This document shows, piece after piece, positions 1-64,000 of a stretch of DNA of 64,000 bases; within the stretch, counting starts at the first letter, position 1, and the number at the start of each line of letters is the position of its first letter. Made by a program: the position numbers and the translations under genes. The notes under the pieces were generated by a model that was given only the letters and a program-made list of their open reading frames with translations, had not been told where the DNA came from and ran no database searches. This stretch comes from Cercospora beticola (taxonomy: Eukaryota; Ascomycota; Dothideomycetes; Mycosphaerellales; Mycosphaerellaceae): contig NC_088942.1 of assembly GCF_033473495.1 (NCBI RefSeq), positions 186,001-250,000 of the forward strand, in the 5' to 3' direction.

Positions 1-91
1 TGTACTCTGTGCCTTGCTTGCTGATTGAGACAAAATGCCTTAGGTGTGCTACATAAGTCAGAGACCCGTGTAGCAATTTGCGCCATTGTCC

Positions 92-622
92 TCACGGACG
101 GCTCTTCCTTTTGCTAATCCCCACGATTTCCATGCCAGAAGAATCATGGACTGCCTTGGCCATATGGCATTTCACGTCTCGGATCTGCCGCGCCCGGTAC
201 GTGCACTGGGGCCACGGGCAAGCAAATGGTTTCTGGTCCAAATGCAGCAACCAGTGTTTTCGGAGGTCCCGAAAGTTGCCTTTAGGATGTAGATGCCGCC
301 ATTGTCCGCAATTGTCAAATGGGCATTGCGAACCCAATTTATCCTCTGTCATCGGAAGCAGCTGCCCGAGATCAGAATGTGAGAGGCTATTGAGCCACTG
401 CAGCAACGCGATGCTGCTAATCCTCCAGCTGATGCTCGCTGCTGGTTGACCAGTCGCTGGAGTCGAGTTTGCGTGTGATTGCTCGACCAGCCAGCTCGGC
501 AATTTCCCATATGTCAGTATGCTGTCGAGTGAGGGTTGTGGGAGGATATTCAGCCATTGCAGTACTTCTGCGTCAAGGGTCCAAGGAATGTTGGCCGCCG
601 CCCAACCAGAATTTGAAGGCAA
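92..622 (-). CDS. C2H2 zinc-finger protein, 5' end unresolved
   Basis: Open frame of about 176 codons with two C2H2-type fingers in its second half. The first pairs CPFDNC with HWLLH; the second pairs CPWPQC with a CHMAKAVH end. Such paired fingers occur in small fungal nucleic-acid-binding proteins. No ATG opens the frame: the first in-frame ATG (MTEDKL) lies just before the fingers, so the first half is either unexpressed or joined to an exon I could not find. The frame is the same as that of RAD3 just upstream on this strand and begins directly after the RAD3 stop codon, which is unusual. It ends at a stop codon inside the window. The finger call is fairly safe; the gene limits are not. 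DNA or RNA target unknown. Confidence 0.5.
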   Translation of the reverse strand: MPSNSGWAAANIPWTLDAEVLQWLNILPQPSLDSILTYGKLPSWLVEQSHANSTPATGQPAASISWRISSIALLQWLNSLSHSDLGQLLPMTEDKLGSQCPFDNCGQWRHLHPKGNFRDLRKHWLLHLDQKPFACPWPQCTYRARQIRDVKCHMAKAVHDSSGMEIVGISKRKSRP

Positions 623-646
623 AGCTGTGCTCGGTCTACCAGCGGA

Positions 647-3088
647 CTAGCCTGGCACAGAACCATTTGGGTTGATATCAGCAGCCGCTTGAAGCATCGC
701 ACTCTCGTCCGCATCGTTCATGTCAAAGTCATCATCAAGTTCCCGGACTTGCCCCTCAGCTTCGGCCATGACAGTGTCACCATGAACACGGTGATCGCCA
801 TTATACTCCCCGTTTTGATAATCATCGCGCATCGTATCCGCTTCCATTTTCGCCTGATGAGCCTGAAGATCTTCGTAACTCCACGTACTGATTCCATCCT
901 GCATTTTACCAGGGAAGGGTTTGCTCATCTGCTTGAGGAATTTCCTCGCTGCCGCAACAGCTTGATCCACAGACATGTTTGCATCGCTCTCCATGAGTTC
1001 ATTGGCGATCCATTTGGGCAACTGAGTACGCTTCTTGCCGAATCGCTTGTCAGCCATGACCATGATACCGTAATCGTCCTTGCCTCGCAAGACGCGCCCC
1101 AGGCATTGTGCGCAATGTCGCATGGCATCGAAGGACAAGAAGTCATTCTCGCGAATGCGATAGGTTTCTCGCAGAAACTCCAATCGTGCTTTCAGGATAC
1201 GCGACTCAGTGTACTGGAACGGAACACCGATGCAAAGCACAGTCCGGCCGTAGTGGTGGTCGAAATCGATACCCTCGGATACCTTTCCTCGCGCGACACA
1301 AAGTAACACTGCACCTCTACCATTACTGCAGGCAGTTCGGTAAGTCTCGAGTGCCAAAGATGTCTCCTGGCTGTCAGGTGTCTCGACCAGAATGAGCTTG
1401 CTCTTCCAGACCTGATCCAGGATGCCCATGGTCTGCCACGCGGATATGACATTCTCCATATACAAGTATGATGGGAAGAAGACAACGAGACCATCTGGGG
1501 TGAGTTTGGAAAACTCGATCAGCAGATTGCCGTAATTTCGAATATTTGCGGGATCGCTTCGTGTCTGAAAGCCAGATGATATCTGGTTCTGATCAGAGCC
1601 TCTGGTCACGATCATTGGCAGGAATGATCTTCGAGCCAGTGTCATCGGATAGGACTCTTGCACAACTGCCGTGAATCCGAGCATTTTTGGGTACATTTCG
1701 AGAGGAGATATCGTTCCAGAAGTAATGATGACTGAGCTGAAACGTTCAAAGACCGGCTTGATGGCGATTGCAGCATCAAGACACGTAAAGTGGAGTACTG
1801 GATTGGCGACTGTCGCGGTATCGGATTCGAAAGGCTCCAATATTAGCAGGAAACCTGTGTCGTATGTAGCCGCGAGAGTTGCAAAAGTTGCAACCTCTTG
1901 AAGAGGCTGGTAGTCCTCGATATTGGTAAGTTCCAAAGTACGCACAAGTGAAGTGAGACGTTCCGCACAGAAGCGCAGAGGCTTCTTCTCGATGAATGTG
2001 AGTTCCTTCAGATGTTGCAAGAAAGAGGGCGGCGTTTCCGAAATTACGTGCAATGCCCTCATTCGCGTTTTCAGGTACTCAATGAAGCGCTTCAAAAACG
2101 CAGTGAAGTGCTCCGCTCTGCGAATATTGCCAGGTACTGCTTCCTTCAGCAAGTCGTCTGGCAAAGCAGGATTTGACATGAATGCGCCTTCATCGCGAGC
2201 AGTGTCTGCTTCTCGGAGGCCTTCCACCAATTTTGCATACTCATTCTGCAGCTTCTCGGCATCTGTGTCTTTCATCTCTTTGATCTTGCGGTCCAGATTC
2301 TCAGCACCCCGCGCTGCCTTTCGTATTGAATCTTCAGTCAGGTCAATGCTCAGAGACTCAATGCAAACGTTGTCGATATTGTGGGCCTCATCGAACACTA
2401 CGATGCAGTCTTTTGAAAGTTCTCTGGATACTCGCTCTGCGATTTTCGGGTCGAGCAAATAATGGTATGAGTAGATGATGACATTGCAGAACGGCATCAT
2501 GCGACGCGCGGTGAAGTATGGGCATTGCTTTTGCTGCTCTCCGTAGCGCAGCATACCGTCCAGTGTCCAGACGCCGGGCGGAATGAGGTTGTGGGGCTCG
2601 AGAAGGTCGAGATTGTCATGATAGATGCAGAGATCGACATCTTCGCCACGTTCCTTCTTCTCCTTCACGAATCCAGCAGTCAGACTTCGACAACGGGCAT
2701 CGACTACGGAACCACTCTTCTCACGCTTGACAGATGGATGAAGACACAGGTTCTTTCGACTTGTCAACCCGAGGCCTCGGAAGTCCTCTTCGTGGCCTAG
2801 CTGATCTGTCCGGTATTTCATCAAAGCCTTCAGTTCCGCGAGCGCTTTCTCGATCTCGGACATGGTACGAGAGCAGTAAATTAATTTCCTGTGCTCGGGA
2901 TAGTGCTGCTGATACGCCACGATGAGAGACAGCAGCGAGACGGTTTTCCCAGTGCCCGAAGGCATCTCCAAGACGCAATGTCCTCCAGCGTCCAGCGTGT
3001 GCTTGAGATCACACATATATTTGTACTGCTCCGGATAGATCCTCGGGTACGGAAAAAGGACCGGTAGGTCCCCGATGAAGAACTTCAT
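647..3088 (-). CDS. rad3: TFIIH 5'-3' DNA helicase Rad3/XPD
   Basis: Single-exon gene of 813 aa, close to the usual XPD length of about 760-800. The start is set at the ATG at 3088, whose product begins MKFFIGDLPVLFPYP, matching the conserved Rad3/XPD N-terminus. It shows Walker A (MPSGTGKT, about residues 41-48), the DEAH box (FDEAHN), cysteines of the 4Fe-4S domain spread between about residues 115 and 190 (including NLCLHP and QCPYF), and late helicase motifs (VARGKVSEGIDF, QCLGRVLRGKDDYG). Rad3 opens DNA in nucleotide excision repair and is a structural part of TFIIH in transcription initiation. The C-terminal tail is acidic, as in other fungi. It is an ordinary housekeeping gene and marks the left edge of the polyketide cluster. 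Confidence 0.97.
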   Translation of the reverse strand: MKFFIGDLPVLFPYPRIYPEQYKYMCDLKHTLDAGGHCVLEMPSGTGKTVSLLSLIVAYQQHYPEHRKLIYCSRTMSEIEKALAELKALMKYRTDQLGHEEDFRGLGLTSRKNLCLHPSVKREKSGSVVDARCRSLTAGFVKEKKERGEDVDLCIYHDNLDLLEPHNLIPPGVWTLDGMLRYGEQQKQCPYFTARRMMPFCNVIIYSYHYLLDPKIAERVSRELSKDCIVVFDEAHNIDNVCIESLSIDLTEDSIRKAARGAENLDRKIKEMKDTDAEKLQNEYAKLVEGLREADTARDEGAFMSNPALPDDLLKEAVPGNIRRAEHFTAFLKRFIEYLKTRMRALHVISETPPSFLQHLKELTFIEKKPLRFCAERLTSLVRTLELTNIEDYQPLQEVATFATLAATYDTGFLLILEPFESDTATVANPVLHFTCLDAAIAIKPVFERFSSVIITSGTISPLEMYPKMLGFTAVVQESYPMTLARRSFLPMIVTRGSDQNQISSGFQTRSDPANIRNYGNLLIEFSKLTPDGLVVFFPSYLYMENVISAWQTMGILDQVWKSKLILVETPDSQETSLALETYRTACSNGRGAVLLCVARGKVSEGIDFDHHYGRTVLCIGVPFQYTESRILKARLEFLRETYRIRENDFLSFDAMRHCAQCLGRVLRGKDDYGIMVMADKRFGKKRTQLPKWIANELMESDANMSVDQAVAAARKFLKQMSKPFPGKMQDGISTWSYEDLQAHQAKMEADTMRDDYQNGEYNGDHRVHGDTVMAEAEGQVRELDDDFDMNDADESAMLQAAADINPNGSVPG

Positions 3089-3699
3089 GACGGGCAACTG
3101 CGCGCGATAATTGCTGAAGTCTGTCGCGCCGCCACTTCCAGCCCTCCAGGCCGAAGGCCGTTGCCTTCCACGACGTCCTGTTCAGCGCGATTGATGCTGT
3201 GGAATGCGACTGTCGTGCAAAGTTTCGATATTAGCATGCTGCTGGTGTGATGTCTCGTCGAGTGTATGTGGATGTGGATGGAGAAGATATGTAAGGTGCA
3301 CATTCACCAAAATGCAAGGCAACCGCGCTAAGGCTGCCGGAGCGGCGCGGCACGGGCCCGACGGGCCGAAGTCCGCCGTGCGCAGCGCGGAGGTTGGAGG
3401 TAGAGGTAGATCGCGTACACAGTTGCTTTCCTTGCATCTTCACATCTGCCACGGACATCGTCGGAGCCTTTTGTGCATTTTGATATGCAGACTCGTCAAA
3501 TGTCCCATTCGCTCGGCATGCTATCTCTTCTGTGATCAAACAGATGGTGATCCCGGTAGCAGGAAGATAGAGCAGGACAAAACAGCTGACAAGATAGGCC
3601 TCTCATCTGGAAGGGACCAGATATAGACATTGCTCGTCGAAGTTCGTTCAAGTAACAGACTTGATAGCTCATGGTATCATATAAAGTGAAAGGGAGAAA
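3089..3699. other. Intergenic: RAD3 upstream region
   Basis: About 610 bp between the RAD3 start and the 3' end of the alpha/beta hydrolase gene. It should hold the RAD3 promoter and the hydrolase terminator. I see no coding signal and no repeat. Confidence 0.5.
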
Positions 3700-4875
3700 C
3701 TAAGGCCAAAACTGAGCCACGAATTCGCACCCCTCGCGGACCCAGTCTTCCTCAACTGTGCATCCCAAGTCAACCCCATGATCACCAGTTCGTAGAGTGA
3801 GCTTGACGGGTACGCTGGGCATCTTCCTCTGGACCTTATGCACGAAGTTTGTGGAGGATGCTGACGGTACCTGGTAGCGCTCATGAGCAATTCTCGATGT
3901 CAAGCGGGGTCATGATGTGTGGAACAGAGCTTACCAGCGTGTCTTGCGCCCCGTGTATGATCCATATCGGCGGTAGCGAATCAACCTCATCTAAAATCTG
4001 CATAATATCGATTCGCTTGTCTCGCTGTGCCTGCAGGAAATGTTTGTAGTAAGGCTGGTAAACAATGGCCAAAGCTGATCCGGATCAGAGCTAGTTCGAA
4101 CAACGCCTGCCTTGACGGAGCGCAAATAGTCCGCAATGATCTTTTCTGCCACTCGTGGCTGTTGAGTGGGCTGGCCGAAGATGCGTCTTGGACCCGGTAT
4201 CCTGAAAAAAGGGTGATTGAGATCAATGCACGCCGAACTGGCGATAACGCACTTGATTCCGCCGCCAGCGGAAACGAGCGAAGACTGTACAGCAAGCCAA
4301 CCACCTATGATAGTCAACTCGTGGAATGCTTTATTCAGATATCAAGCGGCAAGACCAACCGGAGCTTTCGCCATGGACCGCAATCCGCTCATAGTCCAAG
4401 GTCAGTCGGACATGAGAAATAACCTGGTGAATTTGCTGACTTGAGTTGCAGTGTAACCACTCCCAGAAGTCGACAATGTCTTGTATGATGTCTGTTCCGG
4501 TCGCCTCTGGTAGCAAGCTGTAATCTGGACTGAAGATGACAGCATTTTTGGTCAATGCGAACTGTAGCAGCCTGTTCCACCGGACCGCCATCATCCATCA
4601 GATTGAATACGAAAGCTCGATGGGTCTCTTTGGCTCATCACTCACCAGGTGGCATACCACGGTTGGTACAATCGATGGCCGACGACGAAACCACCCCCAT
4701 GCCAATGCACCAGGATCGGGCACTTCGAGCTCAGTGTAAGAGATCTGGGCACGAAGACTGTCACTTCATACTTTGCCCTGTCCGATGTCTTGTATGCGAA
4801 GTTGTAGGAGAAGAAAGGTTCGAATTTGGTGCAAGGAGACTTGTTGACACTCTCAGGCGAGTGAAGAGTCCCCAT
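3700..4875 (-). CDS. alpha/beta hydrolase (HSL/fold-3 type), reading frame possibly broken
   Basis: Five-exon model starting at the ATG at 4875 (MGTLHSPESV). The hydrolase signatures appear in order: oxyanion-hole HWHGGGF in exon 1, nucleophile elbow HGESSGGW formed across the intron at 4305-4359, acid loop PPIWIIHGAQDTL, and a late TGDHGVD with the likely catalytic His. Supported introns are 4572-4645, 4305-4359 and 3871-3934. Between the segment ending DPDQLW and the one starting AIVYQPYY (near 4070) the frame changes. No intron of normal length fits without losing conserved sequence, so a one-base indel is possible. The enzyme class cleaves carboxylic esters. Its place beside a PKS lacking a release domain suggests a role in product hydrolysis or transfer, which is inference. 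The exact start is uncertain. Confidence 0.7.
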
Positions 4876-5356
4876 AGTCTGTGGGCAGTACAAGTAGTGC
4901 ATGAGCAAGCCAAAATGGTTTATGATAGCCTGAGAGAGTGCGCTCAAGGGCAGTGACTGGCGTTGCGATACGTTCCATTGCCCAAGCTAGGAACAGGTTT
5001 GCTTTCAAAAGTCTGTTCCCCATGCACATCATTTGATTTCTGATCATTGACATCCACGAAGACAAAAAGTAAGACCAGGAACTGATCGGAGCTAAAACAG
5101 GTGAGCCAACACGTCAAGCGCGACAGCAGTACTCGACGTCAAGACTGCGCACTGTCAACGGGACAGAGATTCAAGGCGATAGAAGGGAGGCTTACATCAG
5201 GAGGAGCACAAGTGGATAGAGATAGGGCGAAACCATTTCATCTCAACTCGATCCGTTGGAGTCCGGCATGGTTCCTGATTACTTATATTACTGCCCTACT
5301 CACGACTCAATTGCTACCTGGAACGAACAAACTGCAGCCGTAGTACAAGTTCCGGC
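4876..5356. other. Intergenic: between hydrolase and PaaK-like gene
   Basis: About 480 bp between two minus-strand cluster genes. Short open stretches here show no recognisable domain. It should hold the hydrolase promoter and possibly an unlocated first exon. Confidence 0.4.
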
Positions 5357-6640
5357 TCATCCAAACCGCTCTTCTACAACTTCACGAAGCTTACCCGATC
5401 GTTCCGAGTACGAGAGATCTTCCTCTTTGACCCACTCAGTCCTCAATGGCTGAATGTAGCCAACTTCCAAGTACTCTTGCCACTTTGGGGCCTCGGTGAT
5501 CAGACGTTGCTCCAGCTTCCGAGTAATCAGTTCCTGATCAGCTGTCGAGCCAGGATCTGCAACAAGCCTGAATGTCACTTCACTTTTTCCATCCATGCGT
5601 CGGACCACCAGTTGGAAGCTGTTGATTTTGCTCTCTCCAAACGTGTCTCTGACGATGCTGCGAAGTGTTGGCATGCTCAAAAATAAAGATCCGACCTTCA
5701 GCGCGATTGACTCGCGACCCAGTAAGCGGAACGTCATCCGGCCATGGTCAACCCATTCTGCATTGTCTCCAATAGGATAGCGTATAGTGGGCTGAAGACG
5801 TCGCTTGCAATCCGTGAGCATCAGCCGACCCCGACGGTTTGGTTCGGTGATCACCTTGCCGTCCTCGTCCAGGATCTCTACCAACACCATTGGCGAGGAG
5901 ACTTGATACACAGGGTCTCCTGGGTCATCGTCGCCAGATGATGAGATCACAGGCAATCCTATGATCCCGCCGTCTACCGCTGCGTACATCATCGGTCGTA
6001 CACGCATGTTCGGAAAGGCCTCGAGCCAGGATGGAAGAATGTCGTTGTAGAAGCTTTCTCCCATGTATAGTATCAGATGTACGGAGTCGATGGTTTCACC
6101 CTGCTCTCGAAGATACGCTGCCACGCGAGAGACAGTGAATACGTTGCTCAGAATCACTGTCGCATCAAACATCTTGAGAAAATGCGCCATGTCCGGAATC
6201 GACTCATTGCCGGTGATCGGGAGGTGTACGTGCTGCATGTGCATGTCCTGCATTGCTGTTGTCACGCCGACAAATCCTGCATACATTCCCCCAATGTGGA
6301 AGAGGTTGGCCAGGCGATCACCAGGGCGGATACCAGAGCAGGACGACAGATAGTGCGCCAGCGGGAGCAGCGTCTGCTTCACCTCCTCCCGTGTCATGTA
6401 AACTACCTTAGGCTCTGCCGTTGTGCCGCCCGTCCGCACAATGATCCCATCATTAATCGGGCCAGTCAGGAGTTGATCATCGCGAGCCGCAGTCCAATAG
6501 TCGTCGGAGTCTGTGAGAGGAAGATCCTCAATCGACGAGATGCCTTCCGGAACTTGTGCCCAAAGAGAGCGGTAGTAGGGCGATTTTGTGCGCACGAACT
6601 GCAATAGTTCTTGGATGTATCTTTGCGAAATTCCTTCCAT
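5357..6640 (-). CDS. PaaK-like adenylate-forming enzyme (acyl/aryl-CoA ligase family)
   Basis: Intact single-exon gene of 427 aa with an ATG start. Length and motifs match the phenylacetate-CoA ligase branch of the ANL superfamily rather than the longer acyl-CoA synthetases. The ATP-binding loop reads RTGGTTAEPK (about residues 69-78). The region MYAAVDGG replaces the usual Y-x-x-T-E adenine contact. RYPIGDNAEW carries the conserved Gly-Asp of the TGD motif, and GRESIALKVGS lies at the hinge into the C-terminal domain. Family members activate a carboxylate as an acyl-adenylate and usually pass it to CoA. In this cluster it could activate a starter acid or the polyketide product. The substrate cannot be read from the sequence. 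Confidence 0.85.
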   Translation of the reverse strand: MEGISQRYIQELLQFVRTKSPYYRSLWAQVPEGISSIEDLPLTDSDDYWTAARDDQLLTGPINDGIIVRTGGTTAEPKVVYMTREEVKQTLLPLAHYLSSCSGIRPGDRLANLFHIGGMYAGFVGVTTAMQDMHMQHVHLPITGNESIPDMAHFLKMFDATVILSNVFTVSRVAAYLREQGETIDSVHLILYMGESFYNDILPSWLEAFPNMRVRPMMYAAVDGGIIGLPVISSSGDDDPGDPVYQVSSPMVLVEILDEDGKVITEPNRRGRLMLTDCKRRLQPTIRYPIGDNAEWVDHGRMTFRLLGRESIALKVGSLFLSMPTLRSIVRDTFGESKINSFQLVVRRMDGKSEVTFRLVADPGSTADQELITRKLEQRLITEAPKWQEYLEVGYIQPLRTEWVKEEDLSYSERSGKLREVVEERFG

Positions 6641-6777
6641 CGTGGCCTTTCTTTTGTTGGAGTGGGACCGGAGATTACTTTCGAAGTTGTGGGAGTGCCA
6701 AAGTGTGTATAAATGTCCGCGAAGTCATTATGTTAGTGCAAAGTCACGATCGCCATTGCCACTATATACTTGCTGGC

Positions 6778-7114
6778 TCACTGTCTGTCATATCCTAGAC
6801 TCCTAGATTCGATTCTTAGCAGTTGGCTTGGCGATATGCTCAGTACAGTATCGTTCTCCGGCCCATGGAATCTCCTTGAGCTGACATGAGTTGGGCTCAG
6901 ATCCTGCCCTAGCCTTAACGAATGTGTTTTGCAAAGTTCAGTAAGGCTCGTGCACATCCTTGAACTCACCTTGCCAGCTCCGTTCGCAAACGATATCTTG
7001 TAGCGTGTTGGAGATGACCACATCGTGAAAGGTATTGCTCACTAATGAATCCGTGTTGATAACCTTCTCAAAGAAGAACTTGACTCGTGAGGTGGTCGCA
7101 TTCGTCTCGTCCAT
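6778..7114 (-). CDS. Tentative small two-exon ORF (about 91 aa), unknown
   Basis: An ATG at 7114 opens a frame (MDETNATTSRVKFFFEKV) that reaches a good donor, GTGAGT, at 6969. Joining to an AG at 6909 keeps the frame to a stop at 6778, giving 91 aa. I recognise no domain. It could be a small cluster protein, a remnant of a larger enzyme, or chance. Support is the donor, the in-frame join and a plausible amino-acid composition only. Confidence 0.22.
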
Positions 7115-7833
7115 ATTCGCAAGTCCCGTGGCGTCTGTCACACTCTCTGATCTACTTAGCAGTCGCCTGGTTCCTTCGTCACTGTGTACTTGTAGCCGCG
7201 ATGCTTTTAACTTTGTCCCTCTCTTACCATGCTCTTGTAAAGTTAGCTAGGTCGTTGTGATGGCACGAGTTCCATAATCCATATTTGGCTCTTGTGTGAG
7301 AGCAAAGGAAAAGAGCGGATTATTTATCAATCGAACGAGTGTCCCAGTCCGGGATTGGTCGGCAGCAAGGCAAACCATAAACAGTGTAATCATCAGGGGA
7401 CAGCATGCTCAGACGCCCCTGCCTCCAACCCCAACCTCCAAGACAAGCATGTTCTGGTCGCGAGGGAGGGAAAAATCATGAAACAGACTCGATCTATTCG
7501 CACGGAAGCAATCAACCTGGTCGAGCAAGCGACGTCGAATGGAGCAGTTCGACAAACGGTTATGGATTTAGTGAGAAAGTTGCCCCTCGAGATTATGATT
7601 ATCATTCGAAAGATGAAGCAGAGTCATGTGCTGTCGACCCGCCGTCACTATGTTCATCAGTCACGGACCCAAATTTCAAACTTCTCCAGTATTAAATTAT
7701 CATGAGGCTTTGGATGCATCGGCCGAGACGATTTGATGGAATGTTTCTCACGTTCGAATTCTCTCCTTTTGCTTCTTCAGCGGTGGACGATCAGCATAGT
7801 ACATGCCTCTAGTCCATTGCCACCATAGATCAG
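7115..7833. other. Intergenic: 3' of the polyketide synthase
   Basis: About 720 bp with no coding region I can support. It contains the 3' flank of the PKS gene and any promoter of the tentative small ORF. Confidence 0.4.
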
Positions 7834-10800
7834 CTAATTCTCCCGATTGACCTTCGTTTCCGATGAACTCGTTGAGCTCGATGTGTACTTTTCCCTGAGT
7901 CGTCGAGCGACCAAGCTGCCCAATTGTTCGAGACTTCCACCAGCCATGAGTTCCAATACGCTCACGTCCACGCTCAGATTATGTTTAACCCAGTTGCGGA
8001 TTTCAATTGCTACTAAAGAATCAACGCCTATACTTTCAAGAGTAAGCGTGTGATCGATCTCCTCTGTATCAGCTTTCATCAGAAAGCCGAAGACAGATCG
8101 AGCGATCGCTTCTGTAAGGATCCGCGCAATATGAGAATCGTCTAATTTGCTCTGATTCGCTCTCAAAGTACTGATCAACTTCTGTAAAGGACCACGGCTG
8201 GTGTGAGTGGTCACCGAGTCAGCTTGCTCGATATTCCGGTAGATGGCGAAACGGGGATCACGCTTCCAGATCACAGTGTTGTTTGGATCCGCAATGGGTA
8301 GCGAGCACTCGAGACCGATGCTGACTTGTCCTGGGTACATGTGTCCCTCAGTGACAGTCTTGAGCTGTGGCGCTGGCCTCTTGTTGGAACGGGACATGGC
8401 GAGTTGAAGACCGTCCAAGAAAGCTTGTTCCGAAAGCATACTGGTGCTTGTAGACCTCATCTGTTCCAGAATCGTTGGGTTTTGACTGATGAAGCCAACG
8501 TCCTCGACGGCTCCGATATCAATCACTGCCGCTGGCGAACCTTGTGATGTGCGGTATTGAGCGAAGCTATCCTGAAAGGTGTTCCCGGCGGCATAGTTAG
8601 CCTGGCCCCAGTAACCACAGATGCCGGAAGCCGAGCTGAACATAACAAAATGGTCCATGTCTCGCGGCAACGCTGTGTGCAGGTTCCACGTTCCCTGGAC
8701 CTTGGGCCCTATGGCAGCTCTCCAGATCTCAACATCCAGGTCCAGAATACTGATGTCGCTCAAAACCATACCCATGTGCAAGACGCCGGCGATAGGCTTG
8801 TCGAGCTTAGAGACAGCATCCCGAACCGAACTTAGCTCGCACACATCGCAAGTGATAGCCTGAGCTTGACAAGACATTTCTGCAAGCTCCTGGAAGAAAG
8901 CCCGATGCTTCCCGTGATTGGCGGACCGTGACAAGAATGCCAAATTCCTGGCGCCATGCATTACCATCCACTTGGCAACGGTCATACCCAAGCCTCCCAG
9001 GCCACCTACAAGAAGGTAGTTGGCATCTGGCCTCAGCCAGACTTCCGGGAGACAAGGTGAAAGAGGAAGGATGTCGGCGGCAGGAAAGGTAACCACAATC
9101 TTCCCAATATGCAGACCTTTCTGCATATGGCTAAAGGCTTCAGCGACGTTCTCCGCACCGAACCGGGTACTGGGTGAGATCGGATGAATCTTGCCTTGAG
9201 TGTAAAGGTCTACCACTTGTTTCAACAGCCGAGAAGTGGTTGATACATCATCGATTGCCAAGGCGCCTACGTCGATGCCAATGAATGAGCGATTCTCCTC
9301 GAAGGCGTCCATAGCCAACTGGCCCCGGCCAATTAAATCACGTTTTCCGAGTTCGAGCATGCATCCGCCCCTGGCTACGCACTTCCAGGATGCATGGAGA
9401 AGTTCGCCCGATAAAGAATTGAGCACGACATCCACACCACGGCCGTCAGTCGCTCTGCTTACGCCATCGACGAAGCTTATGTCGCGTGAGGAGAAGATGT
9501 GGTGTCGTGGAATGCCGTATGCTTGGGCAAGATGATCCGCTTTCTCTTTGGTGCCCACGGTCACGAGGATGCGCGCGCCAACCCATCTTGCAATGTTTAT
9601 GGCAGCGAGGCCTACGCCGCCAGCTGCGCTGTGGATCAGCACAGATTGTCCTTCCCGGAGATTGCCCTTGTCGATGAGTGCCCGAAGCACCGTTATGTAG
9701 ACGCAGGGCATGGTGGCGGCCTCGTCCCAGGCTAGCTGATCTGGGATTTTGCAGCACAAACGGCCCAAAGTCTGTAGCTCTGTCGTGAATGTACCAACAT
9801 GACCACCCAGCACCATCACACGATCTCCTGGCTGGACATGCTCGACTGCAGATCCAGTCTTGGTGATGATGCCGGAGCCTTCGCAGCCAAGGATGTTGCC
9901 TGCAGCATCTCCGCCGTCGATGATACCCATGGCGATCACGATGTCCTTGAAGTTCATGCCCACGGCATACATCTTGATTTGTACTTCCTCAGGCATCAGC
10001 TCTGTCAGGCGTCGTTGCGTCCACTTCAATGTCTGCAACGATCCTCGCTGGCCGATCACAAGTGCTCTCGCAGAGGTCCCGTCCAACATCTCATCCGGAG
10101 TCACTGCCATCGAAGCCCAATGGAAGCGGCTAATATTTATGACACCATTAGCCCAAGCAAATTCCATGTCCGGGTCAACATCTGAATGATTATCTGCAGT
10201 AGTTTGCCTGAGTTTGTGGAAAACGTGACAGATAGCCGAGGCGGAAAGGTCCGTAGTGCTCTCAAGCTCAAGAGTCGCAAAGTACATTCCTAACTCTGAT
10301 CGAATGGTCCTAGCAAGACCAGTCACTAGGGCGAAGTCCGGGTCTATAGGGTTGATGTGAATCGCCCGCGTCAGCCATACCACGATGGTATGCTGCAGTG
10401 TTCGAACCATATCCAAGAACTGAGTCATCTTCACCGAGTCGAAATCCTTGAAGAACGGGCAATCTACATCGAGAAACGAGATCAGAGCTTGCCCTGGCGG
10501 AAGTGGCTCACCGAAAAGGCAGTGCTGAGCTACGATGTCCTGATCATGTAGCATCTCTTCAACTCTGTAGGCGAGATGATGGATTTCATAACCAGATAGC
10601 AGAGTGACCCGGTCACTGTGCCTCGTGTCGTAACATGGCCGCGCGAGGATAGTTGCGTTGATATGATAGGGTGGAGCGCCGTCCAATGCACTTGCTTCCA
10701 CACCAGCAAAGCCCGCAGCCCGCAACTCTGTATCCCACAGCTCGGGTGAGATATATGGCTGTCCAGTTCGTTCAGATTGCTCGCTCAACCACCAGCCTGG

Positions 10801-13800
10801 AAACAGACCCATGATATAGTTGGCCCATTTGGTCTCCGTGCAGATTTCTTGCATTAAAAGCTGACCTTCTGGACGAAGGAGCGACAGAATGTTTGCCAAT
10901 GTCTTCTGAAGCACGGGAGTAGCATGTATGACATTCGAGGCGATGATAAGGTCGTATTGGCCGGCTTTAAATCCTTGGGCAAGCGGATCTTTGCTAATAT
11001 CGAGCACTTTGTACTCAATGTTTTGCCAGCCCTTGAACCTTTCTTGTGCTTGCACGAAGAAACCAGCGGAGATGTCAGTGAATGTGTAATTGAGGTACAT
11101 CCGCTCTCCAAAGTCAGACCTCAAGCCTTCTAGGACCTTAGCTGTAAGCCCGCCAGTTCCGGCCCCTACTTCGAGAATTTCTATCTGGGGTCTAGTGTTA
11201 CCCAACAGCTTGAAGAAGTCGCTGTATTCCCACATAGAATTCATGTAATCGTACAGTTGGTGAAGGAGTCCATCTTTGATCAGAACGTCGAGCGTCTCAG
11301 CTTTGCCCTCGAATATATCCCGACAATTCTCATAGCAGCGGAAAAGCAAAGCGCACACAGGCGCATTTCGCATCTGTTTGCTCTGCTCGTGCATTTGATT
11401 GATAAGTGTCCGACGTTGGGAAGAAGACAAGCAGAAGAGCTCTTGCGAGTCTGGTACAAGAGGATAGTCTGGTGACATTGCCCTTTGAAGATGCGCACCG
11501 AGCCAATCTCGATACCGGCTCAGATATTCATACACGGGTCCCACATCGGTGAGTGCTTTTTGACCCTCTATCGCACAGAGCAGGAACATCCTTTCCATAA
11601 GGCAGTGATCGGATTCGCAGCTGTTGATAGGCTTCAGCAGACTGTTGATCTCGAGCAAGTCCCAATCCGGCTTCCACTGTAGATAAGCAGCTTTATGCAT
11701 TTGTAGTGCTTCGTCTGTTTCCAGTAAGGTGAAACGAATTCCTTCGAAGTGGAAGGCTCTAGCGTCGTTCACGATGCCCTGGGAATAGCCTCGCGTTGCC
11801 CCATATTTGCCACTCACTGCTCGTGTGTTCACACGTATGGTCTGATGACGAGCATCCCCGACGTACAACTCCTCGATGTACGTAGGCAAGTAAACTCTCC
11901 GGAACAGACGAGGTTCACCCAAGTGTACAGCCACCCTGATTGTCTGAAATGCAATGTCGAGTGTAGTCGGGTGTAGTGGGTAGTGAGGCTCGTTGGGGTT
12001 CTGTTTGTCAGAGATTACTGCAGAGGCCTTGGCTTCCTGAATTCCAGCTGTGATGCCCTCCATACCCACGAACCTCGGACCATATTTCAGTCCCGCACGG
12101 GCCATACTTCGATACCATGCGGAAGTAGAGACCTGTCTAGGGTACGTCTCAGCTTGGAACGACGGTCCCCTCGATTCTTGCCCTCCTTTGATCAGTCCTG
12201 TGCAGTGCTTGTTCCACACCGATCCACTGAACGAAATGATGGTGAACTCGAACCAGGCGGAATCCAATGAGGAGGTAACACGCTGGGGTCGCAACGTGGT
12301 CAATATTTCTGTGCATTCACTGGTTCTAAGGACCATTGCTGTGTTGAAAGACACTTCTTTGACAGTATAATCAACAGTGCCGGTCATTTGCAAAGATGCC
12401 TCGCCGGCCATACATATATATGCTGCTGCTGGGAAGACGATGTCGTCGCCGATCCTATGGTCTTTCAGCCACTCAACATCTTTCAAACGCAACAAATTTC
12501 GCCAGCAGGGTTGCAAATCACCGCTTTCCAGTGTTCTGACTCCTAACAGCTCATGTGGGGCATGTTTGCGCATTCTCCAGTCTCGCATAAGCCTGGTCTC
12601 GTACCAGTACCTTTCGTGTTTCCAGGGATATGGATCCAGGTCCGTGAGTACCTGACCATGATAGGGAAAGCTGACCTGGTGGCCGATGCAGTGAAGTTGG
12701 CCCATTGCCTTGAGAAAGCAGTAATTGTCGTCTTGGCGCCTGGTGAGCACTGCCAGATATTGATTCGCCGATGATAGCTCGTTCGCAATCTGTTTCAAGG
12801 GCCCAGCAAGGGCTGCATGAGGGCCCACCTCCAATACGGTAGTATCGCGAGGGAAAGAGCACAGCATCTGCTTCGTAGCTGCATGAAATTCCACTGGTTG
12901 CTCGAGGTTGCTGCGCCAGTAAGTGGCATCTAGCTTCACAGCCGATGCAAGGCGTGCTCCGTGCACGCTGGAAAAGAAGGGCACAGTCGGCTCGCAGGGC
13001 GTCAGATGTTCTGTAATGTATTCGCAATACGCACCACCGATGTCTTTCATATGATCTGTCGAAGTCAGTATCTCACTCCTTAGCTGTCTTGCGGGTCGGA
13101 TCCTCACACGAATGATACGCTTCCTGAACCGGCAGCCGTCGGATGAAGACATCTGGCTCCGCCTTCGCGATGCTCGCCAGAACTACATCCAATTGTTCCA
13201 TGTCTCCGGACAACGTCACGTTCTTGCCGCTGTTTTTGCATGCGATTTCAACTCCCGGAGAGCAAAATAGACGGGCGTGATCTTGGCTCATGCCAACGAC
13301 AGCCATTCCACCATTCCGTTTCTGTTGACTGGCAACGTAGCCTCTGTAGTAGGCCGTGACCATAGCTTCGCGCATCGTCAAAGATCCTGCCGCATATGCA
13401 GCGGCAATCTCGCCGCTGGAGTGACCGATTACGGCAGCAGGTCGTACACCCCAGTGCAACAACAATTGAACAAGGGCGATCTGCAAACTCGTGCAAATTG
13501 GTTGACAAATTTCGGGTTCATCCAAGCGAGAAAGGTTTTCGTCCTTTCCAATTTCCCCTATGCCTAAACGTTAGCATGACTGGCATTTGAGGCGGAGAAC
13601 GAAACCGGCTTTGCACCTTCGATGGTCCATTTGGGTGAATGATCAAGACTCTGCAAAATGAGGTCCATGTCTCTCAGAGACTGCAAGAATCTTGGTTGCT
13701 TGTCCATTAGGGATTGTCCCATTCTCGCCCATTGCGCACCTTGGCCTGTGAATACAAAGAGTGTCTGTCTTGCAGCTTGACATTTTATGGGTGGCGATAT

Positions 13801-15807
13801 GGTAAGATCTGGCACGTGGCGTACGCCGTTCTTATCGAATTTGCAATTTTGGGTCGTCTGGTGACAAGCGGCATTCTCGGTGCGGGCCTGCATGGTAGTT
13901 GCTGAGGCAGCCACGTCTTCTCCAGCATTGCGGCACTCTACAACGGTGAAAGAACGGAACTGGAGATGTTCGCGTCGGAGGGCCAAAGTATAGGCAAGGT
14001 GAGCGAATCGATCGGGATGGGCTCTCAGATAGGCTTGGCAATTATCCGCCACCGCTTTCAACGACTCTTTGCTTGCCGCTGAGAAGACCAGAAGCATCGT
14101 GGTGTCTACGGCGGCCAATGAGGTGTGAAGATGCTTCACTGACTTCTCCAGTGCGAAGCTAGCTGCTGATTGTAGAACGATCTGCGTGATCGGCGCTGTC
14201 AACTCCCTGGCCTACGTTGATCAAGCAGGAGAAAACTTACGTGAACATTTGTGCCGCCAACTCCGAAGCTATTGACACTGATGACTTCAGCGCGATCATC
14301 TGGCCATGCGGTGGGCTTAACGGGAACCATGAGCTTGGCATCATTGAAGGGAACTGATGAGGCTTTAGAGACGAATTGCTTCCAGCTGCAGCATTGTCTA
14401 CTCACTCTTCGGGTTTGGATTCGTGAATTTGATATTAGGGAACATGATCTTGTTCTCTAGTGCAAGAACCGATTTCAGGATGCTGGTGAGGGTCGCGGCC
14501 GCTTCTCCGTGACCGAAATTAGGCTTGACCTTGAGGTTCTGTTAACTTATAAGACTTCCAAAGATCGTCCGTCATGTTCTTACAGATCCGATGAAGACAC
14601 CTTTTCTGCCAAAGACGTTGGCAACAGCTTCTAACTCCAGCGGATCTCCCACGGCCGTACCTGTGCCATGGCACTCCACCATCGCCGTTCTTGCAGGGTC
14701 AAGACCAGCCCTCCCATATGCTTGTCTGATCAGTGCTTCTTGTGCTTCGGCACTTGGATTCGTGATACCCTGTGTTTTGCCATCAAAATTGCTAGCTGTG
14801 TTTCGGATGACAGCCCGAATAGGATCGCCGTCTCGCATGGCTGCATCCCACTTCTTGATGTAGATTGCACTGGCCGCTTCTGCCCGCGCGTACCCATTGG
14901 CCGAGGCGTCGAAGGTTTTGCAGGACGCATCTGCTGACAAGCCGCCTTGGTCTGTCATTGCCAGCGAGAGTGTTGGTGTCAAGATCAAGTTGACGCCAGC
15001 AACGATTGCTGCAGTGCACTCGTTCTGTGCAATCGCCTGGCACGCTAGGTGTAATGCCGTTCCAGTAGACGAGCATGCTGTCTTGATAGTCATGCTGTAG
15101 AAATGTCAACTTATCATCGACCCTCGGCCGTACAGCCATCACTCTTACCTCGGGCCCCTCAAGTCGAACTCATACGAGAGTCGGTTACTCAGGGCGAAGT
15201 CCAGATAGCCCGTGATGCGGTAGATACCACTATCAAGCGGGTCTTTGCTGTGAAGCTCTTGCCAATCTTCGCCAAAGGCACCGACATAACATCCAATGCT
15301 TTTGCCACGCCAGCCTGTCTCTCCTGCGCTTTCCAAGGCCTCACGCGCAACTTCCAATAACAATCGTTGCCGCGGGTCGAGCCTTTCAGCTTCAGAAGCC
15401 GTCATATTGAACATGGCGGTATCGAACTGCCTCAGGTCAAGATCGTCGAGCCAGTAGCCATGATTCATCGGCATAGTGCCGATACCAGAGCTTTTGTTGT
15501 AGTAGCCATTGATGTTGAAACGTTTGTCATCAGTTGGCGTGCGGGCATCTTTCCCATTCATCAGGAAATTGAACATCGACGTTGGGTCATGAATCGAGCC
15601 TGGCAACCGCAAACCCATGCCGCAGATGGCAACGGGAGTAGTATCAGTAGCTGTTCCGAGGCCAACAGTCACATCAGATGGCAACCGGGACGCATTCCGT
15701 GTATTGTGTGTAACCCCATTTGCTCCTGCATCGTGAGCATGCGTCATGTGCACACAGTCACTTATGCTGTCCGAACGCGCTTGGCTGGAAGGTGTGGAGA
15801 ATTCCAT
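7834..15807 (-). CDS. Highly reducing type I polyketide synthase (KS-AT-DH-MT-ER-KR-ACP)
   Basis: Seven exons: 15807-15149, 15094-14584, 14538-14406, 14353-14241, 14181-13617, 13563-13108 and 13055-7834. The introns are 45-59 bp, all GT-AG, and the joined frame is about 2552 aa without a break. Domains with approximate residues: KS (active Cys near 227 in TACSST, HGTGT near 360, KPNFGH near 397); AT (FVFTGQGAQ near 604, GHSSGE near 708); DH ([12 protein letters not shown] near 1010 and [10 protein letters not shown]); C-methyltransferase ([10 protein letters not shown] near 1442); ER ([10 protein letters not shown] near 1957); KR ([10 protein letters not shown] near 2160, NYAAGN near 2297); ACP (GVDSLVA near 2492). 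All beta-keto processing domains look present, so the predicted product is a reduced, methylated chain. There is no thioesterase or reductase domain, so release needs a partner. The residue before TACSS is Lys instead of the usual Asp. Confidence 0.96.
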
Positions 15808-16912
15808 CGCAGGTAGGAAAGTAGTTACGCAGCAATCGTGAGCGAAGAATGTGGGCTATTGCTTCGAGACCAGCAGTTGAACTGGCTAAGACTTGCGGCT
15901 CGCCACGCATACAGTCGAAATGTCCATGTTGACAGAATGAAAGACCACTAATCAAAGGCGCCCTGTAGAGCACAATCAGAGGTGGGGATCATAATCGCAC
16001 AGATCGATAGTTCGGACTAAAGCCCTAACCCATCACTGAATGATACATCCATGTTGATCAATTTCCACAAGCCAGCAGTCTGATGTTGGAAGGTCATCTG
16101 GTATGCGCACCAACACCGATGAAGGTTCGACTGGTGATGTTGTCAGGCTTTGTAAACACCACGCTGCGCCTGACAGCATTGCATCCATGTGGAGAGTGGA
16201 AGAAAGGATGAGTTTCGATCTCTGAGCAGTCCGGCCCTGGGTTGACGAAAGGCCCGGAGTGCCTCTGATCGTTTCGACCACCTTGACAGAGTTCGCAACA
16301 GACACCTGCTGTAGCGCTACGGCCGGAATTGTGCGAAGCTCACTAATCCACAGCCTGCGAAGCTTCGGACTTGTATATTTGTACCAGAGGGATGGCTGTC
16401 GCCAAGCAAGTAGAAAAAGATGCCATAGGTTTAATCAACAGAACGACTCTCCATCCTGGTCTGACCACGGCTGCCTATGTTTAATGCTGTTATCGCAAAC
16501 AGGGAATGGTGGTATTATTGGAGTGATCCATGACCAGTTCATGCGGATCTTCCAGTCCCTGTTGATCGCCTCTCGCAGAGTCCCAGTGATCGTGTTGTCG
16601 CCGTCGATGCACAGCTTGGAGTGTTGTTGTCCCTATTCATAGTGCGTGCCAACAGTGACTGCTCTGCTCCCCATGCAACAACATGCTCGTCACAGAAGAG
16701 TGGATCACGCCGGCTCTCACGCCCCAGCTCTTGTTAGCCCTCGCTGCGGTTTGCGTGTGAAGCTGAACATAAAGAGGTCGCTTTGTACATCCTGATAGCA
16801 GATAGGGCAGTCGGCGATCAATATCCGCAGCCGGAAGAAACACACAAAGCTCTCTGTAGACCACGCAAACTCGAAATCCCAGAGAATTTTGAGGAGTCCA
16901 CCAGCGATAGCG
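15808..16912. other. Divergent promoter region of PKS and MFS genes
   Basis: About 1.1 kb between the start codons of the minus-strand PKS and the plus-strand MFS transporter. It is the likely shared control region for the cluster. No coding signal or obvious repeated operator could be picked out by eye. Confidence 0.5.
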
Positions 16913-18603
16913 ATGCCCACAAGCGAGATCAAAGCTGAACAGGGCTTGAGCCAAGTAGAAATTCACGAAACGCGACTTGTAAGAGGCTACCACTCCGTCC
17001 CGCTCCTCTCTGCGCTAGAAACCTTTCGCTATAGAAACAGGCTGGGCTGATCCGTTGGCAGGTAGACTGGGATGGCATTCATGATCCAGAAAATCCTCTC
17101 AACTGGCCTTTGAAGCGGAAGTGGCTCACCTGCATCCCTATGTCTCTATTCAACTTCATAGGTGCATTCATCTCAGCAGAAGTCGCCCCCGCTTTGAGCA
17201 CCATTCAAAAGGACCTTGGCGTTCGCTCGGACACTGTGCTCATCTTGTGTCTCTCCATATACTACCTGCCATATGCCATTGGACCCATGATAGCAGCACC
17301 CTTGTCAGAGACGTTTGGCAGAGTGCGAGTGCTGCAGTTGGCCAATGTGCTCTTCATCATCACACTACTCGCGTGTGCTCTTGCGCATACTCCAGCACAG
17401 CTCATTGTTTTCCGATTCTTCTCAGGTCTGGCCGGTTCTGTTCCTCAAGTGGTGAGCGAGCATATCGGGCTCTACTGCTCTGCAAGCATGCATAGCGGTG
17501 GCGTCGAGTCGGAGACCGGAGGCTGACAGCACTCACAGATTTGTAGCGGCGTTATCGGCGACATATTCACCAGAGAACAACGCGGGAAAGGTGTCGCCCT
17601 CTACACCATAATACCGATGATCGCACCGGCAATCGGCCCAATTGTAGGCGGCTTTATCGTGACGAGATGGTCCTGGCGTGTTTGCTTTTACTCTGCCGCC
17701 ATCGGCAGCGGTCTGGTACAACTCTTCGGCCTATTCTTCCTGCGAGAAACATTCGGTCCAGCGATCCTGAAGCTCAAGCGCGATGCATTGCGTACGAGCA
17801 CCGGCAACAACTGCTATCGTACGAAGCATGACTCTCAAAGTCTTGCGCAGAAGCTCCGAGAGAGCCACACCCGACCTTTCCGTATGCTGGCACGCCCTCT
17901 TGTGCTATGGCTCAGCATCCACGTGGCGTACATCTACGGCATAGCCATGCTTATGTTGGCCACGTTTCCTATGACGTGGAATGGCCTATACGGCCAGCCG
18001 ATCTTCCTGGGCTCACTCAACTACATCTCCATAGGCGTCGGACTACTCGTGGGGATCCAGATGGGACAACCGGTGAATGCCCTCCTGTATCGCAAGCTCA
18101 CGGCTAGGAATCAAGGCATCGCTCAACCGGAGTTCCGGCTCCCTCTGCTGTTCATCAGCTGCGCGTTCGTACCCATTGGCCTCTTCTGGTACGGATGGTC
18201 GGCGCAGGAGAGAGTGCACTGGATTGTGCCCAACATCGGTGCTGCCATATTCGTTGCGGGCACCGCGGGCACCTTGCAGAGCATCCAGACATACGTCATT
18301 GACGTCTACCTCAGTTACTCTTCAAGCGCGATGGCAGCGATTACGATACTGAGAAGTATTGCTGCCTGCGCGCTGCCTCTGGTCGCACCGGCTATGTAAG
18401 TGAACTAGTGCGGGCGTGTATGAACCAACAAGCCGGACTATCCAGCTGATCGCTGCCGCAGGTTTCGCAACCTTGAATGGGGATGGGGCAACAGTCTCCT
18501 GGGCTTCATAGCGCTTGGATTCGGAGTCGCCGCCGCAGTCGGCTTGTTGAGATTCGGAAAGGTTCTTAGAGAAAAGAGTATGCTCTGTGAATGCAATGCA
18601 TAG
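16913..18603 (+). CDS. MFS drug:H+ antiporter-type transporter
   Basis: Four exons: 16913-16978, 17062-17451, 17539-18395 and 18462-18603, giving 484 aa in frame. Exon 1 supplies a short soluble N-terminus (MPTSEIKAEQ). Exon 2 opens with the family hallmark DPENPLNWPLKRKW just before the first helix. Further marks are the loop after helix 2 (PLSETFGRVRV), RFFSGLAGS, and APAIGPIVGGF of the DHA motif C kind. Hydrophobic segments are consistent with about 12 membrane helices. Fungal genes of this type export small molecules at the plasma membrane. Its divergent pairing with the PKS suggests export of, or self-protection against, the polyketide (inference from position). The first exon is chosen because it gives a clean GT-AG join and the conserved DPENPLNW start. 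Confidence 0.9.
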
Positions 18604-19235
18604 CCGGAACGCGATCTGGACCCCATGAGGCTTGGTGTTCGCACAATGGTGACGTTTGGTGTGCTGAATGTGGGCTCCATACTAGAGTCCGATCGCTTCA
18701 GGCCTCAGCTCCTCGAGCAGCGTTGCTGTAGGCGTAGGTGGTTTGGCAGTACTGCTTGCGTTCGACGCCCCGCTCCGTACGTCGAGGCCAGCTGGCAGCA
18801 GAGTAGACTCTCAATAGAAGTCGTCGTCGCTCAAAGACTGGTATCGAGCCACTGCCAGGGCGCTCGCCGTCGAACGTGACTAGTTGTCTGCTCGTACGCG
18901 AAACACATTGTAGAGGATGCATCGGAAAACAACAGAAGCTGGCTTTCGTGTCGAACTACCTCCATGTTCCAGAATATCATAGCCGCGCATCGGGCCGTCG
19001 CGCGCATTCGGCACGACGGCGGCCGCGATCGCCACGATCTAATCTTATCAGCCATCAAACCCGCGTCATCGGTGGACAAATTCAACAAACAGTGCCTGCA
19101 CATTGAGACACCGGAGTTGACCTCTTCACTTCTTCGCAACTCCGCGTCCTCACAGACCAAGACACTTCGTGACAGGGCGCGCATGTCGTTATTTGCCCTG
19201 TGTAATTTTTCCACTCTTCCGCGCTCCTTGCGACC
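18604..19235. other. Intergenic: upstream of LTN1
   Basis: About 630 bp between the MFS stop and the LTN1 start, both plus strand. It marks the right edge of the polyketide cluster. No feature found. Confidence 0.4.
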
Positions 19236-22200
19236 ATGAGCAAGCGAGGTTTCAAGTCGCAAGCCAGCAGTGGTCGGGTTGGTGGCGGCTTTGGAGGATT
19301 TGGCAGCTCTGCTTTCGCCTCTAGCCAGTCGTCGGTCCTCTCATACGTTCAAGAACCAACAGACTACTCGGCAGTATCAAACTCGAGCGTGGTGGTGGCT
19401 TACAAGAATCTGTCCAAAAAGGACAGCACGACCAAAGCAAAGGCTCTCGAAGATCTCCAGGCATCCCTGTCTGCCACGGAAGATGTCGAAGACGCGATCA
19501 TTGAAGTCTGGGTCAAGCAATACCCAAGGCTCTCCATCGACGCCGCACGCCGAGTACGCCAGCTCGCTCATCAGTACACTGGCCAGCTGTCAGTGAAATG
19601 TGGCAAGCGTATAGCGAAGCAGCTGTCAACAATCACTGGACCTTGGTTAGCAGGCACTTTCGACAATGACCGATCTGTGGCAAAAACCGCAGAAGAGGCA
19701 TTGGCTACTGTATTTCCAACGCCAGAAAAGATCAATGGTCTGCGCAAAACATTTCAAGAATCTATCTTGCAGTACTGTCAGGATGCTGCGCTCAACGAAA
19801 CTGTCTGGACGCTGAGCGACGAGCGCTCCATCAGCGTAGATGATGCAAAAGCTACTCACGCTCGTGTGGTATCCACCGCTCTGCTGGTGATCTCAAGCCT
19901 GCTGCACAATCTTCCCTCCGAGGAGCTGGACAAGCAGAAGCATGTGTACGAAGCTTTGTTCAGCGATAAGAAGTTTTGGGAGTTTGTCAGTCATACGGAT
20001 TCGAATGTACGAAGAGCTGCAAATCAACTGGTTCAACTGAGTTTGCAGAAGGAGCCAGATCTGATCGAGACGAACTTGGGTGCTGTTTCTAGCGCGTACA
20101 TTTACGAGGGTCTTGCCTCCGACCAGACGGGATCATCACTAAGTTTTGTCGAGACTCTGGATGCGCTGACAACCAAGTTCCCTTCCGTGTGGACAACGGC
20201 TTACTGTAAGAAGAAGCCGGCACTCGGGCGATTGCGACAATGCCTCAAACACGGTTCATATGCTGGTCCAGCTCGGTATTGGGACAGACTGGCCGAAGTC
20301 TTGCGGAAACTACCAGAAGAAATCGTGCCACAAACGTACGATGATATTTCAGACCTGCTGCTGTCTGCGCGCGATGGTATCTGCAAGAGAGAGGAGCGCT
20401 TCAATTCTTCTTCATCGTGGCCGGTCTATTTCACTCTCGTCGACATTGTCACCCGCACAGCATCGGATGAGGATGCCACGAAGCTACTTGAAGCTTTTGC
20501 CATCCCTCCTGTCCAGCAGTACCTGCAGCCAGCTTCTTCGACTGACAAGTGGACAATCTCAGGCCCGAAGCCTGCTTCCATTGTATCCAAAGTTGGCATC
20601 ATCAACAAGCTTCCACCTGTCCTGGAACAGAAATGGCTGCAACTGGCCGCAAGTCTAGTAGAGACCGCCAAATTGTCACAGCCAGAGCAATCGAAAGATT
20701 TTGAGAAAAGTCAAAAGCATGTCGCGACAACTGGGGAGCGCTGGGCAGATCTCCAGAGAGAGCTTTTCACTAATGATTATGACTTTCCCGAGTCGTTGAT
20801 TGCCCGCTTCATCCAAGCCAACACGGACATATTACGCGAATGCGTGGCTCTCCTCGACAGTAGAAATGGCAAACCATGGGGAGCTGCTGCGGTCGTCGAA
20901 CAGCAGCTGCGTTCTTGTGCATCTCACTTGCTTCGCGACCCGACATATCACAAGACCCTAGTCCGTTTCGTGGAGGAGACACTTCCGCGAATCATCCTAA
21001 GTCCATCGCAACGCCATCTTGTGCGCTGCCTATTTGCGCTGCAGAATGACTCCAAGTTCGCCGCACTTTTCGAGGCAGCACTGCAGAGCATTGTAGAGCG
21101 AGAGCAGAGTGGCGCAACCCCCCAGGAGAGAATGAACGCATTGCATGCGCTGTTCCCTGCAAACACTCCGTCGGCGGCGGTGACAGCAGCACATGGGAGC
21201 GGTCCTCTACAAATCTTCCTGCGAGAGCAGGCTGCTACCAATAATGCGGCCTACAGCACTATCGCAGACCTGCTTCGGCTGGATGTAGTTTCACAAGACA
21301 CTTCGGAAAGCATATTGGTTGAACTCACCAAGCTACTATCTCTTGAAGATTCACAAGCACAATCTGGGCTAACAGGCATTGAGCATTTGTCGAAGACCAA
21401 TGAATCTGTCGTCCGGAACTTCATGTCAACGTCCAGTGGTGAACAGTTGTTACCAGCTGTCATTCAGCTGAAGGACTCTGCCTCGGAATCTGTTGCTGAG
21501 ACTGCTTCGAAGTTAGCCAATCTGCTCACCTCGTCCTTCGCAGAGGCTACGACCGAATCGAAGTATGCATTGATTACGCAGAGTCTGGAAAAGACTACGT
21601 CGTCCTCTTTGCCGATCGAGACGGTGCTGGAACTGTCGAAGAAGATTTCAGGCGGCGAGACGAATTTGCAAAATCTCAAAGAAATGCTTCCCAGCACTGA
21701 GATCTGGAAAGAGTCTATCCTTGCTGTCGCATCCACACCAAAGGCCTCCCTCGCACTGCTTAGCGCACTTGGTGGAGCAGTGCATTTGCCGTCGGCCAGA
21801 CAAATCGACACGATACCTTCATACGACAGCGAAGGCCTATCGCAAGCGCTCAGAATTGCAATTTTCTTCGCTGGCATACTGAAATCCGTCTCGATTTCCA
21901 CGCTTCCGGAACAGGACGCAGCGAATGTGCTAGCGCTATTGAACATTTGCGTGCTACTCGCAGAAGATGCTACGAGTATTGTGGGGGCGAATTCGCTCTG
22001 GCGAGAGGAGAACTCGCACGATCTCGAGCACGAAGTCATGACTTTCGTTGTTGATGCCAATGAGGTGCTTCGTACATACTGGACTTCCGGGAGTGACCAC
22101 GCAAAGAGCAGGCATGAGGCGGAGCTGTTTGCCACCTTCGATACCTTGGTGTCGGCGCACAAGGGCTCGCCATTGGCGTACTATGCTGCACTAGCTGCAG

Positions 22201-24140
22201 CAAAAGCGCACGATAATGCTTTTGAACTTCACGGCTCCACGAGCGGGCAATCCAAAGCTAGCGAAGAGGAGCTTAGGTCTCAACGTGCCGGCAAAGACTC
22301 GATGTCACTGATCTCTTACCTTGTTGGCTTCGCTCAGGCGTTGACGGGGAGCCAGTTGCTGACGAGAATGTGCAATGAACTGGTTGCCGATCTCACCCAG
22401 AGTCAGCTTGATTCCCAAGAGGAGAAAGCGCTCGAGCAGCTTGTGTTCCTGAACGTGATCCTGCATACACAATCGGACATCGTTGATACAATCGCGAAGC
22501 CGAGACTGATCTTTCTCGTCAAACACATCATCCCATGGCTATCCTCTGACTCGTCACTGAGGGTCAAGGCTGAAACATGCAAGATGCTTGGCTCATTGCT
22601 GCCCGCTATGGCTGACATGTATGGCGAGCACTGGTCTCAAATTGTTGGCGTGCTGGTGTCATTCTGGCAGTCCGCGAACGCTCCGCGGGATCGGACCAGT
22701 CTAGAAGAAGTGATCCTAGTCTCCCATGGCACATTGAGATTATATGCCGCCTTGAACAAGCTGAGCAGAGAAGATGAACCCAATGACGACCTTCTTGAAG
22801 CCCTCAAAGAGAACGAGGGAGCACTTCGCACAGGATTGATCTCACTGCTCAAGGCGGGCACTGAAGTACCTGATGCACAGCACCAGCCTCTGATGATCAC
22901 AAATGAACTGCTGGCCCGTCAGCTCGTACAATTGCCAGCTAAGCCGCTCGAAGACACCGAAGAGCTCTTTCCGTTGCTTTGTGCACCATCCCAAGCACTC
23001 CAAGAAGCTGCCTTTGACCTGCTTCACAACCATATCCCAACGGCACAAGAGCAAATCTCTTTGGATGCTGCGTTGGAAGACCGCAAAGCTGTCCTGCCTG
23101 ACGAGCTACTATCACTAATCATGCAAGCTCCTGATCTGGATGCATTGGATGAGGATGCCTTCGAGCTGGTAGTTCCGCTTACGCTACAGGGGTATCTCTA
23201 TGGGTGGCGACTGGTCTTTGACCACTTTCGCGGCTCCAGTTTCCGCGTCAAAGGCGACTATGTGGAACAGCTGAAAGAGAATGGGTACCTCAATGGACTT
23301 CTGGAGATGAGCTTCGATGTGCTACGACTAAGCAGCGGCCGACCTGTAGATGCATCAAACTTCGAACTCCAAAGCTACTCACCAGGACTGGAAGCAAACC
23401 CAGAGAAAGAGACGCAGTCACTCTTGACCCATCTCTACTACCTCTCACTGCTCCACCTCCCAAGTCTAGTGAAGAACTACCTCAACAACGAAATCAAATC
23501 CCGCCAAGCACCCAAGACAATCGAAGCCTGGACAGCCAAATACATCAGTCCCTTGATCATCGAGGAAAGCCTATCAGAAGTCTCCCAATGGAACGACAAA
23601 ACCGTCAAATCCGACCCAGACTACGAAGCCATGACCGTAAAAGTCAACCCCCGAGCCAAAGAAGTCGTCGTCTCCTACCAAATCGACGAACAAACAATGG
23701 CAATGAAAATCGCTCTTCCAGAAGCCTACCCTCTCCAAGGCGCAAAACCAGAAGGCATCAACCGCGTCGCTGTCTCAGAACAAAAATGGCGAGCATGGCT
23801 TATCAACTGCCAAGGAACAATAACTTTCAGCGTAAGTCCCTCCTCCACCCTCCACACTCTCCCCAACCCCACACAGCCCACTAACATCTTTTCTTCTCCA
23901 ACGCAGAACGGAAGCATAATCGACGCCCTCTCTTCCTGGCGCAAAAACGTCGCCGGCGCACTCAAAGGCCACGACGAATGTGCAATTTGCTACTCCATGG
24001 TCAACGAGCACAAAGAATTACCCAAGAAACGCTGTCCGACTTGCAAGCATACGTTCCATAATGCTTGTTTGTTCAAGTGGTTCCGGAGTAGTAATTCGAG
24101 TGCGTGTCCGTTGTGCAGACAGCCGTATCATTACAACTGA
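19236..24140 (+). CDS. ltn1: Listerin E3 ubiquitin ligase of ribosome quality control
   Basis: Very long gene with one intron near its end (23832-23906, 75 bp, GTAAGT...GCAG). Splicing gives about 1609 aa; the intron is a multiple of three without a stop, so the frame stays open even if retained. The N-terminus is Gly/Ser rich (GGGFGGFGSSAFASS) and typical of listerin. The middle is a long helical HEAT/ARM-like array. The C-terminus is a RING: CAIC, RCPTCKHTFHNACLFKWF and CPLCRQPY. Listerin binds stalled 60S subunits and ubiquitinates the nascent chain, with Rqc2 as partner. Length fits the family (about 1560 aa in yeast, about 1770 in human). Housekeeping gene, flanking the cluster. Confidence 0.96.
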   Translation: MSKRGFKSQASSGRVGGGFGGFGSSAFASSQSSVLSYVQEPTDYSAVSNSSVVVAYKNLSKKDSTTKAKALEDLQASLSATEDVEDAIIEVWVKQYPRLSIDAARRVRQLAHQYTGQLSVKCGKRIAKQLSTITGPWLAGTFDNDRSVAKTAEEALATVFPTPEKINGLRKTFQESILQYCQDAALNETVWTLSDERSISVDDAKATHARVVSTALLVISSLLHNLPSEELDKQKHVYEALFSDKKFWEFVSHTDSNVRRAANQLVQLSLQKEPDLIETNLGAVSSAYIYEGLASDQTGSSLSFVETLDALTTKFPSVWTTAYCKKKPALGRLRQCLKHGSYAGPARYWDRLAEVLRKLPEEIVPQTYDDISDLLLSARDGICKREERFNSSSSWPVYFTLVDIVTRTASDEDATKLLEAFAIPPVQQYLQPASSTDKWTISGPKPASIVSKVGIINKLPPVLEQKWLQLAASLVETAKLSQPEQSKDFEKSQKHVATTGERWADLQRELFTNDYDFPESLIARFIQANTDILRECVALLDSRNGKPWGAAAVVEQQLRSCASHLLRDPTYHKTLVRFVEETLPRIILSPSQRHLVRCLFALQNDSKFAALFEAALQSIVEREQSGATPQERMNALHALFPANTPSAAVTAAHGSGPLQIFLREQAATNNAAYSTIADLLRLDVVSQDTSESILVELTKLLSLEDSQAQSGLTGIEHLSKTNESVVRNFMSTSSGEQLLPAVIQLKDSASESVAETASKLANLLTSSFAEATTESKYALITQSLEKTTSSSLPIETVLELSKKISGGETNLQNLKEMLPSTEIWKESILAVASTPKASLALLSALGGAVHLPSARQIDTIPSYDSEGLSQALRIAIFFAGILKSVSISTLPEQDAANVLALLNICVLLAEDATSIVGANSLWREENSHDLEHEVMTFVVDANEVLRTYWTSGSDHAKSRHEAELFATFDTLVSAHKGSPLAYYAALAAAKAHDNAFELHGSTSGQSKASEEELRSQRAGKDSMSLISYLVGFAQALTGSQLLTRMCNELVADLTQSQLDSQEEKALEQLVFLNVILHTQSDIVDTIAKPRLIFLVKHIIPWLSSDSSLRVKAETCKMLGSLLPAMADMYGEHWSQIVGVLVSFWQSANAPRDRTSLEEVILVSHGTLRLYAALNKLSREDEPNDDLLEALKENEGALRTGLISLLKAGTEVPDAQHQPLMITNELLARQLVQLPAKPLEDTEELFPLLCAPSQALQEAAFDLLHNHIPTAQEQISLDAALEDRKAVLPDELLSLIMQAPDLDALDEDAFELVVPLTLQGYLYGWRLVFDHFRGSSFRVKGDYVEQLKENGYLNGLLEMSFDVLRLSSGRPVDASNFELQSYSPGLEANPEKETQSLLTHLYYLSLLHLPSLVKNYLNNEIKSRQAPKTIEAWTAKYISPLIIEESLSEVSQWNDKTVKSDPDYEAMTVKVNPRAKEVVVSYQIDEQTMAMKIALPEAYPLQGAKPEGINRVAVSEQKWRAWLINCQGTITFSVSPSSTLHTLPNPTQPTNIFSSPTQNGSIIDALSSWRKNVAGALKGHDECAICYSMVNEHKELPKKRCPTCKHTFHNACLFKWFRSSNSSACPLCRQPYHYN

Positions 24141-24583
24141 GGTTTCGGATTGCTGTCTGCTTTTTCAAAATGGGGAGGGTTGCGATGTGCGAGCAGAGCT
24201 GGGAGATGTCACTTCCTTATTAGATATATATACATGTACTGGTAACAACAGTGATTGAACATATACACTTGACATCATGATATCCGAACAGTCTTCACCA
24301 GTATCATAATATATCGGAGAAGGAATATTTGCTCACGAGTTGACAGCAGCGAACGACTTTGTTCCATAAAGCTGCTATCTCAACAACAACGACAATTTAC
24401 TATTGTCTCATCACTCCTCGCTGATGCAGCCTCTCCATGCTACTTCCAAGCTCAAAAGCTTCTTCCCTCGCTTTGCAGCTCCTAATCCATTCTTCTCAAT
24501 GAACAGCACCGAGAACAACTCACACCCCGAATGAACCTCATCAAAAGGTGAACAAAAATGCACAACGATATGGTATCTTCAGA
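24141..24583. other. Convergent intergenic region
   Basis: About 440 bp between the 3' ends of LTN1 (plus) and the Zn2Cys6 regulator (minus). It should contain both polyadenylation regions. AT-rich stretches near 24220-24320 fit this. No gene seen. Confidence 0.4.
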
Positions 24584-27403
24584 TCAGCAACCAACCACCC
24601 CACCAGGTACCCCAGGATGCGTTCCCGCCGCCGCCGTCGGAGGCGGAAACTGCAACTCCAATTCATTCATGAAACCAAAATTGGGATCCGTTGCTTGCCC
24701 CAGATATGACCACTCGGCATAAGTCTGGGGAATGGGACCATAAGCATAATCTTGCCATTCATCAGGTTGATCCTGGGCATCTCGATCTTCATCCGGCACG
24801 CCTTTGAGGCGGATATCATGCACTGATTCCGGGCAAGTGAGAATCGAGGGATCGAGGCCGGCCATCTCCCACGCTCTGGATTGAAGTGGAAAAGTCAGCT
24901 GTGTCATGTGTGAGGGAGGAAGGGTAAGCTTGAAGGTACGTACCTGTCTCTAGCTCGTCGGAGAAACCGCCAGGCTTGCGTTCCGCCCGGATGAAGCGGA
25001 CGTGGATCGGGATTGCCGTCTTCGTGTGATACGATGCCACAGTCATCAGAGCCGATGCATTTGTAGATGGCAAGGTCGACAAGTTTCCTTGTCTCGACAG
25101 CTTCCGGGTCGTTGGGGTGGTCTTCCAAGTCGGTGATCAAAGCCATAATGCTGTGGAGAGGTTGATGTTGGCCAGGCCAACACCAGTGCCATGGTTGGAA
25201 ATCGCGCCGTTCGGCCAGTCGAAGGAAACGATGAACATATTCCCTGCAATAGACAATGACGCTGTCGACAAGAGTCAGTTGAGTGGCCCGCAGGTGAAAC
25301 GTGTTTGGGACAGCTTACCCAGGCTGCTTCTTTCTCAGTGCAGGTAACAAGCCCTGCCTCCGCATGGGACCATACATGACAGAATACGGCTTTGCTGCCC
25401 ATAAGGCGAACAACATCTTGGCGAACTGCGCAAGTGCTGCATTGGACTCTGTCTGACGGAGTGCGCCAATGTCGCTCCCGTCGCAAGGCTCGCTAGTCGT
25501 AGTCATCTTCTCGATCAGGTGGATTTGCTCCGTTCTTGAATCCATGTCTTCCTTGATGGCTCGTGTGATCTCCAGAATGCGGTCGAGGTCCTTCTCTGAC
25601 AACAAACTACTGTGCAGCAAATGCAGAATCTCGTTGCCTCTCTTGTAGAAAGCAAAGCGCCCTCCAATGAAAATACCAAGGACCGACTTGTTCGCATTGC
25701 CGTGCGACTCGAAGTCCTCTCGGATGGCAGCAGCACTGATCTCGCTCACAGGTAGTACGTTGTATAACCTGCAGTCGAGAATCGGAGGCAGACCGGAAGC
25801 GAACGCCACCTGAGCGTCAATAGACACTATGGACCACCATATTTGCCGCCTGATGTGGACATCGACGTTTGAGAAGTGGCCAAATGTGGTAGGCTCTCGA
25901 TGCAAGCCTGTCAACGTCAGTCTGGGGACACATCCCGGAAATGCAAGGCAACGCACCCAACATCTGGGCCACTCGAGTCGCAACTCCGATGAATGAACAA
26001 CATGTTAGCGGCTGTTCTTCTCGCAGCCATGTGGAGTCAACTATAATAAAAGCTGATAGTGACTGCAGCGAGGGCGACTGAGGAAATTCTGACAATCTGA
26101 TGGCGCGCACAGCTCTTCGATATAGTCTTGATGTCAGTGTCTCACGACTGATGTTACCAAACACGGTTTGGAGGCGGAAGCGAGGGCACACTACTGATCC
26201 AGCGAAGAGCACGGCAGTGAGCAATGAAAGGAAGTGCACGCTTAGTTGGTAGTTCGGATCTCGCGTGTCGTACCTGCAAATGTGTCAACACACGAGCAAA
26301 GATTTGGCATCCAGCTGCGACAGACCAGTGTTGAAATTTCCTGACTTGGACGAGGAATGATGGGCCGTGGAATAATGATCTCTTGGCATGATAGCCACCC
26401 ATATATGACCATATTAGCACTTCGCTCTGTTCCTTCGTGGGCAAGCCTGCCAAGATCTCGTCGATGGACGGAGTCTGCGATTGTAGCAGCGTGTTGTCTT
26501 GCGGGTTCCAGGCGGGGATATTCGGAAACAGGTCCCCATACAATTCTCGTTCGGGCAATTCGTGCGGGGTGCTAGCAACGGAAGAGCCATTTGAGTCAAG
26601 CTTTGTTGCAGTGAGGGGAGGCGAGGCCGGAAAGGTCTGGCCAAGATGTCCACGCATGGAATCTGGAGGGCCGCCACGAGTGTAGCCTTTTTGGTCTCGA
26701 AGGAGGTCGTTGATCGCAGCAACCTGTGGCAGAGTCAGAACTGCCCAGCTGTGAAAAATTCTGCAATGCTGATGGTGTGCCTACTTCCTGGCTGATCAAG
26801 GCAAAATGTGCACTGGATATGTAATGGCCCTTCGTGTGTGGTCCTACGTACAGATGTCCAGTGTCTCTGGTCGGCGTGGTGCCATCTCGGCATGGCGAGG
26901 GTGGCGTCGGGGCGCAGACGGGGCCGGTTTCGGTGGGCGTGCTCCGGTCGCTGCGTGTTGCTGTCCCATTCTCAGCGGCTGTCGCTCACATAGTTGTCAC
27001 ACTCGTCTTACTGCTGCTGGGCGGGAGGATGGGGACGTCGGCGACGGGTGCGGCGTGGGTGAGTTCGTACAGGCGGCTGGCGCGGGAGGCGAGCGATGGC
27101 GTCTCATCTGGGCGGTGTCAGGTCGTGTCGCGGGCGTGTGCATGCGTTAAGTAGACGTCGGCGCACCGATCATGGTGAGAGCGGCCGGCGGCGAGCGCGC
27201 GGCGGCGTAGGTGCAGGCGATGCCCGCGCGGACACATCGTCCACAGCTCGGTCGTTCCTGTGAGCCGAATGAGCGGACGTTCACGGCAGCTGCTGCAGGT
27301 GCGTGCTTGCCTTGTCACAGCCGACCTTCCTCTTGCCACACGGGATGCAGGAGCGCGGTGCGCGCGGGCGCGACGTCTTGGTGACTTTGGCCGGCGACGA
27401 CAT
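24584..27403 (-). CDS. Zn2Cys6 fungal-specific transcription factor with middle homology domain
   Basis: Nine-exon model: 27403-27311, 27257-27167, 27107-27012, 26960-26785, 26723-26326, 26273-25957, 25907-25319, 25261-24944 and 24875-24584. It joins in frame to 789 aa. The zinc cluster is CIPCGKRKVGC (exon 1) plus SCGRCVRAGIAC (exon 2), with canonical Cys spacing. The intron between them starts with GCAAGC, a GC-AG intron. A later segment, HYISSAHFALISQE, joins to VAAINDLL and resembles the region ahead of the fungal middle homology domain. The fungal_trans-like domain follows (LIWSYMGGYHAKRSLF, HFLSLLTAVLFAG, RRQIWWSIVSIDAQVAF). Proteins of this class bind DNA as dimers and respond to metabolites. 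The target is unknown. It lies beyond LTN1 from the polyketide cluster, so control of that cluster is only a possibility. Confidence 0.88.
27258..27310 (-). other. GC-AG intron inside the zinc cluster
   Basis: 53-bp intron with donor AAG|GCAAGC and acceptor CTCACAG. Removing it joins the two halves of the Zn2Cys6 motif with the correct spacing (CDK then ERPSC). No GT donor nearby restores the motif. GCAAGY is the known consensus of non-canonical GC-AG introns. Confidence 0.8.
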
Positions 27404-27607
27404 GGAGAGGGCGCGGAGGACTGCAGGATGTGCAGAGTCGGCGGACACGACGACATCCACGCATCGTTCTAGAAAACGCCTAACGATGCCGGCCCGAGCG
27501 CGTCTTTATCTTCACACCGCGCGAAGGGACCACACAGCAGCTGCGTGCGTGCCAGCGTGGTGCGCAAGTCGCGACCATGCCAACCTTCTGGGGTACGGCG
27601 ACCGGGG

Positions 27608-28781
27608 TCATCCATGCTGGTAGGGAGCTTGGGACTCGTGCGGAGCCACCATCTCTCCGCGTGCCTCGATAGCCTCTGGGCTCAATACTCGCGGATCGTA
27701 ATGACTGTTGCTCGTAGGTCCCGCATGCATTGCTGCTGCTGCTTCCCACGCCCAGGGTTGCGAGAGGTGCTGATGCGCGTACGGTTGCATGTACATGCCC
27801 TCGTGCTGACCCTCGGCAAACATGCCTGGTGTGCTGGCAAGTGGTGTCGGGTTGTGAGACCGGTTGTCCAGCGGAGTGTTTGTGCTTGGTGTCAGCGACG
27901 ACGGCGACGGCTGCCAAGAATCCGTCATTCGCATCGCGCTATTCTCTCCGCTCGGAAGGAAATCGTGTCGTATTGTATGCGACGGCAAGTAGTGTGGGCC
28001 GAGCACGTGTGCCGGCAGCGGATGAGGCGCGTCAAATGGCCGGTATGGGGGAGCGTATTGTGCTGGTGTAGGTTTCGAAGCATGTGATGTAATGTTCGAC
28101 GACATGCCTGGTGGTCCCAATTGCGGCATGAAGATGGGGGCAGGTTGGAGCGGTGATGTTGCAGGGTGATGATGGAGTGCGACAGGTGCTGATCCCTGGC
28201 GATAGTCAGGTTGCCCTGCCATGGACATCTCATTCATCTGCATGTGGGTCCCGTCCTGCCGTTGACTGCTGCTCACGGATTGGGACCTGGTGTCAAGCTT
28301 CAGCCCTTTCAAGGCTGCCAAGAGGTCCTGCGCCTCAGGTTTGTCGGGTAGGGCGGGTACAGTCTGGATATTCGACTCCTTGAGAATCGAGTACAGTGTC
28401 ATGAGGCCATTGGAAAGCTGCTCCTGTTGCTCTTCCAAGTACTCGACATACTCGCGAGGGTAGGGAACGGTGTAGTGCCAGTCACTGCGTCGCTATGGTC
28501 AGCGGTTTTCCGAAGGTGGGTGCGGAGCCATGACGTGAGGCAGATATGGGACTCACCTGAAATAGCAAGCGCTGTGGCTTTCTTTGCACCGTAGACACGG
28601 ATTGCCGCCATCACAAGTGCGCTTCTTCGCTCGACACCGTACGCAGGCTTTCTCAGCTCGCCCTATGTCAATCAGTAAGCATGATCGTTTCTCCAGCGAG
28701 GCGCAAAGACACAGTACCACGCAGTGTCTTCTTCACCTTCTCAGACTGCCCGTCCTTGTCCAGGCCGTCCCGCTTCATCAT
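27608..28781 (-). CDS. Zn2Cys6 transcription factor, short form without middle homology domain
   Basis: Three exons: 28781-28718, 28662-28557 and 28484-27608. The introns are 55 and 72 bp with GT-AG ends, and the frame joins to 348 aa (two adjacent ATGs at 28781 and 28778 are possible starts). The zinc cluster is CVRCRAKKRTCDGGNPC followed by LRCKESHSAC, with canonical spacing, near residues 28-56. After it comes WHYTVPYPREYVEYLEEQQ, then a low-complexity tail rich in Pro, His, Ser and Gln to the stop. There is no fungal_trans domain, so it is shorter than usual for the class. It ends only 204 bp before the start of the next Zn2Cys6 gene on the same strand, but a stop codon and a complete second zinc cluster show these are two genes. 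Target genes unknown. Confidence 0.85.
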
Positions 28782-31700
28782 TTGGCCCCAGCTCAAGAAC
28801 TTTTACTGAGCTGTATGTGAAGATGCAGCATACGACAGAGATCGTGCAGAATGAATTTCGAGGAAAATCACGTCGTGACCTACAATCTTCATCGCCGGAG
28901 CATAGTCCATCACCTACCCGGACCCACACTCCGCTTTTGAGGAATGCCAGCAACAGCGCGTTGTAACACGCGTGTTCCCAAGGAGTGTCTCGCATGTATC
29001 TGAGATCTCAAGGCGGCCCCGAGGTGCGGCTCCGGTTTGTAGAATGCGACCAGTTGAAGGCCACCGATTCTCAGAACATCTCGGGTTGGTATAGAGATCT
29101 GAGCTCGGGTTGCTTGGCATTGCTTACCAAGATCCCTACCTCGGGCCCGTTTCGTCGCAAGTTGCCAACAAAATATGGAATGGCTTGCTGGAATTTGTGC
29201 TGCAAGGCTTCTTGCCCTGCGTGAACCCTTTCTCGAAGGCGCAAACGCACGTGTCCGCGGGTTTTCCTCCCCGCTAGAGTCTGGTTGATTGGAACTTTCT
29301 AGAATAGCGATCGTATTGGTCGACATGTTCGACCCCAGCACAACTTGTCCACATTGCATTGCGCAAGTACCGCGGACGATGCGGTACTGTATAGGTCTCC
29401 ATTCGAGCAGCTGGTGCTGCGAGGCTCGATTTCGAGGCGGCGATTTCCTCATGCGGTCAACGCGCGAGTCGTCTCTCGCGCCCGCTCCAAGAAGTGATTT
29501 TTGGTCTTCGATCCGCGTTAACTCCAGAAGACCGACAATCGAGAGCGCTTGAGCATATTAGTACTGAGCTTTCGGGTCCGGCGCAGTCACGACAAAGACA
29601 GAGCCTTGCACAAAATGTCGGAAATCGCCAATAGCTGCCTGACCTGGGTACAGTAATATCCGTGCAGCGACGTCTTCCGATGTGGTTCCCAGTCATCTCC
29701 GGCCATGGAAAGCGTTCTCGTCGCCAACACCAACCTGATGCTGGTTTGAGTGACGAGAATCACTATACGTGATGTCTATTGATTGCGATGCACAGTACGA
29801 AGATGTCTCGACGTCTCCGGACATGGGCCCGGGCGAGTTCGGGGCCGAGTCTGCCAATGTACGACATTTCCCACCGGTGCGCCGGCGGCGCACCGGTACG
29901 GCCGCCGGCGAATTCTTCCACAGACACATCTCGAGTTACCTCTAAACACAGTCAACACTGCCATGTAAAAGAATAAATGGTGTCAAGTGCAATCGAGGGC
30001 AAGGTTCGCACAAAGCCCGGCTTTGATCCCGGCGCCCGCAATTGGGAATGTGTACGCGACCATGCATGAAACGTTGCAGCGCGGCAGCGAGGCCTGACCC
30101 TTAGTCGACTGGGCTTGGTGCTAGCCTGGGGACACAGGGTGTGCGTGAGGGCCTTGGTGAAGCCCATGACCGTTTGAGCACGTCCGAAGGAAACTTTGAG
30201 TGGTGCGAATATTCCCTATCCGTTCTGGCAACGGTCGAACCAAGCGGTGTCGTTTCGAGAGCCGGGTCGAAATGCCCACTGTCGTCACTGGAATAAGGGA
30301 AGCGTTTGTACGCTCACACAGTTGACGTGTTGGAACGGCCACGCCATGCACTTGGAACATCCACATGCCTTGCTGTATGCGACTGTTGAATGTACGTGCA
30401 TTCTGCTGAGTAGTAGAGCATCCTTCCGACCCGTTCCTCAAGCTCTGACGTGGTCATGCTGGTGCTGCGTGCTTGCGTGACTCGGAGCTCGCCGAGACGT
30501 CGCCAGCTTCAGACTCTGTGGCGGAGGCATTGCATTCTGGCGTGCAATCTTCATGGTGATGGTCCAAGTTGAGAGCGTCAGGCTCGCTCAGCCTCTGTGA
30601 TACGGCATTCGGCTTGTTGGGCTTGCGGTCGATTGCAGGCGTGTTCCGGTCGGTTGTATGTGCCGAGAGTCATGTGAAGCTTGAGGCCTTTTTGATTCCT
30701 CCATTTACTCCTGAAGTTGAATAGATTCCGAAAGCTATGCTTCGCAACAATCATGTGGCCTTCCTCGGATATGTGTCATTTGGTGGCCGCTGGCTTTATG
30801 AGGATGCAAGAACGTCAGTCAGGATGCCATGGTAGTCGGCGAGTTGCCGTCTTAGCGCGATGATATGTTTTGCGCATGTCGAAGAGAAATCAAAGACCTC
30901 GTGAAGCGATGGAGTTCGTCGAGCTGGACCAAGGTCGACGGACGTGGGATGCCAGCACATGAAGTAGAAGTTGGGAAGGTGCCAAGAAAACGATCGTCGA
31001 TCTGTTTCGGCCGCGAAACCAGGATAGGGAGGAAGAGAACTGCCATTCCTAGGGTCCTGCGCGAGCGCAAACATGGTCAAGATGAACGTCAGTCCCCAGA
31101 CGGTGGCCGAATGCAGATGCGTCTCGCGCCCGAACGTGCAAGAGCGCGAAAGAAGTCGCTCGTCCGACGAAACCACTAACTTCCAACAGGCGGAGCCCTC
31201 CAGCACGGTACGAGAAGAGAAGCCACCCCTCCACCCTCGCTGCGTTGAGAAGCGGTCCGGTCCAATGTAGCAGAAGTGAAGAAATAGCGACAGAAGCCGA
31301 GCTAAAGTTGTTTTGCCACCGACCTTCTCAACATTGCCATCGTGTTGGTGCTCTTGCCGGTCTGGGTGCGCTTGCCGAATGGTTGGGTGCTCCTGCGATG
31401 TTCAGTTTCGCATCACTCGCGGGCAGTTCCAGTTCTCACTATAAGCGGCATAAGAAGAACGCGAATGCCGGCAGTTGGGTGTCGCAGTATGGCTGATTGT
31501 GCGACGGATTCGGAATGGATGAAGTCTGGTGATCGTGCAGGGGTCGCTCTATCCTTCGGGTCCGCATGGTGGAACTGAAGTGGATCAACGCGCGCGGTCG
31601 ATCTACGCGCGAACTCGCACGGCCTCAACGCCTCGGATGGAAGATCAAACACTCGGGCGAGAAGCATCTTGCCCGAGGCTTCGCGGATCCGGACAACGAC

Positions 31701-33050
31701 GACGACAGAAGCGATGAACACCTCGTCACTATGGCTTGCAGACTATATATGGCTGCAGCTGGCGGTCACCAAAGCGCCTGGCCACCTTTGTGCTATCTAT
31801 ACCCTGAGCGATGGCTAGCAAAATATCGAGGCGCAGCTTCCACGCCCAGTGCCACTGCGGAGCATCGATGTGTATTTCTTCGTCGATTCCGGGTAAGAGG
31901 CATGGGCACAGCAATCGCACGGCTACTTGTGATGGGCCGTCTTTCTCAACGCTCCGTTTCCAATTGCCGGCCACCGAGGTCAGTCGTTCGACGTGGCAGT
32001 TGTCGCCAACGATGTGGCAGGCTGTCCGGTAGCGTGCTACCACAGCACCCAAAGGTCTTACAGGGCAGCGAATACGCACCGCCATGAGGAGCAACTCGAC
32101 CGATGCGTAGCACCAAGTACTATCGGACTTGTAACGCTTGCCTTGAACAGAAAGGGTAAGATGGCTTGTTCGACTATCTCCTTACAGCCGATAACCGTTG
32201 CGTGCATGCATCGGCTCCAGCTTCCTTGAACACACTCGCTGCTTTGATTCCAATGACAGTGACACCATCGGCGCTCAACAAGTCAAGTACGAGCACCCTT
32301 GGACACAGTGGGCATGAAGGCAATGCAGTTGCGTGGCACTGACGGTTGCAGCTCTCCTCTGCTCACGGGCGAGAAACGCCTGTGAACCAATGAAGCATGG
32401 TGAGGAACGTGGTCGCTGTGAATGACCGTCGCCGTCGACCCCGAGATGAGTTCCGGAGGCCACGTCAATGCTATGCTCACCGCGCTGCCATTGAATTTTG
32501 CTTGATCAGTCCACACGACCAGACGCAGCCGGTGACTCTTCGACCAAATCGCAAGCGGTTCCAGGATAAGCTGTGAAGGTGGACCACGCGCTGAGACGTC
32601 CCTGCGAATTGGTGCACGGCGATCAAGATTTATCAGCGGGCTCTGCGGCGGCGACACACAGCGGTGGGGGTGGGGGCGGAGGGCTAAGCTAACATCTGGA
32701 GGAGATAGGAGTGTTCTGCAGTCGGTGTCATTGGCAAAGTCTTCTGCCAGTCACAAATCATGGACTGATCACAGCCGGGGTGGCAATTCCGAGAATCAGG
32801 AGCAACGTGAAGTACTAGTTTGTATGCAATGGTCACGTATGGCCTCCTTGATACGAGATGTTGTTTCAGGTGCGAACGGCTGTGGTGCCAAGCCTCAATG
32901 GCCCTGAGAAAGTGGGCTGCGCGGATTGGGAAGGTGTTCCGATATGACTCGAGATATGACTTTCTGCACCACTCTCAATCTGTGTCGCATGCACCATTTC
33001 GCTGAGACTTAGACAGTAACAGCCACTCATTCCAGGCAGTCACCGTCATC
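28782..33050. other. 4.3 kb without a supported gene
   Basis: This stretch lies upstream of two regulators (minus) and of AsnRS (plus). Open stretches of up to about 170 codons occur, but none shows a domain, intron-linked continuation or consistent composition, so I do not call them. It includes an 11-bp perfect inverted repeat at 29873-29897. It may be a long regulatory region or contain non-coding transcripts. Confidence 0.5.
29873..29897. repeat. GC-rich inverted repeat (11-bp arms, 3-bp loop)
   Basis: The arm ACCGGTGCGCC is followed by GGC and then the exact reverse complement of the arm. It lies inside the long gene-free region. It could form a hairpin or be a dimeric protein-binding site; it could also be chance in GC-rich DNA. 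Confidence 0.75.
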
Positions 33051-34836
33051 ATGGCGGACTCCGCGAAGAAGACCATCTACATCGACGAGGAGATCGGCGA
33101 AGACGCCGCACAAACAGAGGGCACCGAGGCGAAGCCGTACAAGTCGCTACAATATGCCTACGTCCAGCACACCGACTCTGCTGAGTACTTGGTGAAGAAG
33201 GCGGAAAAGGATGAGGTTGCATCATACAAGCCGGCGGCAAAGGCTGCAATGAAGAAGGCAGTCAACTATGCAGAAACACAAAAGAAGAAGGCAGCGAAAG
33301 AGCAAGAGCTAGCGATAAGGGAAAAAAAGCTCGAGGAAGAGCGGCAAAAGGTGTTGGAGGAGTCCAAGAAGATCGTCATCACTGAGGACAAGAACCTTCC
33401 AAAGGCCACCAAGATCCACTTGGGCGAAACTCGGCCAGAGGTTGTCAAGCTGGGAAGTGGAGAGCGCCCGAAGGAGGTGGACTACAGGGCACCAAACAGA
33501 GGGACACGAGTACGAGTGATGGGTCGCGTGCATCGCGTGCGTGATCAAAAACAGGTCTTGTTCATCACACTGCGGGACGGCCATGGATATCTGCAATGTG
33601 TGCTCACAGGAGATCTTGTCAAGACGTACGACGCGCTCACGTTGACTCGCGAATCCAGCGTAGAGATCACCGGTGAGATGTGGGAGGTACCGCCTGGAGC
33701 ACATGCTCCGGACAACCGCGAGCTTCATGCCGATTACTGGAGAGTCATTGGCAAGGCGCCTGGTGGCGAGGATGCCATTACGAACGTGGTGCAAGCCAAA
33801 GGCGACCCACAGACATTGCTTGACAGACGGCATTTGGTACTCCGTGGAGAGCAGTCATCTGCGGTCATGTTCATTCGCGACGCCGTCGAGCACGCTTTCA
33901 ACCTCAAATACCACGAACTCGGCTACGTCAAGGTGTCTCCTCCTGCATTGGTCCAGACACAGGTCGAAGGAGGCAGCACCTTGTTTGGCTTTGATTATTA
34001 CCAGGAAAAGGCCTATCTGACGCAATCCTCGCAGCTGTACCTCGAGACAGCCATTCCATTCGCCGGCAACGTCTACTGCATCGAGAAATCGTTCCGTGCC
34101 GAGAAGTCGTTGACCCGCCGACACTTGTCCGAGTACACCCATGTTGAGGCTGAGCTTGACTTTATCACCTTCGATGATCTCCTGGAGCATCTTGAGGATG
34201 TCATTTGCGGCGTCATCGACATTGTATTGGACAACCCACGCTATGCCAAGATGATCAAGGAGCTCAACCCAGAATTCACCAAGCCCGAGCGCCCATTCAA
34301 GCGAATGAAGTACTCAGACGCCATTCAGTGGCTCATCGAACACGAGATTCCAAACGAGGACGGAGAGCCTCACAAATTCGGTGACGACATTGCCGAAGCC
34401 GCGGAACGCAGGATGACGGATATCATCAACAAGCCCATCTTCCTTACGCACTTCCCGGTTGAGATCAAAGCGTTCTACATGCAAAAGGATCCCGAAGACA
34501 AGCGGGTTACCGAATCTGTCGACTGCTTGATGCCAGGCGTCGGAGAGATCGTCGGAGGGTAAGCACATCTCCACACTAATCTTTACCTCTTCCGCTAACA
34601 TCTTCTCTTCTAGTTCCATGCGCATGTGGGACTACGACGAGCTCATGGACGCCTACAAGCGCGAAGGCATCTCCCCAGACGCATACTACTGGTACACCGA
34701 CCAGCGCCGCTACGGCACTTCTCCTCACGGCGGCTACGGTCTAGGACTCGAACGTTTCCTCGCCTGGCTTTGCAAACAGCACACCGTCCGCGACACATGC
34801 TTGTACCCGCGTTACATGGGCCGTTGCAAGCCCTAG
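33051..34836 (+). CDS. ded81: Asparaginyl-tRNA synthetase, cytosolic
   Basis: Two exons, 33051-34558 and 34614-34836, with a 55-bp intron, giving 576 aa. The N-terminus has a Lys/Glu-rich helical extension found in eukaryotic cytosolic AsnRS. Then comes the OB-fold anticodon-binding domain ([20 protein letters not shown]) and the class II core. Motif 1 lies around [16 protein letters not shown], motif 2 is [19 protein letters not shown], and motif 3 is [11 protein letters not shown] in the short second exon. The enzyme charges tRNA-Asn with asparagine in the cytosol. The ATG sits in a CATCATGG context. Aspartyl-tRNA synthetase is the near relative, but the N-terminal layout and the [12 protein letters not shown] block favour AsnRS. 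Confidence 0.94.
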
Positions 34837-35633
34837 ACAACGCATGCTGCTACAAATTAAGGTTCTTCGAGCCATCTTTCTCATTCCAGGGATGGACGGT
34901 GAAGCTTTCTTGGCTGATACTTGAGTCCTGATGCCTGGTCTGGTCTGGTCTGGCCTCCAAACTCTATACCCCTGACGATCAGTGCGCTTTGAGAATGTTC
35001 GTGATCATGGGATTTAAGCTTGTTTTGTGGAACAAGCAAGTCGAAGAGAACATCATACTAATCAGCTTATGGGACCGTTCGACTTCACCCGATGTCTATG
35101 TTCGGCAGTTCACCCTTTCCGGATCAGGATGAGCTTCGGATCTCTCTTGAGAATGTACTGAACTTTTTCGATAAGCTGATTCTGATGTGATTCTGACGCA
35201 ACGCAAAGATTCTGTGTCCGGTGACAGTGATGGCGCAGACGAGGATATTCGAGCCGGATACAATCAGAGCGAGCTAGCAACGATACATGCAGCAGCACAT
35301 ACTGTAGAACAAATTAACTTGAAGCAAGACAATTCACACGTCGAGACGATTCGTAGAGAAGTGATGAAAACCCATTGTTGTTTGTTCTTCACACCATGAT
35401 CCCATTCGCAATGCTTCATATATCAGACACTTACACAGATACAGAGAGACACAAGCAGAAAACTTCTCACGCTGGAGGCCTCAAGCCAGCTTTCCTCTCC
35501 GGCCTCAGGGTTCCATCTCGAAACTCCTTGCCGCTTCTCCCATAGCCAATACTTGCTGGAAAGACCAGACACAAATGCAAAACGAGGACCCATCAACCGT
35601 CTCATGTGACTGGGGACAGCGATATAATTTCGT
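34837..35633. other. Convergent intergenic region
   Basis: About 800 bp between the 3' ends of AsnRS and dihydrolipoamide dehydrogenase. It holds a short CTGGT microsatellite (four units, 34935-34953). No gene seen. Confidence 0.45.
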
Positions 35634-37297
35634 CTAGTAGTGCACAGCCTTTCCATGTGTCGCCATCGCAGCCTCCTTGAACGCCTCCGCAAGCGTAGGG
35701 TGAGCGTGACATGTTCGGGCAACGTCCTCTGAGCTGGCACCATACTCCAACGCCAATGTCCCCTCGGCGATCATCTCTCCCGCATTCGGCCCGACAATGT
35801 GAATACCCAAGATGCGGTCCGTCTCGGCGTCTGCCAAGAATTTTACGAGGCCATCAGTGTCGAGGTTTGTCTTCGCGCGAGAGTTGGCGCTGAAGGGGAA
35901 AGTGCCGACTTTGTAGTTGACTTTGGCCTCTTTGAGCTCGGCTTCGTTTTGTCCGACCCAGGCGACTTCGGGGTGAGTGTACATGACAGATGGGATGGCG
36001 TTGTAGTTGACGTGGCCGTAGTTTTTGGTGATGAATTCGATGGCTGCGACGGCTTCCTCCTCAGCCTTGTGGGCAAGCATGGGTCCGAATGTGCAGTCGC
36101 CGATGACGCGGATATGTGGGATCTTGGTGCGGTACTCGCTGTCGATGACCAGGCGGCCACGGTTGTCGGTCTCGAGGCCAATGCTTTCGAGGTTCAGGCC
36201 AGAAGTGTATGGGCGACGGCCGATGGCCACGAGGACCACGTCGGCGTCAAGTGTCTCCTCCTTTCCACCCTTGGCAGCCTCTGTCTTGATCTTGATGATG
36301 TCCGAGCTGTCGTCTCCCTCAACGACCTTGGTGTTGAGCTTGAACTTCAGGCCCTGCTTGGCGAGAGTCTTCTGAATGTTCTTGCTGATCTCGGTGTCCA
36401 TACCTGGGCCACCAATCTGGCCCAAGAATTCCACCACAGTAACCTCCGAGCCCAATCTTGACCAGACAGATGCCATTTCCAGACCAATGATACCACCACC
36501 GATCACGACCATCTTCTTTGGCACCTCCTGCAGCGCAATAGCGCCTGTCGATGTAATGACGCGCTTCTCATCAATGGTCAAGCCAGGGAAAGGTGTGCTC
36601 TCAGATCCAGTCGCAATGATGATGTTCTTCGCCCGCACGCTTGTCTCGCCACCGTCGACCAGGTTGACAGCCACAGTGTGCTCGTCCGCGAAGGCGCCAG
36701 TTCCCTTGATGTACTCCACTCCATTCTTCTTGAACAGGTATTCGATACCCTTTGTCAAGCCGGACACGGAAGTCTCCTTCGCCTTCATCATCTGCGCCAA
36801 GTTGAGCTTGACATCGCCGACCTCGATACCGCGGTTCTTCGTGTCGTGGAGGATCTGGTGGTAGAGATGCGAGTTGTTGAGGAGAGATTTTGAGGGAATG
36901 CAGCCCACGTTGAGACATGTCCCGCCGAGAGCTCCGCGCTTTTCTATGCATGCAACCTGTACAATCCGAGTTGTCAGAGGATGACACTCCGCATCCAGTC
37001 GGTGCTATATGCTTACCTTCAGACCTTCTTGGCCGGCCTTGATGGCGGCAACATATCCCGCAACGCCACCACCGATGATGACGAGGTCCTTCTCCTCTGT
37101 ATAGTGTCAGCTCCCATGGCCACAGCGCTCTTGATGCCAAGATCTCTCGTACCAGCAGGTGTGGCATATCCTCTCCGTTGTAATAATTGTGACTGCAGCA
37201 AGGATGTGCTTTGCGGCGATACTCGTAGGGCTGAGCTTTGGGTGGCAGTTCGGAGGGCAGCGCGCATGGGCGCACGGGGCAGCACGGCCTTGAACAT
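35634..37297 (-). CDS. lpd1: Dihydrolipoamide dehydrogenase (E3), mitochondrial
   Basis: Three exons: 37297-37153, 37017-37096 (80 bp) and 36956-35634. The introns are 56 and 60 bp and the product is 515 aa. Exon 1 encodes an Arg/Ser-rich mitochondrial presequence ending around RRGYATPA. Exon 2 carries the FAD-binding [14 protein letters not shown]. Exon 3 opens with the redox disulfide [13 protein letters not shown], then the NAD-binding [15 protein letters not shown], the second FAD contact [17 protein letters not shown], and the C-terminal catalytic His-Glu block [10 protein letters not shown]3 reoxidises lipoyl groups in the pyruvate, 2-oxoglutarate and branched-chain dehydrogenase complexes and the glycine cleavage system. 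All catalytic residues are present. Confidence 0.97.
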
Positions 37298-37597
37298 GAT
37301 TGCGCCGGAGACAACAGAAGACGGCGGCGGAGAGAGGCGGCGGAGGGGTGGTGTGAGGTGGTGTGGTGGTGATGTTGTCGTTGAGTCTTGAAAGTGTTTG
37401 GATGTCGAGAGCTTCTCGCCAACCGGAGCAAAGCGAAAGCGATTGGGGAAGGACATGCCGGTCGGCGGCTCTCCTCCGAAAGCCTCCGTCCTCACTGCCT
37501 TCCTCCAAGGCCGCTCCTATCCGATAGCTACATACACATCGCCTCACCATCAAAGACATCACCATTTCATTTCGACCCGTGCATTACTTCACCGCGT
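37298..37597. other. Intergenic: LPD1 promoter / Hsp70-like 3' end
   Basis: 300 bp between the LPD1 start codon and the stop of the Hsp70-like gene, both on the minus strand. No further feature seen. Confidence 0.4.
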
Positions 37598-39769
37598 TCA
37601 GTCGTACACTATCTCAGCGTGGCCGGTTACAATGCCATCACAGAGCGCCCGCACCTCCAACGATCCGCTCTTGGCTCCGAAATCGACCTGGATCTCGAAC
37701 GCCAGATTGTAATACCGGCTGCCAAAGAACCCAAATTCGCGCTTCGTGGGCAGCTTAAAGACGTTGATGCTGCTGAAATCGATGTGAATGTTGCCGACCG
37801 ACTCAAGGACTACTGGCGCGTCAGCAGGTATTTCGACTTGGACACGCGTCAAACACACCTGAATAGTCGAATCGATGCGGTGCGGTATCTTTGCTGCAGC
37901 TGTAAAGTTGCCAGTCTGCCGTCATATTTGTCTCTTTGACCCTATTCGCGAGATTGACAAAATGCGAGCGAGAGGTTGATTCGGTGATCACATCTCCCTG
38001 ATCTTCGTCAGCCTGGGCCTATGTGCCTCCTCCATTACTGACCTTTGCCGCAAGCCAAAGCATTTGGTTTTTACACATTTTAATGCCATCGTACGGATCG
38101 ATGAAGGCGTCTTCAGCGGGATCTATTCCTGCCTGGAAAGGTCGGCTGATCAAGAAGCCATAGTGGCGTCGGCATCGTCTTTTGCGAGGTGCTATGCCAA
38201 CCAGACCGCGCAATGCGGCCCCTCTCACAATAGCGGCTTGCCTTGTACGTCGCAAGTAAGTCAAACTGAGCTCTGATACGAACACGAACATTACTCACGG
38301 GTGTTCAGGACAGAACGCGCGTATCTTGAAGCCTTCGCACCAAGACTTCAGCCGCGAAAAGAGATAATTCGAATCTCCGAAGCCTCCTACCAACACGACT
38401 CGCTGCGGATGAGGTGAGCTGAGTGCTTGAAAATCATAATCCTTGGGCCCACTTACGTCTAGCTTGTTTCCATTCTTCTCAATATCTCGTTTTTGCGCCT
38501 CAACGAGCTTGATGACCTCTCCGACCGTAGGCTCGAACACAGTTCTCAGGTCGTCTCTGCCGAAATGTCAGCACAAGTGGCTTTATGTTCAGGGGATGTT
38601 GCAGACTTCGTCAACCGGACCATGCCCTCCTCCTCATCATACCACTTCGACTCGGCGACGCCTTTCAGATTCAGTGGGCCCAAGGTATGCGTTCGGTCGT
38701 CTCCGACATCACCAAATTGGCGCTTGACAATTTCCCACTTGTTCATAAAGTTACTCCCGGGTCCCTTGCGATGAACGCCGATGCTGTCCCATGCGTCGCC
38801 AAAGCGATTACTCATGAGTCGTTGCAGGCTACGGTCGATAGAGGTGGCGCCACATTTACCACCAATACCAACACAGACCTCAGAAAACATGGGAGTCGGC
38901 TCTACTTGGTCAATCGTATAGCTGGTTATGTCCACCGTTCCACCTGCAGAAATGACGAGTCAGCTTGCACCAGAATCGCAGTGAGCCTCATACGCACCTC
39001 CACAGTCGCAGATTAAAATGGTTTCGCCTATCTAAAATATGTCAACTCAAACAAAGTAGCTTCGCATGCGCTACAACATACCTGGGGCTTGTTCAGGGCG
39101 TCTGGTCGCACAATGTTCTTGAGAACAGCCACAGCCGCTGCTTCTGGCTCCGGAATCAGGCTAATCGAGTCGCCCGGTCGAGAACCAAACCCAGCCTCCT
39201 TCGCAGCAGCCTTTGTAGCATTCTGGGCTTGGTCGGACCATACCGCGGGGACAGTCAGCCAGCAATCCATTGGAGTTGAATCGAAAATTCCCTTCCCAAA
39301 CTCTCGGATCAATTTGTTCTCCATGTGCGCATACAAGCCCTTTAGGAAATCCGCTGCTACGCCTTGCGCATCTCGATTGTCCGGCAGGCGCAGACGGCCC
39401 TCGTCGATCGCGGCACGAATGCTGGGATCATCATACTGCGAACTCTTCGTCTCAGAGTCCAGCAGAAGCTTTGTCCAAGAACATGAGATCATGCCCGGCT
39501 CCACCTGGTATCCCCACAGATTGTGATTCAGAGCGGCTTTGCGATTCTCGGAAGCATATGCAATTCGAGTCGGAGTCTTCCACTCTCCATCCTTGCCAGG
39601 CCACGTCCTGATAACGTGGATGTCTTCCAGGCTTGCTTTATCCGTTGTTACGAAGCTCACACCTGTCTGCCGTCAGTCTCAGCTTGCAATGCCAACCCCT
39701 GAGTGCCGTGCACTTGCCGGAATAAGTCGTTCCATAGTCGACCCCGACGATAAGTCTATGGCGTGTCAT
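37598..39769 (-). CDS. Hsp70-like ATPase (divergent fungal Hsp70/actin-fold family)
   Basis: Nine-exon model: 39769-39718, 39662-39082, 39031-38998, 38943-38607, 38556-38457, 38402-38299, 38241-38043, 37997-37859 and 37812-37598. It gives 586 aa in frame. ATPase signatures are the phosphate 1 loop GVDYGTTYSG, the phosphate 2 loop ICDCGGGTVD (split by an intron) and the adenosine motif VVLVGGFGDSNYLF. The C-terminal half lacks the usual Hsp70 substrate-binding domain and EEVD tail, and ends with a block seen in fungal Hsp70-like proteins (ESVGNIHIDFSSI). Intron 1 is a GC-AG intron (39663-39717). Such proteins are common in filamentous fungi, often in variable gene regions, with no settled function. 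A canonical chaperone role should not be assumed. Confidence 0.88.
39663..39717 (-). other. GC-AG intron in the Hsp70-like gene
   Basis: 55-bp intron with donor TCCG|GCAAGT and acceptor CAGACAG. Splicing restores the conserved DYGTTYSGVSF; no GT donor nearby gives the right phase. It splits codons of the phosphate-binding loop region. Confidence 0.8.
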
Positions 39770-40201
39770 GTTGTCTAGGGCGTTATTTGGGCATTCGGCG
39801 TGGTAAAGGTGGGACTAAGAAATTCGAGAGGATACCGATACCGCGATGTTACAGAACTTCGATTGAGTGCTTGCAGATCGTCAAACTGGGTCACGCTACT
39901 CACACGCAGCGTCGCCTCGAGTTGGTGGCTTCTAAGCTCGAAGGGCTGAACAACCACAATTAGCGCACTTCCCAGCGCAGGCTTGTTGCTATGCTTTGCA
40001 GGTGCCACAACAGATTTCGGGTCCGCTTGCGAGCTTGCTCGATTCCTGCGGATTGCAGGAAGGATGCATGGCCACGCAAGCCATGCGAACTGCTGCATCT
40101 GCGCTGCCAAATTGTGTGGCTCGCGTATTAGCACGCCTTCAATCTTGAGGCTGCACGATTCTATCAGCAACATCACGCACTCTGTACAGCAATCGATCAA
40201 G
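39770..40201. promoter_or_regulatory. Divergent promoter: Hsp70-like / coiled-coil gene
   Basis: About 430 bp between head-to-head start codons. No defined motif found by eye; the call rests on geometry. Confidence 0.5.
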
Positions 40202-41804
40202 ATGTTCTTCTCTGGTACGAAAGAGAAGATTAAGAAGGCAACGGGAAACCTGAATCCTCCACACGATGAGCAATATGATGGAAGACGGCATCAGTCTAAA
40301 AGCCATCACAATGTTAGTCTGCTGCAACGATGGATGGGCACTTCATGACGTTCGGAATAGAAGTATTCAGCATCCACCAATTCGCAAGATCTATCTACGA
40401 GCCCGGGAGGGTACTCACAACCGGGCGCTGATGCAGACTGTGCTCTTCCGACATGGCCGCCAACTTCGAGAAAAGACGCCAGTGGACCAAACAAGCTCCA
40501 GCGACACCCTCAATCCTATCAACAACATGGCATGTCATCTTCAGGCTACGGTCGCTCTATCAATATGCAACACCAATTGTCGTGCTACCAGGTCAGTCAG
40601 ATCAACTGCTATGCAACCTTATAATGACAGATGGGAATCCTAGGATCACGAGTACCATCAAGCCGACCCTCGCGAAGTGATCGAAAACTTACAGGAGATA
40701 TTGAGAGGTAGACACCAGGAGATTGATGCCCTCAACACCAAGACTGCCGCGCTTGTACGCGAGAATGAGAAACTTGGAGAGGAGCTTCTGCTGCTGCAGG
40801 AGAAATCTTTCAGCTCCATGACTGATGCAAGGTTGATGCCACCTGATATCAATTCTATCAACGCCGAGATCACGAATGTTCGCGAGATGATAGGGAACTT
40901 CGCAAAAACATATGCTGCAGAATCGCTTGCAAGCATTGCGGGCGAAAGTGGAGATGCTCAGCTGGCCTTCAGATCCTCACTTCAGCATGTGGTACGCTTC
41001 GGCGGAGATGGACCCAAAGCTGTCATCGAACTTTCGAAGATCAAACACGCACCTCGACTGCTTCTGGCTGCCTTCATCTCGCACCGCATACACAAGGACA
41101 TCTTGACCAAGCCCTTCTTCTTCCTTGACGACGGGCTCGACCAAAGGTTTGAGGCGCTACGTCCGAAGCCGAAGTATGATATTCTGAAGCAACGACCAAA
41201 CTCTTCTGTGTCGCTGAACAAGATCTTCGAAGAGATCATGACTTGTTCGTCTTCTTCGATCTCTGAGTTTGCAGCTTGGTGCTAATTTCGCCTAGATGAC
41301 GTTCAGCAAGCGCACAAATGGCGTTCTGACACTTTACGTCTCCTGCATCCGAAACATCTCGATACTGAAAGCGCAAAGGCGCGCTTCCAAAGGTCCCATG
41401 CTGCAATAGACACAGTGGCCAAGCATTACGCTCAAATTCTTGATGAAGATATGATCATCAATCTTTTACGCCCTATGGAAACCCCCGTTCACTCACAGTT
41501 CCTGCTCGAACTCACGCAAATCTACATTACCACTGGCCGGCTCTCCGTCCGACTCTGGTCACAACGCCCTGCAATTGCATGTCGTTTCCTACCACAACTC
41601 GCTCATACACCATTCGACATTTCGTCTAGTATCCTACAGGCTCACGCGTTGTACAAGCTCGACGATCCTGAGGATCACAGTTTGGATGGAAAATTGACAA
41701 AGATCTTGGTGCATCCTGCAATGTTGACATGTGGGACCCATGAGGCTGAGCATTACGATAGGCAGCAGGTCTTGGCGAGGGCGGTGGTGTGGTTGGAGGG
41801 ATGA
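40202..41804 (+). CDS. Coiled-coil protein of unknown function
   Basis: Four exons: 40202-40312, 40361-40591, 40644-41244 and 41296-41804. The introns are 48-52 bp and the frame joins to 483 aa. The N-terminus is basic (MFFSGTKEKIKKATG), followed by a Ser/Gln/Pro-rich segment. A coiled coil near residues 120-160 follows (ENEKLGEELLLLQEK). The C-terminal half is globular, with blocks such as APRLLLAAFISHRIHKDI and PFFFLDDGLDQRFEAL. I do not recognise a named domain. It is divergent from the Hsp70-like gene and upstream of a GTPase gene on the same strand. The intron joins are supported by frame and by loss of intervening stops, not by known homology. Confidence 0.65.
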
Positions 41805-42585
41805 TGTTCGATACTGCAGACAATGAGGCTATACTGACGTTATGTTTATGTGTTGTGACTAGAGCGTTGATGGTGGTCAGATCATACAAGGCTACAATGC
41901 GTTGTCTGCGGAATCGCTTGCATGATAACCTCACAGCCTTACAGGATCGAGCTTTCAGCTCGCTTACGATGCGTTGAACTCCAACCGACACAAGCTGGCG
42001 ATTGCTTTGGGTAGGTATCACAGCATAACGAGGGGCGATACGGCCGTATTACTTGCGCTCAGGCAGAATCCAACTCATCTTGGAAATTGCAATAGACGCA
42101 TGAACATCCTTGCTGCACGCCACGAACCGTAACCGAAGAAGCTTTTCGGAAGCTCAGCGACAAGAATGGCATCACGGAACACATAGACTTACGCCTCGAT
42201 CTGCAGCCTTTGCATGCCATGGTCCGGTGATGATTCTACGCGATATTGCAACCAGGTGTAGACCGCAGCACGCTGAGGAAATGCTCAGCTTACTCCTGAA
42301 GGACGTGCTCGGAACACATGCAAGAAGCTATGCGGTGCGACAGCTACGTACATGTTGGTATCTCAGAGGGCGCCATGACTGCACACAGGAATCGACACAA
42401 ATCTTTGTTCATGCAAAGCATCTCCGCTGAAATGTGAACAGGGAACACGACAGGCTCGCATCGCAATCACCAGATTTGGGAGTACTGAGCCGCCTTTAGG
42501 CAGCGCCCTGGAGGTTATATATCGAGATCGAAACAGTCTTGGACAGATAGTCTTCCATCTCCGTCGCGATCGGACAACAGTAATC
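41805..42585. other. Intergenic: upstream of GTPase gene
   Basis: About 780 bp between two plus-strand genes. No coding signal or repeat found. Confidence 0.4.
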
Positions 42586-43832
42586 ATGGTATCTGGATCA
42601 AAGGCCCCAATCCGCATTGCGGTCATGGGCGTCACAGGCTCTGGGAAGAGCACATTTATCCAGCGAGCAAGCCAAGCAGATGTTGGGATCGGGCACAGTC
42701 TCTCTTCCTGTACGTTCCCTTCATTGTCACTGGCTATTTCTGCCATTGTCAACTGATAACGAATACAGACACTGCCGACGTTGCACCATACGACTTCGAG
42801 CTTGACGGACATCAAGTGACATTGATCGACACACCTGGGTTCAATGATACAGTCCGCAGTGAGGCAGAAGTTCTGACGGCAATCGCGAACTATATGGACT
42901 TCACCTATCGCAACCCACCACATCTCAAACTCAACGGTATCATCTATTTGCAGTCGATCCAGGATCCACGAATGTATGGCTCTTCACTCCGCAACTTGAA
43001 GATGTTCAAGGATCTGTGCGGAGAATCGCCAATGAAGAATGTGGTGCTTGTCACAAACCGATGGGAAGATGCCCGCGTCACCGGACAAGAACAACAAGCC
43101 CGCGACAAAGAAGTCGAGCTTCGTACCAGGACCGAGTTCTGGCAGCCTCTTCTCAAACGTGGCGCTCAGATGATGCGATGCGAAGACTCGCACGAATCTG
43201 CCCTCACCATCGTCCGTCGCTTCATCAACAACCGTCCCGAAGTCCTCCAGATCCAAACCGAACTGGTCGAGCAATCCAAACCCCTCATCGAAACCAAAGC
43301 CGGCACGACCGTGAACGAAGAAGCTCTCCGCGTGGAAAAGAAATACCAAGCCGAACTCGACCAGATCCGCAAAGAAATGGACGAAGCCCGCGCAGCCGCA
43401 GACCTCGAAGTCCAAGAAGCACTCGAACTCTCCAAGAAAGAATACGAACGCAAATTAGACAAAGTTCGCGACGAGCAAGAGCTTCTTCGCTACGAACGAA
43501 GGAATGAGAGCAGGAGAATGCAAAGTGAAATGGACGATTTGAAAGCTGCGTATGAACGCGAACTAGGTAAACATAAATTGGATTTTGAGGATACGGTCAG
43601 GACGTTGCTGGCTAATCAGGATCGTCTTAGAGAGGAGCAGAGGAGGGTTGTGACGGCGGAGATTGAGGCGATGAAGAAGAAGCCGAAGGATAAGAGGAGT
43701 GGGACGGCGTTGGTGGTGGGGTTGGTTAAGACTGTGGGAAGCGTGGCACTGAGCTCGATGGGGATTCCGATGGGGTTGATTGCGCCGGTTTTCGCATTCT
43801 TGACTGGTGGTGGGTCGGGTGGTGAATACTGA
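42586..43832 (+). CDS. P-loop GTPase (AIG1/GIMAP-like G domain) with coiled coil and C-terminal hydrophobic segment
   Basis: Two exons, 42586-42709 and 42769-43832, with a 59-bp intron, giving 395 aa. The G domain shows G1 GVTGSGKSTFI, G3 LIDTPGFND and a G4-like VLVTNRW instead of the usual T/NKxD. This resembles AIG1/GIMAP and related fungal G-domain proteins. After about residue 195 comes a long charged coiled coil rich in Glu, Lys and Arg (ELDQIRKEMDEARAAADLE). The end is a hydrophobic Gly-rich stretch (VVGLVKTVGSVALSSMGIP...) that could enter a membrane. Plant and animal relatives act in immunity and membrane dynamics; a similar role here is speculation supported only by the neighbourhood (HET and NLR genes). 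Confidence 0.85.
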
Positions 43833-44320
43833 GAGTGATATCACTGTAGAACGTGGACTATACGCGAGGACTTCCAAGGATATGAAAGCCGGCTTCCGTG
43901 AACAAACGGCTGGTGGGACTTCATTTCAGTAGAATCGTGTGTACTGTTGACCCTTGGAGATGGTGAAGTGAAGATCCGTACGGCGTCTGACACAAAGGTC
44001 CATGGACCATTTTCTGTCGGCGGACATGTACTATCTGAAGAGCCTGGCATACTACGCTTATGAAGATATGCATGGTGGATACGGAAGTGAAATGACCGCA
44101 CCTCCTTCTCTCATGCCAACTCGTGAGAGGTCCCAAATTTCCCTCGCAGGCCATACCTTCTGCTGGACGTATTAGCTGCGGATGCTTTCGCACTTTCGTA
44201 GCAATTGCCTCTTAAACTTTGTCGGGTCCCCGAATTGTTGCATGCGTTTCTTGAGGCGTGTCGTCTGGTTTCACATCTAGTAGATATAATGCGTAGGTTG
44301 ACAACGTATTCGGGAAGGAC
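43833..44320. other. Intergenic: GTPase 3' flank
   Basis: About 490 bp between the GTPase stop and the inverted-repeat element. No gene found. Confidence 0.4.
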
Positions 44321-44768
44321 TATTCGAGCGACCTAAAGCTTCGGGCTAGCTAAAAATCGCCTTAAACAAGAAACACGACAAGAAACTGTACTTTTAAGTA
44401 TAACAAACTGCGCGATTTTAAGACTAAATTTGCGCGATTCTTAGCAAGTTTCGAAGTAACGAACTATCTTCGACTATTAGCTATGCCTCTATTTACGTAG
44501 GATACGGTATAGGTATATGTCGCTATCGCTATTCCGATACTAGTTCTCGAGGTCGACGACGAAAAGGCAGCCTAAGGCCGATGCCTCGGCGTTACGTAAC
44601 AGAGTTAGTATTTACAAAAGTAACTTTGTCGACCTATACTACGTTGCAAAGGACGACAAGAAAGGCAGGGTTACGACGAGGATTCGAGCGACAAAGAGGT
44701 TAGTTTGTCGTTGCGTTTCGTTATTAGAGGCTTTTCAGGCTGGCCCGAAGCTTTAGGTCGCTCGAACA
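44321..44768. mobile_element. Short TIR-bounded element with TpA-rich, RIP-like interior
   Basis: The 30 bases at 44321-44350 and the 30 bases at 44739-44768 are inverted repeats differing at two positions, both transitions; the shared core includes CCGAAGCTTTAGGTCGCTCG. Between them lie about 390 bp with many stops in all frames and an excess of TpA. A hand count of about 180 bp at 44461-44640 gives roughly 25 TpA against 14 ApT, with few CpA or TpG. That pattern is typical of repeat-induced point mutation. Size and structure fit a MITE or a deleted DNA transposon. The left end is flanked by TA, which could be a mariner-type target site, but the right flank reads CA. It carries no transposase. 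Confidence 0.65.
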
Positions 44769-45264
44769 GATGCAAACTCTTTCTTTTCTTCGGGCCCTGT
44801 CTCGTCTCCTTCGTTCAAGATGGCGGATCAGGGTCTTTCGGACAGAGTTCACATTCTGCCACCTGCTGCCTCTTGTGCAGAGCGGTCATAGCGGTTATTG
44901 TTTCCACTCGACAGTGCGGGCTCTGATTGCGCCGTGTTCGCCTCAGAGCTGAAACAGAGTCGAGCTCCAGATACAAAATGTTTTCCAACGAGAAGCGAGA
45001 CCAGTGAAGCAGAAGCTTATGAAGCAAGCGCCAGAGCCGCATTACGACCGAGGCTATGAACTATGGATCAAGTTGACGGTTATTAGGGGAAAGCGGACCG
45101 ACTCCAATGTCACCAGAAAAGGAACGCATCTGGAAAGCTCCAAAGATTAGCTTTGAAGATCGTCTTGGTGCCATGGAGTTGCAAATCCTGCCTGAGCACC
45201 GATCATACTACGTCGACGTGGCCACTGCGCACCATTAACACGACTGCCTCGGACTCAGATGAAC
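44769..45264. other. Intergenic: between TIR element and HET gene
   Basis: About 500 bp. No coding region I can support; it should contain the HET gene terminator. Confidence 0.4.
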
Positions 45265-47676
45265 TCAGACAATCTGCAAGGACTCGAACACCAACTCGGT
45301 CTCCTTAATGGCATCTCCTCCCATTAGACCATGCACATATGCCTCGCCAATAATCGTGAATGTCGCTTCAGCGCCAGCGACTGGTCTGATCAAGAACGGC
45401 ACATCAGCGCCTGCGATCAAGTAGACTAAATCGCCGGCTTGGGCACCCTCTGAGCTAATGCCCAAGAACCCGTTCGTGGAAGTGAAGATCCGTCGTCCTT
45501 CGTAGACTATCTTGAACAAATCTCCGAAGACGCTGATCGGTTCGTAAATGTCGTCGCTTCGACCGACTGCGCCAAACACTTCATTCCACACATTCGCGTC
45601 TTTTGCGTTATCGGCGCCCCAGATGCTCTGGGAAAGGGAGGATATGATGCGCTTCAATGACATATACTGGACATCTTCAACTTCGAGCAATACGTCGTTC
45701 GCGTCATTGACGTCGAGGAAATGCGTGACTCGTTCTTCCATGTGTGGCAAGTCTTGGATCTGCGACACTATCCAGGGCTTTTGGGCTGAACTGGAGCTAT
45801 CTCGCTTCCACGCCAGGTAAGATTTCATCATGAGATATATAAACGCAAAGTAATGGAAGAATCGAGATTGCCATATCGCATCGCTTTCTTTGCTTGCCGC
45901 GTGGGCGCCGCCGAGAAGGGTTTTCCAAAATGCAGTCATAGTTCGTTCGCCGGTGGGTTTGTAGGTGGTGCCCAGGTCATCGAGCAATGCGAACATCATT
46001 CCAAAGCGCTCTTGTGCAGCTGTCATCGAGGTAACCATCTTGGATGCCGGTACCGAGTTGTACGCCATTTCCTCAACGCTATTCCAATTAATCCAGCTCC
46101 AAATTGACTCTCCAATCTTGTCCACGCTGTCCCATTTCGCACCTTTCAGGCGGACTGTCTTGCCCTCGATAGTGTAGTCATTTGCTGCGGAATGAAATGG
46201 CGCAGAGAATTGCGAGCATCGACAAATTCGCAATGCTCTTGGCCGTAGCTCTGTACTGAGATCGGGGACCCAAGATCGCAAGCCTTCAACGTTCGAATAC
46301 GCGCCGCCCACCAGTGAAAGTCCATCTATGCCTATCTCGGGCCACAATCGTTCGGCCGCGAATGCGTAGTAGATTTCCGAGGTCGGCGACGAGTATGACA
46401 CTGACTCCGGTGCGCCGCCACGCAAGAGCGCGGCCCCTGCAAAGACTTTGTCTTTGGGCACTGTGGCAGCCCTTGTCCTAGCCCTGATGAGATACTGCTC
46501 GGCCGTATCGCGTTTGCCGTTCTGGAAATGAACACGCTCTTCGAATAGACCCACCCTCTGCTCGATGACGCTCTTCAAGTGTTCGAATGCTTGATTCCAG
46601 CCAGCATGAACTGCGAGAGTATTTGTTTCAAAGAATGTTATACATTGGCCAGCGGCCCGCACGAGCATTGCAGGGCTCACTTCTCGATTCCCCATCATGA
46701 TGCGAAATTGCTTCGAGAGAAGGAATTCTTGCAGTGTCCAAATCCTCTTGAACCACTCTTTTTGGAAAACGCGCATTGTTGCCATCCAGCGAGCATTCTG
46801 CAACGAAGAGCCCGAGATGAAAGCTAGGAGCTCGAAAGAGGTGTTGATCTTGTTCAGCAGCGAGGCTGAGGCAGCGGGGACCGACGATCGCGTTTTCTCT
46901 GCTGTGGCGTGAGCAGTGGGATCGTCGGTCAGCGTTTCCATAAAATCGAGTGCAAAGCTCCTCGTCCGATTCAGCGCTCCGAGCCATATGACCACGGCAG
47001 AAGCAGACGTGTAAATCTGGGTCATGATTTTGAGTTGGGAGATTTTCTCTGCAGCATCTTGCTGATTGATGCAGATCTGGTCAGCCCAGATGGGCAACTC
47101 CAGGTTCATGCCTCGGAATTCCAATAGTGCTTGATATAAATTCATGGTAATGTGCACTGATGGTGAGCGGTCAGCGACATCTCCGACAGCCATCGGTTGA
47201 GTAAATCAAAGATGAGCTCACAGGTCTTTTCATTGCACAGGATGGGCCGCTCTTCATGCTTCTGGTCGTCGACATATGCTAGCTTTGTCAGGCTGTACGT
47301 GGGGTTGAGGTTCCACGAGTACGAAAGCGCTTCATATATTGGCCGATCATCGAGATTGGCCTCGAACAAGTCGACCGCGAGTACGTCGGCGAGGGAGGCA
47401 GGGCGTATGCGCAGTAATCGAAAGCATCTTTGTCCACTGAGAGGGTTGTATGGAAACGCTTCGGAGAACTTGATCTGGAGAAGTATGCGATCAGAGACCC
47501 TCTCGCCCTGCAATATCGTAACCTTAGCTCACGTTGCGCTCGGCGCGCCCCAGCAGATAGTCCCTGCCGCCGATACTCAGTGTCTTCGCGCTGATCCGGT
47601 TGAACTTGTTCTTCAGCAGATCCGATGTCAACATCTTCGTTCGCAGCGCAGACCCCCACCGAGCCCGAAGTCGCAT
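45265..47676 (-). CDS. HET-domain (heterokaryon incompatibility) protein
   Basis: Three-exon model: 47676-47533, 47474-47222 and 47156-45265. The introns are 58 and 65 bp and the frame joins to 762 aa. A later ATG at 47634 is an alternative start. The HET domain blocks are in order: FRLLRIRPAS, YEALSYSWN, a join giving ILCNEKTLHITMNLYQALL, then LPIWADQICINQQD and QIYTSASAVVIWLG. The rest is a long C-terminal region of unknown fold common in HET proteins. HET-domain proteins trigger cell death on non-self recognition in fungi, and the domain is related to TIR domains. The gene lies about 0.8 kb from the HeLo-like/NLR pair, on the strand of the HeLo-like gene. The first exon is the weakest part of the model. 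Confidence 0.85.
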
Positions 47677-48459
47677 CCATCGGGCGTCCACAGCTGAATA
47701 TGTAGTAGCCACCCCGCTGCCCCACCAGCAGCTGCATGGTGAATCCTGCCGTCTCTGAGACGTAAACTTTCCGTCGAAGCTTGATCAGCGTGTGCTCTGG
47801 GCGCTTGAAGCGACGAGGACGTAAGCATAGAACGCTAGCAAAAATAGTTGTCCTGCTGCTGCTTGCGAGAGTGGGGCTGAGTCTGGTGGCAGTGCTGTTG
47901 GGTATTTCGCGAAGTGATGAGGTGGAAGGTTCTTTGACTTGGAGCAAGGATTTTGAGGTCCTTTCATTTTGATATGATGAGCTTGCGCGATTGGAGGCTA
48001 TCATTGCAGCAGGGCTTGAATTGCTCGGTCGTTGTTGGGATGATCATGATGGAGGATTCAGGATTGTGGACGAGTATGATTGAATGTATGTCTTTTGGAT
48101 GAGATGAAAGTGCGTTCTGAGCGGTCTGTTTTTATGCGACGTATTATTTATGGTGTGTAGTGGAGTGGGAGAGTGACAGAGATTGTAATGAATATTGGGT
48201 TTACCGAGAGTTTTTCTATGTTTCCTATCCCATCTATGCTTCCGTTCATGTTCGTGAATGTTCGGCCTTGGCAACGTCTGTCATTGCGAGTGATGCTGTA
48301 TGTGCTCCATGTCATGTAGCTATGCGTGGTATGCGTAAGTCTGTAGTGTTCGTAGAACATAGCTGGAACCAATCGGACTATGCCGCTGTTTCCTATGTTC
48401 CCAATCATGATCGGGTGTTCTATGTCACGAAGGGAGGGAGCCTTCTCGAAGGCGCGGAC
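47677..48459. other. Intergenic: between HET and HeLo-like genes
   Basis: About 780 bp. It contains open stretches on the minus strand (including one from about 48004) that I cannot link to a domain; part may be 5' untranslated sequence or an unseen first exon of the HET gene. Confidence 0.35.
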
Positions 48460-49331
48460 TCAACTGCCGCTTCTAAACTGAATCTGGCCATGACTGACGC
48501 CAACTTGCATGCCTCTGTCGTTCGTACCGAACGTGATGGTGGTCGTAGTGCCGCTCTTTTGGGCATTTCGTTCAACTTCAGCAGGGTCTGATCGTGAGAG
48601 CAGCTCCCGTAAGAGTGGTTGTGATAATTTGAGTGCTTCCAGGAGATCTTCTAAACTTGTTGCAATTGCATCCCGGTCGTACTCGGTGGCGTCCTCGTTA
48701 CTGGTAGTGGATTCGGGTGTTGAACGGAGTTGTACTTCTTCCAGTTTGCGCTGGACTACTGCGACTTCTGTTTGAGTGCGGTCGCTAGCGGCTGTTACGA
48801 GGTCTCTGATTTCGTTGTTCGTTTGGGAATTGCGAATTGAGGAGTATCTAGCACACATCGTGTCAGTATGGTCTTTCTCGCTGTTTGAGTCTGGACATAC
48901 AAGGTAGCAACGCCAACGACCGATTGCAGACTGAGTCTATGAGTTCGGAGCCTGTCGAAATATGCTTGGAGCTGCTGATCGCGAAAGAATCCAACTTTCA
49001 CTCGGTCAATCCAGGAAAGTTTGCCACTTGCAGGCCGCTTGGTCCAACGTAGGATGTCACTACGAATTGTGCTGCAAGCCTCCTCACAACTTTGGATGGT
49101 CGCCTTTGATTGATCGCCAATGTTCATTCCTAGGGATGACCACACTGGTGCTCCGATGCCTTTGAGCAAGCTGAGGTATTTGCTGATCGATTTAGCTTCC
49201 CCTGTCAACTGTGCAACAGTTTCCGGCGCATTTGTGATCTTCTCAAGATCGTCCAGAAGAAGTCGTGCACCATGTAAGGTGGGGACCACCAGGCTGACGA
49301 CCGCGGCTGAAACACTCAGAGGGTCTGCCAT
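48460..49331 (-). CDS. HeLo-like-domain cell-death effector candidate with C-terminal amyloid-type motif
   Basis: Two exons, 49331-48901 and 48847-48460, with a 53-bp intron, giving 272 aa. The N-terminus (MADPLSVSAAVVSLVVPTLH) and the helical region after it match the fungal STAND/HeLo-like N-terminal domain, which in HET-S-type proteins forms a membrane-active helical bundle. A linker of charged helices follows. The protein ends with a Thr-rich stretch and TFGTNDRGMQVGVSHGQIQF (about residues 248-268), a short Gly/Asn/Gln motif with a G-M-Q-V-G core. The divergent neighbour, 225 bp away, starts with a matching motif before its NB-ARC domain. This is the layout of effector and receptor in fungal amyloid signalling. 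Domain assignment is by pattern; amyloid behaviour is inferred. Confidence 0.75.
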
Positions 49332-49556
49332 GTCGACAGTGTTTGGAAATACTGCAACAGAGTCAGCACAAACATTCAGAGGAGGAACGTGAGAAGGAGC
49401 ATCTGCAAAAATGCTGTCTACGATGCACTGCGATCATGCTGTCGCTCAGCCTCAAGCCACAGTTACACAACATTGATCATGCTGCGTCCACACCGTGTCA
49501 TGTTCCGCGCTCTGCTTCTGGCAGTGGATGTGGCATCTCTGGACCAGTACACGACC
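49332..49556. promoter_or_regulatory. Bidirectional promoter: HeLo-like effector / NLR
   Basis: 225 bp between the two divergent start codons. The short distance implies shared control of effector and receptor. No specific motif identified. Confidence 0.55.
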
Positions 49557-52279
49557 ATGACATCTGTAGAAGCGTCTTTTGCTTTCGGTGATGCGAACAG
49601 TGGGCTCCAGGTGGGCCAGAGCTTCGCTTCAATCTCGGCCGAGTTTCACCTTCCCCCTGGTCAGCGGCGTGCACTTCACCTCACGGCACGCGCAGAAACT
49701 GACACCGTCTGGCATTGTAGAACGAGCAGAAACTCCGCCGCTCCCATGCTCCACTGTCCCTCTCCTCCGCGATCCGAATTATGTATCACGATTGGCACTC
49801 CTGAATGATGTCGACTCAAGGGCCTCAGTACCAAGAGCACGAGTAGCAGTGGTCGGACTTGGAGGAACAGGGTGGGCAGGCCAGTGTCTACCACACGCAA
49901 GGAAAGCTGACACGTTGCAGAAAGACGCAGCTTGCAGTCGAGTACGCGGACTCAGTACATACGCGATCGCCGTCCACATGGATAATATGGATATCTGCCC
50001 ACAACGCGGCGCGCGTGCAGCAGAGTGTGAAAGATGTTGCAGACCGACTAAAGATTCGCGGGCGAAATGACTCGAAAGAAGATTTGCTAGAACTGCTCAA
50101 ACGATGGCTCGGGGATAAGAGCAAAGGAAAGTGGCTTGCAATACTGGACAATTTCGACGATGTTGACGTTTTCGCATCTTCTCACAATGACACAGTGGAC
50201 CGACGCCGGTTGAGTGACTACTTTCCGGTGTGCGATCATGGCTCAGTGGTGATCACAACAAGATCAAAGACAGTTGCGCATCAGCTGGTCTACGAGCAGT
50301 CCATCATTGTTGTAGAACCAATGGATGCTCAGCACGCGAGTGTGCTCCTAGAAAAGAAATTGGGATCGCACGGGCGAGATGGGTACGACCGACTGGCCGC
50401 TGCTTTGGACTACTTGCCCCTAGCCATGTCGCAGGCGTCAGCATACATCCGCGAGAGAGGAGAACGCAGCTCGCTCCAGCATTATCTGCATCAGATCGAG
50501 AAGAACCATCAATCACGGATAAAACTCCTGCCACGCGGCGAAAAGCTGCCGAATTGCGACTGGGAGGCGATCAAATCGGTCATCACGACTTGGCAGATCT
50601 CGTTCGAATACATATCTCAATAGAGGAGTTCGGCAGCCGAACTGTTATCACTGATGAGCTTATGTGATTGACAAGCGATTCCAGAGTGCCTTCTTCGTGC
50701 TGTCGAGCCGGATGGAGGGCCGACCGACGACAAAGATGATAGCAATGGCACGAGTGAGCTTGATAACCGCTTTGAGGACGACATCGCGATGTTGCTCGGA
50801 TTTTCGTTCATCTCGACAACAACCAGCGCCACCGAGTGGACAATGCATCGCCTGGTACAGGACGCGACTCGCGTGTGGATAGAAAATAACAATCGAATGG
50901 ATTCAGTTCAAAAGAGCTTTATCAGCAAGCTCGATGCGGTTTTCCCGGAGGGCCGATACGAGAATTGGCAGATTTGCCGAAGCCTCTTGCCGCATGTGCA
51001 GTACGCGGCAGAGCAGGACTCCAAGATCAGAAGCGTTCTCCTTACGTTGGCAGAGGTAATGTATCGAGCTGCGATATACAGCTTGAGCACGTACGGCCGA
51101 GATCAGGCTGCGCATATGGCTGGCGGATCACTACGCCTTCGCACAGAGTGCCTTGGGAAGGATGCTGAGGCGACACTGGGCTCGCAACTCCTGATGGCGC
51201 TGGTGTTAAGAGAACAAGGGTCGTTGGAAGAGGGACAGAAGGCAATGCTGGAAGTGCTAGAGGGGAGCAAGGCCAGCTTCGGTGAGGACCACTCTCTCAC
51301 CATCACGTCTAAGGACATGCTCGCTATCATATACGCCGGTAAGGGACACTTGAAGGAGGCGGAGGGCTTAGCGGAAGAAGTACTGAAGTCGAAGAGAGCG
51401 GTCCCGGGGACAGACGCATCTGACCTATTGAGTATCTGGATCACTCTTGCCGACGCGTACGGACGGCAAGGACGCTTCAAGAAGGCAGAGGAGCTGTTGC
51501 TAAACGCACTTGATGACCCAAGGGCGAAGCTAGCTGCTAGCCACCATGAATTAGAACTTGCAAAGACTGGACTGGCCTCCCTATATTACAAGCAAGATCG
51601 ATTTGAAGAAGCAGAGTCATTATACAAGGAGGCAATGAAGGACGCGATGGCGAGGCGAGGGACAGATCATCCAGATACGTTAATCATTGTACGCGCGCTC
51701 GCTGACATGTATTTCGATGATGAACGATGGGCAGAAGGCGAGGAGCTCCAAGCGAAAGTAGTGGAAGGCTACAAGAGGATACATGGCTCGAAGAAAGAGA
51801 TCACCCTGGTCCAAATGTCCGGCCTTGCGCGCAGCAAAGTGCATCGCGCAGGGAAGGTGGATGCTTACGATTTGGCTGTGCATCTTTCGAACGAAGCCCT
51901 GGAGCTGGTGGAACAAGTGGTAGAGGGCTACAAGGCAATCTATGGCCCACGTCATCCCCAAACTGTCGAGCACATCAAGGTGCGTGCCCAATGTCAATGG
52001 CGTTGCGCGATAATATGCTTCGATCAACGCCGATGGGGAGACGCCGTGGAGCTGCAAAAAAAGACAGCAGAGAACTATAAGGAAATTTTGGGCACGCAGC
52101 ACCCCGACACACTGGCGCAAGTCTCCTGGGTCGCTTGCTATCTGAGAGAGCACGCGTGGGCACATCACAAGCAGCAACGATGGGAGGACGCTGAGAAACT
52201 GCTGGAGGAAGCGGTGGAGGCTTTTACGGAGGCACATGGCTCACAGCATCCAGACACACTCTATTCAGTATCCACGTGA
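49557..52279 (+). pseudogene. NB-ARC/TPR STAND receptor (NLR) with N-terminal amyloid-type motif; two in-frame stops
   Basis: Exons 49557-49659, 49721-49871 and 49921 onward. Residues 8-30 hold AFGDANSGLQVGQSFASI, paired with the tail motif of the divergent HeLo-like protein. A proline-rich linker (PPERAETPPLP) typical of fungal NLRs follows. NB-ARC motifs are the P-loop GLGGTGKTQLA (across intron 49872-49920), Walker B KWLAILDNFDD, RNBS-B GSVVITTRSK, GLPL-like LDYLPLAMS and MHD-like MHRLVQDATRVW. After it lies a run of kinesin-light-chain-type TPRs with repeated HPDTL ends, to 52279. The frame is interrupted by TAG at 50621-50623 and TGA at 50669-50671, between the LPLA and MHR motifs. The conserved text on both sides and between them stays in one frame. 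The first open part is 318 codons. It may be a pseudogene, a truncated short receptor, or rarely read through. Confidence 0.85.
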
Positions 52280-52856
52280 TGATCTGGAATCGCAGTCGTG
52301 CCGAGAGTCGATCGGAGGCCAAGCTATCATCATCATGCAAGCAGTGAAAGTGCTATCGTCAGCGCCACAACCACGAAGTCGCTGGCGCCCAACAGCAGAA
52401 CGATTGCCAGTGTCGCAGAGATCGGATGGGCAACTGCTGGTAAGACTGTGCAGGCAGCCTCCTCCTCTGTCTCTTTCAAGGCCGGACAAACAAGGAAAAG
52501 AGTACTGTAGTGTTGCGCCGTTCGTACGCGGATAGCAAGCACCCTCTTTACTTGCATGCTGCAAGTCGTCGCGAAGAGAGTGGTCCGAGAAGTCTGCATC
52601 ATTCATGTCCCGGCCAGCGACGTTCCGAGCTTCACGTCGATGCATTCTACTGCGAAGTAGTCTGTAGTCTAAACGTTCCTGCACGCCAATCACTCTCGAC
52701 TCCCAAAGTCCGAGGCAAGAGGCAAGAGGCAAGTCCCGGACAAGAAACACGCTAGAACGCGCGCCACGCGGCACCTCATCTACCTCATCATCACATACAC
52801 CAAGATAATCATCACCATGTCTCTACCAGTTGTTTTTGATCGCAAAGAATGCAACC
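52280..52856. other. Intergenic: NLR 3' flank
   Basis: About 580 bp. It contains three tandem copies of GAGGCAA (52712-52732). No gene found. Confidence 0.4.
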
Positions 52857-53524
52857 ATGTGTTTCTGCATCTGCATTCGTCCCAACGACCGCAAGGCACT
52901 CCGCAAACAGTTCCGCCAAGACCGCCCCAAATTTCCTCGTCCCATCGTCACAGAAATCACAACCACAGCATCATCAAAGAGCATCCCCAGATTCTACCAC
53001 ATAATATTCACGATTTTCGATCCTATCTTATCGATTCTTGGATTCATCGGTACGTCTTTGCTTCTCCACAAATTCCTGCAAAACATACTCTGCTCTACTA
53101 TTCCCATTTTCTCTTTCACTTCAATCATTCTCACACACCACCAGTTCACCTCTCCCCATCCACTGCTCTCCCACTCTACTTTCAACATCCAGCTTTACCG
53201 CCGCGAACAGAAACACGCGCCTTGCTCGATACCACAGCAAGTTTCTTCCTCTTTCTGGCTGTACTTCAAATCTTCCTTCTCCGAGCACGGCCGAACGATC
53301 TGGGAGTATGGAAGATTTTGCAAGGTGCGATTCTTGGGTTGGATGTGGGGAGAGCCTTGGGGTTTGCAAGGTCGTTTTCACGTGCGGGTAAGCTGGGATT
53401 GAGGACAGAGGACTGGGTGGTTTTGGGCGCGATGTTGGCTATGGCGATTGTGAGGATTGTGTTCTTGTCAGGTGCTGGAACGGCGTGGGGAGGGAAGAGG
53501 GGAGGTTGGAGGAAGGTGAAGTGA
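52857..53524 (+). CDS. Small integral membrane protein (DUF7704-like fungal family)
   Basis: Two exons, 52857-53049 and 53145-53524, with a 95-bp intron, giving 190 aa. After a basic N-terminus there are four likely membrane spans: FYHIIFTIFDPILSILGFI, then after the join SFFLFLAVLQIFLL, WKILQGAILGLDVGRALGF and WVVLGAMLAMAIVRIVFL. The layout (P-x-F/Y start of the first helix, TRALLDTTAS before the second, ND-x-x-VWK before the third) resembles a widespread fungal four-helix family of unknown function. The start ATG at 52857 is the first in this frame; an ATG at 52816 is in another frame. The family name is from memory of pattern and should be checked. Confidence 0.7.
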
Positions 53525-53765
53525 TGTGGTGTGGTTGGTGAAGGTTGTGAGAGACGCAGTATGTGCAGGTATGTCTTGCAAGAAATTGGTCCAAGATGCG
53601 AGAAGCTTACTGATATGCAAAGCGCAGCGTTGTTCTATTCTCTATATCTGTCAATCTATATTCCAATCCAAGCGAGTGTGCGTGCGAGCAAATATGCAAA
53701 AATCCTCAAATGCTGATCCAACTCCAGAATCGACTCCTTCAATGCTGCTCCTGCACTCTCAAGTC

Positions 53766-54976
53766 TCAAGAAACGGAGACCAGAATGGGCTCAAAGACCG
53801 GACAATCCCTATACTCGGTCCTCTCTTTCTTACCCACCAACCATTCATCCCTCCTCCTTCCCTCCTCACCGAAACATCCCGCCCAACTCTGACTCCCTCC
53901 ATCGAAAGGATTCGTGCACTCCAACTTGCAAGTCTGATTCGGGCCACCAATGGCGCGGCAAGTAATCTTATCCGGATTCCAGCATTTGCCCCAGCATCCG
54001 AAGTGCACCTGTGGAGCGCCACCGTTGCCGTACAAGCCACCCCAGGGGTCACCGCCTGCCGCTGGAGGCAGGTCCTCAAGGACTTGGATGCTGTTGCCAA
54101 CGAAACCCATGACGGTTCCGTCACGGAAGGCACTGCCGTTGAAGACGGCGAACGAGGCTTGAAATTCGTCGAAGTCGTCGTTGTCGAAGACATCTTTGTG
54201 GTTGTTGGCTGGGGAGATCATCCATTTTCCTGCAATGGCGGAGCCGGCTTCTGGTGGGGCGAGAACGCGGAAGCCGTAGGTTTGGACGGGGTTGGAAGAG
54301 GCGATGGGGTAGAAGGTTGTGGTAATGGTGCGCTGAGCGGTTGCAGTCGAGGTGACGAGGGAAGTCTGGGTTCGAGTGATAGTGGTCGTCTTGCCGGTGT
54401 AGATGGTGGCACCTTTGTTGACTGTAGAGGTGGCGGTGCGGGTGGAGGTCACGGTAGCCTTGGGGATGTTATAGCAGCTGCAGGCGGAGGAGATTTGAGC
54501 TGAGGCGGTGTAGCGGGAGAGACAGCTTGGTTTGGCAATGGCACGCTTGGCCTTGACAGCAGTCTCGAGAGGATTGTTGCAGAACGACACAGCTGTGCCA
54601 GTGCTTGTCACAGTGATCGTGCTACCACTGTAGACGGTTGTAGTTGTAACACTAGTGGTAGATCTACCTTTGTCAGTAAGTACCGGGCGAGGTAGGACGA
54701 GAATGCGTACCTGGTGGATGTTACAGTGGCTGAAGTGGTGATTGTCGTAGCGGAAGAAATAGTAGTTGTAAGAGTCCTGGTCGTCGTGGCAGTCGCAGCA
54801 GGGACCTTGAGATACTCCGAGCAGTATGCGGCGACTGAGGTTGTTTGGGCGGCAGAATTGCATGGCCTACTGACAGTAGAGCAGAACGGAGAATTGACCT
54901 GGCGCTCAAAGATATTCTCGCCGAGAGGAGTGGCAGCTGCGAAATCCGCCAGTGCAGCAATGATCAGGGACTGCAT
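53766..54976 (-). CDS. Secreted Thr/Ser-rich cell-wall-type protein
   Basis: Two exons, 54976-54711 and 54663-53766, with a 47-bp intron, giving 387 aa. The N-terminus looks like a signal peptide (MQSLIIAALADFAAATPLG) followed by a possible dibasic-like processing area (NIFERQ). The next part has paired cysteines (FCSTVSRPC, YCSEYL) and then a long Thr/Ser/Val-rich region (TTTISSATTITTSATV; TRTATSTVNKG), expected to be heavily O-glycosylated. The C-terminal part is globular with several cysteines (HFGCWGKCWNPDKITC, CKLEC). No GPI-type tail is evident. It is likely an extracellular or wall protein; no enzyme motif is seen. Confidence 0.75.
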
Positions 54977-55882
54977 GTTGTCGATCGTTGTGGGTGATTA
55001 TGCTGGTCGATGCTCTGTCAAGGATATCCATCGACATTGTTATATACCATCGACATGCTGCTCACTCAGTCAGTATACTGTCCAAATGCGGTAGGAGCCC
55101 CAAAAGTCTAAATGCTGGTGGCTTGCTGTGCACGTGTTACGTGAGCGTTCTGCTGATGCGAGTCCAACGCCAAGCCATCGCGGACTCCGAGCAATAAGTG
55201 GACTCTGTTCGAAGCACGTTCGATGCGTCCTTCTCGAAAGGTGGCGGAGCGTAGGAAGATCTCCGCCCGTGTTTGCCTTACTGCGTTGAATATACTGTGG
55301 CGCTATACTGTGGCGCCGAAGAGCCTAGACTCGCCACGAGGCGACAGCTTGTCCTTTTGTGCAATCGATGAAAAAGCCAAAGCAGTGTCAGCAGTATGCT
55401 TGTGCTGTTGCAGCGAATGATGCTTTCTGATGTGAGCCATTCTCGCTTTTCCCCGCCCATGCTCAGTCGTTTCTAGAGAATATTGGGCTGTGTCTATAGA
55501 GAGCTCTGTAGTTGGCAGCAGTAACACCATGCTTCATAGCCCCGAATGGGCCCCGCCCTATGTACATCACGAGCAAGACAACGGTCTAAGGCTCGAAGCG
55601 TTTTTAGTAGCGCGGAACATGCCCCGTAGCACAATCTCGCGACACTCCCCCTCCCTACCAGATTTTGATTCGGCAGAGCAAGCATTCTTCTGCACCTCGC
55701 GCTTTGCGACGACTGCTGATTCCTCCCTCACCGACCCGTCGCACGGTCCCGCTCACGCATTCTTGCGATGGACCTGCGGACGCAGTTCCATATTTATCGC
55801 ATACTTTTCGTCCGAGTTGTTGCACGAGCAGACCAAGCAAAGACCCTGCAACGATCTCCATCTATCATCCGCGGTCGAGTCG
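54977..55882. other. Intergenic: between secreted protein and BTB gene 1
   Basis: About 900 bp. It contains a perfect 13-bp tandem duplication, TATACTGTGGCGC, at 55291-55316. An antisense open stretch on the plus strand overlaps the end of the BTB gene and shows no domain. No gene called. Confidence 0.4.
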
Positions 55883-56653
55883 CTACTCGAGCTCCCCAAG
55901 TCTCATCACCTCTCTCACCTTGAGAGTACTCTGCATGTACTTGGCATTGCCGTGCCACATTTCGAACGTTTTGTCGTTGCACAGGATACGTGGAACCAGC
56001 TTCGCGGTAGCTTGTAGCGCATCGAAGCGAGAAGGTTTGAAAAGGTCGCATGGTTCGTCGAAAAGGCGGCAGCCGATACGTACGACGATGTCTGCTTTGC
56101 GCAACTCTGCTGCACGGAACAAGAAAGTTGACAGCGTCTTCTCGATAGTGGCAGCCATGGAGTCGATACCGTACTAAGAGAGTTCATAGTCAGTAGCCGT
56201 TTCGGGATATGATTGGAATTGTCATACCTTATCGATGGCTATGCGCAGGCGAATCAAGTGTTGTCCGTTGTCGATAGTGACTGCCTCATCCCACTGGTAG
56301 AGATCTGGGGTCGTGAATGTAGCTGAGAGTGAGTAGAAATGCTTTAGGATTGCCATAACGATGCAATCACACTCCGCAAGGTCTACAATGGTCGCATGCG
56401 TTTCGCGGAAGCCGGGTGCGGATATGCAAGCCTCGCGGAAGAAGGTCGAGGCAGCGCAAACTACGCTTTTGTGGACCTTGAATAGCGTATTGTCACTAGA
56501 CCTAACTGTTAAGTCGGACCATTCTCCCGTTTCGTACATGCTGCGCTTCTATTAGCGATGGATTAGCATTTAGATGTGAAGCTCGTACTGCTCGAGTACG
56601 GATTGATGACATTTGCCGCCGTCAGGGCTGTGTAGTGTCTCCTTCGGCGACAT
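55883..56653 (-). CDS. BTB/POZ-domain protein, tandem paralog 1
   Basis: Three exons: 56653-56589, 56540-56228 and 56173-55883. The introns are 48 and 54 bp and the product is 222 aa. The fungal BTB fold is shown by MYETGEWSDLTV, LFKVHKSVVCAASTFF, GFRETHATIVDL and AILKHFYSL. The C-terminal part (YGIDSMAATIEKTL) continues as helices, as in other short fungal BTB proteins. Intron 1 (phase 2, just before MYETGEW) and intron 2 (phase 0, after the IDK) sit at the same places as in the two paralogs upstream. BTB domains mediate dimerisation and often bind Cullin-3; no second domain is present here. An ATG further upstream, near 56767, is a less likely start. Confidence 0.82.
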
Positions 56654-57552
56654 ATTCGAGTGCCGAGTACAGTGTGTGAAAGGTTCAGTCGAGTTTCGTC
56701 TAGTAGAGGGAGATGTGATTAGGCGGTAGTGAAGTTCTTCTATAGTATCGGTAACGCTAGCAGTCAACCGTGGCCATCAAAGGTGAATCGCTATCGTATA
56801 GGCAACCGCTAGCAGTGAACGATGATGGTTCATGGTGAATGGCGGATTGAGTTGCCAAAAGATTGTACGTGACATTCGGTTGCCATGAGCTCCAATTGCT
56901 TGCCGGTCTTAGTACAGCATCCAGTAAATGTAAGTCTTATGCAGTAGAAAGTACGTTGTCAGCCTATTATGCATGATGGGAGGGGAAGTGAGCCTGAGCC
57001 AGTGTAAAGAGTTTCGCGTAGCTACTTTCGACGCATTAGAAGTATACACAACGGCGCTTGGGCGGGTTTAAAGAGCTTTCGTGTGGTCTCAGAAACAAAC
57101 TTCGACGGGGACTGACTTCCATCTCGCATATATCCGCCTTGAGCCTCCTTCCATCAACTTCTGCGAGCGATCCCAGCTCGGGTATGACTCGAAATGAGAG
57201 AGTAAAGGCCCTGGGCTGGTGCTGAAAGAGCGCGTTCGATCGAGACCTGATGGACGTTGATGGACTAGTGAGCGGAGGTAGGAGTTACCCATCCGGGAAC
57301 CCTGAATGGACTGAAAATCCCTTCCGAACTCCATGCAGCAAAGCTCATGTCCTTTCACAGCGCTATGCCGTGCGCTCTAATTTCGTCTCGACCGCTGACC
57401 TTTGCTTTACATTGTCAGCTCTCGCCCTTGTTGCCTTTGTCTTCAACATTCGGCCCTGTCAGAAACCATCGTTTCCCAATCAGCTGCTCATAAGGCGAGC
57501 TGGAAGCTAGTATTGCTCATCCGCCAAACGCATGATCCTCCCCGCAAAGCCC
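56654..57552. other. Intergenic: between BTB genes 1 and 2
   Basis: About 900 bp without a gene I can support. Confidence 0.4.
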
Positions 57553-58374
57553 TCAAGTCCCACCCTGAGTCAAATCCTTCTTGCGAAGGGGGGTTCGACG
57601 TAGGTACTTAGGATGTGAGCGTAGGCAGTCGAACAAGTCATCATCCTTGAGGACATCCCATAGCACCTCTGCGGTAACTCCTACGACGGTTCTTCGCATC
57701 TCCTTCAGGACGGGGCCTTTTTGGTCGAAGACTATGCGACCGACCTGCATAACGTTGCTAAGACGATCTTGACGCACGAACAACTGCAAGAACGCGGAGA
57801 ATGCCTCTTCGATCGAACGAATCATGGATCGGAGCTGGTACTGCATGATCATTATCAGCAGTGTCGACAGAGCATTCGATACTCGCGAATTACCTTGCTG
57901 GCCGCCGTGCGAAGCTGAATTAGTTCTCGCACATCAGCCCAGCCATTAGGCCCAGAAGCTTCGTAAGAGGCTGCCTGAGTCCAAGGCGCTGGAATCCCGT
58001 AGCAGTGTCGCAGTATTGCTTCAACGATGCGATCACTTTCGCTCATTTTGAGGTGATTTCCGGTGCTTTTGAGATAGCCTGTGTTGCAGATATTTTCAAA
58101 ATACAGCGACGCGAAACCGATCACGCTCTTGTGCACCTTGAAAAGCTCGGGGTCGCCGGCTTCGACTGTGATATCCGACCATGCCCCAGACTCGTACATC
58201 CTGCCGAGCTGTTAGCACTCAATCGTGCGCTAACATGAAAGGGACATAGCGTTGAAGCACAGGTTTGAGGCTCTCGGGGTTGTCATCTTGATCGCTTGCT
58301 TCGCTTCCCTCGCTGTCGCCTTGATCGCTTGCTTCGCTGTCTTCACTTTTGTCCCACTTCCTCTTCGACGCCAT
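57553..58374 (-). CDS. BTB/POZ-domain protein, tandem paralog 2 (abnormal splice donor)
   Basis: Model: 58374-58250, 58200-57894 and 57840-57553, 239 aa if spliced as in the paralogs. BTB blocks are MYESGAWSDITV, LFKVHKSVIGFASLYF and AILRHCYGIPAPW. The first exon encodes an acidic repeat (SEASDQ twice) after MASKRKWDK. Intron 2 (57841-57893, phase 0) is normal and placed as in the paralogs. Intron 1 would need to start with CTATGT at 58249, where the paralogs have GTATGA or GTACGA; branch site and CAG acceptor are intact. Without splicing the first exon runs into a stop soon after. The gene may be recently inactivated or start at the internal Met. Confidence 0.68.
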
Positions 58375-58920
58375 GGTCAGGCACTGATTGGGCTGGAGTG
58401 GTAGTTGCAATGATGAAGGTCTGTTTGCGAAAGGTGAGAAGAGGTTGTGTGGTCACCGTGCAAGGATAGTCACCAGAGGTATAATCGAGGTTCGCATGTG
58501 AGCCGCAGAGCGATGTCATGTGAAGACCGGCGCGCACATAATTCAACGCAACTCACATGAATAAACCCTGCGTGCCATTAAGTGAGCTGCGGATAATGAC
58601 ACAGCAACTCCATTGAATCTACACATACGGAGATGAGAGCACCGTTATTAAAAGCAGGTCGAGTGTCTCTATCAGCACACTAGAAGTCTCTGCGATAGAT
58701 CTAAGGATGTCCTGAAAACTTCTGTGTGATACGGGACCAATGACGGCGACTGACTATCGTCTTCCATTGTCAGCCTTAAATTCCGTCCACGGTCTTCTTC
58801 GAGTGATACCACCTGTATCATGCGGTCTCTGCATCTGCTGGTCATGTACGAGCCGTGTCGATGGTATCGCACGCTGCCACCAGCTTTACGTAGCGTACAT
58901 GTACCACAACTCTCTTTGAG
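58375..58920. other. Intergenic: between BTB genes 2 and 3
   Basis: About 550 bp. No gene found. Confidence 0.4.
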
Positions 58921-59697
58921 CTAATGATCGATGCTTTCTAGGCTCAAGCCATGCTTGTGCAAGATCGTCTTGCGTAGGTAGGTCGCATTACCATGCAACG
59001 TCTGGAACGAGTAGTTGCTCTGGAAGATCTTCGGAATGATCATGGCTGTGAATGCAACCACTTGCTGACGCATCTTGTCTAGAAAGTCGCCATCTTCCTC
59101 GAAAAGCCGACGACCGATCGTGACGAGAGCATCGGCTGCATAGCGGCGCTGAAGCGACTGTACGAGAACGCCGAACGCGCCCTCGACAGATGCGACAAGC
59201 GAAGGTATGCCATACTGAACAAACATCAGTACTTGAAATGAGCGGAGCAGGATTGGAAGCAACCTTGTCGATCGCGATCCGGAGTTCAATCAAGTTGTAC
59301 CCCTCTGAGGCGGGCAGCGTAGTCCCTGGTTGGCCGTTGGGCGCCGGCAGAGTCCACGGAGCTGGAATCTCATAGAAATGCCGCAGTATAGCGTCCACAA
59401 CCTTTCCGCCCTCAGGAAGCTTCACGCGATTGGTGTGGGTTTCGCGAAAGCCTGCGGTGCAAGCAGCGTTGAAGTACGGCGAAGCGAGACAGACGACGCT
59501 TTTGTGCACTTTGAATAACCTGCCATTTGCAGCTTCGATGGTCAGGTCCGACCACTCTCCAGACTCATACATGCTATGTACTACTCTCAGCATCAGATTT
59601 TCAAGCGAGTTGGGGCATCATCATACCGACGGAGCATGGACTTATTAGGCTCAGTCTGATCAACTTGATCGTGTTTCCTCTTCGACGGTGTGGACAT
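58921..59697 (-). CDS. BTB/POZ-domain protein, tandem paralog 3
   Basis: Three exons: 59697-59627, 59573-59264 and 59214-58921. The introns are 53 and 49 bp and the product is 224 aa. An upstream in-frame ATG at 59793 would add 32 residues. BTB blocks are MYESGEWSDLTI, LFKVHKSVVCLASPYF, GFRETHTNRVKLPEGG and AILRHFYEIPAPW. The N-terminal STPSKRKHDQ resembles the ASKRKWDK of paralog 2, which supports the chosen start. The helical C-terminus opens YGIPSLVASVEGAFGV, matching the other copies. It is intact. Function unknown; as for the family, protein-protein interaction is expected. Confidence 0.85.
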
Positions 59698-60062
59698 CGC
59701 TTCGCGCTGGTGCTTCTTAGTCGAAGGAGTAACTGTTCGCCCAAAAAGTCCGTCGAATCGGCGATGCCACTGTGCGGATGGAGGTGTTGTCATCGTTATG
59801 AGGGTGGACGGAAATGTGAAGACGCAGAAGTGTCTGTGGAACGTGCGCAAAATCAGCAGTCAAATGAACGTGTTTGAATGCAGCTGCAAGGCTGCCATGA
59901 GCTTGCATGTTTGCATGCGAAGATCAGCGCTCATGCAGCTCGCATGCGCGATCCCTGCATGAGCTGAAGTGAAGTGAAGCGAACGATGCAGCAACACCAT
60001 TGGATTTATACATACGGAGATGAGAGCATTTCTTCTGCCTCAGGGCAACGCCTCTCGGGTAT
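59698..60062. other. Intergenic: BTB 3 upstream / AIM24 3' end
   Basis: About 365 bp. It may include extra N-terminal codons of BTB 3 if an upstream ATG is used. Nothing else seen. Confidence 0.4.
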
Positions 60063-61309
60063 CTAAGCCTGCTTCTCCGCCTTCTCAGGCGTCTTGATAT
60101 CGTCAAATTTGACAGTCCCTGAAGTGACATTCGCGTAGCTCAAGGTAGTAGGTGAGGCTTTCGCATTCGGCGCCGTCACTGCAGCACCAGCTTCAGCAGC
60201 AGATTTCGCGTGAATGGCCAACGGCACTGCGCCTGCTGGACTGTCTGCGACTTCATTGACGTCCTGTGTCGTCATTGTATCGCTCAGTCGCGCGCCTCGT
60301 GATGATACGAGGATTGTTGTGGGTCCGTGGAAGTGAAGGAAGAGCTGTGGATGTCAGTTTTGTGGTGGATGAAGTGGGGAGTCTTGACTTACTCGATCAC
60401 CCCATATCGTTCTCCTCGTCCATGTCCGAACTCTGAACGAAGCTTCGCTGATGAATCTCCACACTGCGCTCTCCCTCATTGTCCTCCAGAATCTGCTATC
60501 CGGAAGCAGCGTCAACGGGTTGGGTATTTGCAGCCTGAAGTTATTCGACTTGAATCGGTACGGCTGCGGCGCATGCTGCATGATGCTGTATGCAATCACA
60601 TTGTTCGGGTGCACGACATACTCCTCACCAGTCTTCAGCGTGATCTGGTGTATGAGACCTTTGCCAGAAAGCGCGAGAAGTCCTCTCCCAGTGACCGTCG
60701 TGTTGCCCCAATGTGCCATACTCATCCTCGTATTCCATTTCGGCTTCAAACTCAGGGTATGCCCGGTCCATGCCAACAATGCATTCCTCCTCGCGATCAT
60801 CCAGTCGAGTCTGCCGTCCAGGTGTACGACGACAAGCGAAGTGATGGGCGTTTTCGTGCCGATCAAGGCTGTATATGGTGTTGTCGAAGATATCTTTTGG
60901 TACACGAACGGAATCCCCAGTATCGCTCTTCGGAAGGGCTCGAGGAGGGAGAGCGATGAGACAGCATTCTCGGGCTTGCCATTGAAGCCCACCAATGTTC
61001 CTTGGCGCGTGTACAGGTTCTGCGATGCTGAGATGGATGCGGAGAGGAGAGAGAAGGGCGTGCCGAGGACTTCGAATCGCGCATCTTTACAGAGTCAGTA
61101 CGCATTGCGGGCGAGAACAGGATGACAGTCTTACCAGCAGAAGGGGAGGAGCTGGGCGATGCTGTTGGCTCTAAGCTCTGGGTGGGTTGTGTGCTGGAAG
61201 GAGTGGCGCTGATCTGGACATATCGCTTGCTGGTCTTGCCGGTCAGACTGCTGGCATGTCTGACCTGTCGACAGGCCAGACATACAGAGTCTTGGGCGCG
61301 CCGGCGCAT
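60063..61309 (-). CDS. aim24: AIM24-family mitochondrial biogenesis protein
   Basis: Three exons: 61309-61135, 61084-60393 and 60344-60063. The introns are 50 and 48 bp and the product is 382 aa, close to yeast Aim24. Exon 1 encodes a basic presequence (MRRRAQDSVCLACRQVRHAS). The core domain follows the first join: ARFEVLGTPFSLLSASISAS, QGTLVGFNGKPENAVSSLSL, then ARRNALLAWTGHTLSLKP. The second join restores the conserved end FLHFHGPTTILVSSRGARL. The last exon also carries an Ala-rich tail. Yeast Aim24 is an inner-membrane protein linked to MICOS integrity. The last exon alone looks like a separate 70-aa ORF, but the join and the conserved sequence across it show it is the C-terminus of this gene. 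Confidence 0.9.
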
Positions 61310-61648
61310 ATTTGCCGATGTGCGGACAAGTCGAGAGCAGTTGGGCGTTCAATGCGAGCTTTCCCAGCTCGACGCGAAGTGTGGCGCTCACCAGCCACAA
61401 TCGATGATGTTGAATGAGCCGACAAAGTTGAGCCGATGTCTCTGAGCACGCGATCCGCCGAGCGAAGCACCACTCACCCGACCTCTCCTTTGCGACATTG
61501 ATGTCCTTGTCGTCCATATACTCGTAAAGACACGTTGTACAGCATTCCGGACCGACAAGAGCAGCGACTGTATACATCAAAGCCGGGCGTGGGATGTGCT
61601 AGCCCGGGGCTCATGGTGGGCTGCTGAGAAGCAGCATCCAGGGACATC
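61310..61648. promoter_or_regulatory. Divergent promoter: AIM24 / ATM1
   Basis: 339 bp between head-to-head start codons of two genes for mitochondrial proteins. A shared promoter is likely from the geometry. No motif identified. Confidence 0.5.
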
Positions 61649-63852
61649 ATGTTAGCCAGTAGAGTATGCCTTCGCGCATCTACTGCAGCGAAAGCACGAC
61701 GTCCGGCTCTCCCGATCCATATACAAGCATCATGGCACGCGAAGCGAATATTCGCAAGCACACCTCGGCACAGGAAAGACGATGCCCGGGCACGAGTCGC
61801 TCAGACCGAGCCAGCTACAAAGCAGCCTGGTGAAGAGAAGGTTGGGCCTGAGGGCGTGGTAAAGACCCAGAAGTCGACCAAGCCAGAAGTAAAGACAGAT
61901 CCTCTGCTGGCAGAGCAGACTGTCTCGAACAAGGAGCAGCGGAAAGCGGACTGGGCTATCATCAAGGACATGTCTAAGTATCTGTGGCCCAAGAACGACT
62001 TCGGCACCAAGTTCAGAGTAGGGTTGAGTGTAGGACTCCTGGTCTCAGCCAAGGTGGGCAGCATCACCACCTCTTCAAGCTCATTCACACCCATTGATAG
62101 CGTATGTAGGTCCTCAATGTACAAGTACCCTTCTACTTCAAAAGCATCATAGATTCCATGAACATTGATTTCGCAGCTGTGGGTGGGACAGCAATGACAG
62201 TGGCTGGAGCATCAATCTTTGCCTATGGCGCGACAAGGATTGGCGCAGCAGTCTTCCAGGAATTTCGGAACGCCATATTTGCGACAGTCTCACAGAAGGC
62301 CATCCGAAAGGTCGCTGGCAACGTGTTTGAGCATTTACTGAAGCTGGATCTCAACTTCCACCTGGCGAGGCAGACTGGTGGCCTTACTCGCGCAATCGAC
62401 AGAGGTACTAAGGGTATCAGCTTCCTCCTCACGAGCATGGTCTTTCACATCATTCCCACAGCACTTGAGATCAGCTTGGTATCTGGCATCCTGACATACA
62501 ACTATGGCTGGAAATTCGCGGCTCTTACTGTGGGCACGATGGCTGCATACTCCTGGTTCACGATTGCGACCACTGCCTGGCGAACCAAATTCCGCAAGCA
62601 AGCAAATGCTGCAGACAACATGGGCGCAACCGTCGCAGTGGACAGTTTGATCAACTACGAGGCAGTGAAGTACTTCAACAACGAAGCATACGAGGCCAAG
62701 CGCTACGATGGAGCCTTGAAGAACTATCAAGATGCCAGCATCAAGGTTGCAACTTCTCTCGCGTACCTCAATAGCGGCCAGAACCTGATCTTCTCTACTG
62801 CCCTCACAGGCATGATGTACATGGGAGCTCAAGGCGTGGCATCTGGAAGCCTCACAATTGGCGATCTCGTCATGATCAATCAGCTTGTCTTCCAGCTCTC
62901 CGTCCCTCTCAACTTCCTTGGCAGCGTCTATCGCGAGCTCCGCCAATCCCTCCTGGACATGGAAACTCTCTTCAACCTCCAAAAGGTCAACGTAGCCATC
63001 AAAGAGCCCGCCAACGCTCCACCTCTCCTTCTTAACAAAGGCGGCGAAATCAAATTCGAAAATGTCTCATTCGGCTACCGCCCAGACCGACCCATCCTCC
63101 AAAATCTCAACCTCACCATCCCGGCAGGCAAGAAAGTCGCTATCGTCGGCCCCTCCGGCTGCGGAAAATCTACCATCCTCCGCCTCCTCTTCCGCTTCTA
63201 CGACGTCCAATCCGGCCGCATCACAATCGACGGCCAAGACATCCGCGACGTCCAACTCGAATCCCTCCGCAAGAGCATTGGAGTCGTACCCCAAGACACC
63301 CCACTCTTCAACGACACGATCGAACACAACATCCGCTACGGAAACATCAACGCCTCCTCCACTGAGGTCATCTCCGCCGCCAAACGCGCTCGGATTCACC
63401 AAATCATCGAATCTTTACCAGAAGGCTACTCCACTAAAGTCGGAGAGCGAGGAATGATGATCTCCGGAGGTGAGAAACAACGTCTTGCAATTTCTCGTCT
63501 CATTCTCAAAGACCCTCCTCTTCTCTTCTTCGACGAAGCGACTTCGGCGCTTGATACACATACAGAAGCGGAACTGTTGAGGAATATTCGAGATGTGATT
63601 GTGGAGAAGAAGAGGACGAGCGTGTTTATTGCGCATCGGTTGAGGACGATTTATGATAGTGATTTGATTATTGTGTTGAAGGAGGGAAGGGTGGCGGAGC
63701 AGGGGACGCATGAGAGGTTGGTGGATAGTGATGGAATTTATGCGGAGTTGTGGAGTGCGCAGGAGATGGCTTTTATGGAGGGGGATGAGCAAGTGGAGAA
63801 GAAGGAGGGTGAGGAGCTTGTTTCGAATGGCGAGAGTGGGAAGAAGATCTAG
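61649..63852 (+). CDS. atm1: Mitochondrial ABC transporter Atm1 (iron-sulfur export)
   Basis: Two exons, 61649-62053 and 62110-63852, with a 56-bp intron, giving 715 aa. The N-terminus is an Arg/Ala-rich presequence ([19 protein letters not shown]). A half-transporter follows: six-helix membrane domain (from about [20 protein letters not shown]), then one nucleotide-binding domain with Walker [11 protein letters not shown]-loop VVPQDTPLF, signature [14 protein letters not shown], Walker [13 protein letters not shown] and H-loop VFIAHRLRT. Atm1 sits in the inner mitochondrial membrane as a homodimer and exports a sulfur/glutathione compound needed for cytosolic Fe-S protein assembly. All motifs are intact and the length fits the family. 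Confidence 0.96.
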
Positions 63853-64000
63853 GGCTTGAAGTAGAAGAATAGAGTAACCGCTCTTGGTTCAATCTGTTCA
63901 TGACTTGACTTTGTTACGTTGAGCCTTCTGGTCGTGGTAAAGCGACAGAGTGACAAGCTGGAATTGAGAGGACTTCAGACCTGAAGTGGTTTCCAGAGCG
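63853..64000. other. ATM1 3' flank to window end
   Basis: 148 bp, no feature seen. Confidence 0.4.

Follow-up and report, generated by a model that had tools for sequence, protein, structure and literature searches.

Organization of the divergent gene pair

In the window, a stretch of 64,000 nucleotides of DNA from the leaf-spot fungus Cercospora beticola, two gene models are arranged divergently and share a short intergenic region. The minus strand encodes a HeLo-like effector, and the plus strand encodes an NB-ARC/TPR receptor of the NLR type whose reading frame is interrupted by two stop codons. The start codons of the two genes lie 225 bp apart, exactly as the initial annotation of this DNA had it. 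The individual features are as follows:

48460..48847, minus strand: effector exon 2 with the C-terminal motif and the stop codon (splice model)
48481..48531, minus strand: C-terminal PP-type motif of the effector, FGTNDRGMQVGVSHGQI (Ses_B the only Pfam family on the segment)
48848..48900, minus strand: effector intron, 53 nt, ORF nt 432-484 (GTATGT...CTAG)
48901..49331, minus strand: effector exon 1 with the HeLo-like domain, ATG at 49331 (splice model, PF17111)
49332..49556, no strand: intergenic stretch common to the divergent pair, 225 bp
49557..49659, plus strand: receptor exon 1 with the N-terminal motif (splice model)
49584..49634, plus strand: N-terminal PP-type motif of the receptor, FGDANSGLQVGQSFASI (Ses_B the only Pfam family on the segment)
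49660..49720, plus strand: receptor intron 1, 61 nt, ORF nt 104-164 (GTCAGC...GTAG)
49721..49871, plus strand: receptor exon 2, ending in the P-loop (splice model)
49872..49920, plus strand: receptor intron 2, 49 nt (GT...AG; GLGGTG is joined to KTQLA)
49921..50620, plus strand: receptor exon 3 with most of NB-ARC, 318 codons in total to its end (NB-ARC match)
50621..50623, plus strand: in-frame stop TAG in the receptor (seen also in the genome search with P0010)
50669..50671, plus strand: in-frame stop TGA in the receptor (seen also in the genome search with P0010)
50672..52279, plus strand: TPR part of the receptor, open, frame unchanged past the stops (TPR_12)

The spliced effector, whose model contains a single intron, comprises 272 aa, and its residues 2-199 match PF17111 in a Pfam search (E 3.2e-16; 59.8 bits vs a cut-off of 27.2). 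NB-ARC (E 4.9e-9) was found in the receptor and TPR_12 (E 8.6e-48) in its 3' ORF; these three matches bear out the description of the genes as a HeLo-like effector and an NB-ARC/TPR receptor. The two terminal motifs, located by their coordinates, lie at the C-terminus of the effector and the N-terminus of the receptor, where they had been annotated. The effector differs from the C. beticola record P0001 at two of 272 residues. FGx4G[MF]QxG is kept in five of nine effector relatives (P0001-P0005), namely those that reach the C-terminus; the other four are 150-193 aa long and end before the motif. The phenylalanine codon in the effector motif is TTC. A search of solved structures with P0001 returned six chains (best E 0.28) and no relative. 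A genome search with PF17111 gave other places as well (11 rows), at which the C-terminal motif was sought only via the Ses_B search.

The shared terminal motif and its class

In the six-frame translation of the window, FGx4GxQxG occurs twice, precisely at the effector and receptor motifs. Among 200 windows simulated with a first-order Markov model its mean count was 0.03, and none contained two occurrences. When the two termini, 40 residues each, were aligned locally, the score was 38, and one of 5000 shuffled pairs reached this value. We also scored the effector in a profile of 30 NLR N-termini (relatives matching an ER-x-ET-P type anchor, with P0010 left out); it obtained only 10.6 bits, a value reached by 5/6000 shuffles (best shuffle 16.9), and its relatives fared more poorly in the same profile (10/6000 shuffles for P0002, 49/6000 for P0004 and 237/6000 for P0005). 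A short, glycine-rich motif could in principle be common to two unrelated neighbours by chance, but the rarity of the likeness in both the shuffled pairs and the simulated windows, another pair in the genome that is arranged divergently in the same way and the two-gene precedent described in PMC7885112 leave this explanation a practically negligible probability.

PP is described as the pseudopalindromic, RHIM-like motif of HELLP and PNT1, the latter a PP-NB-ARC-TPR protein, and the PP profile is the Pfam family Ses_B in PMC8086366. Profile comparison with known motif families had been proposed as a check in the initial annotation. In Pfam the cut motif segments matched a single family, Ses_B (PP), and both the receptor segment (E 0.019, 15.3 bits) and the effector segment (E 0.098, 13.0 bits) remained below the cut-off of 23.2. 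When whole proteins were used instead, the score was 13.7 bits for the receptor part, and the effector match was absent from the list. Among the receptor relatives, P0011 passed the cut-off (26.6 bits) and P0012 scored 21.1. Failure at this cut-off says little, since a Podospora PNT1-like segment had zero Pfam matches in the same type of cut-segment search; the cut-off thus misses likely members. Of the PP core NxGxQxGxN, the receptor (NSGLQVGQS) has four of five positions and the effector (DRGMQVGVS) three, its core G, Q and G being present and both flanking N residues replaced.

The receptor relatives also bear on the class of the motif, and for them we considered 121 NLR proteins (P0010-P0130, that is 120 listed of 934 matches, plus P0010). 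Within their first 200 aa, 83 of these 121 contain NxGxQxG, and NxGxQxGxN is present in 64. The shorter GxQxG occurs in 91 of the 121 in the forward direction and in 91 when reversed; as GxQxG is a palindrome, reversal of the sequence is no control for it. The motif fits the PP class, to which HELLP and PNT1 belong. The initial annotation had proposed a new motif class or family, and the sub-threshold Ses_B scores and the replaced N residues of the effector would agree with such a class. This proposal does not stand up well to the assignment of Ses_B as the sole Pfam family, to the PP core at the N-terminus of the relatives, to domain types and introns like those reported for HELLP/PNT1 or to the uninformative nature of the missed cut-off, and we regard a new class as very improbable.

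The Pfam name Ses_B prompted a reading of the motifs as sigma motifs, in a pair of the sesA/sesB/het-eN type, and STAND proteins adjoining ses genes can indeed be of the NB-ARC/TPR kind (PMC3321046). We dropped this reading, as the literature assigns Ses_B to PP and gives NACHT_sigma as the Pfam profile for sigma (PMC8086366). The sigma motif is described as a series of GxGxQFNxx / GGTQNINT repeats over about 40 aa (PMC3321046), whereas the motifs in the pair have a single GxQxG core. The Pfam matches listed for the effector and the N-terminal part of the receptor (E<=1) and for the cut segments (E<=0.5) did not include NACHT_sigma, a result to be read with the proviso that HMMER filters can drop weak matches. 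A sigma pair is therefore extremely improbable. Neither the RHIM family nor HET-S was among the Pfam matches listed for the window proteins or cut segments, and each protein carries a single motif, not two repeats.

The interrupted receptor and other copies in the genome

The receptor reading frame spans 870 codon positions, stops counted. A TAG and a TGA, with 45 bases between them, separate the NB-ARC exon from the TPR ORF, and the genome search with P0010 likewise reported '1 TGA, 1 TAG' on the receptor. The initial annotation overlooked these stops, which keep the receptor from being a single open frame. The C. kikuchii relative P0010 is uninterrupted (941 aa). It is 77% identical to the receptor exon 3 region over 233 aa and 37% identical to the TPR half over 539 columns; because of the low identity of the TPR half, P0010 is perhaps not a strict orthologue. 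In the predicted P0010 protein, motif and NB-ARC stand in one chain. Together with the phase of receptor intron 1, equal to that of the PNT1 intron, and its position three codons away, this leans in favour of the predicted joining of the N-terminal exon to the NB-ARC exon.

The stops might be assembly errors, might be spliced out or might be specific to the isolate, in which case the receptor would be functional in the living fungus. Both before and after the stops the frame remains open and the homology continues, and the receptor region has ordinary RIP indices. A scan for introns across both stops (GT/GC-AG, 35-300 nt) gave 65 frame-keeping candidates, nine of them with a GT donor. However, there are two separate stops, a GTRNGT donor is absent from all 65 candidates, the shortest GT candidate measures 108 nt, and any candidate would remove residues that are encoded in P0010-P0013 between SFEYIS and QAIPE. 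None of these introns looks likely. In addition, a protein search for receptor relatives of about 478-1522 aa returned four matches, none from C. beticola, a size range that a split gene model would escape. We consider a functional receptor unlikely and conclude that the receptor is probably broken by stops in this genome. With the receptor interrupted by two stops, its 5' half could, as read, yield at most a PP-NB-ARC product without the sensor.

One other pair was found in the genome. It is diverged, lies on another contig and again has the divergent layout. Its receptor copies are ruined: they lie in an inverted repeat, are full of stops and bear a strong signature of repeat-induced point mutation. 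Since the window receptor is interrupted and the receptors of the second pair are ruined, the effector appears without an intact partner receptor; judged from the gene models, the effector gene looks intact in this genome and its partner does not. Further receptor relatives in the genome were considered as substitute partners for the effector and set aside; those on contigs C9 and C4 have a HET-domain frame preceding an NB-ARC-like frame on the same strand. A scan of loci L002, L009, L011, L012, L013 and L021 with a motif pattern detected no motif; the scan covered these six loci, and the weaker matches C4:3828340 and C4:3487618 lie outside it. A genome search with Ses_B gave three weak places, and no PP-bearing lipase (SBP) was recognised; this absence is weak, because the same search missed the window effector too. 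One of the Ses_B places, on C2 and weak at 16 bits, was taken as chance; inspection by eye of the 3-kb locus revealed no NLR or HeLo-like frame.

Relation to HELLP/PNT1 and putative mode of action

In the literature considered here, experimental work on the PP/RHIM switch comes from Chaetomium globosum and Podospora anserina. According to PMC7885112, P. anserina HELLP is a protein of 271 aa with a C-terminal PP motif and one intron at ORF nt 429-475, and PNT1 has 971 aa and an intron at ORF nt 95-148. The pair in the window resembles HELLP/PNT1 in that a HeLo-like effector with a C-terminal PP-type motif adjoins an NB-ARC/TPR NLR with an N-terminal one. The effector (272 aa vs 271 aa) has a single intron like HELLP, equal in phase and one codon away (432 vs 429). 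Receptor intron 1 agrees in phase with the intron of PNT1, three codons downstream of whose position it is found (104 vs 95). Unlike PNT1, the window receptor is interrupted by two in-frame stops and has an extra intron, located in the P-loop, and its 870 codon positions (stops included) compare with 971 aa. The Podospora proteins P0077-P0080, found from P0011, read MSDSYRFG...NTFPQAP, and the PNT1(1-31) primers printed in PMC7885112 translate to MSDSYRFG and NTFLQAP. A PP-type motif, a HeLo-like effector and an NLR receptor are also common to CgHELLP/CgSBP/CgPNT1 of C. globosum (PMC5485727, PMC7885112).

HET-S/NWD2 likewise combines an NLR and a HeLo-family effector with a common terminal amyloid motif; it differs in the two HET-s motif repeats of its effector and in its NACHT and WD repeats. 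Mammalian RHIM proteins (RIPK1/RIPK3) share the core G-h-Q-h-G and are otherwise different proteins; fungal PP and RHIM cross-seed in part (PMC7885112). HELLP/PNT1 and RHIM were the correct comparison in the initial annotation, and its proposal of a further amyloid-signalling pair of NLR and HeLo-like protein holds. We consider it very probable that the locus is a HELLP/PNT1-type pair with the working principle of that type.

By analogy with the published relatives, the NLR would begin with a PP amyloid motif, followed by NB-ARC as the switch and the TPRs as the sensor, next to a HeLo-like protein that ends in the matching PP motif. In its working form, a ligand bound to the TPRs would cause the NLR to oligomerise, and the PP motifs clustered on it would adopt the amyloid fold. 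This amyloid would template the PP motif of the effector and so free the HeLo-like helices to attack the plasma membrane, and the fungal cell would die.

A further reading concerns the fate of the effector: it may have been kept as an orphan executioner after loss of its receptors, with a new trigger, for instance in allorecognition like het-s, or under the control of the PP-NB-ARC fragment that lacks the sensor. We rate this as quite improbable. For a taken-over effector, het-s in allorecognition is a precedent. Such a history would fit an effector that is intact while the receptor next to it is broken, the ruined receptor copies elsewhere in the genome and the intact P0001 effector, though these observations fall short of showing it.

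For the HELLP/PNT1-type pair, the PP switch type is known and the member in Cercospora is new. The necroptosis-like PP/RHIM switch of fungi is now placed in Cercospora (Mycosphaerellales). The locus offers a natural case in which the executioner seems to outlive its receptors, through stops in one and repeat-induced mutation after duplication in the others, and the persistence of amyloid executioners without an NLR is directly testable in Cercospora.

The gene pair and its surroundings

The initial annotation proposed that a HeLo-like effector and the divergent NB-ARC/TPR receptor share a short motif, located at the C-terminus of the former and the N-terminus of the latter. This pairing stands. 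Simulating the window 200 times with a first-order Markov model gave a mean of 0.03 copies of the shared motif, and 0/200 simulated windows had two; among 5000 shuffles, one reached the local alignment score of the two 40-residue ends. All 18 aligned motif segments have F, G, G, Q, and G in common, a descriptive result since these segments were hand-chosen for having the motif from the window, contig C3 of the same genome, and database-search matches.

Features of the gene pair (window coordinates)
49331 to 48460, minus strand: effector gene, ATG to end of stop codon, 272 amino acids, single intron
48900-48848, minus strand: effector intron, 53 nt
residues 2-199 of 272, minus strand: effector domain PF17111 (Pfam match)
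49557, plus strand: ATG of the receptor gene, preceding the NB-ARC exon
49660-49720, plus strand: receptor intron 1, removal restores FHLPP-ERAETPP
49872-49920, plus strand: receptor intron 2, removal restores the P-loop GLGGTG-KTQLA
50621, plus strand: in-frame stop TAG, met after 318 codons
50669, plus strand: TGA, second stop in the same frame
past the TGA to 52279, plus strand: TPR part of the receptor, open frame

The surrounding genome (36 Mb in 10 contigs) is that of C. beticola, a member of the Mycosphaerellales within the Dothideomycetes, and the effector shares 99% identity with a C. beticola protein, from which it differs at two of 272 positions. Its domain, PF17111, is the "HeLo-like" domain of the literature (PMC9815663). 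Four effector relatives (P0006-P0009) are only 150-193 amino acids long, ending shortly past the intron position; these are probably unspliced or cut gene models.

A HET-domain (heterokaryon incompatibility) ORF (45265-47205, minus strand; PF06985, E 2.3e-22) adjoins the pair, and the frame upstream of it (47142-47528) has no Pfam match. Elsewhere in the genome, stretches on contigs C9 (L021, C9:600501-606000) and C4 (L009) encode a HET domain and, behind it, NB-ARC-like and TPR sequence; with their frames joined, as we infer, they look like genes of an all-in-one type.

Motif class and kinship with HELLP/PNT1

The suggestion of a perhaps new motif class or family was not borne out, as the class is already known. 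The PP motif, the pseudopalindromic RHIM-like amyloid motif of HELLP/PNT1, has been printed as FxGx(x)NxGLQLxGxNxGxL (PMC3321046), with NxGxQxGxN as its core (PMC9815663); its profile is Pfam Ses_B, and that of sigma is NACHT_sigma, in PMC8086366. Scanned against Pfam as cut segments (E up to 0.5), the ends of the C3 effector copy (20.6 bits, E 0.00042), the window receptor (15.3 bits, E 0.019), and the window effector (13.0 bits, E 0.098) matched no family besides Ses_B, all below its cut-off of 23.2 bits. Among receptor relatives, P0011 scored above this value (26.6), P0012 just below (21.1), and P0010 from C. kikuchii far under it (11.5 bits); a Podospora PNT1-like cut segment had no Pfam match. 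The precomputed PF17046 label was carried by 6 among the 120 matches listed from the P0011 search (counted by eye), which indicates that the profile is strict. In the first 200 residues of 121 NLR relatives (120 listed of the 934 P0011-search matches, plus P0010), GxQxG was present in 91, NxGxQxG in 83, and NxGxQxGxN in 64, while residues 201-400, taken for comparison, contained NxGxQxG in 7 of them.

With an E-value limit of 0.001, the P0011 N-terminus retrieved these 934 proteins from 1215 candidates. PMC9815663 reported PP for 296 short N-termini of NLRs and motifs to match for 37 neighbouring proteins, and 98 PP hits were recorded for HeLo-related C-termini in 2015 (PMC4518210); this kind of system is therefore well known. 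Among the papers listed by our literature search, none came up as describing a Cercospora HELLP/PNT1 pair; one of them names C. beticola solely among its references.

According to PMC7885112, P. anserina HELLP has 271 amino acids and one 47-bp intron (ORF nt 429-475), and PNT1, an NB-ARC/TPR protein of 971 amino acids, has one 54-bp intron (nt 95-148). The window effector has 272 residues and an intron at 432-484, one codon off and in the same phase; receptor intron 1 (104-164) is three codons off that of PNT1, likewise in the same phase. PNT1 is named for PP-NB-ARC-TPR (PMC12881547); the PNT1(1-31) primers printed in PMC7885112 translate to MSDSYRFG and NTFLQAP, and MSDSYRFGDYNNGSQVGTNRGTIYNTFPQAP is present in Podospora proteins found via P0011, e.g., P0077. 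The mechanism proposed for the window pair would hold by homology to HELLP/PNT1.

Disrupted receptors in the window and on C3

Both splice joins of the window receptor agree with the uninterrupted C. kikuchii P0010 (FHLAPERLETPP, GLGGTGKTQLA). Splicing could in principle rescue the receptor from its two stops, and a scan for frame-keeping GT/GC-AG introns of 35-300 nt spanning both yielded 65 candidates. Nine have a GT donor, the shortest of these being 108 nt, none of the 65 has a GTRNGT donor, and the introns would delete residues encoded by P0010-P0013; such a rescue is unlikely. Dinucleotide indices revealed no signature of repeat-induced point mutation at the window receptor, and its two stops would therefore have some other origin.

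A second pair lies on C3 (L020, C3:1002001-1011900) in an inverted repeat of at least 2.8 kb and 89% identity, whose right arm reaches the end of this analysed interval. Each arm holds one stop-riddled receptor copy, one with 63 TAG and 19 TAA, the other with 54 TAG and 13 TAA, and with 14 TAG and 9 TAA more in an additional piece. In 500-base blocks wholly within the arms, (CpA+TpG)/(ApC+GpT) is 0.00-0.15 (edge blocks 0.33 and 0.35) and TpA/ApT 1.6-2.1, compared with 1.35 and 0.54 for the window; values this extreme are the signature left by repeat-induced point mutation. The effector copy, divergent to the right-arm receptor, is 65% and 56% identical (two parts) to the window effector. The mutated zone ends at about 1009100-1009200, within the first exon of this effector copy, which contains three in-frame TAG, one inside this zone and two outside; its C-terminal motif, ITFGNNEKGMQIGVSHGAV, is outside. 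A piece matching effector residues 1-61 is divergent to the left-arm receptor. Exon-by-exon genome searches, which give lower bounds, found no further receptor with a PP N-terminus among the matches examined. The noteworthy feature is a seemingly intact executioner next to broken receptors.
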